64,000 nucleotides of DNA, taken from positions 301,545 to 365,544 of the forward strand of contig NZ_LUKD01000008.1 of NCBI RefSeq assembly GCF_001592745.1, read 5' to 3'. Made by a program: the position numbers and the translations under genes. The notes under the pieces are model-generated. The model ran no database searches. It was not told where the DNA came from and was given only the letters and a program-made list of their open reading frames with translations. Below, piece by piece: positions 1 to 64,000 of the stretch. This DNA is from Bdellovibrio bacteriovorus (GTDB lineage Bacteria > Bdellovibrionota > Bdellovibrionia > Bdellovibrionales > Bdellovibrionaceae). Position 1 is the first letter of the stretch, and each line of letters starts with the position of its first letter.

Positions 1-33
1 GCTATACTTTCTAGCGAATAAACGGAGAAACGA

Positions 34-621
34 ATGAAAAACCTAATGATAGTTGTGCTTTTTGTAATGCCATTCTTGGTGGGATGCGGGATCCAATCTT
101 TGCCGCAAGGTAAGAATGCGACAGAGGCGGCGTTGGCAGAAGTGAATAACCAATACAAACGTCGGGCTGATTTGATTCCGAATTTAGTGAATGTGGTTAA
201 AGGTTATGCCAAGCATGAGCAAGAGACTTTGACTCAGGTGACTGAGGCGCGTGCGGCAGCGACTTCGAATCAGATCGACCCTTCAAAGGTGACACCAGAG
301 CAGTTATTGAAATTCCAACAAGCTCAACAAGGTTTGTCGCAAGCCTTAGGCCGTTTGATGGTGGTTGTTGAAAAATATCCTGACTTGAAAGCGGATCAGA
401 ATTTCCGTGATCTTCAAGCGCAATTGGAAGGCACTGAAAATCGTATCACTGTGGCTCGTCAGCGTTACATTGAGTCGATCAATTCGTTCAACAATCTCGT
501 GACAGTTCCTCCGACAAGTTGGACGAACTCGATCATGTATCACTTCGAAAAAATGCCTCAGTGGGATATGACCGCAGAAGAAAAAGCGACGGCGGAAAAA
601 GCTCCAGAAGTGAAATTCTAA
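34..621 (+). CDS. lemA: LemA family lipoprotein
   Basis: The 195-residue product has an N-terminal hydrophobic segment ending in a lipobox (LVGC, Cys18), so it is probably membrane-anchored with an extracytoplasmic body. The stretch that follows, with Y-K-R-R-A-D-L-I-P-N-L-V near residues 40-52, is the hallmark of the LemA family, and the length is typical. LemA proteins form a helical bundle; their biochemical role is poorly defined. A GGAG ribosome-binding site sits eight bases before the ATG. The stop is three bases before the next gene, a TPM-domain protein. LemA-TPM-TPM is a common conserved order, which supports the call and suggests the three act together in the envelope. Confidence 0.93.
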   Translation: MKNLMIVVLFVMPFLVGCGIQSLPQGKNATEAALAEVNNQYKRRADLIPNLVNVVKGYAKHEQETLTQVTEARAAATSNQIDPSKVTPEQLLKFQQAQQGLSQALGRLMVVVEKYPDLKADQNFRDLQAQLEGTENRITVARQRYIESINSFNNLVTVPPTSWTNSIMYHFEKMPQWDMTAEEKATAEKAPEVKF

Positions 622-624
622 TAA

Positions 625-1365
625 ATGCGCTTTTTTGTTCTTCCTTTCTTTTTTCTTTTTCTTAGTCTGGGTGTGGCTCAGGCGAAGTTCAATCCACCGG
701 CTTTAACGGGGCCGGTGATTGACGAGGTTGGATTTCTGACTCGTGGAGATCGTCAGGAGCTGATGCAGCTTCTTTACGATTTCAATCGTCGCGGCGTCGC
801 TCAAGTGCAAGTTTTGATTGTTCCGGATTTGCAAGGTCTTCCGATCGAGCAAGCTTCTATCGAAATCACGGATCAATGGAAATTGGGTGATGCAAAAAAA
901 GACAATGGCGTTTTATTTCTAATTTCTGCGCAAGAACGCGCGATGCGCATTGAAGTGGGTCAGGGATTGGAAGGCGCGATTCCGGATATCTATGCAAAAA
1001 GAATTATCGCCGATCAGGTGCTTCCTCTTTTCCGTTCAAAAAGATATTCGGCGGGTATCGTCGTCGGTGTTCACGAAATTCTTCGTCTTGCAGATAAAGA
1101 ATTTGCCGAACAAAACGGAATCACGGAACAAGCTTCCACCGAAAAAAGCAAAGGTGGCGGAGATATTCCGATCTTTGTCATTATCATCATCCTTATCATT
1201 ATCTCCTTCTTAGGTCGCTTCGGCGGCGGTCGCGGTCGTTACTATCGTGGTGGCGGCGGAGGCTTCGGCGGATTTGGTGGTGGTGGTTTTGGCGGCGGCG
1301 GTGGAGGCGGCTGGTCCGGTGGCGGCGGCGGCTTTTCTGGCGGCGGCGCTTCGGGGAACTGGTAA
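625..1365 (+). CDS. TPM-domain secreted protein with glycine-rich tail (YgcG-like)
   Basis: 246 residues. A signal peptide (about residues 1-20, ending AQA) precedes a TPM_phosphatase domain (about 28-150, with V-I-D-E-V-G-F-L-T near its start). A single transmembrane helix follows (about 178-196), then a tail of almost only Gly with Phe, Trp and Ser. The tail is typical of the YgcG subfamily. The domain is therefore outside the cytoplasm, anchored by the C-terminal helix. The stop TAA and the ATG of the next gene share one base, implying coupled translation with its neighbours lemA and the second TPM gene. TPM domains have been linked to photosystem repair and phosphatase activity elsewhere; the function here is unknown. 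Confidence 0.9.
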   Translation: MRFFVLPFFFLFLSLGVAQAKFNPPALTGPVIDEVGFLTRGDRQELMQLLYDFNRRGVAQVQVLIVPDLQGLPIEQASIEITDQWKLGDAKKDNGVLFLISAQERAMRIEVGQGLEGAIPDIYAKRIIADQVLPLFRSKRYSAGIVVGVHEILRLADKEFAEQNGITEQASTEKSKGGGDIPIFVIIIILIIISFLGRFGGGRGRYYRGGGGGFGGFGGGGFGGGGGGGWSGGGGGFSGGGASGNW

Positions 1366-2036
1366 TGGAGTCTAAAAAAGTGGAGAGCTCAATGGCTTGG
1401 ATTCATCGTTATCTTTCTTCTTCTGAATTGACGGAGATTGAAGCTGCTATTCAGAAAGCAGAAGAGCACACCAATGGAGAAATCGTGCCTGTTATCGTGC
1501 GCCGATCTTCTGCTGTGGGGCATGTGCCTTTGAGCCTGACTCTTCTAATTACATTGTTCATTGTTATCTTGGAAATTCCTTATAGCGACTGGTTGTGGGT
1601 GAAGCCCTGGGTTTGGGCATGGCCCTTTCTAATCGTTGCCATTTACTATGGCTCGACTCTGTTAGCCCAAAGCAAATTCATTCAAAAAATCTTTGTTCCC
1701 GAAAAAGATGAAGTGGATCAAGTGCATCGCCGTGCTCAGTTGGAGTTTTACCTGAATCGCATCAACCGCACAAAAGGCGGGATGGGTATCTTGATTTTCG
1801 TTTCGGTCATGGAAAAGAAAGCTGTGATTTTGGCGGATGAAGGTATTGCTAAAAAACTTCCTAGCAACACCTGGGATGAGATCTTAGCTGAAATGCGCGC
1901 GCACTTTCATGATGGAAAATGGTCGCACGGATATCAAAAAGCTATCGAACGCTGTGGCGATCTTTTAAAGCAGCATTTTCCTATTTCAGGAAACCTTGAA
2001 AACGAACTGACGAATCATTTGATTATCAAAGATTAG
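1365..2036 (+). CDS. TPM-domain membrane protein
   Basis: 223 residues. A cytoplasm-facing or split TPM domain is interrupted by two transmembrane helices (about 56-76 and 82-101), a layout seen in the second TPM gene of lemA operons. G-E-I-V-P-V-I-V-R-R at about 39-48 and the G-G-M-G-I-L-I-F-V-S segment after the helices support the family. The ATG overlaps the upstream TAA by one base and has GGGGAA seven bases ahead; a second possible start at 1392 also has a GGAG. It is the third gene of the lemA-TPM-TPM operon. No catalytic role can be assigned from sequence. Confidence 0.85.
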   Translation: MESKKVESSMAWIHRYLSSSELTEIEAAIQKAEEHTNGEIVPVIVRRSSAVGHVPLSLTLLITLFIVILEIPYSDWLWVKPWVWAWPFLIVAIYYGSTLLAQSKFIQKIFVPEKDEVDQVHRRAQLEFYLNRINRTKGGMGILIFVSVMEKKAVILADEGIAKKLPSNTWDEILAEMRAHFHDGKWSHGYQKAIERCGDLLKQHFPISGNLENELTNHLIIKD

Positions 2037-2229
2037 AAAGTGCGTGTTGAATTCATTAATACAGCGCTATCAACTTCCAACGACTCTATTACCAATGGGG
2101 GGCGGTTTCGACTGTCCATTTAGAATACAGTCCTGATAGGTTTTTCATCTTTTGGCAAAATTTAACACGGATCTGTCAGGCTAAAGTATATACGTCTTGT
2201 TTGAATAATTAAAGCCTTCAGGAGTTTCA

Positions 2230-2523
2230 ATGAAATCCGTATTTGCATCCATTATTTTCGTTTTAGCTTCAAACTCGGCATTCGCTGCGAACAAGTATTG
2301 TACTGTATCGAAGAAAACCGTAAACAAAATTGAACAACTCAGAATTATTGATCTGCCTTATAAAACGATCGAAGTACAAACAGTAGAAGCATTAGTGACA
2401 GACAAATGTGTAAAATCTCGTTTAAGTAACGAAGAAATCTACACTCTATCTCAGATGCTTTTGTCACATGAATATTCGCAAGACTCCGCAGATCAGATTA
2501 TCAACGAGTTTCTAGCTCAATAA
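2230..2523 (+). CDS. small secreted protein of unknown function
   Basis: 97 residues with a clean signal peptide (about residues 1-19, S-A-F-A cleavage) and a mature domain of about 78 residues containing two cysteines that could form one disulfide. An AGGAG site lies seven bases before the ATG. I do not recognise the family. It stands alone, with a 190-base gap upstream and the GC-rich hairpin region downstream, so it is probably monocistronic. Export to the periplasm or the medium is the only inference the sequence supports. Confidence 0.75.
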   Translation: MKSVFASIIFVLASNSAFAANKYCTVSKKTVNKIEQLRIIDLPYKTIEVQTVEALVTDKCVKSRLSNEEIYTLSQMLLSHEYSQDSADQIINEFLAQ

Positions 2524-2583
2524 TAAGTACGCCCCCTCTAAAAGGGACAGGGTTCGCACAGTTGGCCCAGTCGGCAGTTGTGC

Positions 2584-2620
2584 CCGCGGTAAAAAACGCC
2601 GGTGGCGTTTTTTACCGCGG
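2584..2620. repeat. perfect 17-bp inverted repeat, three-base loop
   Basis: The arms 2584-2600 and 2604-2620 are exact reverse complements, separated by GGT. The stem includes a six-base A/T run flanked by GC clamps, so each strand of the hairpin could act as a terminator. It lies between the stop of the small secreted protein (+) and the 3' end of tRNA-Arg (-), where a bidirectional terminator would be expected. It is longer than a usual terminator stem. Confidence 0.7.
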
Positions 2621-2636
2621 AGCATGCGCGAGGCTC

Positions 2637-2654
2637 TTGCCGCGAAGGCGGCAA
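2637..2654. repeat. 7-bp hairpin in GC-rich spacer
   Basis: Arms TTGCCGC and GCGGCAA flank a GAAG loop. This is the middle one of three consecutive hairpins between 2584 and 2695. It has no T run of its own. Confidence 0.45.
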
Positions 2655-2670
2655 ATGTCGAGCGCCTAGG

Positions 2671-2695
2671 AAAAGCGCGCTCAATGCGCGCTTTT
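2671..2695 (-). terminator. rho-independent terminator for tRNA-Arg
   Basis: A ten-base stem (2671-2680 with 2686-2695, AAAAGCGCGC and its complement) closes a five-base loop. Read on the minus strand, the 3' arm ends in a run of T. It is the first hairpin met after the tRNA 3' end at 2762, about 65 bases downstream, so it is the best tRNA terminator. Confidence 0.6.
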
Positions 2696-2761
2696 TCGCG
2701 TCCTGACGTAGCAACCAACAAAGATCAAAGACCGTATTCCAACAGAAGAAGTAAAAAAGAG

Positions 2762-2837
2762 TGGTGCAGTCGGCAGGACTCGAACCTGCAACCCCTTGGT
2801 TCGAAGCCAAGTGCTCTATCCATTGAACTACGACTGC
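2762..2837 (-). tRNA. tRNA-Arg (anticodon UCG)
   Basis: The minus strand folds as a 76-base cloverleaf with an encoded CCA end. The acceptor GCAGTCG pairs with CGACTGC, followed by discriminator A and CCA (2764-2762). D arm GTTC...GAGC; anticodon stem CTTGG/CCAAG with loop CTTCGAA, giving anticodon TCG; T arm GCAGG-TTCGAGT-CCTGC. It reads the Arg codon CGA. It is a single gene with no neighbouring tRNA in the window. Confidence 0.97.
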
Positions 2838-2851
2838 ACAATAGAGCTCCT

Positions 2852-2880
2852 AGACTATCGCTTCCCTCTGCCAGTGGCAA
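2852..2880 (-). promoter_or_regulatory. possible promoter of tRNA-Arg
   Basis: On the minus strand TTGCCA (2880-2875) and TAGTCT (2857-2852) are separated by exactly 17 bases and end 14 bases before the tRNA 5' base. The -35-like box is good (five of six with TTGACA); the -10-like box is weak (three of six). Confidence 0.35.
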
Positions 2881-2950
2881 GAATCCCTCCCTGTGCTGCA
2901 CATGGCTAGCGCCTGTGTACAGAGGGTTTCGACCGAATTACAATCGGTCT

Positions 2951-3406
2951 ATGACTATTCGACGTTTAAATAGCACGGACCTTCAGTCGCTGAAAGACCT
3001 TAACGTGGTATTTTCGGAAGCCTTTGCCGATCCAGAGACTCATCTGTCTAAAAAGCCCAGCGATCCCTATCTTTTAAAGCTTCTGTCAAAGCCCCATGTG
3101 ATTGTCTTAGCCGCCTTCGATGGTGCCACGGTGGTCGGTGGCTTGGTGGCCTACGTGATGGAAAAGTACGAACAAGAGCGCAGCGAAATTTATATTTATG
3201 ATCTTGCTGTAGCCGAAACTCATCGCCGTCGTGGTATCGCTAGAGATATGATTTTGCATCTTAAATCTATCGGAAAAGAAATCGGCGCCTGGGTTATTTT
3301 AGTTCAAGCAGATAAGCCAGACACTCCAGCGATTCGACTTTATGAATCTTTGGGGACCAAGGAAGAGCCTTTGCACTTTGATATTCTTATCGAACAAAAC
3401 AACTAG
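2951..3406 (+). CDS. AAC(3)-I-like aminoglycoside 3-N-acetyltransferase (GNAT)
   Basis: The 151-residue product is a GNAT acetyltransferase. It follows the AAC(3)-I pattern closely: L-A-A-F-D...V-V-G, then E-Q-x-R-S-E-I-Y-I-Y-D-L-A-V, H-R-R-R-G-I-A (acetyl-CoA pyrophosphate loop), V-Q-A-D and a C-terminal H-F-D-I. These match the plasmid-borne gentamicin acetyltransferase family almost position for position. Family members transfer acetyl from acetyl-CoA to the 3-amino group of gentamicin-type drugs. I chose the ATG at 2951 because longer frames would run through the tRNA. No integron or mobility gene is adjacent, so this looks like a chromosomal homologue. Actual resistance is not shown by sequence. 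Confidence 0.85.
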   Translation: MTIRRLNSTDLQSLKDLNVVFSEAFADPETHLSKKPSDPYLLKLLSKPHVIVLAAFDGATVVGGLVAYVMEKYEQERSEIYIYDLAVAETHRRRGIARDMILHLKSIGKEIGAWVILVQADKPDTPAIRLYESLGTKEEPLHFDILIEQNN

Positions 3407-3555
3407 AACATACGTCCTGAGAGAGGAACGAGAATGTGATTGGCGTTTTTGTTTTCGTAGGAAGTTGAGAATTTCCGGGAAGAATTGTGTTTTTTCGATG
3501 ATCTTTTTCTTAGAGATGTTCAGTTGTTACGTCCCTGAACCGATACATTACATGT

Positions 3556-6500
3556 ATGAAATACCTTGTCTGGTTCGTTGTCGGATTATCTCTAGTTGGT
3601 TGCAGTCTGGATGCTCAGTTGATGGGCGGCGGATCTCACTCTTCTCTTCCTTCTAATAACAATATCGAAAAAGCGTCCGCACCTACCTATTGCGTGAATG
3701 GTGATTATGCTAGTCCTGTTGATGTGGGGGATGGTTGGAGCTTTCTTTATGGTCATTTTACTCAGATTGGAAATTGTGGATTTGGAATTTATGGAAGCAA
3801 TCTGAACGAGTCCAAGGCACTCGTGAACGTATCTGGAGGGGAACTCACTAGAACTGTCTCAGATAAAGACGGTGGTTTCTATATATCTGGTAGCTTCACC
3901 GAAGTTGGGGGAGTGGGACGCGCCGGTTTGGCTCGTATCAACTCGGATGAATCTTTGAATAAAGATTTTGTGGCCTTTGGAAATCTTCCGCATGGTGTGA
4001 GTGCGACAGATGAAGTTTTTATGGCTGTAGGAGCCGGCAAAGTCTTTGTAAGCGGTCGCTTCACCAGTATCAGCAATCCCAATGGAGCCGTCGTAGACAC
4101 AACGACGGGCCTTGCTAAGTGGTCAGCCTCAGACATTCGTTTTACAGACGGGGTTGAAGCTTCGGTCAGTGATGGCCAGGGGGGGCTTTACGTCGGCTTA
4201 AGTAATTCTGAATATAAAGGAGCGTATGTCGGTGAAGTCATTCATTTGCACGCAAATGGGGAGTTGGACACCTCTTTTAATGCTCAAATTTTTGGAAATG
4301 TTAAAGTCTTAGAGTTCGACTCATCTACAAATACACTTTACGTGGGTGGTTCGAATTTAAATTCACCCACTCTTGCATCGACTCCTGTTGTCGCGTTACG
4401 AGGCGATACTGGCGCTATTGTTTCTTCATGGACTCCTTCTATCACTCCAGCTTATACGGCGGTGACTGACATTGTTGTGACTTCAACAAAAGTTTTTGTT
4501 TCGCGCATCAACTCCTATAACAGTGCCCTTCCCAGCTTGTTTGCATTGGATAAAACATCGGGTGCCTTGTTATGGCAAAAGTCAGCGTCCTCAATTTCGG
4601 GTTTCACGGGCTTAGCTTACGACGGATCTAAACTTTATGCCGTGGGTGGGTTCTTCAAAGTAAATGGTGTGAATCGCTCGACTCTTGCGATCTTTGATGA
4701 AAATGGAAATATGCTTGCGAATCCCACAGCGACGCCAACTTCAGAAATTAGCAGCGTGTTGTATGCTGACGGATATCTTTATATTGGTGGTTGGTTTACC
4801 AATATCGGCGGAACGCCTTATCATGGTTTGGCCCGGTACCATACCAGCGATTTAACTTTAGATACTTGGAACCCCAATCCAACTCAGACGGCAGATTTTA
4901 ACACTATCAGAGGCATGGTGTACGACGGAGCCGGAACTCTTTATGTAAATGGCGATTTCAGTATTATCGGTGGCAAACACGCCTCGGGAGTCGCGGCCGT
5001 TTCAACGACCGGCGCTGGAGCCGTGAAAGACTTTAATGTCAATGCGGCTGGTGGAGATGGAGTGTCGACGGTGGCCCTAGGGGCTGGAGGCCTTTTTGTC
5101 GGTGGTACCTTTCAAAGTATCGGCGCACCTGTGATCAGTGATTTTGCCGTGCTCGATGCGGAAACCGGGGACGCTGAAATCTTCGACGCCCAAGTTCAGG
5201 GAGGCGATGTTCTGGGAATGACAGTCTCCCAAGATGGTCAAACCCTTTATTTGAGTGGTGATTTTGATTACATCTTGGGACAGCGAAGAAATGGTTTAGC
5301 GGCCCTGAATATCGCGAACCTCAGTTTAAAATCTTGGGCACCCATCACGACTGCGGGTACCTTTGATAAAGTTAAATTCGTTCAAGAATTTAATAACACT
5401 GTCTACATTCATGGTTTTTTCACTCAGCCCGTGGGGATCAATCTTCAGACTCGCGAGTATTTCGCAGCGATTGATCAGAGTGGCAATGTCCTGCCATGGC
5501 AACCAACGATTACGGATATCAATGACGTCTTTGATTTCCAGATTAACGAGGGTGTGCTTTATATCGTGGGTCGTTTCAATGACGTTCAAAATCCAAATGT
5601 GGCCGCTTACGATCTAAAATCCGGCGGATCACTCATGGTAACAGGACAAGGATTTGATGGGGACCGACCTGACGCATTGGTCGTGCGCAACGGTCAAGTC
5701 TATGTGGCCGATGGTTTAGATTTGATTCGTCTTCGCACTGATCTTTCAGAGTCTTCGATCTCGACACTTGTGCGCTCCTACTCAACGCCTATCAAAGGCT
5801 TGGCGCTCAGTGATGATGAAATCTTTGTTGGCGCCGCTGATCTTGGTGGACCCGCACGCTATGGTGCAGTTCTTGTGAATCTGAATGAGGCAGAAATTTT
5901 AGATTGGATTCCTTCTCCAAATATGACTCAAGAACTTCAATCCGTAGCAGTCGTGCGCAAGGTCGGAGACCTTCTCTACATTGCTGGCGAGGGACCTGAC
6001 GAAAACTGGAATCCTATTGGAAAACTTATCGTGGCGGACTTAAACTCTAGTACATATCAAGTTCACGCGACTGATGGGCCCATTAAAACCATGGAGGTTG
6101 TTGGTGACGTCGTCTTTCTTTCTGGTGGATTCGGTAATATTGATGGAAACGCACGAACTGGCTTAGCTTCTTTTAAAGCGGGCAGTTTAACTACTTGGCA
6201 GCCTTCGCTAGACGGTTCCGCGATGTTTATGAAAGCTTATCAGGGCGTCCTTTATATGGGTGGAGAATTTACTTCGGCCAATGGTGAGGCCCGCACTGGA
6301 TTGGCTGCTTTTGATATGGCAACGGGTAACATCTTGCCTTGGAATCCGTTAAGTACTGCCGGTTATGATTTTGCAGCGGGCGTCCGTGTGCAGACTCTTG
6401 GCGACAAGCTGTATATCCAGTATGGCTACATGCTCAACGACGATTACGGACAAGGGGTCGCCACGGTCGATGCTTCTAATTCTTGGGGCTCATGGCAACC

Positions 6501-6771
6501 ACCAGCTGACTTTGATCAACAATCGTCGTGGTTTATTAAGGATGGAAAAATATATTACTTTTCTACAGATGTCGGTGAAATCGTCGTGGCGGATGCAGTC
6601 ACACTACAGCCTGTAGCTGTGTCATGGGAGCTTCCTGCTTGGGAGCTAAGTATCGATGATCAGGGCACAGGTTTGTTTTGGGGAAACCTGAACTCCCGAG
6701 TTCCTGTGGATGAAGTCACAGGAAAACCAAAAATTTCTTTGCAGAAATTAGAAGGCGGCATTCCAGAGTAA
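3556..6771 (+). CDS. giant beta-propeller-like (delta-60-type repeat) lipoprotein
   Basis: 1071 residues with a lipoprotein signal (LVGC, Cys16). The rest is built from about 35-50-residue units of the form L-Y-[IV]-G-G-x-F-x-x-I-G-G-x-x-[RH]-x-G-L-A-x-[LIF]-[DN] followed by a W-x-P segment. Clear copies lie near residues 95-125, 400-430, 455-490 and 900-930. This is the pattern of delta-60/WD-like propeller repeats in large surface proteins. It is probably displayed on the outer membrane, with repeats serving as a binding scaffold. The start has only a weak ribosome-binding site, but the lipobox fixes the N terminus closely. It is monocistronic, and a convergent gene lies downstream. The ligand is unknown. 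Confidence 0.8.
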   Translation: MKYLVWFVVGLSLVGCSLDAQLMGGGSHSSLPSNNNIEKASAPTYCVNGDYASPVDVGDGWSFLYGHFTQIGNCGFGIYGSNLNESKALVNVSGGELTRTVSDKDGGFYISGSFTEVGGVGRAGLARINSDESLNKDFVAFGNLPHGVSATDEVFMAVGAGKVFVSGRFTSISNPNGAVVDTTTGLAKWSASDIRFTDGVEASVSDGQGGLYVGLSNSEYKGAYVGEVIHLHANGELDTSFNAQIFGNVKVLEFDSSTNTLYVGGSNLNSPTLASTPVVALRGDTGAIVSSWTPSITPAYTAVTDIVVTSTKVFVSRINSYNSALPSLFALDKTSGALLWQKSASSISGFTGLAYDGSKLYAVGGFFKVNGVNRSTLAIFDENGNMLANPTATPTSEISSVLYADGYLYIGGWFTNIGGTPYHGLARYHTSDLTLDTWNPNPTQTADFNTIRGMVYDGAGTLYVNGDFSIIGGKHASGVAAVSTTGAGAVKDFNVNAAGGDGVSTVALGAGGLFVGGTFQSIGAPVISDFAVLDAETGDAEIFDAQVQGGDVLGMTVSQDGQTLYLSGDFDYILGQRRNGLAALNIANLSLKSWAPITTAGTFDKVKFVQEFNNTVYIHGFFTQPVGINLQTREYFAAIDQSGNVLPWQPTITDINDVFDFQINEGVLYIVGRFNDVQNPNVAAYDLKSGGSLMVTGQGFDGDRPDALVVRNGQVYVADGLDLIRLRTDLSESSISTLVRSYSTPIKGLALSDDEIFVGAADLGGPARYGAVLVNLNEAEILDWIPSPNMTQELQSVAVVRKVGDLLYIAGEGPDENWNPIGKLIVADLNSSTYQVHATDGPIKTMEVVGDVVFLSGGFGNIDGNARTGLASFKAGSLTTWQPSLDGSAMFMKAYQGVLYMGGEFTSANGEARTGLAAFDMATGNILPWNPLSTAGYDFAAGVRVQTLGDKLYIQYGYMLNDDYGQGVATVDASNSWGSWQPPADFDQQSSWFIKDGKIYYFSTDVGEIVVADAVTLQPVAVSWELPAWELSIDDQGTGLFWGNLNSRVPVDEVTGKPKISLQKLEGGIPE

Positions 6772-6833
6772 GGTCGCTTCTGAAGCTTCTGTTTCCTTGG
6801 AGCTGACGCCCACAGGACTTTGTGGCGGATGAG

Positions 6834-7607
6834 CTAGAACGTCATTTGAAAGCCTAAACCACCACCGCCAGCCATGGGGATGAAGCCAGGTTGGAAAGTG
6901 ATCTCTGAACCGGGATACATGGATTGAAGCTGTTGATAGCGACGATTGTGTTCTGGAGGTGCGGCCCAGACGTCGATGATTTCCCAGATACGGAAACCCA
7001 CATAGCCAAAAACGCCCAAGAAAATCAGTCCGCCGCTGTTTTCACAGTTGTCGTTGTCATAGGAAGACCATGTGCAGTTTCCTAGTCCCGCTGCCAGGGC
7101 TGCGATAGAGGCTAACTCTCCAACAGTGAAGATCCATCCTTTTTCGGTGTAGCGACCTTGCACGGCGTGACCGATTCCCAATCCTAAAGGATAAGTACCT
7201 AAAATACCGCCAACGACATAGCGAGTTCTTGAGATTTCACCGCGTGCTAAAATGTCTTTGTCTTTATCACTTAAAGCCGCATAGGAAATACTTGGAGCCG
7301 GAGCCGAAGTTGTTGCATCTGTGTTTGCCTGACTTGGCGCTGGCACTTTTTCCAAAGTCATTCCAGGTTGAACTTTTCCAGCTTGGATCTTGATAAGCGC
7401 TTTTTTTCCGCCATTTGAAATTTTGATAACTTCGCCGTGACCCACTATTTCCAGTTCATGATTGAGAAATTGGACGGAGGTTCCTTTTTGCAAACCTTCG
7501 TTGCCTTCCAGAGTCACCATGGCCTGGCTGTTTTTAATACCGGTTACAGTCTGAGCGTAAGAGAAAAGACCGCAGAAAAGTGCAGCGGTAAAAATTAAAT
7601 ATTTCAT
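6834..7607 (-). CDS. secreted/membrane protein with SH3-like N-terminal segment
   Basis: 257 residues. A signal peptide (1-18) is followed by a small beta-rich segment (about 20-85) with the spacing G-x-x-x-G-x-x-V-x-F...G-x-G-x-V...G-x-x-x-A-x-I-x, resembling the C-terminal fold of FlgT-like proteins. A Pro/Ala/Ser/Thr linker precedes two predicted membrane segments (about 130-165 and 185-210), with G-x-G-I-G-H-A-V-Q-G-R-Y between them. GAGGGGA lies six bases before the ATG. It converges with the propeller lipoprotein and diverges from the GNAT-like gene at 7724. The function is not known and the SH3-like assignment is tentative. Confidence 0.65.
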   Translation of the reverse strand: MKYLIFTAALFCGLFSYAQTVTGIKNSQAMVTLEGNEGLQKGTSVQFLNHELEIVGHGEVIKISNGGKKALIKIQAGKVQPGMTLEKVPAPSQANTDATTSAPAPSISYAALSDKDKDILARGEISRTRYVVGGILGTYPLGLGIGHAVQGRYTEKGWIFTVGELASIAALAAGLGNCTWSSYDNDNCENSGGLIFLGVFGYVGFRIWEIIDVWAAPPEHNRRYQQLQSMYPGSEITFQPGFIPMAGGGGLGFQMTF

Positions 7608-7723
7608 AAATAAATCCCCTCAAGGAAGTCGTAGCACGGGCTTTTAAGACGGTAAAGCAAAGAATTTTGGCTCCCAAAGAAATAGCATTTGGTAAAACAG
7701 GTTTTCTTGTTTAACTTTCAAGG

Positions 7724-8308
7724 ATGAATTCGATCTTCACGCCGTCATTTAAGAACCCTCAAAATCTTCAAACAAAAGAATTTTTGCTATTTCCAACGAA
7801 CACGGATTTTTATCAGTCCGACTATGAAGCGGTTATGAAAAGCAAAAATATTCTAAGAGTGTGGAGTCAGTCCACTTGGCCCGAAGATGAATTCACTGCG
7901 CTTCAAAACAAAGAGGATTTGGCAAGTCACCTTCAGGACAATATCGATCACTCTGCTTACGGTTACATGATTTATTCCCTGGATCAGAAGACCTGTTACG
8001 GAAGTTTGTACGTAAACCCGCTCAGCTCGGTCTTAGAAAACTACGTCTTAGATTCGGAACAAGAAAAGCTTATCCAAACCCACGACGCCCGCATTGACTT
8101 CTGGGTTGTGGAAGGGGAGCGAGAACTGGAAAAAGACATCACGCGGGCTATTCAAGATTGGCTTTTGAATAAGTGGAAAATCAGGCCCCTTTTCAGTGCT
8201 CGTGAAGGGATGCTCTTGCGCGAAGCCATTTATTCAGAACTTGGATTTAAAAAGGTTTTGCATTCGCAAAGTAAAGAGCCTGGAATGAACCTGATTCTTT
8301 ATAAATAG
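7724..8308 (+). CDS. GNAT-like acetyltransferase domain protein
   Basis: 194 residues, no signal peptide, so cytoplasmic. The pattern of strand, helix, S-x-x-x-W-P near residue 50, a conserved central strand (Y-G-S-L-Y-V-N-P) and the C-terminal Y-S-E-L-G-F-K-K-V segment fits the GNAT fold. The usual R/Q-x-x-G-x-G/A acetyl-CoA loop is not obvious, so it may be a degenerate member. The ribosome-binding site is weak (AAGG directly against the ATG). It stands alone between two divergent or convergent genes. The substrate is unknown. Confidence 0.55.
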   Translation: MNSIFTPSFKNPQNLQTKEFLLFPTNTDFYQSDYEAVMKSKNILRVWSQSTWPEDEFTALQNKEDLASHLQDNIDHSAYGYMIYSLDQKTCYGSLYVNPLSSVLENYVLDSEQEKLIQTHDARIDFWVVEGERELEKDITRAIQDWLLNKWKIRPLFSAREGMLLREAIYSELGFKKVLHSQSKEPGMNLILYK

Positions 8309-8312
8309 ATCG

Positions 8313-8726
8313 CTATATCTTTAGAAGTTCTTCAGCAATCAACGTAGGGGTGGTCTTAATGGGCTCGGTGCAATGGCCGCTCGCAGTGCACACGCGGGTC
8401 TTTTCACGAAGTATAATGCGACTCCATGTTCCTTCAGCCCCTTCAACTTTCACTTGATAATAGCGACGGTGCGGATGCAGGTAGTCGCCGATGCTTTTAG
8501 GTTCTTTTAAATATTTCAAAAGATTTTGAGTTGTTTTTTTGCAATCTGACGGCGAAATTTTTTTGGGGAGTCCTGCTTTCTTAAGATGGCATTCCTTTCC
8601 ATCAAAAGAAAATTCCAGATAAGGTTCTGCTTTTTTACTGGGTTCGATCTTGCGGACTTCAATCTGAAAAGGAGATTGGGCAAATGAAAGCAATGAAGAG
8701 AATAACGCAGCTATTACTGTGTGCAT
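8313..8726 (-). CDS. small secreted protein of unknown function
   Basis: 137 residues from the ATG at 8726, which has GAGGGGA about six bases upstream and begins a signal peptide (about 1-17). The mature part has four cysteines (C-H-L-K-K, D-C-K-K, V-C-T-A-S-G-H-C) that could form two disulfides. A longer frame opens upstream but lacks the ribosome-binding site. The start overlaps the end of the upstream metalloprotease-like gene by 13 bases, so the two are probably translated together and act on the same envelope or extracellular process. Confidence 0.65.
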   Translation of the reverse strand: MHTVIAALFSSLLSFAQSPFQIEVRKIEPSKKAEPYLEFSFDGKECHLKKAGLPKKISPSDCKKTTQNLLKYLKEPKSIGDYLHPHRRYYQVKVEGAEGTWSRIILREKTRVCTASGHCTEPIKTTPTLIAEELLKI

Positions 8727-9877
8727 GAAAGTCCCCTCGAAAGCTTTGCCGCATATCCTGGCGTATGGATGAGTACACAATCCAATGTCGAGTGGCCCGC
8801 CGAATGAATAGCGGAAGGGGAGTTAAAGCACAGTTGCATTGTTAAGTTGGGCATCTCACTTTCTTTGACAGTCAGCGCGGAAAAAACATCGGCCAGAGCT
8901 TCCTCGGTTTTAGAGCCAAAGCAGCTGTCTTTAATGAAGGCATAATCATTGGCATCAAAAGTTTCTTTTTCCACTTTATTACGCATGCATTGTTTTAATG
9001 CCGACGCATCTTTTCCAGCCAACAAGTTATCAATCACCGTGTAATTATAGTGTTCAGCCGGGTCGTGACCACAGAAGCCTTCGTAGGCTCCGTTCGCCGT
9101 GGAAAGATTCGTTCCACTTCTTTCGCCAATTTGCAAGCGAACATAGTTGCAGGCGTGTCCCAGTTCGTGGCGGATTGTGTAGTCTAATTCTTGAGTTTCG
9201 CCGCGTTTGTATTTCCCGAGGCTGATATAACCTGAATATATTTTTCCAGGATTGAAATCGGAATAAGTGGTACGAACTTGTTTTAGAAATTCTGTCTTTT
9301 CAGATGCAGGTGTGTTTGCAAAGACTCCGGCATAATAGCTTTTCGTATAGTTATCTTCATCCACACTGAAATAGGCTTCCGCGGTGCCTGCACACGGATC
9401 GGGAACATTATGGTCTTTCTCTGCGACAGGATCGCTGCAGAATTGAAGAGTCGTGGCTTTAAAGGCGTCAAGACAGTTCTTATCGCTTCCGCAACATTGA
9501 GAAGCCGTGCGATTTTTTACTTCGTTGAATTTTCGTTCCGTCTTTTGCAAGTCTTGTGCGGTGGCGACAGAAAATCCATTTTTTAGCATCTCGTTGCGCG
9601 AAGGGTTTTGATACTTTTCAGAAGACTTGTCCAGCTCGGCCGGTTTTTCTTCCGCAATTTTTTTCCACCAGGATTTTCCATCATCCCAAAGGGCTTTGCA
9701 GAGGGGCTGATGGACAGGCTTTTGTTTTTTAGAAATTCTTTGCAGATCGGCGCAGAAGTCTTTTTGAGATAGAGACAGACCTTCTCGGATTTGCTGAAGA
9801 GATTGAGTGGACTCATTGTCCGGTGTGCAATACGAATGGGCCATTGCTAAGCTCAAGAACAGAAGCATTGAAATCAT
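8714..9877 (-). CDS. secreted zinc-metalloprotease-like protein (HELGH)
   Basis: 387 residues with a short signal peptide (about 1-13). The centre carries R-H-E-L-G-H-A-C (HExxH near residue 236), the zinc-binding signature of zincins. The third ligand is not certain; several Glu and Asp residues follow in a Cys-rich C-terminal half (D-S-C-F-G-S-K-T-E-E-A-L-A-D-V at about 320-334 could supply a gluzincin-type Glu). At least twelve cysteines suggest disulfide stabilisation outside the cell. The family is not recognised beyond this. It heads a two-gene unit with the small secreted protein at 8313. For a predator, a secreted protease acting on prey is a reasonable inference. Confidence 0.7.
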   Translation of the reverse strand: MISMLLFLSLAMAHSYCTPDNESTQSLQQIREGLSLSQKDFCADLQRISKKQKPVHQPLCKALWDDGKSWWKKIAEEKPAELDKSSEKYQNPSRNEMLKNGFSVATAQDLQKTERKFNEVKNRTASQCCGSDKNCLDAFKATTLQFCSDPVAEKDHNVPDPCAGTAEAYFSVDEDNYTKSYYAGVFANTPASEKTEFLKQVRTTYSDFNPGKIYSGYISLGKYKRGETQELDYTIRHELGHACNYVRLQIGERSGTNLSTANGAYEGFCGHDPAEHYNYTVIDNLLAGKDASALKQCMRNKVEKETFDANDYAFIKDSCFGSKTEEALADVFSALTVKESEMPNLTMQLCFNSPSAIHSAGHSTLDCVLIHTPGYAAKLSRGLSCTQ

Positions 9878-10105
9878 ATGTTTTATTCTAGCAAAGGAAG
9901 TGCAAAAGTTAAGTCCAGTCGCTGGTTAATGGACTGAAAACGTTTACTTAGGACTCCAACTTGTTTCAATGAGAGACTGGATCTCCACTTTTTCCATACT
10001 CCCTAAACACTCGTGTCACCGAAGCTGAAACACTCTGATTGGATCGCGACGGCGAAAAGATTTTACAGCGTCGAAAAGCTGTTAGACTTTTCTTAAGGGG
10101 AAACT

Positions 10106-12034
10106 ATGTCATTCATGTCAGCGCGTCGATACCGCTATTTTGCGATGTTTGGGGTTGCAATTGCAGGCCTTTCTTTTTTATTCACAAACTGCGCGCGCGA
10201 CAGTTTCGCCATCATCGAGCCTTCATCAAAAGCTCAAGCTAGCGAAGGGGAAGTGATTCCCGAAGATCCAGCAGCGGAGTCGGTAAAAATGATTCCTTGC
10301 TCGCAAACACAGTTCGAGTTCCCTTTATCAACCCACTGGTCGAATGAAAAAGGAGACGTCGTCGAAGGTGCTGCGGATACATTGCAAACAAGTGAACCTA
10401 ACAAGGTCGGCACTCGTCGTATGTACAATTATGGTTTCATCCCAGACTATGATCACTATATCGGTACGGACTACGACCCTTATCGCTATCAAGACGCTGA
10501 TTTTAGGTCATTCAGTAACAATCTTTGCCAAAAGACGGGCGTCGCTTTGGAAGTGCGCCGTCCTAGTTCCTTTTCAAACTGGAGTATCGCAAAAAAGAAA
10601 ATCGTCGAGGGTCGAGGTTCGGTGCAGATGATTTATGCTTTACGCATAAGTGGAGCGTTGCTGAATGTCTTCTTACCACCTAATTGGAAAAGCAGTGCAA
10701 AGCGAGGAACCTATCCACTTGTTGTTACGGGCTCCTACGACCTGAAGCAGTCCTTCACGTCTGAAATCCCTGAAGTCGTTTCCAGGACGTGGGCCGAATC
10801 CAAAGTTCCTGTCATCGGAGTTCTTTGGAACGGCGGTGGAGGATTAAACTCTCGAACGGTGAACACTAAGGCGCGAGCTCAGTTTAACGACATCGTTCAA
10901 AATTTAGCAGATCACTTTGGCGCAGATCCTTATCGCATAATTGCGACCGGAACTTCGCGTGGTGGCGCTACGGCGATGGCCATGGCCTCGAATCCAGAAA
11001 GGTACCCTTATAAAGTCGTGGGAGCGTTTGTCTCAGTTCCCCCCGCGGACTTTGGCTTTTTGGCAGAGCTGACGGGCGCAACGGTTCCCTTTCTTATGCA
11101 AGCGGCCGAATGGACGATCGGGCTTTTAGATACTTGGAAAAAAGACTTCCGCTATCCAAATCTTGGAAACAAGATGACAGGTTACACGCGCAATGAAGCT
11201 CACACACACATCCTAGTGGGGTCGAAAGATCGCGCGACGATGGATGCGAATTTAAGTTTAACGAGTCCACGCTTTGTGAATGCTTTGAAGAGTTCCGGAA
11301 CGCAAGTGTATTTGGTCATTGGCTCACATGATTTCATTGTGGGGTGGGCGGATCAATATCGTTATGCACGTATTTTGCGAAATGCGGGAATTCCGATGGA
11401 GTTAAGTGTGAACTACCTTTCCGGTCACGGCGCTGTTGATACTGGAATGGATCCCGCAAACTTATCAAGAGTCATGAAACTTGTCGCCACTCGAAGCACA
11501 GTTTCGTTGATTCAAACCGGAAGAACGACTTATCGGCGTAATGATTATCTTCAAAAGAAGATGGTCGTCACTTCAGGGCAAGCCTTCACGATGGAAGTCC
11601 CAAGAATCGTCACACCAAGTGTTGAAGGCCATCTTATCATGACGGGTTTGCCGGGCACTCAGATAGAGTACGACGGTGTATTTTCAACAACGGCGCAAGG
11701 GCCCACATCTCCATTCGGTCTTCAAAAAGCCACTCTAAACTCAGAGGGACTTTTAATAACAAAGTTGGAGCTGGAAGCTGGTTTTTATAGAGTGCAGTCT
11801 GTGCGCATCTTAAAACCGGGCCAATCGAAATGGCAAAGTTTGGATTTAAAGCAAGGGACTACAAGCTTAGAACGAGGCACTCTGACTGTCGAAGTCCGCG
11901 ATGTAGATCCTCATCCTGACACCACAGCCGGTGAAATTGCTGACGCTTTAACCAGAACTTATTTAGGAGCCGGTGGAGTTTCTGGCACCAACGGAAATCC
12001 AAATCTTACTTACGGCATAGTTGAAACAAACTAG
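10106..12034 (+). CDS. alpha/beta-hydrolase-type lipoprotein, paralogue 1
   Basis: 642 residues. A hydrophobic N terminus ends F-L-F-T-N-C (Cys29), a lipobox with Asn where Gly/Ala/Ser is usual. A catalytic-type core follows: G-T-S-R-G-G (GxSxG nucleophile elbow, Ser about 285), G-S-H-D-F (candidate acid, about 408) and S-G-H-G (candidate His, about 437), plus W-N-G-G-G-G near 240 as a possible oxyanion region. This is the order of an alpha/beta-hydrolase esterase, peptidase or PHB-depolymerase-like enzyme. A beta-rich C-terminal domain of about 150 residues has no assignment. AAGGGG lies five bases before the ATG. Its close paralogue is at 17880. The substrate is unknown. Confidence 0.75.
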   Translation: MSFMSARRYRYFAMFGVAIAGLSFLFTNCARDSFAIIEPSSKAQASEGEVIPEDPAAESVKMIPCSQTQFEFPLSTHWSNEKGDVVEGAADTLQTSEPNKVGTRRMYNYGFIPDYDHYIGTDYDPYRYQDADFRSFSNNLCQKTGVALEVRRPSSFSNWSIAKKKIVEGRGSVQMIYALRISGALLNVFLPPNWKSSAKRGTYPLVVTGSYDLKQSFTSEIPEVVSRTWAESKVPVIGVLWNGGGGLNSRTVNTKARAQFNDIVQNLADHFGADPYRIIATGTSRGGATAMAMASNPERYPYKVVGAFVSVPPADFGFLAELTGATVPFLMQAAEWTIGLLDTWKKDFRYPNLGNKMTGYTRNEAHTHILVGSKDRATMDANLSLTSPRFVNALKSSGTQVYLVIGSHDFIVGWADQYRYARILRNAGIPMELSVNYLSGHGAVDTGMDPANLSRVMKLVATRSTVSLIQTGRTTYRRNDYLQKKMVVTSGQAFTMEVPRIVTPSVEGHLIMTGLPGTQIEYDGVFSTTAQGPTSPFGLQKATLNSEGLLITKLELEAGFYRVQSVRILKPGQSKWQSLDLKQGTTSLERGTLTVEVRDVDPHPDTTAGEIADALTRTYLGAGGVSGTNGNPNLTYGIVETN

Positions 12035-13179
12035 GGAAGGTCCAAGCGTTTCTTGATGGCTTCGACGGCGTAAGCGTTTCGGCTCAAGATGGCGAAGTCC
12101 AATAGGGTTTGCTTGGTCTGCTTCGTGCGGAAAGTTCTTAGTTCGTCTTTCGTAATAGAACTGATCAAAAGATCGACGACCATATCATCAAAGATGTGCA
12201 CGGTTTCACCTGAAGATGTTTTGTAAGAATCAATATAGGAAAAAATCGCATACTCAAGCGCGGTCATGTAGATCGGAAGCGAATCCTGATAGATGAAGAC
12301 CGGAAAGTTTTCCGTCGCCGCCGAATACAGCAGAAGAGACTCGATCTTGTCCAAGTAGTATCTGCTATCTAAATCGGTTCTTAATGTCGCTAAAGCATGA
12401 ATGCGTTTGCCGATAGCAAAGGCCAACGGACTATCTGAAGAGTTCACAAAAATTACGGGGCGATAAAGCTGCTTGGCTACATAGAAGCGATCTTTCAAGT
12501 AGGAGCAGTGTGGTTCGCTGGCGATATTTGGCCAACGCTGAAGTAGGATTGAAATCCAGTCAAACTTCCAATTGTCCAGCTCTTCAAAAAAAGCGGCATC
12601 ACAAGTTGTGATCTTCTTCATGATATAGTCGTCAAACGTGCGTCGATGAAGAAGGTCTGGATATTTCGTTAAGAAAAACCAAATTCTTTGGGAGTAGTAG
12701 TAATCCTGATCTTGCACGCCTAAAAGCAAAAGATACTCATGAAGGATCAATTGCTCCTTCATAGGCTGATTCAATCGTTCCCATTTCGCAAGAGAGATCA
12801 TTAGCCTTTTGGGTGTTTCGTTAGGATAGCTAATAGCGGTTTTCTCGACGCCATCAAGGTAAAGCGGTTGGGCGCTGAAATCGATCACGAGATCAAACTC
12901 CTGCATCCCTTTTTTAATTTCAGCCAGTTTTTTTAAGCCCAAAAGATCGCGGGAAATTTCATCTGAAAATCCGATAAGCGTGCTGCGAGTAGCGGCGATC
13001 AGATTGATCACGTCGATTTCATTGAAATCTCCACCGAAGCCTTCCTTCCATTGCGGAGTTTCTTCAGAACTTCGAGCTGCGTCAGCAAAGTTCAGGCGAA
13101 TCGAGTGAGATCCACCATGCGTAGCGAAAGCCTGGCAAGAGATTGCGAAGAGCAACGTGATACAAATCTTTTGAATCAT
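12031..13179 (-). CDS. secreted protein with HE-x-x-L motif, partner of TIGR02147 regulator
   Basis: 382 residues with a signal peptide (about 1-19, C-Q-A-F-A). The central L-I-L-H-E-Y-L-L-L-L-G segment (about residue 147) resembles half a zincin helix but lacks the second His. The C-terminal L-L-D-F-A-I-L-S-R-N-A-Y-A-V-E-A-I resembles one ankyrin-type repeat. Its ATG overlaps the stop of the upstream TIGR02147 gene by four bases (ATGA), so it is co-translated with the regulator. It ends four bases inside the convergent hydrolase gene. A similar H-E helix occurs in the secreted protein at 14019. No enzymatic role can be claimed. Confidence 0.7.
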   Translation of the reverse strand: MIQKICITLLFAISCQAFATHGGSHSIRLNFADAARSSEETPQWKEGFGGDFNEIDVINLIAATRSTLIGFSDEISRDLLGLKKLAEIKKGMQEFDLVIDFSAQPLYLDGVEKTAISYPNETPKRLMISLAKWERLNQPMKEQLILHEYLLLLGVQDQDYYYSQRIWFFLTKYPDLLHRRTFDDYIMKKITTCDAAFFEELDNWKFDWISILLQRWPNIASEPHCSYLKDRFYVAKQLYRPVIFVNSSDSPLAFAIGKRIHALATLRTDLDSRYYLDKIESLLLYSAATENFPVFIYQDSLPIYMTALEYAIFSYIDSYKTSSGETVHIFDDMVVDLLISSITKDELRTFRTKQTKQTLLDFAILSRNAYAVEAIKKRLDLP

Positions 13180-14009
13180 AGAACATCTACCTTCTTAGTT
13201 ACCGGAAAAAACGAAATAGAAAGTTTATAAACGGAATCCTTTTTTTCTGACTCTTCTTGAAGAAGAGTGGCAAAAGCTCTTTGAAAGGTGACGATACCTT
13301 GCTTAGCTTTTTCGATTTGATTTTTACTTACCGCCATCGTCATTGAAGACTGAAGACGTTCTTCAACGGGAATGTCATCAAGAGCATCTAACGCCAGATT
13401 CAAGATCTGTTTTTGTAGATCACGGCGAGCATCGGCAGTGCCATTGGGAGTCCCGTTAGAAACATGGTCACTGTTATCTTTCCATTTGCCGTCGTCGGCT
13501 TTTACAAGCATGTCTAATCTAAAAAGACGATCCACGGCTTCTTGTGTCTCGTTGGCACTGAGTCCTAAACGTGTTTGGATCCAAGCGACATCCGATTGAA
13601 AATCGGCCAGACGTGTGAGTTCTAAAATGGCATAGTGATACCAGTCGGCCATCACACGGAATTGATCCAGCGATAAACTTAAAAATTCAACCTGCTTCTC
13701 TACGCGCTCCATCCATTGGCCTTGCTTTTCAATTTCGCGCAAGAAGAAGTCGCGACGCTTAAGATGCTGAACGATGGTATTAGGCAATTTCAAGACAGTG
13801 ATAAAGTGTTCGAATTTATCTTCACTGATCCCGATCTGACCATTCAAGATTTTTGAAAGATGGGAAGGGTTGATTTCTAAAGCCCGTGCGAAAGCTCTTA
13901 ATGAATAGCGCGGGTTCACCTGACAGCGACGCTGCAGTTCTTTTTGTAAGGCCTCGCGCATGGAATTAGGTAGATCGTTCGTAGAGAGTTCCTGTGTCTT
14001 CAAGTCCAT
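13176..14009 (-). CDS. TIGR02147 family DNA-binding regulator (DUF4423)
   Basis: 277 residues. The N-terminal 80 hold an XRE-like helix-turn-helix (Y-S-L-R-A-F-A-R-A-L-E-I-N-P-S-H-L-S-K-I-L-N-G). The rest is the DUF4423 domain, recognisable by W-Y-H-Y-A-I-L-E-L, W-I-Q-T-R-L-G-L-S and the two-step winged-helix-like spacing. This matches the TIGR02147 family, known mainly from Fibrobacter and Bdellovibrio. It is the third gene of a four-gene operon (15306 to 12031) and overlaps its secreted partner by four bases. Nine bases separate it from the preceding secreted-protein gene. Regulation of the partner gene is an inference from position only. Confidence 0.85.
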   Translation of the reverse strand: MDLKTQELSTNDLPNSMREALQKELQRRCQVNPRYSLRAFARALEINPSHLSKILNGQIGISEDKFEHFITVLKLPNTIVQHLKRRDFFLREIEKQGQWMERVEKQVEFLSLSLDQFRVMADWYHYAILELTRLADFQSDVAWIQTRLGLSANETQEAVDRLFRLDMLVKADDGKWKDNSDHVSNGTPNGTADARRDLQKQILNLALDALDDIPVEERLQSSMTMAVSKNQIEKAKQGIVTFQRAFATLLQEESEKKDSVYKLSISFFPVTKKVDVL

Positions 14010-14018
14010 GTAAAAAAC

Positions 14019-14618
14019 CTATTTAAAAAGAATTTGCGCCACTAAACGTCGAACGTCTTCAGCGGTTGGAGGGTTTTGTTTTTCGAGTTCCAGATAGATG
14101 TATGCGATTTCATGAAAAATCAGCACAGCTCGCTGTTCGATACTAAGTGGGTAAAAAGCTGGTGTTGTGCAGATTCGGTAACTGTTGCGAGCAGGATCAA
14201 AGAAGTTGATAGCCGCCAGTTTAAAATCCGTGATTTTATTCTGCGCTTGGGCCTCACGTAAAACGCGCATCGTTTCATGAAAAGTATAAGACGTTTCTGC
14301 CTGTGTGAAATCCGAAGCCGTGCAGTCTCCGAATTGAATAGATGTGTAAATGTCCATCGCCACAACAGGGTAACGAAGTCTAAAAATATACTCGGTGATT
14401 TTCGCGTGAAGAAGTTCGGCTTTGGAATAACGTGGTAGAACCTCTATTTTAGATTGCTGTTCAAACACGTCTTGAGCGAACCAAAGGCCTTGAGTCTGAA
14501 CGGCAAAGCCTCCGTTACCGCGAATGAAGATCGCTTGCGCCGACTGGGGGACCCACAGCAAAATGAAGAACAGAGTCGGAATGCTACGACCAAGGAAAGA
14601 CTTGAACATTGATTTCAT
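14019..14618 (-). CDS. secreted protein, GNGG/HE-type, partner of TIGR02147 regulator
   Basis: 199 residues from the ATG at 14618, which has an AAGAAAGAAG purine tract ahead and begins a signal peptide (about 1-29, Q-S-A-Q-A). The mature protein starts with R-G-N-G-G and contains an I-F-H-E-I-A-Y helix near the C terminus, recalling the H-E-Y-L-L segment of the protein at 12031. A longer frame begins with TTG at 14645. The gene overlaps the end of the upstream regulator by 35 bases, so the two are likely coupled. It belongs to a group of small secreted Bdellovibrio-type proteins with no known function, to the best of my recognition. Confidence 0.65.
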   Translation of the reverse strand: MKSMFKSFLGRSIPTLFFILLWVPQSAQAIFIRGNGGFAVQTQGLWFAQDVFEQQSKIEVLPRYSKAELLHAKITEYIFRLRYPVVAMDIYTSIQFGDCTASDFTQAETSYTFHETMRVLREAQAQNKITDFKLAAINFFDPARNSYRICTTPAFYPLSIEQRAVLIFHEIAYIYLELEKQNPPTAEDVRRLVAQILFK

Positions 14619-15306
14619 AGACTTCTTTCTTTTCTCCGGCTTCAAGAAAACGCGCGGTTTTCTCTACAAATTTCAAAACTCGTTTTTTCACCAAAGGTAA
14701 CTTCTTAGGATCAATACAAACACTTACCGAGCATACATCGCGTTTTTCCACGGGCACGGTGTCCAATTGAGAAATAATTCGGCTCAATGATTTTTTGTGG
14801 GAAGCACGCAGGGCTTCGGAAGGAACATCCAAAGTTGTTATAACGTGTTCATGATGTATGACGACTTTTTTATCAACAACTTCGATCAGTCCGACGGATT
14901 TCAGGTTGTGCAGGATTTTATCGACCTTATCTTTAGAGATTTTTAGTTTTTCCGCAATCCAGTCCGGTTTCAGCACGAAGTCGGTTGCTGTGGTCAGGGC
15001 CAGAAAAGCAAAGTGTATGGGGTCGGATATGATCTCAAAGCGTTCGGAGGAAAGACGGTGAGCTTTAGATGCTTCCCAGCTTTCCGGAGACTGGAAGGCT
15101 TCGGCTTGTTTGTCAGGAAGATTTAAGTTTGCCAGGATTTTTTTAGCCGTTTTTTCGGTGCACATTCTTCGACCGGAAAGATAGTCGTTCAGTTGCCCGA
15201 TAGAAACGCCACAGTGCTTCGCAAAAGCCCTTTTAGAATAGCGCTCGTTGCGGCTTTGGCGCTCCTTTAAAAGTTTTTTGAGGAACTGCGGGAACTGTTT
15301 TCTCAC
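14584..15306 (-). CDS. TIGR02147 family DNA-binding regulator (DUF4423), first copy
   Basis: 240 residues. The N-terminal helix-turn-helix reads Y-S-K-R-A-F-A-K-H-C-G-V-S-I-G-Q-L-N-D-Y-L-S-G-R, and a DUF4423-like body follows (H-F-A-F-L-A-L-T-T-A-T-D-F, W-I-A-E-K-L-K-I-S). It starts with GTG, six bases after AAGGAGA. It is the first gene of the operon regulator-secreted-regulator-secreted on the minus strand, and a paralogue of the protein at 13176. The 340-base upstream region, shared with the divergent pseudopilin gene, probably holds its promoter and binding site. Confidence 0.85.
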   Translation of the reverse strand: MRKQFPQFLKKLLKERQSRNERYSKRAFAKHCGVSIGQLNDYLSGRRMCTEKTAKKILANLNLPDKQAEAFQSPESWEASKAHRLSSERFEIISDPIHFAFLALTTATDFVLKPDWIAEKLKISKDKVDKILHNLKSVGLIEVVDKKVVIHHEHVITTLDVPSEALRASHKKSLSRIISQLDTVPVEKRDVCSVSVCIDPKKLPLVKKRVLKFVEKTARFLEAGEKKEVYEINVQVFPWS

Positions 15307-15646
15307 TCGTATCTCCTTCGTCGCGGAGATTAGCCTTGCCTTTCAAATATTTGCAAGTTTGCAGTGTCACAAGTGTACGCTTTTTTTGTGCGCTCATTTG
15401 CTAATACCTGATTTCAATAGCTTAAATACTTTTTTTAGTGCTCTTATTCAGAAGTGCGTCGCTTTTAAAAACAAAAAAGTATTTACATAAAAACTTTTGT
15501 TCCGAGAACCTGTAAAGATCTTCGCGCGGCCCGGCAGATTCAGTGTTTCAGTGCCAGTGACACACTATCTACTCCAGGGACCCCTCGTAAATTCAACCCC
15601 AGAAAAAACGTCTTAAGAGGTCTCTTTACGGGCCGAATAGACAGGT
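15307..15646. other. divergent intergenic region, AT-rich, possible operators
   Basis: No gene is seen. It separates the TIGR02147 operon (-) from the pseudopilin gene (+). It holds T tracts (about 15380 and 15430), an A tract (about 15475), and GTGTCAC near 15364, whose complement GTGACAC recurs near 15558 within C-A-G-T-G repeats. These could be regulator sites, but spacing and copy number are too weak to call. Confidence 0.4.
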
Positions 15647-17047
15647 ATGTTTAGAATCACTCGTCTTTTAGACCAAAAGGGAATGAGCCTTGTTGAGGCC
15701 CTCGTAGGGATCAGCATGATCGGTGTCGTTGCGGCGTCGGCGGCAACCCTTATGGTGAATGTCACCGATTCCCATGCGGTTGCTAATGATAAGGTTTCCT
15801 TAACGAATATTTCTAGCTCCCTGATGAATGTGATTATGAACGAGGCGGCTTGGTCGGTGACTAAGACCCGCAATAGTTCGATGGCGTGTTCTCGGACGGT
15901 GCCTTCGAGCTGCGCTTCTGGACATAAATCGAAAGTGTCTCTTTTTAATTCAGAGGGTAAGCAATTAACTCATTTAAATAATCCCGATTGGGGATTTTAC
16001 TCCAATGGTCAACCTTGCAGTACATATGGAAGTAACGGCTGCAACTTCAAAGCGGAAATCAATTGGGTGGTAAAATGCAGCAACACGCAAAGCTGTCTTT
16101 ATCCCGTTGAAGAAGTCTCCATAAAATTTTCTTATGCCGGAACACGTTCTATCAATACAGCTCTTTATGACATTCATGCTCTAAGCCGTAGCAGTCATGC
16201 GATGAACAGCTCTCCATTTTCAGTTTGTGCAGTCAAAGGAATGTCTTTCGTGGGTTATGGTCGCAGCATCGCAAGCGCAACAGGCGGTACCTACACGGCG
16301 GATCAGCACGGTTGTATTTCCAGTCTTGCCTTTCAAGGAGCTCGAGGAAGTCAGGGACCTCAAGGCCCTCGAGGACCCGCAGGGATCAAAGGTAAAGATG
16401 GCGTGGCTTACTATTCTGGAAGTCCGCCTGCAACGGGAGGATCTTGTGCTGGCGGGACACTGACTCTTCATTCGCCTGACAAAAAGAACAAGTGTGTTTT
16501 CAGCTATTCCTCTGCGGCTTACGGTGAAAGTACGACAGTGAAGTTGGTCGGCTCCACTTTTGGTTCCGGTCCAACTGTCGATTACTGGGCAGATTGTCGC
16601 ACAGATGGAACTTGGAACTATCGCGCTCTTTGCCCTAATGCGAACGCGATGACCTGTGTTCAGGGAAGTCAGGATGTGAAATCTCCGAATGGAAAGAACA
16701 CATGTCGCTTTGATTGGCCGATGGGATCCTCTGGAGATGTGCACAAAGTTTCTGGTACTAACGGTGGTTCGGGTTCGGCGGTATGTCCTCAAGATTCAGG
16801 ACACTGGACTCTTTCATTCAAGTGTCCTGACGATCCGAAAAAAGCGGGTATAACATGCCCGGCGGGACAAGAATCCCTTCCATCTGCGAGTGGCGACGCA
16901 AATAAACACTGTGTGTGGTCGTTTAACGAGAGTGCTCCCAACAAAACGGTGACCGCTAAGCAGTACAATAAAAATGCCAGTGGTCATTTAAGTGCTTACT
17001 GTAACGACAAAGGGCAATGGGTCAATGTGCAAGCAAGATGTGATTAG
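15647..17047 (+). CDS. type IV pilin-like protein with collagen-like stalk and three Cys repeats
   Basis: 466 residues. The N terminus has a prepilin peptidase site (K-G, then M-S-L-V-E-A-L-V, Glu at +5), followed by a hydrophobic helix, so it should be processed and assembled or inserted like a pseudopilin. Residues about 30-225 form a disulfide-containing globular part. A collagen-like stretch of seven Gly-X-Y triplets lies at about 229-250. The C-terminal 200 residues are three tandem units of about 60-65 residues, each with C-x-G...[KN]-C-x-[FW]...C...G-x-W...C spacing, reminiscent of sushi-like modules. The next gene, 15 bases on, encodes a shorter homologue. Surface display or adhesion is inferred. 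Confidence 0.78.
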   Translation: MFRITRLLDQKGMSLVEALVGISMIGVVAASAATLMVNVTDSHAVANDKVSLTNISSSLMNVIMNEAAWSVTKTRNSSMACSRTVPSSCASGHKSKVSLFNSEGKQLTHLNNPDWGFYSNGQPCSTYGSNGCNFKAEINWVVKCSNTQSCLYPVEEVSIKFSYAGTRSINTALYDIHALSRSSHAMNSSPFSVCAVKGMSFVGYGRSIASATGGTYTADQHGCISSLAFQGARGSQGPQGPRGPAGIKGKDGVAYYSGSPPATGGSCAGGTLTLHSPDKKNKCVFSYSSAAYGESTTVKLVGSTFGSGPTVDYWADCRTDGTWNYRALCPNANAMTCVQGSQDVKSPNGKNTCRFDWPMGSSGDVHKVSGTNGGSGSAVCPQDSGHWTLSFKCPDDPKKAGITCPAGQESLPSASGDANKHCVWSFNESAPNKTVTAKQYNKNASGHLSAYCNDKGQWVNVQARCD

Positions 17048-17062
17048 ACCCGAGGAAGAGTT

Positions 17063-17848
17063 ATGAAGCTGTTATTAAATTCAAAAGGGTTCGGCATTGT
17101 GAATGTCTTGATGGCAGCCGGTTTGGTTTCCATGACGGCGCTCTCGGTGGCTTCGGTTCTTTCAAAGCAAAGTAAGGATCAATCGGAATTCATGCTCAAA
17201 ACTCAAGTGACTGAGATCCGTCGTTCCTTGCTTTCGGCCATCGCTTCGGATTCGGCGTGGCAGGAAACTTTGACACGAAATGCAGTGATGCGATGTCTTT
17301 CACCGCACCAAAAATATTGCGGCCCTAATCAGACGGAAACGGCCGATATCATTCTCTACGATGCTAGCGGCCAGGTGTTTTACGATGGAACGAAAACCAC
17401 AGGTGGCTTCCGTATCGATGGCCTACCCTGCAATACTTACTCGGCTTCAGGCAATGATAATTGCCCGGTAAAAGCTTCCTTGAAATGGAGAGCAGCTTGT
17501 GCAACCGGTGACTGCTCGCAAATTGAAAACTTCATCAGCCTTTCGTTCGTGTATAGTCCTTCGAGTAAGGAAAAAAAATTTCCATTCAACGCTCGTAATT
17601 ACGGCGTTGAAGAAGTAAGTCGTATTAAAATTTCTGCTTCAGAATCTCCGGTTTTGGAGTGTGCAAGAAAATCGTCATTTTTTATTGGTGAAGGACAGTC
17701 CTTCAATGGGTACGTAGCGGACACGACAGGATGTGTACCATATGTTGCTTTTCAAGGGGCTAAGGGAGCCACAGGAGTCGCCGGGATGGCGGGTCCTCAA
17801 GGTGTCCCTGGAGCCAAAGGGGCCGATGCACATTGCTCGACTCCGTAA
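17063..17848 (+). CDS. pilin-like protein with collagen-like C terminus, no Glu5
   Basis: 261 residues. The N terminus is K-G then F-G-I-V-N-V-L-M-A-A-G; the prepilin cleavage site is present but the usual Glu at +5 is Asn. The middle domain matches the upstream protein (paired cysteines, L-P-C-N-T-Y-S...C-P-V-K-A-S-L-K-W, then C-V-P-Y-V-A-F-Q-G-A-K-G). It ends in eight Gly-X-Y triplets and a final Cys without the Cys-repeat modules. GAGGAAGAG precedes the ATG. It is the second gene of a two-gene unit with 15647, and the paralogue hydrolase gene follows 31 bases after the stop. It may be a minor pseudopilin partner of its neighbour. Confidence 0.75.
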   Translation: MKLLLNSKGFGIVNVLMAAGLVSMTALSVASVLSKQSKDQSEFMLKTQVTEIRRSLLSAIASDSAWQETLTRNAVMRCLSPHQKYCGPNQTETADIILYDASGQVFYDGTKTTGGFRIDGLPCNTYSASGNDNCPVKASLKWRAACATGDCSQIENFISLSFVYSPSSKEKKFPFNARNYGVEEVSRIKISASESPVLECARKSSFFIGEGQSFNGYVADTTGCVPYVAFQGAKGATGVAGMAGPQGVPGAKGADAHCSTP

Positions 17849-17879
17849 GTAAAAGAATCCGCTGACCATTGGGGGGAAG

Positions 17880-19778
17880 ATGGCCGAAGGAAGTTTTGCC
17901 AAAAGGCGCAAGCTATTGTCACTGACGTTGCTCGTAGGTGTCGGGACCTCTATATTCTATACGAATTGTTCAAACTCTGGATTTACGACAACAGCGTCGT
18001 TAGAAGACTCGCTGCAATCCGCATCGACCTCGGCTTCATGCAATCAAGCTGTGCGAAATTTTCCACTGCCTACGCATTGGTCGAACACGGTGCTTGATAT
18101 TGTGGAAGGAGCTTCGGACACTTTGCAAATCAATGAAAGTGATCCGTTGAAAACTCGCCGCATTTACAATTACGGTTTTTTACCTACGGTCAATGCTTAT
18201 GTGGGAACTTCTTTTGACTTATTCCGCATGGACGACAATGACTTTAACAACTGGGCCGCAGAGCTTTGTCGTAACAATGGTTTCCCCATTGATCTGGTGA
18301 AGCCGGGTTCGTATTCAGATTGGGTTGTCGCAAAAAAAAGCTTGAAGTCGAATAAACAATCTGTGCAGCTGCTTTATGCTTTAAGAAAAGGAACATCCTT
18401 AGTAAACGTGTTTCTTCCTCCTGAGTGGAAAAGCTATGCAGCAAAAGGAACTTATCCCGTCTTAGCTGGAGGCTCTTACGACATCAGCAGTTCTATTCGT
18501 GGAGATACGGGTCCTCTTGTCGCGGCACAGATGAAGCTTTGGAAAGAAAAGAAAAAGCCTTTCATCGTCATTCAATGGAACGGCGGTGGTGGTCGCGCTT
18601 CGATCACCATGAATCCGAAATCTCGAGATGACTTTAATAAAATCGTTCAAGATTTGGCAGAAAACTTTGGGGCGGACGCTCAGCGCATTGTCACGGTGGG
18701 TGGTTCTCGAGGTGGAGCGGCGGCTTTAGCCGTGGCTTCAAATCCAGAAAAAAATCCTTATCGTGTGGTTGCCACATTGGCGGGTGTTCCGGTCACAGAC
18801 ATTGTTGAATACACCGAGCTGATGGGCTCAACCGTGGCGATGACATTAGGGATGACTGAGTACTCTTTGGGTCTTATGGATATATGGAAAAAGAATTTTT
18901 CTTATCCAGTGGCAAACAACGGTTTAACGGGCATGAATCGTTCTCAAGCGTATTTGCATGTGGTCACAGGAAACTCTGACGCCAACTACGTTCGCAATAA
19001 TTTAAATTTAAATAGCTCGCGATTTTTGAATGCTTTAAAAGCTGCGGGTACCCGCGTGCACTTAGAGATCAGCTCTCACGATGTTTTCATTCCTTATGTG
19101 TCGCAATTAAAATACGCCAAGGCTTTAGAAAAAGCGGGAATTCCCACCGAATTGAAGGTCAATTATTTGGCGGGCCACTGGATCAGTCCGGAATTTAATT
19201 CTGTGTCGTCGCTGATGAATGTGATGGAGAACACCATTGATCGCAGATACTCCGCGATCTTTAACACCGGAACTAAAACTTATTTTAAAAATGAATGTGG
19301 GCAGGGGCTGAGGCAGATCTCAGGACCGATTATGACATTTGAAGTTCCTCGCTTCACAAGTCCCAATATCGATGGCCACTGGCTGGTGACGGGAGAGCCC
19401 GGCGCGGTCATCGAGTTTGATGGAGTTTACCGTGAAACTGAAACCAGTCCTGTGTTAGGAAGTTTTGGTACGCAGACCGCGACGCTGAATTCCGATGGTG
19501 TTTTTATTTATAAATACCAATTGGATCCCGCCGTTTATGAAATCAAAAAAGTCCGAATGAAAAAGAAAGATAGCAATGTCTGGAAGGACATCAGCCTCGG
19601 TTGCACAAGCACGAGCATGAACAGTGGGGCCCTTTGGATTGAGGCGCTTCCGACAGAGCCTTCGCAAGACGATACGGCCGCTCGAGTTGCTGATCGTATC
19701 ATGCAAGGTTATTTGGGACCGGGATACGTAAAAGGTATCAACGGCTTTCCCAATGTGACTTATGGAATTGCGGAATAA
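17880..19778 (+). CDS. alpha/beta-hydrolase-type lipoprotein, paralogue 2
   Basis: 632 residues, aligned end to end with the protein at 10106 by shared blocks: P-L-[SP]-T-H-W-S-N, V-E-G-A-[AS]-D-T-L-Q, N-Y-G-F, V-F-L-P-P, W-N-G-G-G-G, the nucleophile elbow G-G-S-R-G-G (Ser about 281), S-S-H-D-V, G-H-W and the C-terminal N-G-x-P-N-[LV]-T-Y-G-I. The lipobox is again unusual (F-Y-T-N-C, Cys30). GGGGGAAG precedes the ATG. It lies 31 bases after the second pseudopilin, so it is probably co-transcribed with the pilin pair, which ties the hydrolase family to that surface system. Confidence 0.75.
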   Translation: MAEGSFAKRRKLLSLTLLVGVGTSIFYTNCSNSGFTTTASLEDSLQSASTSASCNQAVRNFPLPTHWSNTVLDIVEGASDTLQINESDPLKTRRIYNYGFLPTVNAYVGTSFDLFRMDDNDFNNWAAELCRNNGFPIDLVKPGSYSDWVVAKKSLKSNKQSVQLLYALRKGTSLVNVFLPPEWKSYAAKGTYPVLAGGSYDISSSIRGDTGPLVAAQMKLWKEKKKPFIVIQWNGGGGRASITMNPKSRDDFNKIVQDLAENFGADAQRIVTVGGSRGGAAALAVASNPEKNPYRVVATLAGVPVTDIVEYTELMGSTVAMTLGMTEYSLGLMDIWKKNFSYPVANNGLTGMNRSQAYLHVVTGNSDANYVRNNLNLNSSRFLNALKAAGTRVHLEISSHDVFIPYVSQLKYAKALEKAGIPTELKVNYLAGHWISPEFNSVSSLMNVMENTIDRRYSAIFNTGTKTYFKNECGQGLRQISGPIMTFEVPRFTSPNIDGHWLVTGEPGAVIEFDGVYRETETSPVLGSFGTQTATLNSDGVFIYKYQLDPAVYEIKKVRMKKKDSNVWKDISLGCTSTSMNSGALWIEALPTEPSQDDTAARVADRIMQGYLGPGYVKGINGFPNVTYGIAE

Positions 19779-19865
19779 AGACAGCTAACAAAATAAGAAG
19801 GGGGGCTAATTCATTAGCGATTTTTCGTTAGTTGGCTTTTGTTCGAAGTAAAAAAAGGGGGAATG

Positions 19866-20705
19866 ATGGTTAGTCTTAATAAAAAGAATATTTCTAGAGG
19901 AATTCTGATCGTGGGAGGAGTAGGCACACTCCTGGTGTCGTTTCAGAATTGCGGTTCACAAGCGACCTTCGATGAAATGACGATGGCGTCGGGTTTGGAC
20001 CCCTCAGGTCTGGGCACGGTGCCACCTGTGATTGTCGATGACAACGGAAACATCGTCGATAATTCAGGATCGACGCCGAACACGGGAACTTCGGGATCAA
20101 ACACGAATACGGGATCTAACACGAACACGGGATCTAATTCGAGCACTACGACTCCTGGTACGAGTACCCGCACAAATGGCAGCTCGACGAAGGCTGCTCC
20201 GAAGGTGAGTGCTCTTTCAAACTATATCAAGTCTTTTCATAACGAAGTAGCCGACGGAAATTTCCATGGGCACTTTGTGGTTTCGGGAGTATCGATTGCG
20301 GAAAAAGAGCAGATCTATCTTTGTGTCGCGAATACTTGTTCTGACAAAGACTATGTGAAGTTGACACACCATCCATATGTCGCTGCGGTCAGCGCGCGAG
20401 ACGGGGGTGTGCACTTTTCTGTCTTCTTTGCTAAGGTTCCGAATCTTGAATTGGGTGGCACGATGAGCGTGTACCTGTACAAGATCGATAACCAAGGCGG
20501 AAAAACATCTTTGGGTGGAATGAGATATCCTTTGCACGTCGCACTTCCGTACGTGCGCGATTATGCGTATCCGAAGTTTTCAACCGTCTCGCAAGTAGGT
20601 AATACGACGATTGGACTCGATATGTATTGCAACGGCGGTGGTGCCGGTCTTCCTAACTATTGGGTTGGGAACTGGAAATGCCGCTACGATTTGCGTGTGA
20701 ATTAA
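19866..20705 (+). CDS. lipoprotein with Asn/Thr/Gly/Ser-rich linker
   Basis: 279 residues from the second of two tandem ATGs, four bases after AGGGGGA; an upstream TTG frame is less likely. The signal ends S-F-Q-N-C (about Cys30), the third protein in this cluster with Asn before the lipid-type Cys. A low-complexity linker (about 65-115) carries repeated N-T-G-S-N-T units. The C-terminal 165 residues are a globular domain with paired cysteines (C-V-A-N-T-C and a terminal C-N-G-G-G...W-K-C). The domain is not recognised. It follows the hydrolase paralogue by 87 bases and is closed by a strong terminator. Confidence 0.65.
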   Translation: MVSLNKKNISRGILIVGGVGTLLVSFQNCGSQATFDEMTMASGLDPSGLGTVPPVIVDDNGNIVDNSGSTPNTGTSGSNTNTGSNTNTGSNSSTTTPGTSTRTNGSSTKAAPKVSALSNYIKSFHNEVADGNFHGHFVVSGVSIAEKEQIYLCVANTCSDKDYVKLTHHPYVAAVSARDGGVHFSVFFAKVPNLELGGTMSVYLYKIDNQGGKTSLGGMRYPLHVALPYVRDYAYPKFSTVSQVGNTTIGLDMYCNGGGAGLPNYWVGNWKCRYDLRVN

Positions 20706-20720
20706 TGGATCCTCGTAAGG

Positions 20721-20744
20721 GCCCCCGATGGGGGCTCTTTTTTT
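20721..20744 (+). terminator. rho-independent terminator
   Basis: GCCCCC-GAT-GGGGGC stem-loop followed by TCTTTTTTT, 15 bases after the stop of the linker lipoprotein gene. It ends the pseudopilin/hydrolase/lipoprotein transcription unit. Confidence 0.9.
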
Positions 20745-20791
20745 GATGACTTCTTAAGGCGCGACTTCGGTATGTCTCGACCAATGCTTTA

Positions 20792-20812
20792 TGTATCAAG
20801 CCTATTGATACA
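20792..20812. promoter_or_regulatory. operator-like inverted repeat upstream of fibre operon
   Basis: TGTATCAA and TTGATACA are perfect 8-base arms around a 5-base spacer, 100 bases before the fibre-operon lipoprotein start. There is no T run, so it is more likely a protein-binding site than a terminator. Confidence 0.4.
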
Positions 20813-20865
20813 GATTCTTTGATAACTCCTCAGGGTTCTTGAGCATATTGTCGATGCGTAAGTAG

Positions 20866-20882
20866 GAGTCAAAAAATGACTC
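20866..20882. promoter_or_regulatory. second inverted repeat upstream of fibre operon
   Basis: GAGTCA-AAAAA-TGACTC, 30 bases before the ATG at 20913. Its position near the expected promoter or leader makes a regulatory role possible. Confidence 0.35.
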
Positions 20883-20912
20883 GTATATCGAATCTGTATT
20901 GTTTGGAGAATT

Positions 20913-21188
20913 ATGAAGGATAGAAGACAGTCTTCTATTGAAAAATCAGTCCTCATAATGGCGGTGTTGCAAATGCTGCCGGCTTGTACTCTTCAAGCAA
21001 ACATCACCGACCTTCAGACTGTAGCCACTCCAAGTGTAGGTAGCTTAAAAGCCGCTCCTTTATTGGTTCACGGTCAGACCGTCAGTATGGGTAGCGGCTA
21101 CGTGATTCGTGGTTCGTTTGGTGAAATTTCAGAGCGTCAACAATTACCAGCGAGTGAGTTTGCAATTGACGGAGTATCGAATGAATAG
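20913..21188 (+). CDS. small lipoprotein heading the fibre operon
   Basis: 91 residues with a lipobox-like M-L-P-A-C at Cys25 after a hydrophobic stretch. The mature part is about 66 residues with no recognised domain. TTGGAGAA lies before the ATG. Its stop TAG at 21186 overlaps the fibre gene ATG at 21181 by eight bases, so the two are translationally coupled. A role as membrane anchor or assembly factor of the fibre is inferred from this coupling only. Confidence 0.6.
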   Translation: MKDRRQSSIEKSVLIMAVLQMLPACTLQANITDLQTVATPSVGSLKAAPLLVHGQTVSMGSGYVIRGSFGEISERQQLPASEFAIDGVSNE

Positions 21189-23385
21189 ATTTCTCCTGTC
21201 CCTACTCTTATTGATGGCGTTTGAAGTTGAAGCTCAGGTGAACAACGCAATCTCTTTCCATGCCATCGTTAAGAATTCTTTTGGGGAAGTCTTTACTCGC
21301 ACGGGTCTAAGTGTAAATGCAAAAATCTTAACAGCTAATAATTGTATTTTAAGGGAAGAGCAGTTTAATGGCATTGCCATTACCGATGGCTATCTGAACT
21401 TATGGATCGGTCGAGGCCTTGTTGGTGGTCACGATCCCGGGCTCACGATGAAAGAAACCATGGACAACTCTCATGTGATTTCAAGTGGGCCATCTCAACC
21501 CGGGGGCTTGGTTTGCCTTGATGGCACCGGAAATGTTGATGGCGGAGTCACTTCGTTCAACCCTGCCGTGAGCGGTACGAAAAGAAAGTTTCGTCTAGCC
21601 GTTACAATTGACGGCCAAAATTTATTTGCAGATTTCGATATGGGCACGACGGCTTACGCTTTGAATGCGGAAAGCTTGCAGGGTAAATCGCCTGCAGACT
21701 TTATCATGAGCAACAGCGCTCAAGGTGTAACACAAAATAATATCGAAAGCATCTTTAGTCGCTTCACCAAACTGGATGCGATTTTGGGACGCTTTGATGC
21801 GACCGGGGTGAACTTAGGCGCGAACATCACCGGAAATGCGGCGACCGCGACAACGGCAACAGTCGCAGATTCAATTGCTGGCGGTCTTAACGGTCTCTTA
21901 CCGAATCAAACAGGCAAAGCCGGACTTTATTTGCGCACGGACGGAACAAATGTGAGCTGGGAAGCTGTTGCTGGCGGTAGTGGCAGCTTATCGAGCGTGG
22001 GATTGAATTTGCCAAATATTTTTTCAGTTTCAGGAAGTCCACTGACTGCAGATGGGTCCATCGTGGCTTCTCTTGTCAGTCAAAATGCAAGTTATGTTCT
22101 TGCCGCTCCGAATGCCTCTGCGGGAGTTCCCACCTTTAGGCCTTTGACGGTGAGTGATATCAGCAATGCGGGCAGCGCCGCTCTTTATCATGTTTCTGTG
22201 ACAGGCGATGCCGGAATAACAGAGCTTGTAAAGGGTGATGACTCTCGTTTAACAAATGCACGCCCTATCCCGGATAACACTATCACGACGGCAAAAATTC
22301 AGGACGGCGCGGTTACCAATGACAAGCTGGCCACCGGCATTAGTGCCGGAAAAATTTCTGGTTTAGGCGGATTGGCAACTAAGGACTTCGTAGATCTTTC
22401 AACAAGTGATGTTACGGGAACGTTAACAGCATCAAGAATGCCAGCGCTCACAGGGGATGTCGTATCAACCGCAGGATCCGTGGCTACGGTCCTTGGCAAC
22501 AATGTCGTGACAAGTGCTAAGTTCAGACAAAGTATTGCCCGATCCGTCGTGGGTGTCAGTGGGAATGCGACGGCCAACGTCACTGATATTCAAGGAACGG
22601 CCAATCAAGTTTTGCGCGTTGATAGTCTAGGAACTACATTGGATTTTGGAGCTGTGAATTTAGCTTCGACCAGCGCCGTGACAGGGGCCCTGCCAATCGC
22701 AAACGGCGGCACCGGTGCAACGACGGCCGCTTTGGCAAGAACAGCCCTGAGTGCCGCGGTAAGTGGGACAAACGGGGATATCACAAGCTTGACGGCAGTG
22801 ACGTCTTTGAGTAGTTCGAGCGCGCTCTCATTAACTTCAGCGTCGAATACAAATATCAATATCACACCGGGTGGCACAGGGCGGGTGATTCTTAGTGGCA
22901 ACGTAGGTTTGGGTGTGCCATCGCCAACGGAAAAACTTGAAGTGAGTGGCAATGTTAAAGCTACTAGTTTTATTTCAACTTCGGACAGTCGTTTAAAGAC
23001 GAGTGTGGAAACATTGAGAGGCCTTGATACGATTCTAAGACTTCGCGGAGTCCACTTCCGATGGATTTCAGATCTGACGCCCGAGTTGGGATTGATTGCT
23101 CAAGAAGTCGAACAAGTGGCGCCGGAACTGGTGGTCACGGACTCGCGCGGATTTAAAGCAGTTAAGTATTCCAACATTGTTGCGCCTTTAATTGAGTCTA
23201 CCAAAGAGCTGTACGGTCTTTGTGTTGATACTTCAAATAAAGTGAAAGCGCAAAGTCGTGGTATTGCCACGGTCGAAACTCAGGTGCAGAAATTAGAAAA
23301 TAAAATTCGCAAGCTGGATGCTGAAAACGCTGAGCTTAGAAGCCGCTTGGAAGCTTTGGAGAAGGCTGTTTATGAAGCTCGTTAG
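21181..23385 (+). CDS. tail-fibre-like adhesin with S74 chaperone domain (mosaic adhesive trimer type)
   Basis: 734 residues. A signal peptide (1-19) is followed by a head domain (about 20-180), then a long low-complexity shaft rich in Thr, Ala, Ser, Asn and Gly with phage-fibre motifs such as I-A-N-G-G-T-G-A-T-T. Near the C terminus lies an intramolecular-chaperone/peptidase S74 domain: S-D-S-R-L-K (Ser601 and Lys606 keep the Ser/Lys pair of self-cleaving members), L-R-G-V-x-F-x-W, L-G-L-I-A-Q-E-V-E-x-V-x-P-E-L-V. A heptad coiled coil ends it (about 690-734). The layout fits the trimeric prey-recognition fibres described in Bdellovibrio. It overlaps the genes on both sides. Confidence 0.85.
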   Translation: MNRFLLSLLLLMAFEVEAQVNNAISFHAIVKNSFGEVFTRTGLSVNAKILTANNCILREEQFNGIAITDGYLNLWIGRGLVGGHDPGLTMKETMDNSHVISSGPSQPGGLVCLDGTGNVDGGVTSFNPAVSGTKRKFRLAVTIDGQNLFADFDMGTTAYALNAESLQGKSPADFIMSNSAQGVTQNNIESIFSRFTKLDAILGRFDATGVNLGANITGNAATATTATVADSIAGGLNGLLPNQTGKAGLYLRTDGTNVSWEAVAGGSGSLSSVGLNLPNIFSVSGSPLTADGSIVASLVSQNASYVLAAPNASAGVPTFRPLTVSDISNAGSAALYHVSVTGDAGITELVKGDDSRLTNARPIPDNTITTAKIQDGAVTNDKLATGISAGKISGLGGLATKDFVDLSTSDVTGTLTASRMPALTGDVVSTAGSVATVLGNNVVTSAKFRQSIARSVVGVSGNATANVTDIQGTANQVLRVDSLGTTLDFGAVNLASTSAVTGALPIANGGTGATTAALARTALSAAVSGTNGDITSLTAVTSLSSSSALSLTSASNTNINITPGGTGRVILSGNVGLGVPSPTEKLEVSGNVKATSFISTSDSRLKTSVETLRGLDTILRLRGVHFRWISDLTPELGLIAQEVEQVAPELVVTDSRGFKAVKYSNIVAPLIESTKELYGLCVDTSNKVKAQSRGIATVETQVQKLENKIRKLDAENAELRSRLEALEKAVYEAR

Positions 23386-24121
23386 TTATCTCTCTACCAT
23401 TTTTTTGATCATCTATTCGGATGCTGGCTATGCGCTTGGGGCAGGTGTTGCCGGTAAGATTGAATTTGAAAATAAAAACCTTTCTTATTATAACGGTACA
23501 TCCTGGTTTACTATTGATTACTCGATCGGGGCTAGTTGCTCAGGGTATGCAGCCGGGACTATTCATTTTGATTCTCCTCAGATGAGATTTTGTGACGGCA
23601 CCGACTGGCGCATTATTGTTAGCACGCCCGTGTCGATTTGTGCGCCAGCTTCCGCGGGCGCTATTGAGTTTAACTCTCCCAACTTGAGGTTCTGTGATGG
23701 TACTGATTGGAGACGGATCGAAGCTATGGCTCTCACAGCTTCGCCTTCGTTGTATTCTTCGCCAGCACCGAGCATCCAGGCCCTGGGTGATGCCAGTGCT
23801 TTAACCGGAGTGGGGACCAGTTCTGGGACGGAACCTTGGATTGAAGTTACTTATACTCAACCGAAAACAACGAGTTCGGCAACTTTTCGGCAGTTGGATA
23901 TAGAGGCGCCAGGGATTTGGGGAGTACATTATCTTAACGGCGCATCTTATCAGTATCACGATGGTGCTGGCTGGGTGACACTAGCGACTTTATCAGGCTT
24001 CACAAATGCAGGCGCAGCGATTACTTTTTCACATGCAAGTGTCACGGGAAACCGCTTTCGAGTTGTACGTTTAGGTACCACGGGGTATCTGGGCGTGGGA
24101 GAATTTGTAATTAATCCGTAA
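23372..24121 (+). CDS. secreted protein with three tandem repeats and a discoidin-like C terminus
   Basis: 249 residues from the ATG at 23372, which overlaps the fibre stop by 14 bases. A signal peptide (about 1-20) precedes three tandem units of about 40 residues with the core G-x-I-x-F-[DEN]-[SN]-x-x-[LM]-x-[FY]-[CY]-[DN]-G-T-x-W. A C-terminal domain (about 125-249) has the length and strand pattern of an F5/8 type C (discoidin-like) module, with V-x-G-x-R-F-R-V-V near the end. Such modules often bind sugars. Its coupling to the fibre gene suggests a surface partner or receptor-binding accessory. Confidence 0.65.
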   Translation: MKLVSYLSTIFLIIYSDAGYALGAGVAGKIEFENKNLSYYNGTSWFTIDYSIGASCSGYAAGTIHFDSPQMRFCDGTDWRIIVSTPVSICAPASAGAIEFNSPNLRFCDGTDWRRIEAMALTASPSLYSSPAPSIQALGDASALTGVGTSSGTEPWIEVTYTQPKTTSSATFRQLDIEAPGIWGVHYLNGASYQYHDGAGWVTLATLSGFTNAGAAITFSHASVTGNRFRVVRLGTTGYLGVGEFVINP

Positions 24122-24160
24122 GGGTGCGATTCGGCCTAGTCTTACCTTAAAGCATTCAAA

Positions 24161-24188
24161 AGCACCCCCAGTCGGGGGCTCTTTTTTT
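24161..24188 (+). terminator. rho-independent terminator of fibre operon
   Basis: GCACCCCC-AGTC-GGGGGCT followed by CTTTTTTT, 40 bases after the last gene of the fibre operon. Its T run touches the stop codon of the convergent KH gene. Confidence 0.9.
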
Positions 24189-24483
24189 AGAACTGATGGA
24201 ACTTCTCGTCGTTTTTAAAATTTAAAATAGCGCGAAAGCCGTGAGTTCCTGCCATGCCTGCGATCACTGTTCTTAACGCATTGATCATGCGACCTTGAGA
24301 GCCCACTAGTCTTCCATACTCTGATTGCACAGTTTCAATTTGATAGATTGTCGTACGTTCTCCGACGGAATAAGTGACTTTAATATTTTCCGGAGTGGTC
24401 ACGATTTTTTTGACAACGGATTCTAAAACTGAGCGCAGCGATTCCCTGACATCAGCCTGGCTAGTGGATAGGGCAGCGGACAT
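24187..24483 (-). CDS. KH-domain RNA-binding protein (KhpA-like)
   Basis: 98 residues. The C-terminal half carries a KH signature, V-G-S-Q-G-R-M-I-N-A-L-R-T-V-I, a variant of the G-x-x-G RNA-binding loop with flanking helices. Small single-KH proteins of this size (KhpA type) bind RNA broadly. The ATG at 24483 sits six bases after GGAGG; a longer frame starting at 24495 would bury this site. It stands alone on the minus strand, convergent with the fibre operon. The sequence does not show which RNA is bound. Confidence 0.8.
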   Translation of the reverse strand: MSAALSTSQADVRESLRSVLESVVKKIVTTPENIKVTYSVGERTTIYQIETVQSEYGRLVGSQGRMINALRTVIAGMAGTHGFRAILNFKNDEKFHQF

Positions 24484-24591
24484 GTAAACCTCCATGACCC
24501 TATTGAAACGTACATTGCGTAAATGATGAAGAGCTTAAGGACCATAAAGTGTGGAATCGTCGCTGACACAACGATTCCACTAGCAAAGATT

Positions 24592-32548: not shown

Positions 32549-33163
32549 ATGAGGAATGCAAGCGTGATTGAATTTCCAAAAGCTCAGTCAGTAAGAAAAA
32601 GATTGCAGGATAAAGCTCAAGAGCAAAAAGCAGTTCTTGTTCTTTCCATTGCTTCCGTACTCATTATGTCTGTTTTCCTGAATCAGTGGTTGGTCCAAGG
32701 GCCAGAAACATTAACCACAAATGGCAATCGTGGTGTCGCTAGTATTGAATCAGCGGCATTGGCCAAAGATGTGAAGTGGGAACAAGACCTCGCTAAGAAA
32801 TTAGCGTCGGATAAAAACGCTGTGGCCGGCAGTTTGGCCGTTGCACCCACTCTTCGTGATGAATTGATCTTTGGATTTTTGGAAGGTCGTTACGGTATGA
32901 AGCTCGCTCAAGGCAAAATCGAAAGCCTTGAGTTCATCGATGCTCAAGCCGGTGATCAGCCAATGGCTATTTCTGATAAAGCAGAGTTCTTAACGAAGTA
33001 TTCCGAAGCTTTCGGCATTGGTTTTGACCAAGTCAGCTTGGCGCAAAACTCAGCGGAAGGTCCAGTGTACTCTTTGATCTCTGAATCTAAAGAAATCGTT
33101 GGTCGCGCGCAGTTCGTGACAGATGAACAAGGTCGCGTTTCGGCGATCAATTTTACACAATAA
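32549..33163 (+). CDS. single-pass membrane protein of unknown function
   Basis: 204 residues. A basic cytoplasmic N terminus (about 1-25) leads to one transmembrane helix (about 28-49), followed by a soluble, mostly helical extracytoplasmic domain of 150 residues ending in two beta-rich lines (V-Y-S-L-I-S-E-S-K-E-I-V-G-R-A-Q-F). GAGGGG sits six bases before the ATG. It is 39 bases ahead of the RDD gene and may share its operon. I do not recognise the family. Confidence 0.65.
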   Translation: MRNASVIEFPKAQSVRKRLQDKAQEQKAVLVLSIASVLIMSVFLNQWLVQGPETLTTNGNRGVASIESAALAKDVKWEQDLAKKLASDKNAVAGSLAVAPTLRDELIFGFLEGRYGMKLAQGKIESLEFIDAQAGDQPMAISDKAEFLTKYSEAFGIGFDQVSLAQNSAEGPVYSLISESKEIVGRAQFVTDEQGRVSAINFTQ

Positions 33164-33202
33164 TTGCTTTAGTCTTTCCTGTCCCAAGCCGATACGATCC
33201 AT

Positions 33203-34420
33203 ATGGTATTTCGCGATCTATCGGCTCCACAGTCTACTCCATCTTCGAATGAAAAAACCGCGACACCGATTGCTTCGGTGTCGGATCGTTTTATCGCCCT
33301 TGTCTTGGACTTTCTGATTTTTTCTCCGGTGATCAGTTTAATTATTTCGGGATTGGTTCGTCAGACAAAAACGTATTTTCTTTTAGATGTCTCTTCAGCG
33401 GAAGGAATGATTTCAGCGACGTTGGTTATTGCCGTTGCGATCTTCTTTATATGCTTATTGCAAACGGTGTTTTTGTATTATTGGCAGGCAACTCCCGGGC
33501 AGCTCTTTATGCAAATGCGTGTGGTGTCTTTTCCTCACGCACAGAATCGGCTTTCAATAAATCAGTGTGCGACCCGCGCTTTTTTGTGGTGCACTGGATT
33601 CTTGGTTCTAGCTATTCCATTTTTAGAAGTCGTCAGCCATCCATTGCGTCGCGCTTTCCATGAAAGAGCTTCCGACACCATGGTCATGACTTTGAAACAT
33701 GTTCCTGATGACGGCCCTCATCCTCTGGAATCAAAATTCATCGCATCTTGGATGCGCATGAGCTTTTTATTTTTACTATTATTTATCGTGATCGGTTTCT
33801 TTAAAACATATCATTCTCTTCAAGTCGGGGAGTATGCCTCGAAAGAAAACCGCAGTGTGGCTTCGTGTAAAGAAATTAAAAGTACCGAGTTGACGACGTC
33901 TTCACGAATGGATGCGGCTTTGGTGCTTTATCTCTTAAATGAAATCTCTCCTGAGTGTTTAAGCAAAGAAGCGGATGTGTCTTTGTGGAGTGACCCGGTC
34001 GCGTCTCAGGATCTAGCGTATCTGGCAAAGTATTTAACGGCATCAGAGTCGGAGCAGGAAAAGTATTTCGATAAAATCTGTGAAGACTCTTCTTCACCAA
34101 CTTGTGCGACAGCTCGTTATATGTTGGAAGATGGAGAAAAAGAAGAGCTAGATCATGCGGATCCGAAACTGTGGATTACTCAGCTTCTAAAATCTGATGA
34201 AAAGTACGCCGAACAAGATTTCGTCGCAAGTCTTGCTTTAATCGAAGAGTTGCAGAAAGTGCCAGCGCTAAAAGCAGCATTGGAAAAACGTTTTGTCCGT
34301 TCGGTGTGGGGCCTTAATGAGATGGCCTATGCGCATCCTAAAAAGAAGGGACGTGTTCCTGCCAGTGCCTCGGATGAATCTTTCATTGAGACTTTCAAAG
34401 AAAGATACGAGGTTCCATGA
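33203..34420 (+). CDS. RDD family membrane protein with soluble C-terminal domain
   Basis: 405 residues. The N-terminal half is an RDD domain: S-D-R-F-I-A-L-V-L-D-F (about 28-38) and helices, with Q-A-T-P-G-Q-L-F-M-Q-M-R-V and a fourth hydrophobic segment near 190-210. The remaining 190 residues are soluble and Cys/Glu-rich, with no assigned family. RDD proteins are often transport- or envelope-related, mostly uncharacterised. Its stop overlaps the rhomboid ATG by four bases (ATGA), so the two proteins are made together; the RDD protein could be a substrate or partner of the protease. Confidence 0.75.
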   Translation: MVFRDLSAPQSTPSSNEKTATPIASVSDRFIALVLDFLIFSPVISLIISGLVRQTKTYFLLDVSSAEGMISATLVIAVAIFFICLLQTVFLYYWQATPGQLFMQMRVVSFPHAQNRLSINQCATRAFLWCTGFLVLAIPFLEVVSHPLRRAFHERASDTMVMTLKHVPDDGPHPLESKFIASWMRMSFLFLLLFIVIGFFKTYHSLQVGEYASKENRSVASCKEIKSTELTTSSRMDAALVLYLLNEISPECLSKEADVSLWSDPVASQDLAYLAKYLTASESEQEKYFDKICEDSSSPTCATARYMLEDGEKEELDHADPKLWITQLLKSDEKYAEQDFVASLALIEELQKVPALKAALEKRFVRSVWGLNEMAYAHPKKKGRVPASASDESFIETFKERYEVP

Positions 34421-35361
34421 TTTTCCCAGCTCCCGAAGATTTTAGAAGTTATACACGCTACCCACTAACGATCACGCTTGTGGTGTTGAATGTATTTATC
34501 TTCTTATTGATCTTTAGTGGTGCACCGAATTCAATTTCTTCAGCAAGTCTTTTGCAAAAAGACGGTCTGACTTTGACGGGCCGACTTTACTACCAATATC
34601 TTCAAACTTTACCTGCAGAACTTCTTTATGAGAAGCCAGCGTGGGTGCATGAAGTGACATCGAACAATGTCGAACAATTGGGTGTTTTAGGGGCTTACGC
34701 CCTTCGCGACGCTCGTTATTTAGCGACGGCGGAAACCTGGGCCTATAAGGGCGATGAAATTCAAATCAATCAGTGGCGTTCCGACATTCAAGAGTTTCGA
34801 AAGAAGTATCAGGAACAACTTTTATTTCGATTTGGTCTGAGTTCTTATGAAAAAGGCGGGCTTTCTTGGGTGACCTATCAGTTCTCGCACTCAAACTGGA
34901 TTCATTTAATTTCAAACTTAGCTTTCTTGGCCGTGATTGGCATTGCGGTCGAAGCCTTAGTGGGAAGTGGAGCCTTGCTCTTTCTATACATGCTCGGCGG
35001 TATTGCTGGGGGCGCAGGCTTTTTATTCTCTGAGGCTCATGGAACAGTCCCGATGGTGGGGGCGAGCGCCTCAATCAGTGCGCTTCTCGCATTTTACTGC
35101 GTGGCTGAAACTCGAAAACGCATTCGTTACCTTTATTTCGTTTCGCCCATGCCCGGGCACTACGGTCCGATTTATTTACCGACCCTGCTGATCATTCCCT
35201 TATTCTTGCTTGTAGACCTTGCTAATTTCTGGTCGACACCTGAGGGCTTAGGGGGAGGGGTGGCCTACGCTGCTCATCTTGGCGGCACATTCTTAGGCGT
35301 TTTCGTGGCGCTTCTTTATCGTTGGAAAGCTCCGACGAGTTCGGTTTTAACTCAATCCTGA
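34417..35361 (+). CDS. rhomboid family intramembrane serine protease
   Basis: 314 residues. An N-terminal helix and a soluble insertion (about 35-140) precede the rhomboid core, with S-H-S-N-W-I-H-L-I-S-N (the H-x-x-x-N oxyanion motif), the nucleophile in G-A-S-A-S (Ser217) and the catalytic His in A-H-L-G-G (His287). The catalytic pair is intact, so it should cleave transmembrane helices of partner proteins. The insertion between helix 1 and the core is large for the family. It is coupled to the RDD gene upstream. Confidence 0.9.
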   Translation: MIFPAPEDFRSYTRYPLTITLVVLNVFIFLLIFSGAPNSISSASLLQKDGLTLTGRLYYQYLQTLPAELLYEKPAWVHEVTSNNVEQLGVLGAYALRDARYLATAETWAYKGDEIQINQWRSDIQEFRKKYQEQLLFRFGLSSYEKGGLSWVTYQFSHSNWIHLISNLAFLAVIGIAVEALVGSGALLFLYMLGGIAGGAGFLFSEAHGTVPMVGASASISALLAFYCVAETRKRIRYLYFVSPMPGHYGPIYLPTLLIIPLFLLVDLANFWSTPEGLGGGVAYAAHLGGTFLGVFVALLYRWKAPTSSVLTQS

Positions 35362-35462
35362 CATTGTAATTAATATATAGCCGTTGACAGTTCTATTACG
35401 CTTGAGACACATTGGGACCCCAGAGGCTGTAAAATCACCCACAAACGAAATGGTGGACCCGA

Positions 35463-36335
35463 ATGAAGCTATTGAAGCTCATTAAGTCAGTGATTGTTCT
35501 TACATTATTATCCGTTGGCGTTGCGAATGCGTCGCAATCGACAGTGATCCCGTACTACGGTGAAGAATTCTACCGTGATCTTAAAGCGGGCGTTTCCAAC
35601 AGAGATCTACAAACAAGATTAAAAGCCGTTCTTAGAAGCTACCACGTACAACGTGCCGGAGCTTTAGACATGATCGTGAAGAGCTGCCAGGCCGGACAAG
35701 GCAAATGTTACGCTCACAGCGCGATCGGTTATGGTGCTGCCAGAGTCTTCTTGTTGGGCAACTACTACCTAGTAAAAGATGGCAACAATGGTTATGCCGT
35801 TCACGATGTTTACTGTGATAAAGATAAAAGACGTGCTGACTTCAGAGGCACTCCTCCAGCACCCGGCCGCATTCCAGATAATGGCGTGATCAATGTTGAG
35901 CACACGTGGCCACAAAGCCATTTCACTCGCAGATTCCCAGATGAAGTGCAGAAATCAGATCTTCACCATCTTTTCCCAACAGATTCACAATTGAACTCTA
36001 TCCGTGGGAACAATCCTTTTGGTGAAGTGTCGCAAGATTTGATGGACTTAAAATGCCCGGCTTCACGATTTGGTTTGGGCACGGCGGGTTCTGATGAGGT
36101 TTTCGAACCACCGACGGCTCACAAAGGGAACGTAGCACGTGCTTTGTTCTACTTTTCGATCCGTTATGATCTTCCGATTGATCAGCGCGAAGAAGTTGTT
36201 CTTCGCAAATGGCATAACGAAGACCCGGTTGATGAAGAAGAGATGAGAAGAAACAACGAAATCTTCAAAGCTCAAGCAAACCGAAATCCCTTCATCGATT
36301 TCCCAGAGTTGGCTGACAAAATCGCTGACTTCTAA
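35463..36335 (+). CDS. secreted endonuclease I family nuclease
   Basis: 290 residues. A signal peptide (about 1-23) is followed by the endonuclease I / NucM fold, with V-E-H-T-W-P-Q-S (beta-beta-alpha metal, catalytic His), D-L-H-H-L-F-P and N-S-x-R-G-N-x-P-F-G (metal-binding Asn/Arg). Paired cysteines fit a periplasmic or secreted enzyme. It would degrade DNA without sequence preference, consistent with digestion of prey DNA. Monocistronic, closed by a terminator. Confidence 0.93.
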   Translation: MKLLKLIKSVIVLTLLSVGVANASQSTVIPYYGEEFYRDLKAGVSNRDLQTRLKAVLRSYHVQRAGALDMIVKSCQAGQGKCYAHSAIGYGAARVFLLGNYYLVKDGNNGYAVHDVYCDKDKRRADFRGTPPAPGRIPDNGVINVEHTWPQSHFTRRFPDEVQKSDLHHLFPTDSQLNSIRGNNPFGEVSQDLMDLKCPASRFGLGTAGSDEVFEPPTAHKGNVARALFYFSIRYDLPIDQREEVVLRKWHNEDPVDEEEMRRNNEIFKAQANRNPFIDFPELADKIADF

Positions 36336-36362
36336 ACTGAACATAATAAATTTTTGAATTAC

Positions 36363-36396
36363 AAAAGCCCGTCGACCACGGGCTTTTTGTTTTTTG
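36363..36396 (+). terminator. rho-independent terminator of endonuclease gene
   Basis: AAAAGCCCGT-CGACC-ACGGGCTTTT followed by TGTTTTTT, 28 bases after the stop. Confidence 0.92.
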
Positions 36397-36451
36397 CATT
36401 CACTTGTTCGAAGAATTCAATAAATTTCTTAAAAAAACTGAAATTAGACTC

Positions 36452-36478
36452 TTGCAATGCTGAAATTGTTGTGTTGCA
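36452..36478 (+). promoter_or_regulatory. possible promoter of leader transcript
   Basis: TTGCAA (36452) and TGCAAT (about 36473) are 15-16 bases apart, followed by a purine-rich GGGAGGGG near 36490. Weak match; listed because a leader transcript must begin hereabouts. Confidence 0.25.
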
Positions 36479-36523
36479 ATCATTTCTACGGGAGGGGTGA
36501 TACCACGGAAGGTCTCGGGGAGC

Positions 36524-36559
36524 ATGATGTTCTCACCTCTATTTTTCTTTTATAAATGA
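36524..36559 (+). CDS. candidate Phe-rich leader peptide
   Basis: An 11-codon frame reads M-M-F-S-P-L-F-F-F-Y-K and stops three bases before a terminator hairpin. CGGGGAG lies just before the first ATG. Four of eleven residues are Phe and one Tyr, the composition of an attenuation leader of the pheL/pheM kind. The segment CCACGG at about 36503 could pair with CCGTGG in the 3' arm of the terminator and so oppose it. Coding of such a short frame cannot be shown from one sequence. Confidence 0.3.
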   Translation: MMFSPLFFFYK

Positions 36560-36561
36560 AT

Positions 36562-36598
36562 AACCCACGGTAGAAATACCGTGGGTTTTGTTCTTTTT
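36562..36598 (+). terminator. terminator just before isochorismatase gene (attenuator?)
   Basis: AACCCACGGT and ACCGTGGGTT form a 10-bp perfect stem with a six-base loop, followed by TTGTTCTTTTT. It ends ten bases before the next ATG, so it either ends a small RNA or controls read-through into the gene. Confidence 0.85.
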
Positions 36599-36608
36599 GG
36601 GGTCTATT

Positions 36609-37133
36609 ATGAATCAAGGCACAGCTTTAATGATAGTCGATGCTCAGGTGAATATGTTTGATCCGAAAAGACCCGTCTTTGAAGCCGAACATCTGTTGGA
36701 ACGTCTTAAAAAGTTGCTTTCCTTAGCCCGCGCATCCGGCACCCAAGTTGTTTTTGTTCAAAATAATGGCACGGCCGGTGAGCCTGATGAACCCCGCACC
36801 CCAGGCTGGTTGATTCATCCCGAGCTAGAGATCGCCATCGGCGACCTGATCATTCAAAAAACCGAGTGCAGTGCCTTTGCTGAAAATGATCTAGAAAAAC
36901 GCCTGAAGCAGATGGGAATTAAAAAGCTCATCATCGCAGGTTTGCAGTCTGAATATTGCGTAGTCACGAATTGTGAAAAGTCCCTCGAGGCGGGATTCGA
37001 AGTGATTCTGGTTTCCGATGCCCACAGCACTTATGATTCTGCCACTCAAAAAGCCTCGGAAATCATCGCCAGCATCAATGCGAAACTTCGCGATAAAGTG
37101 GATTTGTGGCGTGTGGATGACGTCGCTATCTAA
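36609..37133 (+). CDS. isochorismatase family cysteine hydrolase
   Basis: 174 residues from the ATG at 36609, after GGGG. The catalytic triad of the superfamily is visible: Asp in I-V-D-A-Q (about residue 11), Lys in I-I-Q-K-T-E-C-S-A-F (about 88) and Cys in G-L-Q-S-E-Y-C-V-V-T-N-C (about 117). Members hydrolyse isochorismate, nicotinamide or related amides and ethers; the substrate cannot be told from these motifs. The gene sits directly behind a terminator hairpin and a Phe-rich mini-frame. It ends at a bidirectional terminator shared with putA. Confidence 0.88.
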   Translation: MNQGTALMIVDAQVNMFDPKRPVFEAEHLLERLKKLLSLARASGTQVVFVQNNGTAGEPDEPRTPGWLIHPELEIAIGDLIIQKTECSAFAENDLEKRLKQMGIKKLIIAGLQSEYCVVTNCEKSLEAGFEVILVSDAHSTYDSATQKASEIIASINAKLRDKVDLWRVDDVAI

Positions 37134-37142
37134 GTGGAATAA

Positions 37143-37174
37143 AAAAAGGCTTCGTATCACTACGAAGCCTTTTT
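37143..37174. terminator. bidirectional terminator, isochorismatase/putA
   Basis: A perfect 14-bp stem (37143-37156 with 37161-37174) with TCAC loop; A run on one side and T run on the other serve both convergent genes. Confidence 0.95.
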
Positions 37175-37195
37175 AGTTTTAAAAGAGTTTCGAAA

Positions 37196-40144
37196 CTATT
37201 CTTCCGCGGGAGCAAAACCACGACGAAGAGTGTTCTCTGTCACGGCCGCTGGCTCCATGTATTGTTTCAAGTAATCAGGGCCGCCGGTTTTAGAACCGAT
37301 ACCCGACATTTTGAAACCACCGAATGGATGACGATCCACCATCGCACCGGTGATGCCACGGTTGATGTACAAGTTACCCACTTCGAATTCTTCTTTAACG
37401 CGTGCGATGTTGGCAGGGCTTCGAGAGAAAACACCACCAGTCAAAGCGTACTCTGTGCTATTGGCGATTTCCAAAGCTTGATCCAAGTTTTTAGCACGGA
37501 TTACTGCTACCACCGGACCGAAGATTTCGTTTTGCGCTAGTTTCGAATCACCAGCAACGTCACCGAAGATTGTTGGTGGAACAAAGAACCCGTTCGTCGG
37601 CGCTTGGCCTTTGAACAGAAGTTTCTGCGTTTTTTCGTTTTCGGCAATCGTGTTCATGATGCGCTCATGCGCTTCTTGATCTACCACAGGACCCATATAG
37701 GCCTTTGGATTTTCTGCCGCAAGGACCGAGATTGACTTCGCCGCTTCGACCAAACGATCTGTGAAACGATCGTAAACTTCATCAAGAACGATCACACGGC
37801 TTGCTGCTGAACACTTCTGACCGCTAAAGCCAAAAGCAGAGTACAAGACACCATCCACGGCTTCATCAAGATCCGCATCGTTATCGATGATCACGGCATT
37901 TTTACCGCCCATCTCGATAATGCATCTCTTTACGTGAGTTTGGCCGGGTTGAACATGAGAAGCTCGGTTCAGGATATGAAGACCGACAGCTTTAGAGCCT
38001 GTGAATGCAATTGTTGTTGTGAATTTGTGGTTCACAATATGTTCGCCCACTTCTTCACCGAAACCAGGAAGGAAGTTGATAACACCCGCCGGGAAGCCCG
38101 CCTCTTGAACAAGCTTCATCAAACCATAAGCCACCACAGAAGATTGTTCTGCAGGTTTCATCACCACGGTATTTCCAGTCACCGCCGCGGCCGTCACCAT
38201 GCCGGCTAAAATCGCCAACGGGAAGTTCCAAGGAGCAATAACGGCAGTTACACCACGAGATTTATAGATGTAGTGAGAAAGTTCACCAGGCAATCCACCC
38301 ACGCGCAACGGCTTTTGCAGGTGGCGCATGTCGCGAGCGTAGTAACGACAGAAGTCGATGGCTTCCGCAACATCACCATCGGCTTCGGCCCATGGTTTAC
38401 CGACTTCCATCACCTGAGTTGCGATCAATTTGAATTTATCGCGAACCATCAAGTCAGCAAGCTTATCAACCAAAGCCGCACGCTGCTCACAAGGCACATT
38501 CTTCCAAGTTTTGTAAGCAGATTGCGCGGCCTGCATTGCTTGTTCGGCATGTTCGACAGAGGCCATGTTGATCTTACCAACCACTTGGGAAGATTCAGAA
38601 GGATTCACGCGATCAAAGTTTTTATCCGTGCGAATTTCTTTGTTGTTGATCACAACAGGAACATTCACGGGCAAAGACGCCTTCATGTCAGCCAGCGCTT
38701 TGAGCATCTTTTCGCGATCTGCTTTCACAGCGAAATCAAGAAGAGGTTCATTATAGAACTTGCCTGGTTTTTTAGGAAGGATCGGAGATGTCGGAGTCAA
38801 ACCTTGAGCAGGGTCTTTCAAAAGTTCTGCTGTTGTTTTGTTATCCGCGAATTTTCCACGCAACCAAGATTCGTTGGATGAGTTCTCAAGCAAACGGCGA
38901 ACGAGGTAAGCCATGCCCGGGATCAATTCACCTACGGGAGCATACTCACGCATGCGGTAACCCATGTCGACGATAGTTTTCTTAATCGGCTCAGCCATTC
39001 CGTAAAGCATTTGGAATTCCAAAGCTTCTTTTGGAATATTCAATTTTTCAGCATAGACCATACAAGCCGCGATAGTTCTGACGTTATGAGACGCAAAAGC
39101 CGGGCGGATGTATTTGATGTTTTCAAGGAAGTACTTCGCGCACACTTCGTAGTTGGCGTCGGACTCGGCTTTGTTCGTGTAAACAGGAACGGGCCAGCCG
39201 CGTTGTTCAGCTTCAATAGTTTCGTAGTCCCAGTAAGCACCCTTCACTAGGCGAACCCAGAATGGAGTGCCGCGAGTTTTTGCGAAGTCTGTCAACATTT
39301 TGCAGTCTTCGAAAGAATCACGAAGGTAAGCTTGGATCACGATACCGAAGTATTTGTAGTTTTTAAATTCAGGCTCATTGATAAGCTCTGTGAAAACTTC
39401 CAAAGTCAGGTGTTTTACAGAGTACTGTTCCATATCCAGATTGATGAACACGCCTTTTTGCATTCCCAAACGGAATACCGGACGCATACGATCTTTCAAG
39501 ATTTTCTTCGTTTCATCCCAAGCTGTGTCTTTGATTTGCGAGTAAAGTGCTGTCATTTTCACAGACACGTTTACTTTCGGCATTGCACCTTCATGATCGC
39601 GATCAATCTGTGGAACTTCATCCCACTTTTCAGCGTCTTTCGCGAGCCAGTTCACAAGTTCCACGTATTTGTTCGTGTACTCTTGCGCTTCTTTTTCAGA
39701 AAGAATGGCTTCACCCAAGATGTCGACAGTGAAAGTCATTTTGTTTTTGCGCGCTTTTTTCAGTACCGGCAACGCCTCGTCAGGGTTTTCACCCGTGATA
39801 AACATTTGCGCCATACCCACGACGTTTTTCTTAATAGCACCGGCCATCAAGCCCGGAGCCAAAGAACCCAATCCCAAACCCACGTTGAAAACAGGAGGAA
39901 GTTTTCCGCCATCTTCAGCAAAGTATTCCTTCAAGTGGCGAGCGACTTCATCACCCGAGTTGATAGAAGGAAGTACGTCCACAAAGCGGAACATGTTGGT
40001 TTTGAATTTTTCATTTTTCATACTCCATTCCATGATGGAGCCGTACCAGAAATCTTTTGAGAAAATGGAAGCCTTTGACTGGCCTTCCATACGCTTCATA
40101 ATCTCTTCGCCGCGCGCGACGATTTGCGATTGGATGTCGTTCAT
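37196..40144 (-). CDS. putA: bifunctional proline dehydrogenase / P5C dehydrogenase
   Basis: 982 residues. The N-terminal half (about 100-440) is a proline dehydrogenase barrel (K-M-T-A-L-Y-S, D-M-E-Q-Y, V-R-L-V-K-G-A-Y-W-D-Y-E and the R-M-R-E-Y substrate-binding segment). The C-terminal half (about 500-970) is an aldehyde dehydrogenase: P-W-N-F-P-L-A-I, F-T-G-S, M-G-G-K-N and catalytic Cys in G-F-S-G-Q-K-C-S-A-A-S-R. Together they oxidise proline to glutamate with FAD and NAD. There is no N-terminal DNA-binding domain, so it is not a PutA repressor. Proline from prey protein is a likely carbon source. GAGGT precedes the ATG. Confidence 0.96.
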   Translation of the reverse strand: MNDIQSQIVARGEEIMKRMEGQSKASIFSKDFWYGSIMEWSMKNEKFKTNMFRFVDVLPSINSGDEVARHLKEYFAEDGGKLPPVFNVGLGLGSLAPGLMAGAIKKNVVGMAQMFITGENPDEALPVLKKARKNKMTFTVDILGEAILSEKEAQEYTNKYVELVNWLAKDAEKWDEVPQIDRDHEGAMPKVNVSVKMTALYSQIKDTAWDETKKILKDRMRPVFRLGMQKGVFINLDMEQYSVKHLTLEVFTELINEPEFKNYKYFGIVIQAYLRDSFEDCKMLTDFAKTRGTPFWVRLVKGAYWDYETIEAEQRGWPVPVYTNKAESDANYEVCAKYFLENIKYIRPAFASHNVRTIAACMVYAEKLNIPKEALEFQMLYGMAEPIKKTIVDMGYRMREYAPVGELIPGMAYLVRRLLENSSNESWLRGKFADNKTTAELLKDPAQGLTPTSPILPKKPGKFYNEPLLDFAVKADREKMLKALADMKASLPVNVPVVINNKEIRTDKNFDRVNPSESSQVVGKINMASVEHAEQAMQAAQSAYKTWKNVPCEQRAALVDKLADLMVRDKFKLIATQVMEVGKPWAEADGDVAEAIDFCRYYARDMRHLQKPLRVGGLPGELSHYIYKSRGVTAVIAPWNFPLAILAGMVTAAAVTGNTVVMKPAEQSSVVAYGLMKLVQEAGFPAGVINFLPGFGEEVGEHIVNHKFTTTIAFTGSKAVGLHILNRASHVQPGQTHVKRCIIEMGGKNAVIIDNDADLDEAVDGVLYSAFGFSGQKCSAASRVIVLDEVYDRFTDRLVEAAKSISVLAAENPKAYMGPVVDQEAHERIMNTIAENEKTQKLLFKGQAPTNGFFVPPTIFGDVAGDSKLAQNEIFGPVVAVIRAKNLDQALEIANSTEYALTGGVFSRSPANIARVKEEFEVGNLYINRGITGAMVDRHPFGGFKMSGIGSKTGGPDYLKQYMEPAAVTENTLRRGFAPAEE

Positions 40145-40241
40145 ATTTTTACCTCAATGAGAGGGCCGCATATTCCCTCTAGGGAAGTAAAAACTCAAGT
40201 AATTTGCAGGAACAAAGTCGGGGAGATTTGATAGAATTGGA

Positions 40242-40271
40242 CCAAGGCGTCATAGAGTGAAAACGCCTTGG
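40242..40271 (-). terminator. inverted repeat after FAH gene, possible terminator
   Basis: CCAAGGCGT and ACGCCTTGG are perfect 9-base arms around a 12-base loop, just past the FAH-family stop at 40284. The following T content is modest. Confidence 0.5.
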
Positions 40272-40283
40272 ATTTATAGCGAA

Positions 40284-40871
40284 TTAAACGACTTTCCAGC
40301 TGTGTTTCATCTTTCCTGGAATTTCAGCTTCCAGAAGATCGCCTTTTTTAAAGGCACCCACACCCGGAGGAGTCCCTGTAAGAAGTAAATCCCCGGGCAT
40401 CACCGGGAAGTGGGTACGCACAAACTGAAGCAGCTCTTCAAAGCCAAAGATCATTTGGGACGTGTTGCCTTGTTGGCGAAGCTCGCCGTTCACCTTCAAG
40501 ACGATATCCAGATTTTTAAGATCCTCTAAGTCAGAAACCGGAAAAAACTCAGAAAGGGGACAGGCGCCTTTGAAGCTTTTTGCTAAGGTCCAAGGCTGGC
40601 CTTTCGCTTTCAGCTGGTTTTGTTTTTCGCGATCCGTAAGATCTAAAGCAATGCAAGCCGCATCGATTTGCAAGTTGTCATCAAACTGCAAAGCCAGCTC
40701 TGTTTCGTAGTGCAATTCATTTTTCCAAGAGGGGAGATGAAGCTCTTTCGCTGCTAAAGTAGCGCAGCTTCCCGCCTTTAAAAACAACAAAGGTTCTGTC
40801 GGCACTTCGTTGCCAAGCTCTTTTGCGTGTTCAGCGTAATTGCGACCCACAGCCCAGATATTTTGAATCAT
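40284..40871 (-). CDS. fumarylacetoacetate hydrolase family protein
   Basis: 195 residues, the short FAHD1/YcgM-like form. I-W-A-V-G-R-N-Y-A-x-H-A-K-E, F-L-K, E-T-E-L-A metal-binding acids, D-L-T-D-R, K-S-F-K-G-A-C-P and G-D-L-L-L-T-G-T-P-P-G-V-G are in the usual order. Members act on oxaloacetate (decarboxylation), acylpyruvates or related compounds. The ATG overlaps the histidine-phosphatase stop by four bases (ATGA), so it is the second gene of a two-gene operon. Confidence 0.9.
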   Translation of the reverse strand: MIQNIWAVGRNYAEHAKELGNEVPTEPLLFLKAGSCATLAAKELHLPSWKNELHYETELALQFDDNLQIDAACIALDLTDREKQNQLKAKGQPWTLAKSFKGACPLSEFFPVSDLEDLKNLDIVLKVNGELRQQGNTSQMIFGFEELLQFVRTHFPVMPGDLLLTGTPPGVGAFKKGDLLEAEIPGKMKHSWKVV

Positions 40872-41359
40872 AAATGCACCCTTTTAAATTCGATAAACTC
40901 AAAGACACCATCGCTTTTCACTTCAAAGCCCACGTACTGACAGGGGCTCCAGTGAGAATATTCTGAATCCGAAAAATCTTTATCACTGGGAACTACGGCT
41001 AATGCTTCCACCACCAAATCATAATGCGAACACAAGAAAACCACGGCCTTTTTGTTTTCAGCCAAACGCTCAAAAAGTTTCTGGATACGTGAGCGAAACT
41101 CCGACAAGTTTTCGTCACCTTGTTGCTCTAAAAGCTCATCTGTATTTTGTAAGGGAAGATCGAAGTGCTGAGCCAAAGGACGGAACGTGCTATGGGTGCG
41201 CTTCTTCGGGGACACCCAAAGCTCTGTCGGCGTCGGCAATTCTTTTTTGAGCACCTTGTCGAGAAGTTTTGACGCCTGAGCATGACCCTCGGCCGTCAAA
41301 TCCGGATCGCCTGAAAAATCCATAGCTTTTTGTGCATGTCGAAAGAGGTAGATCTTCAT
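40868..41359 (-). CDS. histidine phosphatase family protein (SixA-like)
   Basis: 163 residues. R-H-A-Q-K (His8) is the phospho-acceptor motif and C-S-H-Y-D the second catalytic His; D-P-D-L-T-A-E-G-H-A-Q and S-P-K-K-R-T complete the branch-1 pattern of short SixA-type members. A SixA-like enzyme would dephosphorylate a His-phosphorylated protein or small substrate. First gene of the pair with the FAH-family protein; divergent from hslO. Confidence 0.85.
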   Translation of the reverse strand: MKIYLFRHAQKAMDFSGDPDLTAEGHAQASKLLDKVLKKELPTPTELWVSPKKRTHSTFRPLAQHFDLPLQNTDELLEQQGDENLSEFRSRIQKLFERLAENKKAVVFLCSHYDLVVEALAVVPSDKDFSDSEYSHWSPCQYVGFEVKSDGVFEFIEFKRVHL

Positions 41360-41443
41360 CGGGGTGCGCTCTCTTATACTTGAATTTATTGGGTGGCCCT
41401 GTTACGTTGCGATTTAGTTTTCCATAAGGTCTGGGAGTTTGTC

Positions 41444-42343
41444 ATGAGTAAAGAGCGTGTTCATCGTTTTGTTTCTAAAGATTTAACTGTGCGTATTGCC
41501 GCAGTGAACGCGACTGAAGTTGTGAAGCATATGCAAGATCTCCAGCACACCTATCCGTTGGCGACAGTGGCGGTGGGCCGCAGCATGGTGGGTGCGATTT
41601 TGATGGCGTCCCAATTGAAAGATGGCCAAATGGTCGGTCTTCTTTTCCGTGGGAACGGCGCTTTGCAAAGCGTTTATGCGGAGGCCTCTTATGACGGCCA
41701 TGTGCGTGGTTACACTCCAAACCCGCAATACCAACCTCCTACTTATGACAATGGATTGAGTTTGAAAGAGGCCATTGGAAACGGCACACTGAGTGTGGCT
41801 CGTCATCAGCCTTTCCAAAAACAACCTTTCCATGGAACTGTGGAATTGGTGAGTGGTGAAATCGGTCAGGACATTGCGCACTACTTGCATCAGTCACATC
41901 AGATTCGTTCCTTGGTTTCATTGGGTGTGTACTTAGATACTTTTGGTAAAGTGCAGGCCGCGGGTGGCGTGTTGATCGAAGTCATGCCGGGCGTGGAAGA
42001 GTCTGTTGTCGAAAAAATTCAACAGAACTACGAAGAGAAAAAGCCTAATATTTCAAAAATGTTGATGGAAGGTGCGAGTCCAGAACAACTGGTGGCTCCA
42101 TTCATGGATGGAATTCCCTTTGAAGAATTAGAGCATGACAAATCATTAGAGTATTTCTGCCCATGCACAAAAGATCGCGTCGTTCGTGCTCTAGAGACTT
42201 TGGGTGAAGAAGAGCTTCAAGATATGATTAACAAGAATGAAGAGGCTGATGTCACTTGTCAGATCTGTGGCAAACCGTACAAGGTCTCTGTTCCTGAAAT
42301 TCAAGATATCAAAAATAGAATCCATAAAGAATCCATGCATTAG
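41444..42343 (+). CDS. hslO: Hsp33 redox-regulated chaperone
   Basis: 299 residues from the ATG at 41444 with GGGAG ahead; a longer frame is rejected. The N-terminal domain has V-H-R-F-V-S-K-D-L-T-V-R-I-A-A-V-N-A-T and the G-R-x-M-V-G-A-I-L-M-A-S block. The C terminus has the redox zinc site C-P-C (about 242-244) and C-x-x-C (about 272-275). All four Cys are present, so oxidation-triggered activation should work. Monocistronic. Confidence 0.95.
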   Translation: MSKERVHRFVSKDLTVRIAAVNATEVVKHMQDLQHTYPLATVAVGRSMVGAILMASQLKDGQMVGLLFRGNGALQSVYAEASYDGHVRGYTPNPQYQPPTYDNGLSLKEAIGNGTLSVARHQPFQKQPFHGTVELVSGEIGQDIAHYLHQSHQIRSLVSLGVYLDTFGKVQAAGGVLIEVMPGVEESVVEKIQQNYEEKKPNISKMLMEGASPEQLVAPFMDGIPFEELEHDKSLEYFCPCTKDRVVRALETLGEEELQDMINKNEEADVTCQICGKPYKVSVPEIQDIKNRIHKESMH

Positions 42344-42466
42344 TTTTTGGCGCGAGCGCAGACAGCGCTCGTGCTCTTGTCCGCATCTTTTGCTTTCAAA
42401 TTCAGTTGCAAATTTCTAACTCAGAAATTTTCCCGGGCTGTGCTACCACATTCTGAGGAGACTTCT

Positions 42467-43051
42467 ATGAAAAAATATTCTTTATTAGCAGCTTTGTTGT
42501 TGGCGTCAGTTTCTGCCTCTGCAGGCAGCTCTAGCTATGTTTGTAAGAATTCATCGGGGACAGTCATCATGGATGCAATGGCGTCGGGGCTGGATGGAAT
42601 TATTAACATTTACTATGAGCGCAACGGAAAGAAACATCACTATCGCGGTGATGTCGCTATAAAACCTGGCTATGCGAAAGACACTCCGCCAGAGAATTTT
42701 CTTTTGGCTCTGCCAACAACTAACATCAAAAAAGTGTCCGAGAAGTGCGAACAAATGCACGTCATTCAAGCCGATGGCACCGAATGCTACGGTCGGGAAG
42801 CTTGGAATATTGTGACGGAAGTGAATTACCTGATTAGTGCCTCAAATGGAAATGCCGTCTTTACAGATGAAAAACTGGGAGCAGATTCTCAAGTCGAAGG
42901 CAAAACAGAGCAGGGGTATATTCATGATCGTTTTAGCTGCCTAGATTCGGGCGTTACAACGGCCGGAGGCTGCTTCGCGGAGGAAGACAGCCAACTGATT
43001 GAGTGGGTAGAGATTCCTTGTGATAAGTCCGTTACTTTTTCGTTTTTTTAA
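42467..43051 (+). CDS. secreted Cys-containing protein of unknown function
   Basis: 194 residues. GAGGAG lies six bases before the ATG at 42467 and a signal peptide follows (about 1-19). The mature protein has about seven cysteines (Y-V-C-K-N, S-E-K-C, T-E-C-Y-G, F-S-C-L, G-G-C-F, I-P-C-D), suggesting disulfides. It overlaps the convergent CxxCH gene by 20 bases at the 3' end. No family recognised. Confidence 0.7.
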   Translation: MKKYSLLAALLLASVSASAGSSSYVCKNSSGTVIMDAMASGLDGIINIYYERNGKKHHYRGDVAIKPGYAKDTPPENFLLALPTTNIKKVSEKCEQMHVIQADGTECYGREAWNIVTEVNYLISASNGNAVFTDEKLGADSQVEGKTEQGYIHDRFSCLDSGVTTAGGCFAEEDSQLIEWVEIPCDKSVTFSFF

Positions 43052-44159
43052 TGAGCTCTTTCAGGCTTTTTAATTCACGCTCAATATCCGAAGGAATGTG
43101 CGTGCCGGAAGAGCCCGTGTATGCCATGGTGACGAGGTCCTGATACTCCTTCAGACATGAAGGCGCGACCTTCGAACCAGGATATTCGGCGACACATTGT
43201 TTTAAGTAGAGTTCAGGCAAAGAATAAAAGGCCTTTTGTTCATATCGTCGTTCACAGAAAGAGAGCCAGTATAAAATCTCGGGCTTAAGAGGGGTGTTTG
43301 GATATTGATCCAAATACTTGTAAAGCACGCTTGAAGTTTTTAAATAGGAAATATCCTTTTGCGGAGAAAAATCAAAATCGCCATTGAGTTCATCTTTAAG
43401 TTCCGCTTCCACGTACTCTTTAAGCTGAGGCTCTTGCTCAGAGGTAAAGTCTGGATAGCCATCTTTATTTGCTTTGTTGGCAGCTTTCTTAAGGCTAGCC
43501 AATCTTTTTCTAAGCATTTCTGGAAGCTTCTTGTTCTTTTGATTTTTTTCCACAGACTGAGCCAATCCCGGCAGATCTCTTTTTACGCGGACGAAGTAGT
43601 ATGTTTTGCGCGAAACGGCTTTTTCGATATTCTCTAGCGAAACGCCGTTTTCGGGATAGCCTTCGATGACCTCATCGTAAATCGGTATCGCCTTGTCGAA
43701 GTTGCGAACAATAAATAAAAATTCAGCTTCATCAAAGGGCTTCGCAAGGACGTTTTCCTTGTTAAAGAAGTTAAACTTCGTAGACGATGCCGGAAGTTGC
43801 GTGTGACAAGACATACAAACGCTCAAAGTTGAGCGCAGCATCCAAAGAGAATAATCTTTGTTACCCCCTCGATAGATCAATTCAGCTTCTTTGAGTTGTT
43901 GATTTAAAGCCTGGCTAGAAATTGCGAATCCCGATGCTTTAATTTTACCTTCATGAGTGATCTTTTCGCTGAGTGAGACCATATTCTTTAAGGACTGGTT
44001 GACCTTTTCGAAATTTTTCGGATCGCTATATTCTACATCGGACACAATGTACGGCTTTAATATAAAAATCTCTTGCAGCATCTGATCCATGTAAGGCTTC
44101 ACTTCACCCGACGCTATTGAAACACAAAAGAACGAAACGATAGCTAAAAATTTTGACAT
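43032..44159 (-). CDS. secreted protein with one CxxCH heme-binding-type motif
   Basis: 375 residues from the ATG at 44159, eight bases after AAGGAG. A signal peptide (about 1-17) precedes helical repeats. C-M-S-C-H at residues 115-119 is a covalent c-type heme motif. The C-terminal 220 residues resemble TPR-like helices (Y-D-E-V-I-E-G-Y-P, Y-L-D-Q-Y-P-N-T-P, C-V-A-E-Y-P-G-S) with repeating Y-P. It is thus a possible monoheme cytochrome with TPR scaffold. It lies 50 bases downstream of the tandem UspA gene and shares its direction. Confidence 0.75.
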   Translation of the reverse strand: MSKFLAIVSFFCVSIASGEVKPYMDQMLQEIFILKPYIVSDVEYSDPKNFEKVNQSLKNMVSLSEKITHEGKIKASGFAISSQALNQQLKEAELIYRGGNKDYSLWMLRSTLSVCMSCHTQLPASSTKFNFFNKENVLAKPFDEAEFLFIVRNFDKAIPIYDEVIEGYPENGVSLENIEKAVSRKTYYFVRVKRDLPGLAQSVEKNQKNKKLPEMLRKRLASLKKAANKANKDGYPDFTSEQEPQLKEYVEAELKDELNGDFDFSPQKDISYLKTSSVLYKYLDQYPNTPLKPEILYWLSFCERRYEQKAFYSLPELYLKQCVAEYPGSKVAPSCLKEYQDLVTMAYTGSSGTHIPSDIERELKSLKELIKKTKK

Positions 44160-44209
44160 AATGGCTCCTTGAACAAAAAAATAGAATATCCCTCTTCGTA
44201 TTACAAGCA

Positions 44210-45136
44210 CTACGAGCGCACGACCACGACAGGTACCTTGGCCTCTGCGACCATCGCGCGTAAATTACTTCCTAAAACAGTGCTAGCCACAAAGCCATGA
44301 GTTTGATGACCCATAAATATCAATTGCACGTTTTCGTGTTCCAATTGCAATGCGGATTCAACAAGATTTTCATTTTCGGTCTCAATGTAAAAGTGACAGT
44401 CCAGCCCCATTCTTTTCAAACGCTCTACTTTTTTTGAAAGAGTATTTTCCGCATCTTTTTTCATGTCTTCAAAAATGGTATTAAATGTCGAAAGAGCCTC
44501 GCCAGAGGCGTAAGCAAATTGTTGTGCCGTACTCATTGTCTCCGCTAGGGAGTGAAAGAAGGTCAGGCTGGCCCCCGTTTTTTTTGCCAAGCTGACCGCA
44601 TAAGTTTCGACCGCGCGACATTTTTTAGTAAGATCTGTGACGACAAGAAAATGCATCTTTTTATGTTCGCTGAGGCGGAATTCATTTTTAACGGCTTCGG
44701 GCCCCATGATAAAAACGGGACGTTGGGTGTGACGAACAACTTCTTCGGACGTGCTGCCTAAGAAAAATCTTTCTAAGCTCTTTAGAGAGCGTGTTCCTAA
44801 AACCAGAGCTTCAAAGCGGGATTTTTTTCCCACAAGTTTTACAAGCTCTTCAATCGGCCAACCCGTTTTAATTATTAGTTTGCCGGGCCTTTGAAAATTT
44901 CTCAGAGCGTGTTCATGTTTCTTCAAAGTGTTGTCGATAATTTTTTGTCGGCTGTCCGAAGTTAAAATCTTTCTTCCTAATTGTTCATCTAAAGGATGCA
45001 CATAAACCAAGTCGGCAGGACAGCTTAAAAGAACAGAGAGATCAGAACCCAGCCTTTGCACGGCGAGGGATCTGTTTTTAGGTATTTCGTTGGAGATTTG
45101 CAGATCGTCAGCCACCAGAAGAGAACGTGTGTTCAT
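44210..45136 (-). CDS. tandem universal stress protein (UspA x2)
   Basis: 308 residues from the ATG at 45136, preceded by AAGGAG. It has two UspA domains in a row (about 1-148 and 155-308), each ending with a nucleotide-binding-type loop: L-G-T-R-S-L-K-S...L-G-S-T-S-E-E-V and M-G-H-Q-T-H-G-F-V-A-S-T-V-L-G-S-N. The second domain starts F-L-V-V-T-D. These proteins bind ATP or AMP and respond to stress. Followed by the CxxCH protein gene, with which it may form an operon. Confidence 0.9.
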   Translation of the reverse strand: MNTRSLLVADDLQISNEIPKNRSLAVQRLGSDLSVLLSCPADLVYVHPLDEQLGRKILTSDSRQKIIDNTLKKHEHALRNFQRPGKLIIKTGWPIEELVKLVGKKSRFEALVLGTRSLKSLERFFLGSTSEEVVRHTQRPVFIMGPEAVKNEFRLSEHKKMHFLVVTDLTKKCRAVETYAVSLAKKTGASLTFFHSLAETMSTAQQFAYASGEALSTFNTIFEDMKKDAENTLSKKVERLKRMGLDCHFYIETENENLVESALQLEHENVQLIFMGHQTHGFVASTVLGSNLRAMVAEAKVPVVVVRS

Positions 45137-45313
45137 ATGTAAGCTCCTTGTTAGATCTATGAATATCAGAAAAAAGCAAATAACTGAAACTTTCAAAGTG
45201 ACACAGGGTTTATGATCCAAGACATGTTTCGGCCTCGGTGGCAGTGGTATTGATGAGTTGAGCCCGAAAGCTCTAGACGGAACGCGGAGCTCATAACCAC
45301 AAAAGGAGTATTT

Positions 45314-45706
45314 ATGAAAATCGCAAACTTAATTTTGGCTGCGATGGTTTCTTTCAGTTTGAACGCACTTGCAGAACAACCAGCCCCGGTGGAGAAAGAA
45401 GTTCAAATCGGTATTAATGGCGTTTACGTGCCCGGCGGTTTTGACTCTGCGTCTGATGTTTTCGTTGTCGTTAACGGCATCTTCCAAAATGGATGCTATA
45501 AATGGAAAAGAGCTGATGTGACTCACATAGATACTTACTCTCATGAGATCAAATCGATAGCTTCCGTGAGTCCTGGAATGTGTTTAATGGTTTTAATTCC
45601 GTTTCAAAAAGAAGTGCGCCTAGGTAAGTTTGCAGCTGGAAAACATGTCTTGCGTTTTGAAAATGGTGATGGAACTTACTTGGAAAAATCTTTGATAGTT
45701 GAATAA
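45314..45706 (+). CDS. small secreted protein
   Basis: 130 residues with signal peptide (about 1-20, A-L-A) and a beta-rich mature domain containing two cysteines (N-G-C-Y, G-M-C-L). V-x-I-N-G-V-Y-V-P-G-G-F-D-S-x-S-D-V-F-V-V-V-N-G-I-F is distinctive, but I do not recognise a family. AAAGGAG lies before the ATG, and a terminator follows. Confidence 0.7.
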   Translation: MKIANLILAAMVSFSLNALAEQPAPVEKEVQIGINGVYVPGGFDSASDVFVVVNGIFQNGCYKWKRADVTHIDTYSHEIKSIASVSPGMCLMVLIPFQKEVRLGKFAAGKHVLRFENGDGTYLEKSLIVE

Positions 45707-45717
45707 TTAGTTTTTAA

Positions 45718-45754
45718 ATAAAGTCACAGGGTCTCTTATCCTCTGTGACTTTAT
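45718..45754 (+). terminator. terminator after secreted protein gene
   Basis: ATAAAGTCACAG and CTGTGACTTTAT are perfect 12-base arms around a 13-base loop, 12 bases after the stop. Confidence 0.75.
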
Positions 45755-45770
45755 ATACTCGGGGCACGTC

Positions 45771-47132
45771 ATGAAAAAGCATTTTCTTTTTTTTGTTTTG
45801 GTATTGGTGTCCTGCAGTGAAAAAAAAGGCCCTCAAATCTTAGAGTGGCGAAAAGGAGAGCCGGCAAAGGCCCTTCAGAAGTTAAATGAGATAAGTTTAA
45901 CTCCTTCCTTAGAGATAAAATCTCTGCAAGAGGTTGTCGCGATACGTGATCAGATCGTGCAAGGAATCCTTGTCGAAAATACCTACGTCAAACATCTAAA
46001 AAATGCCTCGGGACAAGAGCTGTTAGTGCGAGGCTCTGTTTTACTTCAAGAAGATGAATTGAAGCATCTAAATCTCGAAGAATTTCAAAAAAAGAAAAGT
46101 TCTATTCTGGAGCAATTGAAAGCAAAGTTTCCGCTCTTTCGAAAAGTGACGCCTGAGAAAATCGGCATTCGCATCGCCTTTAACAGAGGCTTTTATGAAC
46201 CTTTGTGGCAAATCGTTTATTCTGATAGAAAAGGCATCTCTTGGGAGGTGTGTTTCAGTCGTCTCCTCGAAGTCCGTAGTGTAAAAAGAGTGGGCTCTCA
46301 ATTTCATGATACAGTCGCGTCTTTATTTCCGCAGGGGCCCAAAAAAAGTCAGATGACTGAAGTCGTGCTCCAGGGACTAAAAACCCAGCCTGCCTTGTCT
46401 AATTCCCGACTCTTTGTAAGGTCGCAAGCAGCGGCGAAAATTGACTCGATCGCAGAGCCTCTCAAATTCAGTCCGCAAGACACTCGCTTTGATCAAGTTC
46501 AAGTTTTCTATTATCTTGAAGAATCCTTGAAATGGTTTGAAAACCAGTTGGGTATAAAAATACCTTTTCAAATTCAGGCCGAGGTCCACGTTGGTGCTCC
46601 AGAAAAGACAAATGCCGCGTTTTATTACAGTGGAAAAATTCGTCTGGGAGCGGGCGATGACGAATTTTATTCTCGGATTCCGCAAGATCCTTCGATTGTT
46701 ATTCATGAAAGTGTTCATGCTCTTGTTGAAGCAGTTGCAAGACTTCCTTATGAAGGTGAGGGCGGTTCTTTGAACGAGGCCTTTGCAGATTATTTTACGG
46801 CGTTGCAACTGAATAATCCTAAAATGGGCGAAGTCTCTTATTTAAAAGGTGCTTTTCGTCGTTCCATTGTGAACGATCTCAAGCTCGCTGATAAGAACGG
46901 CGGTCTTTACCACGACTCTGGAATTGCCAGTGGCACGCTGTGGGCATTGACAATACGTTTTGGACCTTCCCGAGGCAGACAGCTCGCACTTCTGACATTG
47001 AATCGTCTGGTTCCCTCAAGTGATTTTATGGATTTTGGAGCACGTCTAAAAGAAGTTGTACCGATGGTGCTTCTGTCTGATGAAGACCGACAAATCGCCA
47101 GAGATATTTTGGCGGAAAGGGGCTTTCAATGA
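45771..47132 (+). CDS. M4-like (gluzincin) metallopeptidase lipoprotein
   Basis: 453 residues. A lipoprotein signal (L-V-S-C, Cys15) is followed by a propeptide-like region (about 20-190). The peptidase part has H-E-S-V-H (His312, Glu313, His316) and N-E-A-F-A-D with Glu336, 20 residues after the second His, the exact spacing of thermolysin-family enzymes. The zinc site is complete. It should be an active, membrane-attached protease outside the cytoplasm. Its stop overlaps the start of the next small secreted-protein gene by four bases. Confidence 0.85.
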   Translation: MKKHFLFFVLVLVSCSEKKGPQILEWRKGEPAKALQKLNEISLTPSLEIKSLQEVVAIRDQIVQGILVENTYVKHLKNASGQELLVRGSVLLQEDELKHLNLEEFQKKKSSILEQLKAKFPLFRKVTPEKIGIRIAFNRGFYEPLWQIVYSDRKGISWEVCFSRLLEVRSVKRVGSQFHDTVASLFPQGPKKSQMTEVVLQGLKTQPALSNSRLFVRSQAAAKIDSIAEPLKFSPQDTRFDQVQVFYYLEESLKWFENQLGIKIPFQIQAEVHVGAPEKTNAAFYYSGKIRLGAGDDEFYSRIPQDPSIVIHESVHALVEAVARLPYEGEGGSLNEAFADYFTALQLNNPKMGEVSYLKGAFRRSIVNDLKLADKNGGLYHDSGIASGTLWALTIRFGPSRGRQLALLTLNRLVPSSDFMDFGARLKEVVPMVLLSDEDRQIARDILAERGFQ

Positions 47133-47500
47133 TCTCGACATCAATCCTGGGACTTTGGATTTTTTCAAGTTTGATTTATCAGGGACATCCTTTACCTCTT
47201 CCAAACCCCGCATTAAAAATCAGCTATCAGTTCGATGACATAGGCGTGAATACGCTTCATTATTACCGCGAAGGAGAGAAGGGCTTCTGTGAGCGCAGGG
47301 CGATTTACGAGTTCGCTGGCGGGAAGCTGATGCAACAAGTGGTTTGGGTTCATCCTCAGAACGCCGCGGGGTGTGAGCAGGATATGGACATGAAATTGGG
47401 GTATAGAAGTTGGACTCCCGCGTGGCTGGAAGGAGGAAAGCTCCATTTAGAAGTGCAGATGGGAGAAGAGCACTTGGTCTATGTTTGGGAAAAATATTAA
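47129..47500 (+). CDS. small secreted protein coupled to M4-like protease
   Basis: 123 residues with a hydrophobic N terminus (about 1-17), a beta-rich mature part and two cysteines (F-C-E-R-R and G-C-E-Q-D). The ATG overlaps the protease stop (ATGA), so the two are translated together. A role as protease inhibitor, chaperone or accessory is possible but only inferred from the coupling. No family recognised. Confidence 0.65.
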   Translation: MISTSILGLWIFSSLIYQGHPLPLPNPALKISYQFDDIGVNTLHYYREGEKGFCERRAIYEFAGGKLMQQVVWVHPQNAAGCEQDMDMKLGYRSWTPAWLEGGKLHLEVQMGEEHLVYVWEKY

Positions 47501-47513
47501 AGTGCGCTTCTTG

Positions 47514-47540
47514 GCAGGTGTCTAAGTCTTTGACACCTGC
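47514..47540 (+). terminator. inverted repeat after the protease operon
   Basis: GCAGGTGTC and GACACCTGC pair around a nine-base loop, 13 bases after the stop. There is no T run after it, so it is weak as a terminator. Confidence 0.4.
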
Positions 47541-47592
47541 GGAGCCCCGTCGTTGAGGCCATGCCGGATTCAAAATTGCTCTTCCATAGGGC

Positions 47593-48765
47593 ATGAGCAA
47601 AACCACCTCGCAAATACTTAAAAACCGCGCCCTGCTATGGCTGGGGATTTTGTGCGGCATGAGCCTTTTGGTGGGAGCCTTGAGTTTTGCTTACGAAGTC
47701 CATTCGGCAAAAACATCCGTCGAACGCTATGTCGGAATTTGGGAAGATGATATTGCCCGCGCAAAAATCTTTCAAGGTGATCCCAGCCTGCAAAACAAAA
47801 TTCTAAAGCAGCTTAAAGAAGTTCACGCCGCTGTCGGCACAACGGAAGTACAAAACCCGGAACAGTTGCAATGCGCGTTTTCTACGGACGTACCTATCAC
47901 TTACAATTCATTGCCATCAGGATCCATGCGCGTATGTTTTAGCGCGCTTGATTTAGTTCTGCGCTCTTTTCTTTCACCAGTGTTCATGGTTGGAATCTTG
48001 TTAAGTTTTTTCTTCATCGGTTTTGTCGTTCGCCGCGAATTCTTAACCCGTCTGCATGAACAAAAGCTTGAAGCCGAATTGGCATTGAATAAAGAAATCG
48101 CCAGCATCTCGCGCCAAGTGGCTCATGATATTCGCGGACCTTTAATGGCCTTAACGACACTCAGTCGTCTTTCCCACGAAATGAGTTCGGAAAAGAAAGA
48201 GCTTTTAAATCTGGCCGTGTCCCGCATTGGTGGCATTGCGGAAGATCTTTTGAATAAAGGCAAGAAACAGGAAAAGACGACAACCACGGAAGAGCGCAAA
48301 GCGGACGATCTGTCCTTAGTGACAGAGACGCTTTTAAAGGAATACAGATTCTCTCATCCTGATGTGACATTCACCTTGCATAAACATATCAAAAGTTCTG
48401 AAGTTCCTATTGCTTTAGAGGCGATCAAAGTTCAACGCATCCTAAGTAATCTATTAAATAACTCTTTAGAGGCTTTACCGGCGGCAGAGGCAGCCATCAA
48501 CTTGACTCTTTTAGAGCGTGATGAACATTGGCTTTTACAAATTATGGATAACGGCAGTGGGATTCCCGAGGACGTTCTTCCGAAGCTGATGCAAGAGGGC
48601 TTTACTCACGGAAAAGAAAACGGTCATGGTTTAGGTCTTTACGACGCCAAGAAAACTTTAGAGTCTATTGGTGGAGAACTGCAATTGCGCTCAAGATGGG
48701 GTGTTGGAACACAAGTGGTTTTACTTTTTCCCAAGAACCGAGAAGCCGAAGCGCAGATATCTTAA
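47593..48765 (+). CDS. membrane sensor histidine kinase
   Basis: 390 residues. Two transmembrane helices (about 15-35 and 130-150) bracket an extracytoplasmic sensor of 95 residues. A HisKA-like helix follows with V-A-H-D-I-R-G-P-L (phospho-acceptor His about 177), then HATPase_c motifs N-L-L-N-N-S-L-E-A (N box), D-N-G-S-G-I-P (G1) and G-H-G-L-G-L-Y (G2). All are intact. No response regulator gene is adjacent, so it is an orphan kinase. It overlaps the convergent gene by four bases. Confidence 0.9.
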   Translation: MSKTTSQILKNRALLWLGILCGMSLLVGALSFAYEVHSAKTSVERYVGIWEDDIARAKIFQGDPSLQNKILKQLKEVHAAVGTTEVQNPEQLQCAFSTDVPITYNSLPSGSMRVCFSALDLVLRSFLSPVFMVGILLSFFFIGFVVRREFLTRLHEQKLEAELALNKEIASISRQVAHDIRGPLMALTTLSRLSHEMSSEKKELLNLAVSRIGGIAEDLLNKGKKQEKTTTTEERKADDLSLVTETLLKEYRFSHPDVTFTLHKHIKSSEVPIALEAIKVQRILSNLLNNSLEALPAAEAAINLTLLERDEHWLLQIMDNGSGIPEDVLPKLMQEGFTHGKENGHGLGLYDAKKTLESIGGELQLRSRWGVGTQVVLLFPKNREAEAQIS

Positions 48766-49685
48766 TTTTCTAACTGAATTCCCAAAACATTTTCGATGGT
48801 CTTATCGTAGACGTCTTTTTTGCGTGGCCTAGAGAGGCCAGAATCTTTCTTTCTGAGGATACCCAGCTCTTTGGGAACGGAAATGTAAAGATCCTGAACT
48901 TCGCCACCCGCACGAAGTTCAAATTTGTATTCTTCGTCCCGGCAGGTGGCACTGAAAGAAGCCTGTTCTGGCAATCCCTTTTGTGGAGTCAGTTGCAGTT
49001 CACTAACGTTCAAGGTCGTGATCTTCATGTTCAGATTTTTTTCAAAAGGATTTTCAATATTTTCAATCGCGCAGGGAAAAAGTAAAACAGTCGGGGCGCC
49101 AATGGAAACTTGGATCCTAGGGGATAGTGCCAAGTTTTGAGTTGCTGAATTTTCAATCTTCATTTCAGAAACCAAAAGTCCCCAAGGATTTTCTAGAGTT
49201 CTTTCCGTGTTCTGCAACTTTAAGCTCGTTGTTATATAAAGCTGACTTTTTGTCGTCTCATCGTTCTTTGCCGCAGCTTCGGTGATTTGTAAGTGCGTTG
49301 TCGCCTTATAACTTCCATCCTTTTGCTGTTGTAAAGTGACGATACGGCTTAAATGAGACAGATTTTTTTGTTGAATCTTTTCACGCAAACGACTGACTTC
49401 GCGCACACGGTTGTCGGCTAAAGATCCGATCATCAAAGAGGTTAAAGAGGTTTGCGACTGCCAGAAGTTATTTGAGTCGTAGTTATAGTAACGATCTAAG
49501 AACTGACGCAAAAAAGTGAGTTTTTCCATTTCGCCAACTTGGGATTTTTGTAAAACACCTTTTGCCGCGTCCATCGTGATTGCAACCACGCGAGGATTAT
49601 TTTTAATTTGCCAGTACTTATAACTGACGAAGACAGCCCAAAGAAAAGTGAATAGGAGAAGGGCAGAAAGAACTTTTACTTTCAT
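48762..49685 (-). CDS. single-pass membrane protein, unknown function
   Basis: 307 residues. An N-terminal transmembrane helix (about 5-23) is followed by an extracytoplasmic body: an alpha/beta part (about 40-160, with L-R-Q-F-L-D-R-Y-Y-N-Y-D) and a beta-rich part (about 170-290) ending in a basic linker. The N-terminal arrangement recalls TraE/VirB8-like proteins, but no motif is decisive. The ATG overlaps the lipoprotein stop by four bases, so it is co-translated with the gene at 49682. Confidence 0.6.
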   Translation of the reverse strand: MKVKVLSALLLFTFLWAVFVSYKYWQIKNNPRVVAITMDAAKGVLQKSQVGEMEKLTFLRQFLDRYYNYDSNNFWQSQTSLTSLMIGSLADNRVREVSRLREKIQQKNLSHLSRIVTLQQQKDGSYKATTHLQITEAAAKNDETTKSQLYITTSLKLQNTERTLENPWGLLVSEMKIENSATQNLALSPRIQVSIGAPTVLLFPCAIENIENPFEKNLNMKITTLNVSELQLTPQKGLPEQASFSATCRDEEYKFELRAGGEVQDLYISVPKELGILRKKDSGLSRPRKKDVYDKTIENVLGIQLEN

Positions 49686-50152
49686 TGGTCGCCTTTTTCT
49701 AAAGGCAGAATCTCAATCATTTGATCACGGTGATATTTTTTATTTGGGCCTTCATCCACCCATTGATCAATTTTGTAAAGTTTGATGCGGGCTTTGCCAC
49801 TTTGAAAGTACTTCTTATCGGCAGGGCCCTTGGTGTCTTTTAAGAGGGTCGCTGGTCCGTTTTGAAAGAAGTCCAACTGCGCCTTCATTTTTTCATTTTC
49901 TAAGCGCATCACTTCCATATCTTTTTCATCATTGAAATAGTAGTTCGCGGCGACAGCGGTCACAACACCCAGGATTCCACCCCAGTACATCGCGTGTAAT
50001 TCAGGGCGCTCATCATCCGGTGCGGTCGCAGCGCCAATCACAGCCCCGACACCAATACCGATTCCGGTCGTGGCCAAACGACTTTTTTGATTTGTAGAGC
50101 AGGCAGAAATTAAGAGGGCACACACAAGCAACAGCAACAATGATGATTTCAT
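49682..50152 (-). CDS. small lipoprotein, coupled to membrane protein
   Basis: 156 residues from the ATG at 50152. Lipobox L-I-S-A-C (about Cys18). A Gly/Ala-rich hydrophobic hairpin follows (about 30-65, with G-I-G-I-G-V-G-A-V-I-G-A-A), then a helical stretch and a small beta domain with Y-K-I-D-Q-W-V. Glycine-zipper-like segments of this kind occur in outer-membrane lipoproteins. It overlaps the next gene by four bases. A pair function is inferred; the pathway is unknown. Confidence 0.65.
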   Translation of the reverse strand: MKSSLLLLLVCALLISACSTNQKSRLATTGIGIGVGAVIGAATAPDDERPELHAMYWGGILGVVTAVAANYYFNDEKDMEVMRLENEKMKAQLDFFQNGPATLLKDTKGPADKKYFQSGKARIKLYKIDQWVDEGPNKKYHRDQMIEILPLEKGDQ

Positions 50153-50218
50153 ATAGACAAGTCTAAGTTTAAACACCAAAGACTGCAAACACTGGCTGGC
50201 TGGCTTTAAGGCTGGAAA

Positions 50219-50944
50219 TTATTTAAGAAGATGCTTGTACAAGGGAAGGTACATGTCATCGTTCATCTCGACTTCCCAATCTTTGCGACAAGGATGATCA
50301 GTGAATTCGACATTGGCACCCGAAAGAATCGCAATCGGGCAGCGCTCGTTGGCTTCGCCCATCATCAACACCGCCGAAGCCGCTAAGCTGTCAGCCACAT
50401 TGATCTTGGTCATCTTCAAAGGACGACCAAAGATATCCTCTTGGCCGATCATATTGCGCAGGGGATGAAATCCCGCCAGCGACAATGTGACTCCCGTCAC
50501 GCCTAAACGCAAAGGTCCAGTGCGAGAGTCGGTTAAGAGTACACCCAGGTCTTTAATTCCTAAACGTTCGCGAAGGGCGGAGCGAATTTTTTCTGCGGAA
50601 GCGTACGGCTCTAAAGGGTAAAGAATGTAATCGCCGTGTTCAGAATTGGATTCGTCAATACCGGCCGCAGGTAACATAAGACCATGCTTAATCGTCAGGC
50701 TGACTCCATGTCCGATTTCACCTAAGTAGTGATCGGCTTCACGACGGATCAATGATTTTTTATCGATATTAGCTAAAGACTCAAATCGATTTTCAGCAAT
50801 ACTGACAATCTTTGAAGTGATTGCCAGGATTGTTTTTTCTTTCCACAACAAAGGATCGACAGAACGGATGATGAACTCCACCAAATCATCGCCTTGATGA
50901 AAGACATCAGTTTGAATCGGGGTGATCATCATCGTTTTTGTCAC
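50219..50944 (-). CDS. CofE-like (F420-0:L-glutamate ligase family) protein
   Basis: 241 residues from a GTG at 50944, six bases after AGGA, which overlaps the icd stop region. I-T-S-K-I-V-S-I-A-E-x-R, G-L-M-L-P-A-A-G-I-D-E-S-N and L-L-T-D-S-R-T-G-P-L-R-L-G-V-T-G are the conserved blocks of the CofE/FbiB N-terminal ligase family. F420 is not known as a Bdellovibrio cofactor, so the substrate may differ. Four bases separate it from icd, so they are co-transcribed. Confidence 0.8.
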   Translation of the reverse strand: MTKTMMITPIQTDVFHQGDDLVEFIIRSVDPLLWKEKTILAITSKIVSIAENRFESLANIDKKSLIRREADHYLGEIGHGVSLTIKHGLMLPAAGIDESNSEHGDYILYPLEPYASAEKIRSALRERLGIKDLGVLLTDSRTGPLRLGVTGVTLSLAGFHPLRNMIGQEDIFGRPLKMTKINVADSLAASAVLMMGEANERCPIAILSGANVEFTDHPCRKDWEVEMNDDMYLPLYKHLLK

Positions 50945-50948
50945 GGTC

Positions 50949-51947
50949 TTATCCTAGTTTTTGAATGATAGCGTCTGTGAAGGACACCGTTGAGCCTTTA
51001 CCACCCAGATCTCCGGTACGTGCGTTCACGTCAGATAGCGCGGCCACCAGTGCTTTCATGATCGCATCTGCTTTTGCATTTTCATGTACGTGCTGAAGCA
51101 TCATCACCGCGGATTGAAGTAAAGCTGTTGGGTTGGCTTTATTCTGTCCAGCGATGTCGGGGGCAGATCCATGAACAGCTTCAAAGATCGCCGCTTTTTC
51201 ACCGATATTGGCGCCTGGAACAACTCCCAATCCACCCACAAGACCGGCACAGAGATCACTTAAGATATCCCCGTAAAGATTTTCAGTGACGATCACGTCA
51301 AACTGTTGAGGCTTTGTCACCAACTGCATGCAGGCATTATCGACGATCACATCTTTGGTTGTGATCTCGGGATATTGCCAGCCGATTTCTTGCGCGACTT
51401 TCAAGAAAAGGCCGTCGGACATTTTCATGATGTTTGCTTTATGAACGATGGCCACGCGATTGCGGCCTGTGCGTTGAGCAAGGTCATACGCATAGCGAGC
51501 AATACGCTCAGAACCTTTGCGAGTGATGCGCTTAATGCTTTCTGCCGTGTCTTCATCCACCATGCGCTCGATACCTGCGTACAGGTCTTCGGTGTTTTCA
51601 CGAACGATGGTTAAATCCACATCGTTACAAACGCAGTTTACGCCAGGCAAAGAACGAACCGGGCGGACGTTGGCGTAAAGATCGAACTTCTGTCTCATCG
51701 TTACGTTTATTGATTTATGACCGCCACCCACGGGAGTCGTCGTTGGACCTTTGATCGCCAGTTTGTTTTTATTGATAGAATCAACGGTGTTCTGAGGAAG
51801 AAGTTCACCCAAAGTATGCAATGCCACTTCGCCGGCTTGATGCTCTTCATATTCAAAAGGAGCTTTAACGTGCTTAAGAACGCGGATCACCTGAGTCATG
51901 ATCTCAGGACCAATACCATCACCAGGAATCACTGTGAGTTTAGTCAT
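50949..51947 (-). CDS. icd: NAD-type isocitrate dehydrogenase (IMDH/IDH family)
   Basis: 332 residues from the ATG at 51947. The family core is complete: I-P-G-D-G-I-G-P-E, the substrate loop with N-V-T-M-R-Q-K-F-D-L-Y-A-N-V-R-P, R-E-N-T-E-D-L-Y-A-G-I-E, K-A-N-I-M-K, the metal-binding Asp of N-L-Y-G-D-I-L-S-D and H-G-S-A-P-D-I-A-G. The N-V-T-M-R loop and length favour isocitrate over isopropylmalate. It makes 2-oxoglutarate in the TCA cycle. Followed by the CofE-like gene; its leader overlaps a structured region at 52008-52172. Confidence 0.9.
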   Translation of the reverse strand: MTKLTVIPGDGIGPEIMTQVIRVLKHVKAPFEYEEHQAGEVALHTLGELLPQNTVDSINKNKLAIKGPTTTPVGGGHKSINVTMRQKFDLYANVRPVRSLPGVNCVCNDVDLTIVRENTEDLYAGIERMVDEDTAESIKRITRKGSERIARYAYDLAQRTGRNRVAIVHKANIMKMSDGLFLKVAQEIGWQYPEITTKDVIVDNACMQLVTKPQQFDVIVTENLYGDILSDLCAGLVGGLGVVPGANIGEKAAIFEAVHGSAPDIAGQNKANPTALLQSAVMMLQHVHENAKADAIMKALVAALSDVNARTGDLGGKGSTVSFTDAIIQKLG

Positions 51948-52007
51948 TAACGGAAGCCTTTCTATTTGTGGCTTAGGTTTTAACACATTCGCGCGCGGAC
52001 TGGCAGG

Positions 52008-52172
52008 GGGAGTTTTTTAACTCCCTACCAGGGAAGGTAGGATGTGGTGATAAGATGTGAGGGCCGCCAGGATTTCCCGAATGGGTGAGAGCCCGAAGAG
52101 TCTCATTTTGAGACTTGCTTTTCCTATAGAGCAATCGCCGGACCAGGTGTTTCGGAGCCCTTTTGCACCACA
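52008..52172 (-). ncRNA. structured leader or small RNA candidate upstream of icd
   Basis: TGTGGTG (52043-52049) and CACCACA (52166-52172) could close a long fold. Inside lie AGGGC/GCCCT, a GGGT-GAGA-GCCC hairpin with GNRA loop near 52083, and AGTCTCA/TGAGACT (about 52099-52115). Two further hairpins at 52008-52025 and 52024-52041 adjoin it. No known riboswitch or 6S, tmRNA or RNase P signature was recognised. Strand assigned minus because the icd operon reads away from it; this is uncertain. Confidence 0.25.
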
Positions 52173-52414
52173 CTTTGCGGCGAAGGGGTGTCAGCTTTCT
52201 TTACACGGACAAAGTTCAAAGAATCCAAAGGCTTAGGGGGATTTTTAGCCCTTGTCCAGGAACGAGACACTGCGGTTTAAACGAAGCCTAAAAATGCAGC
52301 AGGTTTGAATAGGGAAGACAAAGCCTTGTCATTCTAGTGACTTAGGTACCGGCAAACAGAGGAAGCATTGTGGTCCCATCCTTGTAATAGAAACCCTTCG
52401 TGGAGGTCGCTCTC
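52173..52414. other. intergenic region upstream of matrixin gene
   Basis: About 240 bases without a gene or strong hairpin. Promoters for both the minus (icd) and plus (matrixin) directions should lie here; no convincing boxes were seen. Confidence 0.4.
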
Positions 52415-53056
52415 ATGTTGAAGTGGCTTGGGACCGCGTTGGTCCTTATTACAGTTATATCGATTCAAGCCTGTGCGCCGAAGTCTCAAGAAGACTGCGG
52501 TTTCGTGCAAAACGTGTATGGCGAACGCATCTCTTGGAAAAGCGATGTTCCTGTCACGATGTATATCCACGCGCAAGTTCCTGACTCTATGATTCCAGCT
52601 ATTTTGAAAGCGGCCGACACGTGGGAAAAAACCGCAGGTCGCAAACTCTTCAATATCGTCACGAGCACTCGTTATACAGGTCCGATCAATCCCCACAAGG
52701 ACAGCGTCAACGTGATCTATTTGATGTCTTCTTGGGAGGACAACCGTGCTTCCGAACAAGGTCGCACGAGTGTTTATTGGATCGGGGATCAAATTAAAGA
52801 AGCAGATATTCGTTTAAATGCCGCTGATTTCGGATTTTACTGGAACGGTCAAACTCTGACTAGAGCTGCAAAAGCAGATCGTCAGGGCTCAGCTCCAGTA
52901 AATATCGAAGCGCTTGTTCTGCACGAAATGGGACACGTTTTGGGCCTGAAGCACAAAGATGGCGCGGGTTCCGTGATGGCAACGTATTTGGCGAGCGGAG
53001 ATGATCGCGTGAACTTAGCGGGAGCCGATCAAACGGCCCTCCAGTGCGAATATTAA
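52415..53056 (+). CDS. matrixin-type metalloprotease lipoprotein
   Basis: 213 residues from the ATG at 52415, eight bases after GGAGG. Lipobox S-I-Q-A-C (about Cys20). The C-terminal half has the full metzincin signature H-E-M-G-H-V-L-G-L-K-H (His170, Glu171, His174, His180), with the Met-turn Met in S-V-M-A-T, as in matrixins (M10). It is small and should be active, attached to a membrane. Likely substrates are extracellular or prey proteins; that is inference. Monocistronic. Confidence 0.9.
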   Translation: MLKWLGTALVLITVISIQACAPKSQEDCGFVQNVYGERISWKSDVPVTMYIHAQVPDSMIPAILKAADTWEKTAGRKLFNIVTSTRYTGPINPHKDSVNVIYLMSSWEDNRASEQGRTSVYWIGDQIKEADIRLNAADFGFYWNGQTLTRAAKADRQGSAPVNIEALVLHEMGHVLGLKHKDGAGSVMATYLASGDDRVNLAGADQTALQCEY

Positions 53057-53165
53057 GGCGCTCAGCATTGTAAAAACTTTATGTAAGATTATTTAAGTTG
53101 TTGGATTCGAAAAAAGCTAACTAGACTTTGAATTCTGCGCTTCGTGCAGGGTGAAGGAGAGCAAA

Positions 53166-53402
53166 ATGAGAGTGATCACATTAGATAAAAACGCAAAGGT
53201 TGAATCGTCTGTGGATTCTTATTTGGGCTCAATCGAAGAATTGTCTCCCATGGTACACAAGTCTTACCATGAACTTGCGGATACTCCTGTTATCGAAAAA
53301 GATTCTTTGGCGCAACTTCACGCCAACATTGAAACTCTGACGGATCTTCAAGCGCGTTTATCTTTCCTTATGCGCGAAGTTCGCTACCTAATGAAAGTGT
53401 AG
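53166..53402 (+). CDS. small helical cytoplasmic protein
   Basis: 78 residues from the ATG at 53166, with GGAGAG eight bases ahead. No signal; the C-terminal half is heptad-like (L-A-Q-L-H-A-N-I-E-T-L-T-D-L-Q-A-R-L-S-F-L-M-R-E-V-R-Y-L), suggesting a coiled-coil interaction. No family recognised. It lies 95 bases before a LuxR-type mini-regulator and may be its partner, but operon membership is not certain. Confidence 0.6.
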   Translation: MRVITLDKNAKVESSVDSYLGSIEELSPMVHKSYHELADTPVIEKDSLAQLHANIETLTDLQARLSFLMREVRYLMKV

Positions 53403-53496
53403 TGAGACCGCTTTCTCTCCACCATCGGTGGAAAAATTACGAACTACGAACTTGTGTTAGATGACAGATTGTGAATAAAAAGATCTAATCCTGTTT

Positions 53497-53775
53497 ATGG
53501 GAAAAGATCTCGGAGAATTCCGAACTTACATTCAAAGTCATTTCGAAAAATGGGGATTCACGAAAGCTGAATCTGAGATCGGCATCCTTATTCTTCGCGG
53601 ACTGAGTCTTCGCGAGATTGCCGGTCAGCGCGGCACTTCAGAGACGACCACACGTCAACAAGCCCTCAGCCTTTACAAAAAAGCTTCGGTCGATGGTCGC
53701 CATCAACTTTCTGCTTTCTTTTTAGAACAATTGTTGGGTTCGGGTGGGGTTAAGCCTTCCGGTCGAAACGGCTGA
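53497..53775 (+). CDS. stand-alone LuxR-type helix-turn-helix protein
   Basis: 92 residues. Almost the whole chain is a GerE/LuxR DNA-binding domain: F-T-K-A-E-S-E-I-G-I-L-I-L-R-G-L-S-L-R-E-I-A-G-Q-R-G-T-S-E-T-T-T-R-Q-Q-A. There is no receiver or sensor part. It could bind DNA alone as a dimer. The 3' end overlaps the convergent coiled-coil/Hsp20 gene by 26 bases. Confidence 0.8.
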   Translation: MGKDLGEFRTYIQSHFEKWGFTKAESEIGILILRGLSLREIAGQRGTSETTTRQQALSLYKKASVDGRHQLSAFFLEQLLGSGGVKPSGRNG

Positions 53776-55039
53776 TATTGCCTTTAGGAATCTGAAATAC
53801 AACCCAGTCACCATCACGTTGACGGGTCATGCCTTCTGTAATGACAGGCTTATCAAATACAAACTCTTCACGGAATGTTTGGAAGTTCGCACTGCTTACT
53901 TTTTTTCCGCTGACTTCATCTTCAAATTTGTCTTTGAAAGAGCGTTGGCCCGTGATCGTCGCTTTGTCGTTTTGGATAGAGACTTTCACTGCGTCTTTTT
54001 CGTGCTCGGGAACATAGGCTCTTAACGTATAAAAATCCGAACTTTCACTTAACTGGCTTCCGCGGTCTTCCACTTTATAAAATGGATCACTGGCCTTGTT
54101 CGAGTAGTGGGAAGCGGCTTTCACGAAGTCCTTACGGGCTTCACCCAGTTGACGAACATAGCGCTGAGTTTGAATGTCTAAAGCTTCCCTTTGTGCGTCT
54201 TCGTTTTTCATGTAAACGCTTTGGAATCTTTCGTGCTGGGTTTTAAGCGTGTCTTCATTTGCTTTTTTATTATGCATGATTCTTTCAGAATACTGCTGAT
54301 TCACGCGCTCTTCTTTGGAAGCCCATTGTTTTTGTTGCTGATCGTAGCGTTTCGCCGAAAAGTCATTCAAACGCGTCAGCTTCTTTTGTTGCTGCTCTTG
54401 TTCAAAAGCGATTTTTTCGTCACCACGTTGTTGAGTGTCTTGAAGTTCTTTTTCATTGCGCGTGCGCACGCGTTCCTGGGCGTATTTTCCACGTTCCACT
54501 TCATTCGTTAAAATCGCATCGTTTTGTTCACGTTGTCGATCCAAACGCTTTTCACTGAAGTCATTAATCTGCTGCATGTCTTGATTGTATTTTTGTTTCG
54601 CGCGCGCGATGTCTTCGCCACTGCGAGTGCGAACATCTTCGATGCGAGCTTGAGAAGAGTCTTCGATCTCTTTCACTTTTTGGCGGGCGCTGGTTTGAGC
54701 TTCCGCCACCGCGACCTGACGTTTTTGTCGAGTCTCTGACAGCTTTTCGTCGTAGCCTTTTTGTAAAGACTGAGTGCGAGCATTGTAGTTCTCGGTCAAA
54801 CGTTGGCGTTCTTGGGACGCTTCTTCGGCCAGTTCTTTTTGACGGTGACGGATGTGATTGACGGCGGCTTGGTTTTGTTCGGTCAAGGCCGTCTTTTTAT
54901 CATCATAATGATCTTTAAGATCTTCGAGTTGAGCTTCGCCTTGTTTTACGATCTGCTTTTTTTTGCGTGCGTAGTCCGCTTGAAGGTCATTCAATTCGGC
55001 TTGTTGGGCTTTGCGCTGTGAACTGTCGATAGAAGACAT
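53750..55039 (-). CDS. long coiled-coil protein fused to Hsp20-like domain
   Basis: 429 residues from the ATG at 55039. The first 310 are charged heptads (Glu/Gln/Lys/Arg) with two similar turns containing N-D-F-S-[AE]-K-R, predicted as a long coiled coil. The last 105 (about 322-427) have an alpha-crystallin/Hsp20-like pattern: S-D-F-Y-T-L-R-A-Y-V-P-E-H-E-K-D-A-V-K-V, a basic loop, F-R-E-E-F-x-F and G-D-W-V-V-F-Q-I-P-K-G-N. Hsp20s normally have a short N-terminal arm, so this fusion is unusual. It may tether chaperone activity to a filament or surface. Monocistronic. Confidence 0.75.
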   Translation of the reverse strand: MSSIDSSQRKAQQAELNDLQADYARKKKQIVKQGEAQLEDLKDHYDDKKTALTEQNQAAVNHIRHRQKELAEEASQERQRLTENYNARTQSLQKGYDEKLSETRQKRQVAVAEAQTSARQKVKEIEDSSQARIEDVRTRSGEDIARAKQKYNQDMQQINDFSEKRLDRQREQNDAILTNEVERGKYAQERVRTRNEKELQDTQQRGDEKIAFEQEQQQKKLTRLNDFSAKRYDQQQKQWASKEERVNQQYSERIMHNKKANEDTLKTQHERFQSVYMKNEDAQREALDIQTQRYVRQLGEARKDFVKAASHYSNKASDPFYKVEDRGSQLSESSDFYTLRAYVPEHEKDAVKVSIQNDKATITGQRSFKDKFEDEVSGKKVSSANFQTFREEFVFDKPVITEGMTRQRDGDWVVFQIPKGNISRFDRKA

Positions 55040-55070
55040 GCTCACAGTGTATCAAATCAAGACGCATCCA

Positions 55071-55379
55071 TTAAGGTGCAGGATTTTCTTCTGTGGGAAT
55101 CTGGCCTTTGGGGTTGGGGCAAAGCGGTTGGAAGTCGCCAGTACGGCCGTAACAGCGCCAAGTATCGATATATGTGACCTGTTCATCCGGAGCGACGGGG
55201 TAATAGTAGCGATACTGTTCGGGATCGAGAGTGCTTTCAACCAGACGGAAGTCTGTAGCGGGCTTCGTGGGATCTGTGGATATTTTTGAGATCTTCAATA
55301 GAAATACGCGGTACTCAGCCTGAGACAGGCTGGGGCTTAAAAATAAAAAGAAAGCCGATAAGAAAACTCGATATTTCAC
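55071..55379 (-). CDS. small secreted protein
   Basis: 102 residues from a GTG at 55379, with AGGAAG ahead. Signal peptide (about 1-22, S-L-S-Q-A) and a mature part with two cysteines (W-R-C-Y-G-R, P-L-C-P-N), rich in Tyr and Pro. No family recognised. It shares the minus strand with the PA14 lipoprotein gene upstream (60 bases) and could be co-transcribed. Confidence 0.6.
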   Translation of the reverse strand: MKYRVFLSAFFLFLSPSLSQAEYRVFLLKISKISTDPTKPATDFRLVESTLDPEQYRYYYPVAPDEQVTYIDTWRCYGRTGDFQPLCPNPKGQIPTEENPAP

Positions 55380-55438
55380 AAGTCTTCCTATCGGCTTTGC
55401 GGTGGGAAACTTTATCAAACTGTCTTTCACTTCCAACC

Positions 55439-56596
55439 TTACGGTGTCGTGAATTCAATAACCTCACTCAGTGATTTTCCTAAGTCTTCTGAGATACTGA
55501 CCGCTTGTGCCGTGTAAGTAGTTTGGGATTTTAATCCCGTGACTTGCACAAAGTGGTTGGTTCGTAAAACGTTGTCCGAATTTGTAAGAATCACTTCTTG
55601 AGTTTCTTTATTAATCAATTTCACTTGCGACGTAGCGGCGATATCAGTGCTCCAGCTAAGCTGCACACCTTGAGTGATAATCTCGGCCACTTTGAACTTT
55701 GTTATCAGTGGATTTGTACCTTCGACACAAGGATTGTAGGCTTCATTTTTGGGGATGAAGAAGTTGTCCTTCTGAACAACCTTCCAGCCACGAGCCAACA
55801 AGTCATTGTACGCTTGCTGCGGAACAGATCCTTTGTTCGGATCAAAGAAGTGCTCATTGCCAGTCTGACCACAAGCCTCATCTTTTCCGGCGACGGAAGC
55901 TTTTCTCCAAAGCAGAACATTTGAGATGTGATAACGGGGACCTTGATAATAGGTGAGTTCCAAAGGCACGGTTTTATCGCGATTCATCGAAATGATTTGC
56001 GAAGCGCAGCCCATGCGCGTGGGATGTTCACCGTCGTTATCAATCACGGTGGTTTTTAAAGGACTTTCTAAAGTGCCGGAAAGAATTTTTAGTTTAGATC
56101 CGTCATCAGAAAGCAGGGCCAATTCGTAGTCGCCCTCTTCGTCGTTTGCAGAAAGTTTTAAGATCGTTTCAAACTTCACACCGAAATTTTCGATCAGCAT
56201 AGAGCCGGCATCATCTTTTAAAACATCATGTGTTTGTGTCGCAAATCCTTCGTGGAACATGCGAGTCGGAACATTGAGATCCGCAAAGAAAAGCTTCTGA
56301 TCTGATTTTTTAGCAAACGTCACATAGTCTTCAGACTTATTTAGTAAAGGCATTCCCGGAGTCACATAATAAAGGCTCGCTTTAATACCTTGTTGAAGAT
56401 TGTCGGCGGGAATTCCACCGAAAGGATCACACACGGTCTTATCTAGTGGATTGGCGTTGACGTCGACTTTCGACATCTTCAATGCGGTCCCGCTGCTTTG
56501 TGCAGAAACCGAGTTCGCTTCCAGTCCGTTTTTCAATCCACAAGATGCAATTCCAAGCTGAAGAGAAACGAGTGCAAGTGTGGTTTGCAATCTCAT
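55439..56596 (-). CDS. PA14-like plus fibronectin-III lipoprotein
   Basis: 385 residues from the ATG at 56596, seven bases after GGAGG. Lipobox G-I-A-S-C (about Cys17). A PA14-like beta-barrel occupies about 50-215 (G-I-K-A-S-L-Y-Y, F-E-T-I-L-K-L-S-A-N-D-E-E-G-D-Y-E-L-A-L-L-S-D-D-G-S-K-L, P-L-E-L-T-Y-Y-Q-G-P), and a fibronectin type III module the C terminus (about 300-385; V-Q-L-S-W-S-T, Y-T-A-Q-A-V-S). PA14 domains usually bind carbohydrate. The combination suggests a surface lipoprotein binding glycans; the ligand is unknown. Confidence 0.8.
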   Translation of the reverse strand: MRLQTTLALVSLQLGIASCGLKNGLEANSVSAQSSGTALKMSKVDVNANPLDKTVCDPFGGIPADNLQQGIKASLYYVTPGMPLLNKSEDYVTFAKKSDQKLFFADLNVPTRMFHEGFATQTHDVLKDDAGSMLIENFGVKFETILKLSANDEEGDYELALLSDDGSKLKILSGTLESPLKTTVIDNDGEHPTRMGCASQIISMNRDKTVPLELTYYQGPRYHISNVLLWRKASVAGKDEACGQTGNEHFFDPNKGSVPQQAYNDLLARGWKVVQKDNFFIPKNEAYNPCVEGTNPLITKFKVAEIITQGVQLSWSTDIAATSQVKLINKETQEVILTNSDNVLRTNHFVQVTGLKSQTTYTAQAVSISEDLGKSLSEVIEFTTP

Positions 56597-56803
56597 TGTC
56601 ATCCCTCCGTGCGAGATGAGCCCAGAATACCACCACGCCAACGCTTTGCATTATTTTTCAAGAATGATGTCGATTTAGAACTCCAAGAGTTCGACAGAAA
56701 TTAAAACATCACGATTTTCAGAGAGAAGTCCGCCCAAACTGTCGAAGTTTTCGTCGGAAAAGGTACCTGCTACCTTTTTAGCACAAAGGGAAGCAGGTAT
56801 CTT

Positions 56804-57121
56804 TTAGTGTTTGTGTTCGTTATTTGCGCGGACGGTGTTTTCGACGATGTGGAAGTAAGCTCTGACTAGCATTTGGTAGGATTCAGAGTCTAAGGCTTGA
56901 AGGTAAGCCATCTTCTCGAAGTATGTTTTTTTTGCGATCAGTTCGGTCATGACGTCTTGGACTTTTTTCATCTTGTCGAAGCTGTAAAAGTCTTTGTCGT
57001 CTTTCACTTCTTTCAGGACATCCGCGATTTCTTTGTTGTCAAAAAGAACGTGAACACCCATGGCTGAATGAGATAGCAATGCTTCCATTCTTTCCAAACT
57101 TGTCTCTTCTATATTGACCAA
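56804..57121 (-). CDS. small helical cytoplasmic protein
   Basis: 105 residues from a TTG at 57121, five bases after AGGAGG; an ATG at 57169 opens the same frame but has no good site. All-helical, charged, with N-E-H-K-H at the C terminus. No family recognised. Divergent from the gene at 57285. The strong ribosome-binding site makes it a real gene in my view, though it could begin at either place. Confidence 0.6.
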   Translation of the reverse strand: MVNIEETSLERMEALLSHSAMGVHVLFDNKEIADVLKEVKDDKDFYSFDKMKKVQDVMTELIAKKTYFEKMAYLQALDSESYQMLVRAYFHIVENTVRANNEHKH

Positions 57122-57284
57122 GCGCGCCTCCTTGCGACGTCTTACTTCCGATGGTGAGGAATAAATCATCCCGTTGCAAGACCAAAAATGAGACTATGAC
57201 GAACCTTGTCGATCTCACTTTTTTTTAAGTTGTTGGGGATCGTAAATGTTCTGATAATAGAACGTGTGAAGGATGCGAAATAAT

Positions 57285-58148
57285 ATGGCGAAAACTAAAT
57301 CCCGTGCGAAGAAGAAAACAACAAGTGCCTCTGAAAAAGAGTACATTATCGTCGATGAAGCGGCGGGACTTATTTTTGACTCCGAGGAAGATCTTTACGG
57401 CTATTTCCAGTCAGCTATCGATAAACTCGAATCAGAGTACCAATCTTTACGAAGTCCTGACGATTATAATGACGAAGAACAAATTGGCCGAGAGCATTAT
57501 CTTGAGGCGACTTTGGACGAGCCGGATGAAGTTTGGTTAGACGATAAGACTCTGGAAGAGTTCCCGGTGTATCACTTCATCAAAAATATCGAGCAAGGTG
57601 ACGAGGCATTTAAGTATGTCGCAGTGGCCTATGTGTCATCTGAAGATGAATATCCGACTTTTGTTTTTATTCACTTCCCCACAAAAGACAGTCGCCTATG
57701 GCAGAACTACCAACGTGGTGAAATGGCTTACGACAAAAACTTTGAAAGCGTCGCCGAAGGCGCCATCGAAGGCGATGCGCTAGGTGAAGGTGATCCTTTA
57801 GCGATGGGTCTTTATATGGCCATGCTGAAAGTGCGTGGTGAAAAAGATATCGCTCAAGACAAGTTCCCAGAATTTGCGGCCCTTCGTGAAGAGACAATCG
57901 AAAGTGCGGATGAAATCTGGCGTAAGAACGACTTGGACGGAAACGTTCTCGTGAGTTTTATCAAGGAATTTCCGGATCACGAGACAGTCAAAGATTTGAC
58001 TTACATCGCGGTCACTCAAGAAGACGAAGAGTCGAATGTACATTCGCTTTTATTCTCGTTCCCAACGACGGATCGCACTTTGGTGGACCGTTATCGTCAG
58101 GGCGAAAATCTTCAGGCAGACGAAGTCTCTCAAGAGTCTGCCCACTAG
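57285..58148 (+). CDS. cytoplasmic protein with a duplicated domain
   Basis: 287 residues from the ATG at 57285. A basic N terminus (K-T-K-S-R-A-K-K-K) is followed by two related segments (about 70-140 and 200-270), each with E-A/E-x-[TL]...[ES]-x-[AP]-D-E-[IV]-W...[YF]-x-x-F-I-K...[YT]-[VI]-A-V-[AT]...F-x-F-P-T-x-D-x-x-L-x-x-x-Y-[QR]-x-G-E. The D-E-x-W/F-I-K arrangement weakly resembles PBECR-type nuclease folds, but catalytic residues cannot be checked by eye. Acidic overall. Unknown function; monocistronic with a terminator. Confidence 0.6.
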   Translation: MAKTKSRAKKKTTSASEKEYIIVDEAAGLIFDSEEDLYGYFQSAIDKLESEYQSLRSPDDYNDEEQIGREHYLEATLDEPDEVWLDDKTLEEFPVYHFIKNIEQGDEAFKYVAVAYVSSEDEYPTFVFIHFPTKDSRLWQNYQRGEMAYDKNFESVAEGAIEGDALGEGDPLAMGLYMAMLKVRGEKDIAQDKFPEFAALREETIESADEIWRKNDLDGNVLVSFIKEFPDHETVKDLTYIAVTQEDEESNVHSLLFSFPTTDRTLVDRYRQGENLQADEVSQESAH

Positions 58149-58161
58149 CGGCGAAAAGAAG

Positions 58162-58192
58162 AAAGCGTACCTTTTTGGGGTACGCTTTTTTT
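58162..58192 (+). terminator. rho-independent terminator
   Basis: AAAGCGTACC and GGTACGCTTT form a 10-bp stem, followed by TTTTT, 14 bases after the stop at 58148. Confidence 0.92.
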
Positions 58193-58246
58193 GCTTTTGG
58201 AGGGTGAGGGGGATCACCCTTTTTGGAAGCTTCTTCTTTTTTCTTA

Positions 58247-58996
58247 TTAGAAGCAGTAGTTGTTAGCCATCGATACGAACTGAGATGTTGTGTAGCCTTG
58301 GTTCAAGTAGCTTGCGAATGGGTGCAAGTTTTTAAGTACACCAGCGCGAGCTGTTCCTGTTGACTCCAAAGCGTAGTCTGCAGGGTTTGCGTAGAACGCT
58401 GGAAGAAGGATATCTAGAGCGTTCAACGACTTGTTTGTGCTCAAGTCATAGTTCGTTACTTTAAGTACATCGTATTCACCTTGAGTGTCTTTAAGATCAA
58501 CCAATATATTTACTGCGCTGAAGAAAGTTTGTGGATCCGTAACACCCAATGCTGAAGCTACTGCCGCAACATCGGACCATCTCATTGTTTTCATCCAACC
58601 AGTCAAAGCTTGACCTGTTGTTGGGTGAACGATGATGAATTGAAGTGGAGTGTTATCCAATTGAGTGCTGCCTGAAGAGTTTGCCAACCACTTCCACATA
58701 GAGATGTATGAAGAATCGCTTTTGAAAGTTGCAGGCAATGAAGTCAAGCGAGCGTAAACAAAGTCCATGCGAACATAGTTGCTGTTGTCAGTGTAAGCTT
58801 TCAATTTCGCAGTGATGTCGTTAGCAGAACGTTGGTTGCAGTAAGCTACAGACTTCGTTGAAGATGAAGTGCCTGTATCTACTACGCGGCTTGAAAAATC
58901 CGAAGATCCCGCCGTGTTTGAAGATCCGCAAGCAGTTAATAGTGCCGTTGCAGTCAGTACCAGGATCGTTGTTAGAAGTTGTTTTGAATTTTTCAT
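58247..58996 (-). CDS. lipoprotein of unknown function
   Basis: 249 residues with a standard lipobox (L-L-T-A-C, Cys23) and a Ser/Thr/Gly linker, then a mostly helical mature domain with W-K-W-L, W-M-K-T-M-R-W and a terminal N-N-Y-C-F. AGGGGG lies six to eight bases ahead of the ATG. No family recognised. It stands alone on the minus strand; the 210 bases upstream hold no visible gene. Confidence 0.7.
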   Translation of the reverse strand: MKNSKQLLTTILVLTATALLTACGSSNTAGSSDFSSRVVDTGTSSSTKSVAYCNQRSANDITAKLKAYTDNSNYVRMDFVYARLTSLPATFKSDSSYISMWKWLANSSGSTQLDNTPLQFIIVHPTTGQALTGWMKTMRWSDVAAVASALGVTDPQTFFSAVNILVDLKDTQGEYDVLKVTNYDLSTNKSLNALDILLPAFYANPADYALESTGTARAGVLKNLHPFASYLNQGYTTSQFVSMANNYCF

Positions 58997-59207
58997 ATAG
59001 CCCCCTATGCCATAGTACTAAAGCAATGGGGGTGCCATATTTCACTCTGAAACAAAGTTGATTTCGACGTGTTTTCAATGACTTGCAGAACGCAGTCTTC
59101 TCACAGTGAAACGATCTCAAAGTGGTCCGTCAAACTTATGGGGGAGTGCCGCCCTTGGAGTGTCACTTTTGCGCAAGGGATCTCAGGCCGAGACACAAAG
59201 TCGGTGC

Positions 59208-60680
59208 CTAAAGATCCGTGTTTTTCTGAGCGCTTTCGTCCTCTGTGAATTCTTCTCGTTGAAAGATCGGGCCGTAGGGCGCAATGAACTCTCGCGTCCA
59301 CCAGACACCGTCTTTGCGAAGCTCTGAAAAGTTTGAGAATTTATATTCGTAGCGAAGAAGACGAAGAGCTTTGGGCGGCTGTCCTTTGAAGGGGTCTTTC
59401 TCAAAAAGCATCAAGACATCTTGAGAGCCCTCGAAAATACGTGTGAGCAGATTTTGCAGCCACAAGTTTTCGTTGAAAGATTCTAGCGCCGCAAACCACA
59501 TTTGCCAATCTAGGCGCGGTTGGTGAGGAGCCACCACAGTTGGAAAACGCTTTAGGGATGTGGGTTTATGTTTAAATTCGTAAGTCTCCCAGTGAACGCC
59601 GTCATTGCTTCCTTCTAAGACCAGCTCCGGACGAACGCGAGTCATCACCGCGAAAAGACCATACGGATTGCAAATGCGGAAGGGATAGAAAAAACGCATG
59701 TAGGGAAGCATGAAGTCCCAGGTTTTGGATTTTTCCGCCAAACTTTTGGCAATCCAAAACAAAGAAGAAGGCACAACAAGAATCACTGGGATCAATGCAA
59801 AGACCGTAGAAACCGGCGTGTTTTCGACCCAGTTGATCTTAAAGCCCCAGGTTGAATCGGGAAGAACACCCAGGCAAAGACCCAAGGTTAAAATATTAAA
59901 GAAGCCGTAGTTGCCAGTCAGGATGATTAGAATCTGCAACGTAACTAAAAGAATGACGGCGGCTGTTTGCAGAGGACCGGGATAGAAAATAAAAAATGGT
60001 GCGACAAGTTCGATAAAGAACAAGGTCATCGTGCTAAAACGCAGAACGCCGGCAGGAAGTTTATGAGCAAAGTAAGCAAGCGGCGTTGGCAGGGGCTGTG
60101 TCCAGAAGTGGAAAGAAAGAGCCGACAGGTCCTTCCAATAGGGGTCTTTATTCGCAAGCTTTACTACGCCCGAAAGAAACATCAGCTTAAAGAGCAAAAA
60201 GAGCACCATGAAGTAGATGATCGGATGTAAGACGTGAGCTCCCAGGGGCAGCCATTCCCATTGAAAGGGGGCAAAGAAAAGTCCTAAGAAGCCAAACTCT
60301 AAAAGTAAACTGTCCCACTGATAACTTAAAAAGAGCTGTCCTGCGCTGACAAACGAAAGATAACAGACAAAGCAAATAAGAAACATAATGCTTTGACTGA
60401 ATCCTAAGAACGCCAGTGAAGCCGCCGTCATTCCAATGAAGCAGACCGCTTTCAAAGCCAGGTCCGAAGAGGCAAACCAAAACACCGACGGCACGTGATA
60501 AAATCTTTCCGAGCGCATCTCTTTATCTAAAAGATTTAAAAGATGATCGATGGACAAAATACCTTGCCGTCCATAAAGACCCAAAAGCTGAGGCAAAAGC
60601 GAAAGAAAAGCGATGAAATAACAAAGACTCAACGTCTTAGAGAAAATCCAGCTAGAGATGTTGTAGTCTGTTAATAACAT
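59208..60680 (-). CDS. lipase maturation factor family membrane protein
   Basis: 490 residues. Several transmembrane helices (about 15-35, 75-110, 135-180, 215-300) and blocks of the LMF family: Y-G-R-Q-G-I-L near 38, Y-Q-W-D-S-L-L-L-E-F-G-F near 118, and N-Y-G-F-F-N near 253, with a soluble C-terminal domain with W-Q-M-W-F-A-A-L. LMF proteins help secreted lipases fold in the ER or envelope. In a bacterium the client is unknown. The ATG lies 12 bases after mutS2, so it closes the lnt-mutS2-LMF operon. Confidence 0.85.
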   Translation of the reverse strand: MLLTDYNISSWIFSKTLSLCYFIAFLSLLPQLLGLYGRQGILSIDHLLNLLDKEMRSERFYHVPSVFWFASSDLALKAVCFIGMTAASLAFLGFSQSIMFLICFVCYLSFVSAGQLFLSYQWDSLLLEFGFLGLFFAPFQWEWLPLGAHVLHPIIYFMVLFLLFKLMFLSGVVKLANKDPYWKDLSALSFHFWTQPLPTPLAYFAHKLPAGVLRFSTMTLFFIELVAPFFIFYPGPLQTAAVILLVTLQILIILTGNYGFFNILTLGLCLGVLPDSTWGFKINWVENTPVSTVFALIPVILVVPSSLFWIAKSLAEKSKTWDFMLPYMRFFYPFRICNPYGLFAVMTRVRPELVLEGSNDGVHWETYEFKHKPTSLKRFPTVVAPHQPRLDWQMWFAALESFNENLWLQNLLTRIFEGSQDVLMLFEKDPFKGQPPKALRLLRYEYKFSNFSELRKDGVWWTREFIAPYGPIFQREEFTEDESAQKNTDL

Positions 60681-60692
60681 AGAACCTTTTTA

Positions 60693-63023
60693 TTAAGCTT
60701 CGCCGATTTCAACCCAAGTAATACCGTCGCCACCACTTTCTGGTGATCCCGCTTTCCATTTTTTCACGTAGATGGAACGTGACAGATAAGTTCGAACGGC
60801 TTTCTTTAAAGCTTCAGTTCCGTGACCATGGATAACTTTGAGGCGATCTTCGCGCGAAGTGGCCGCTTTATCCAAAGCGACTTCCAGTTCTGACAAAGCA
60901 TCTTCCACGGTTTTTCCGCGCAAATCCAAAGTGCGATCTTCGTCAGCTAAAGCCACTGTGAAAGAAGAACTTTGACGAACCAATTGTGAGGTTGGATTTT
61001 GCGGTTTTCCTGGTGGTTTTAAATCCTGCCAATGAAGTTGTAAACGCACAGAGCCTGAAAGTACTAGGACTTCACCTTTGTTATTCGGCGTGCTTTGCAC
61101 GATACCATCAGAGCTTAATGTCGGCACATAGACCTTGGATCCTGGCGGGAATTTTTTTGCAAACTCTTCCGCATTTTCCGGAGCGCCTGGTGTTGTGACA
61201 GGTTTCGCTTTAACGATTTCAGGAAGCTTGTATTTAATTTCTTGCAAAGCCGTGTGGCGTTTGAAAGTTTCTGTGACTTTCGCCTGAGCAATGGCTTCTT
61301 CGACCTTGCGCTCGGCTTTTTTCAAAGTTCTTTGCAGCCACTCTTCTTTATCTTTATTGAATTGCTCTAACAAGCCTTCGTACTTGCGTTTTGTTTCTAA
61401 CGCCTTGTTCGTTTCTTTTTTAAGATGATCTTGCAGAATGCTGATATCAGATTTCAGTTGTTCAATTTGCTCTAAGCCTTCCAAACGCGCGCGAGTTGCG
61501 GGCGCTAGAACTTCCAAAGCTCTTTGCACGATAGCTTGGGATACGCCGACACGTTTCGCTGTTTGAATAGCCAACGAATCACCCGGGATACCTGCGATGA
61601 ACTGATATGTCGGGCGACCGGTTTTAGGATCGTATTCAAGACTTCCGTTAAGCACGCGAGTTTCTTCGTCCCATCCGGATTTCAAAGGCCCTAAGTGCGA
61701 AGTGATAACGGCAAAGACATTGTTCGAAGAAAAACTTTCGATAAAGCTTCTTGCTAGGGCACTTCCTTCTTCTGGATCGGTGGATCCGCAAATCTCATCA
61801 ATCAGAATAAGATTTTCGCGGCCTTTCATCGCTGCCGCTTTGCCTAAGATTTTTAAGTGAGCGGCAAAAGTACTAAGCTCTTCATCAACACTTTGTGCGT
61901 CACCAATGCCGATAAGAATATCTTTAAAGAATGGAAGCTTCGAAGTTTCGCTGGCACAAATAGGAAGGCCACAGCGAGCCATTTGCGCTGCAAGACCAAT
62001 GGATTTCAAAAGAACCGTTTTACCACCGGCATTAGGACCGCTCAGAAGTAAGATTCCTTTTTTTCCTTCCAGAAGAACCGAGTTTGAAACGACCTTCTTG
62101 CCGGAAAGCTGTAAAAGCGGATGGCGAGCTTCGATCAACTCTAACGAATCAACAGAGAACTCGATCGGGTGGGCTTCCACGAGTGTTGCAAACTGCGCTT
62201 GAGAAAAGCGCACGTCGGCCTCTTCAAGAAGTTCGCGTGTGATTTCAATTTCGCTGGCTTTAGACGAAAGATATCTTGAAAGCTCGGTCAAAAGTCTTTC
62301 GATCTCATCTTCAATTTCAACTTCGATTTGGCGCAGACGATTGTTCGTAGGAATGACAGTTTCTGGTTCCATGAACACAGTTTGTTTTGTCTGAGAAGAT
62401 CCATGGATCACGCCCGGAAGGTGGTGTTGCATGCCACTGCGAACAGGCAAGACCCAGCGTCCATCACGAGTGGTGACGTACTTATCTTGAAGTACGTTTT
62501 CCATGTTATGGGCTTTCACCAAACGATCCAACGTCGTTTGCACTTCGCGAGCCAGACGTTCTTTTTCTTTATAAAGACGATACAGAGTTTCACTGGCGTC
62601 AGCGCGAATTTCTCCGCCCGGAGTCAGGATTTGATCGATAGCAGACAAAGGCTCGTCGGCTTTCATCACGCTGCTGGCTAATTTCTGTGCCCAGTTGTTT
62701 TCAACTGTGTTTAAAGCCTCTTTCAAAGCGAGTGCTTCTAAACAGAAACTGCGAACGTCTTTGATTTCTAAAGTTTTTAAAACCGCGTGCTTTTTAAGGC
62801 GGGTGATCCAAGTGGAATAAAGATCCAAGCTTTGCATGAACGGGCGGATGCCTTGATTTAAAACTTCTGTGGCATCAGCGATTTCTTGGAAGCTCTGGTA
62901 AGCCTGTTCTTTGGAAGCTAGTGGTTTTGTTTCCATCACGGCTTCACGGCCGGCTTCACTCGTCGCGTGCGAACGAATCTTTTCTAAAATTTCTATCCAA
63001 TCAAGAACGACGAGATCTTGCAT
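60693..63023 (-). CDS. mutS2: MutS2 family ATPase with Smr domain
   Basis: 776 residues. A clamp/lever region (about 1-310) is followed by the MutS ATPase core, with Walker A G-P-N-A-G-G-K-T (about 331-338) and Walker B L-I-L-I-D-E-I-C-G-S-T-D, a long coiled coil (about 510-600) and a C-terminal Smr nuclease domain with L-D-L-R-G and H-G-H-G-T. Full-length and intact. MutS2 acts on recombination intermediates and, in some bacteria, on stalled ribosomes. CAGGAG precedes the ATG, which overlaps the lnt stop by 23 bases. Confidence 0.96.
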   Translation of the reverse strand: MQDLVVLDWIEILEKIRSHATSEAGREAVMETKPLASKEQAYQSFQEIADATEVLNQGIRPFMQSLDLYSTWITRLKKHAVLKTLEIKDVRSFCLEALALKEALNTVENNWAQKLASSVMKADEPLSAIDQILTPGGEIRADASETLYRLYKEKERLAREVQTTLDRLVKAHNMENVLQDKYVTTRDGRWVLPVRSGMQHHLPGVIHGSSQTKQTVFMEPETVIPTNNRLRQIEVEIEDEIERLLTELSRYLSSKASEIEITRELLEEADVRFSQAQFATLVEAHPIEFSVDSLELIEARHPLLQLSGKKVVSNSVLLEGKKGILLLSGPNAGGKTVLLKSIGLAAQMARCGLPICASETSKLPFFKDILIGIGDAQSVDEELSTFAAHLKILGKAAAMKGRENLILIDEICGSTDPEEGSALARSFIESFSSNNVFAVITSHLGPLKSGWDEETRVLNGSLEYDPKTGRPTYQFIAGIPGDSLAIQTAKRVGVSQAIVQRALEVLAPATRARLEGLEQIEQLKSDISILQDHLKKETNKALETKRKYEGLLEQFNKDKEEWLQRTLKKAERKVEEAIAQAKVTETFKRHTALQEIKYKLPEIVKAKPVTTPGAPENAEEFAKKFPPGSKVYVPTLSSDGIVQSTPNNKGEVLVLSGSVRLQLHWQDLKPPGKPQNPTSQLVRQSSSFTVALADEDRTLDLRGKTVEDALSELEVALDKAATSREDRLKVIHGHGTEALKKAVRTYLSRSIYVKKWKAGSPESGGDGITWVEIGEA

Positions 63024-64000
63024 GAAGAGCTCCTGTAATAATCAAAGTCAGTAGGGCGGCGATCAAAAGAACCCAGTCGAAGTGGCCCCACTTTGTGTAG
63101 AAAGTCATCGGCGCGTTTTTCAAATACTTTATCACGAACTGACCGCTCCATTCCTTATGAAGAGGTGATTTTTGTAGAACATCACCATTTGCAAGGACGG
63201 CCGTACTGATTCCCGTATTTGTTGAACGCACCAAAGGTCGACGCACTTCAATTCCGCGCGCCAATGTCATATAAAGATGTTGATAAGGTTCGGCATGGTC
63301 TCCGAACCAAGAGTCATTTGTGACATTCACCAAAATGTCAGAGCCTTTTTTCGCCAGCCCGCGAGAGAATTCAGGATAAAGACCCTCGTAACAAATCTGT
63401 CCGCCCCAGTGAATCTCTTCACCGCGGAAATTCCAAGTCATGACTTCAGGACCGTTGCCGCGACCGAAGTTAGAAACGAATGGCAGAAGTTTGAGTAGGA
63501 AAGGAAAGCGTTCACTTAAAGGCAGGTATTCTCCGAAAGCTAGCAGTTCGGTTTTGCGATAAGGGTGATCTAAGTTGTTGGTTTGAGCGTCGACAAGGAA
63601 AAGGCCGTTGTAAGTCGATGTATCGACCTTCTCGTCTGTCTTTTCGTCTTTTGAGTAGGCTCCCGTGATCAAAGGCTTTCCGAACTGAATCAGTCCGGCC
63701 TTCAAAATTTCCGTGTGTTTGCGGCCCAGAAGGTGTTGATCCAGGTAGTCAGGAAATGCTGTCTCGGGCCAAACAAAAATATCCGTGTCGGGGAACTTTT
63801 GGTGAGCTTCGGCTGTCAGGTTCACAAACTTGTTCGTGATAGCTTCTTGATAGCCTTTGCCTTGCTCGGCATAGACTTTTTCAAGATTACCGATGTTGGC
63901 TTGAACGACCGTCGCCTTGATTTCCCGATCAAAGCGGTTCCAGTTTTTTCCGTGGAAGTGACCGATGCCCACTAATGCGGCAAATGACAAAGACAGAAAA
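63001..64000 (-). CDS. lnt: apolipoprotein N-acyltransferase, C-terminal part (cut by window edge)
   Basis: The frame is open to the right edge, so the N-terminal membrane part lies outside. The visible 333 residues hold the nitrilase-type domain: V-Q-A-N-I, V-W-P-E-T-A-F-P (catalytic Glu), K-T-E-L-L-A-F-G-E-Y-L-P (catalytic Lys region) and I-C-Y-E-G-L-Y-P-E (nucleophile Cys), followed by V-N-V-T-N-D-S-W-F-G. A last transmembrane helix ends it. It adds the third acyl chain to lipoproteins, fitting the many lipoproteins here. It overlaps mutS2 by 23 bases. Confidence 0.95.
   Translation of the reverse strand, partial: FLSLSFAALVGIGHFHGKNWNRFDREIKATVVQANIGNLEKVYAEQGKGYQEAITNKFVNLTAEAHQKFPDTDIFVWPETAFPDYLDQHLLGRKHTEILKAGLIQFGKPLITGAYSKDEKTDEKVDTSTYNGLFLVDAQTNNLDHPYRKTELLAFGEYLPLSERFPFLLKLLPFVSNFGRGNGPEVMTWNFRGEEIHWGGQICYEGLYPEFSRGLAKKGSDILVNVTNDSWFGDHAEPYQHLYMTLARGIEVRRPLVRSTNTGISTAVLANGDVLQKSPLHKEWSGQFVIKYLKNAPMTFYTKWGHFDWVLLIAALLTLIITGALHARSRRS

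Follow-up and report, generated by a model that had tools for sequence, protein, structure and literature searches.

A tandem pair of prepilins with collagen-like stalks of equal length and an exchangeable head in Bdellovibrio bacteriovorus: a candidate pilus tip complex

The stretch of Bdellovibrio bacteriovorus DNA analysed in this study (64,000 nucleotides, referred to as the window) contains two adjoining prepilin genes, whose products are termed chain A and chain B (Table 1). A first-pass annotation had described only chain A and overlooked that it is encoded by the first gene of a tandem pair of paralogues which carry collagen-like segments of equal length. The start of chain B lies 15 bp after the stop of chain A and has a plausible ribosome-binding site, GAGGAAGAG, ahead of it. 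The leader of chain A reads MFRITRLLDQKG^MSLVEALVGISMIG, with a glutamate at position 5 of the mature protein (Glu5). The prepilin cleavage site which had been claimed for this chain was confirmed as KG^MSLVE, with Pfam N_methyl being the best family match (E=7e-4), even if its 19.5 bits stay below the curated cut-off of 21.2. Both chains start with a class III leader and a prepilin peptidase site (KG^FGIVN in B), the N-terminus being of the GFxxxE type, and genome-wide one prepilin peptidase match was found.

Table 1. Features of the prepilin pair and of its surroundings, with positions counted from the first nucleotide of the window.
Feature	Position	Strand	Basis
Second TIGR02147/DUF4423 regulator	13176..14009	-	family profiles
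Divergent TIGR02147/DUF4423 regulator adjoining the pair	14584..15306	-	family profiles
Chain A, modular prepilin, head-bearing, Glu5 kept, 466 aa	15647..17047	+	ORF list, sequence, family profiles
Prepilin leader of A, residues 1-12, cut after Gly12 (QKG^MSLVE)	15647..15682	+	sequence; N_methyl E=7e-4
Pilin core of A (residues 13-186), a long helix (15-64) at the N-terminus followed by a beta sheet	15683..16204	+	AlphaFold2; GspI-like structural matches
Short Cys-bounded segment distal to the pilin core and ahead of the stalk, residues 190-229 (C194...C223)	16214..16333	+	AlphaFold2, sequence
Collagen-like stalk of A, 8 Gly-X-Y triplets, residues 231-254	16337..16408	+	regular expression
Head module 1, four Cys	16445..16636	+	sequence, head model
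Head module 2, four Cys	16655..16828	+	sequence, head model, structural matches
Head module 3, four Cys, modelled as sushi-like	16856..17044	+	sequence, head model, structural matches
Chain B, paralogous prepilin of 261 aa, with no head and without Glu5 (KG^FGIVN)	17063..17848	+	ORF list, sequence
Collagen-like stalk of B, 8 Gly-X-Y triplets, residues 232-255	17756..17827	+	regular expression
Lone C-terminal Cys258 of B, three residues past the stalk, kept in 6/6 B chains	17834..17836	+	sequence
Alpha/beta hydrolase similar to Peptidase_S9, probably a lipoprotein, starting 31 bp past chain B	17880..19778	+	family profiles, BLASTP
Fibre protein of the mosaic adhesive trimer (MAT) type, close to the pair	21109..23385	+	NCBIfam Bdello_MAT_N E=1.9e-22

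A full-length AlphaFold2 model of chain A, based on an alignment of 47 sequences in which the head was poorly aligned, exhibits mean pLDDT values of 85-98 for the blocks of residues 21-180 and contains the long N-terminal helix (residues 15-64) and the antiparallel sheet (strands within 93-180) of a pilin fold. The top structural matches of this core are two Xcp pseudopilin chains, of the GspI (XcpV) type as judged by length and entry (Z 5.7, rmsd 4.5, 109 aligned; Z 5.1, rmsd 3.6, 86 aligned), followed by an unrelated row at Z 3.5, with a weak match to CofB at Z 3.0. The core is accordingly predicted to be a canonical pilin which is closest to the GspI-type minor pseudopilins. Foldseek yielded no confident match for either of the AlphaFold2 models (core and head), the second structural aligner being more informative, and a PDB sequence search with the core of A returned generic pilin helices and collagens only. 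The cysteine-bounded piece between core and stalk also precedes the collagen on a divergent core in two other genomes (G027 and G088).

The head had been described as three modules with a four-cysteine spacing, and these are indeed present. The cysteines are located at residues 267/283/317/329, 337/353/380/393 and 404/422/452/465, which corresponds to a spacing of x15-17, x26-33 and x11-12, and each module closes with a turn of the G-x-W or G-W-like kind (DGTW, SGHW and KGQW), located between cysteines three and four. As the three-module heads of other genomes show a similar cysteine spacing, the repeats are considered real. In the full-length model the pLDDT of the head was under 50. The head was then predicted alone (5 sequences), which gave a mean pLDDT of 80.6 and three separate five-stranded beta units, as the assumption of three individually folding repeats had required. 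Its structural matches are mostly complement control (sushi) domains, the best one being the sushi-like part of the EphA2 ectodomain (Z 6.0, rmsd 1.7, 52 aligned; others about Z 3-4.6). As modest Z values of this size can reflect a common arrangement, "sushi-like" is a fair description of the modelled units and not a claim of membership. Pfam Sushi did not match the head up to E=1, the spacing of the cysteines departs from the one usual for sushi domains, and a PDB sequence search with the head gave nothing credible.

Chain B shares the A-type core, including all eight core cysteines, and ends six residues after its last triplet, in AHCSTP. A second pair is encoded 195 kb away in the same genome (locus L102). 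Its A chain has 625 residues and its B chain is again headless. Across the A chains about one core residue in three is shared, their heads being unrelated.

For the collagen-like segment of chain A seven triplets had been reported; the segment itself was confirmed, its length was not, as a regular expression finds eight uninterrupted Gly-X-Y triplets in A and the same number in B. Among 20,000 shuffled versions of chain A none contained a run of at least seven triplets. Pfam Collagen matched the pair below its cut-off (14.8 bits for A and 19.8 bits for its partner vs 27.2), the repeat being far shorter than the model. Within 369 genomes of the phylum the triplet counts of the partners are equal in all five collagen-bearing pairs, namely 8/8 in the window, 10/10 at the second locus of the same genome, 9/9 in G021, 10/10 in G038 and 11/11 in G135, and three tandem prepilins of G088 contain 6/6/6 triplets. 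If the chains of these six clusters are re-paired in all 720 possible ways, equal counts throughout result only twice. No glycine falls out of register in 16 chains of 6-11 triplets. Between partners most X and Y residues differ (identical at 2/16 to 7/18 positions), on which ground gene conversion or recent copying as the origin of the equal stalk lengths was set aside. As the counts are equal despite these different X and Y residues, the simplest reason would be that the partners intertwine in one common rod. Eight triplets are short, which counts against a collagen rod. A single collagen-bearing prepilin per locus is found in G011 and in G027, which indicates that such a prepilin can do without a partner; the two may be homotrimers. 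In the genome of the window, the other Pfam Collagen matches fall on a protein of Gly-Asn-Asn repeats and on a Gly-rich one that resembles a lipoprotein, neither of them a prepilin. At L045 (G000:C5, ~472.3-473.0 kb, minus strand) a secreted-looking protein which is not a prepilin scores as collagen with a very long Gly-Asn-Asn array almost devoid of proline.

The partners also differ systematically in Glu5, which is present in every A chain and absent in every B chain of the collagen pairs (5/5), so that each of these pairs combines co-encoded pilins of which one lacks Glu5, the pattern of tip complexes of the GspHIJK or PilABC type. GspK and PilA of S. sanguinis, both members of tip complexes, are likewise without Glu5 (PMC9934059, PMC5207764). 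Exactly one acid-less member was counted in 26 of the 38 fully scored prepilin pairs or triples of the order (about 18 expected), and the acid-less chains of these 38 clusters are shorter (median 276 vs 380 aa, P=5e-5); as the clusters are related by descent, these regularities are tendencies and not independent trials. All six B chains contain eight core cysteines and exactly one after the stalk, and the number of cysteines is even in all five A chains, the count for the head of the G135 A chain being provisional as this chain runs off its contig. The odd cysteine of B, which A cannot pair, suggests a B-B disulphide and hence one A with two B. Three-gene clusters mostly comprise two chains with Glu5 and one without it. 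Cysteine parity thus argues for 1A:2B and the Glu5 pattern of the three-gene clusters for 2A:1B, and we are leaning to A:B2.

Further hints at trimers come from two clusters of three prepilins. In G088 (L088 1766-5347) one chain ends in a Peptidase_S74 domain (E=1.1e-9) and the other two prepilins show an SDxxxK motif at the equivalent place, and in G351 (L162 2219-8001) Peptidase_S74 was found in the chain tested (E=7.4e-17). Peptidase_S74 is a self-cleaving trimerisation chaperone which also occurs in MAT fibres (PMC10769870). These findings favour trimers. As an observation in its own right, the clusters at L088 and L162 look like pilin-based fibres with a phage-type trimerisation chaperone.

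We propose, with a probability of roughly 60%, that the pair forms a minor-pilin tip complex with a heterotrimeric collagen stalk and a swappable sushi-like head, which probably serves the binding of prey or of another surface. A and B would be minor pilins of one type IV filament and would jointly build a modular complex at its tip. Once the prepilin peptidase has removed the leaders, the pilin parts of both would come to lie at or near the distal end of the filament, where the equal Gly-X-Y segments of three chains could wind into a short heterotrimeric collagen-like rod of ~24 residues. This rod would hold the three tandem sushi-like domains of A off the pilus for binding of a target, which would most likely be located on prey or on another surface. 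Two B chains could clamp the end of the rod by their disulphide, giving one A and two B, and the chassis would be kept while heads are exchanged. The layout of the first-pass annotation, a surface fibre of pilin base, rigid stalk and sushi-like head, is retained in this proposal as a reading, and what is given up is the idea of a stand-alone fibre; chain A is one of two co-encoded prepilins, and its pilin part, which had been regarded as a pilin-type anchor, is better understood as belonging to a pilus tip complex than as anchoring the protein in the membrane.

It appears less likely that A and B form separate homotrimeric rods (A3 and B3) or act alone, their equal lengths being inherited from a duplicated ancestor. 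The single collagen-bearing prepilins of G011 and G027 would fit such rods, as would the minor pilins CofB and TcpB, which form homotrimers (PMC8179133). However, stalk length varies from 8 to 11 triplets between pairs and always does so in both partners, whose sequences are far apart, and a B3 rod would not show any head and would contain three lone cysteines which cannot all pair.

The three-module head of the window is also found at the C-terminus of two prepilins from another genus (L094 and L099), which have a diverged core and are joined to their head via Ser/Pro/Asn-rich linkers. This would be compatible with the idea that the collagen segments are flexible linkers without a triple helix and that the pair consists of an ordinary modular pilin and a headless partner, as would a close paralogue of the collagen-bearing prepilin of G027 with a Ser-rich linker instead of the repeat (L087 1105-2136) and the frequency of short linkers in modular pilins (PMC8179133). 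Nevertheless, a linker would need neither a perfect glycine register, as seen in the 16 chains, nor a length matched to that of a partner, and we consider this explanation to be rather improbable.

The search for the module order in the phylum, which had been recommended, yielded relatives with the same order, between which the head turned out to be exchanged. Two modules of the head type of the window occur on a lipoprotein-like protein adjoining one of the two prepilins from the other genus, and related prepilins of the order carry heads with RCC1, Calx-beta, thrombospondin type 1, laminin-G-like and bacterial Ig domains or with a weak fibrinogen-C match. The first four of these heads are found on same-core prepilins at L100 1718-3655, L095 2852-5095, L093 3003-4625 and L137 4578-5813. 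The prepilins at L096 1053-3374 and at L101 1178-3493 and 3474-4745 belong to three-gene clusters with two Glu5-less members each; this group comprises prepilins in which a MIDAS-like DxSxS motif was read by eye (the one of L096 without a Pfam hit) and one with the weak fibrinogen-C match (E=4.7e-4, below the cut-off). A prepilin in a further cluster of three (L098 1491-3146, minus strand) has a long Gly-rich C-terminus without any Pfam hit, which resembles the Gly-rich tail-tip adhesins of phages. A cysteine repeat of about 45 residues (CSFNGQ...GSYxxxxC) is shared by a lipoprotein-like protein which adjoins the G021 pair (L103 7918-9351) and by the head of the second A chain of the window's own genome (P0003, residues ~315-425).

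The extra C-terminal domain is not specific to pilus biology, as the three-module head of the window was also found on a hydrolase of G083, which is homologous to the hydrolase encoded after chain B (BLASTP E=2e-31, 28% over 321 columns). The fusion of head and hydrolase in G083 and their adjacency in the window suggest that both might address the same target. A type II secretion-like pseudopilus which pushes or holds the co-encoded hydrolase instead of acting as an adhesin would agree with this fusion, with the short distance between chain B and the hydrolase gene and with a core nearest to GspI-type pseudopilins, but it is the least probable of the alternatives, as the hydrolase itself looks like a lipoprotein, secretion genes were not seen in the locus and the other heads on the core (RCC1, TSP1, laminin G and Calx-beta) are typical binding domains. 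A second Peptidase_S9-like hydrolase of 642 aa is encoded 3.6 kb ahead of the pair (10106-12034, plus strand).

The nearest MAT gene is located 2.6-3.4 kb from both pairs of this genome and 2.0 kb from the G011 gene, the chance of such a proximity being estimated at ~5% each (23 MAT genes in 3.76 Mb). A distance of 17 kb separates the G021 pair from its closest MAT gene, and in G038, G135, G088 and G027 there is none nearby. The closeness of these predation fibre genes supports a role in prey contact and is not a proof of it. TIGR02147/DUF4423 regulators flank both pairs of this genome as well as the G021 pair. Between the two regulators of the window lies a gene for a secreted-looking protein of 208 aa without family match (14019-14645, minus strand), and the second pair of the genome is adjoined by a similar set of a regulator and a small secreted protein. 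A PADLOC search gave no match.

Among known systems, the GspHIJK tip complex resembles the pair in that it comprises several minor pilins, one of them without Glu5, and the predicted fold of A is nearest to its GspI-type member XcpV. We do not know of exchangeable surface heads or collagen in GspHIJK. The pair in turn is a two-gene set beside which other Gsp or Pil genes were not seen. Complexes in which several minor pilins form a tip have been described (PMC9934059), and modular pilins are an established class with many architectures (PMC8179133). In S. sanguinis (PMC8179133, PMC9934059) PilB and PilC, like A, are pilins with a grafted C-terminal binding domain, and PilA, like B, is encoded alongside them and lacks both Glu5 and an extra module, the three having been proposed to form a tip complex. 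Unlike for A and B, neither a collagen segment nor a stalk shared between subunits has been described for PilABC. The type IVb minor pilins CofB and TcpB present a binder on a trimeric distal extension, as proposed for A (PMC8179133), but this extension is encoded by one gene and consists of a beta-repeat and a beta-sandwich without collagen, and both proteins keep Glu5 (PMC5207764), unlike B.

The MAT fibres of Bdellovibrio (PMC10769870) are similar to the pair in their conserved base, trimeric rod and exchangeable tip domains. Some of them contain the S74 chaperone, as do relatives of A and B, and MAT genes neighbour the pairs in the genome of the window. They differ in having a signal peptide and a Bdello_MAT_N domain and no pilin; among the NCBIfam profiles, Bdello_MAT_N did not match A or B, and collagen and pilin are not mentioned in the MAT paper (PMC10769870). 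Exchangeable pilus tips are already known from a predator, as the Kil/Tad pili of Myxococcus have interchangeable minor-pilin tips which expose variable domains (PMC12075869). These are Tad-type pilins whose tip genes are, by sequence, almost confined to Myxococcales, and collagen is not mentioned for them (PMC12075869). The main text of the 2021 paper on modular pilins does not name a collagen or sushi architecture (PMC8179133). A search of the open-licence literature did not bring up any pilin with a collagen stalk, let alone a stalk of matched length that separately encoded pilins share, although single pilin-collagen proteins may be listed somewhere. At first the combination seen in chain A had not been recognised as a described family, and the analysis likewise turned up no known family in which the parts follow this order.

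The pair is of more interest than the single protein and would represent a plausible and testable mode of prey recognition. A more general scheme, to which we would give about even odds, is that two or three separately encoded pilins form one heterotrimeric collagen rod, a length-matched stalk borne by the pilus and fitted with a plug-in head, the two-gene form being clamped at its end by cysteines. Such a rod would be the pilin counterpart of MAT fibres, with head cassettes passing among pilins, lipoproteins and hydrolases throughout the predatory Bdellovibrionota. If so, this would be a bacterial collagen heterotrimer from separate genes, resting on pilin bases which would define the register of its chains. 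To our knowledge, no bacterial collagen heterotrimer of this kind is known from the literature. A predator could then change the specificity of its pilus by swapping the head while base and stalk are kept.

With regard to its distribution, the core profile matches in 66 of the 141 genomes of the order, mostly in groups of two or three prepilin genes. Versions with collagen are rare, clear cases being found in 7 of the 369 genomes of the phylum, and the pair is missing from most genomes of the genus. A scan of named genomes with B-type cores found two contigs only, both of which belong to the Bdellovibrionales MAG SKYF01.
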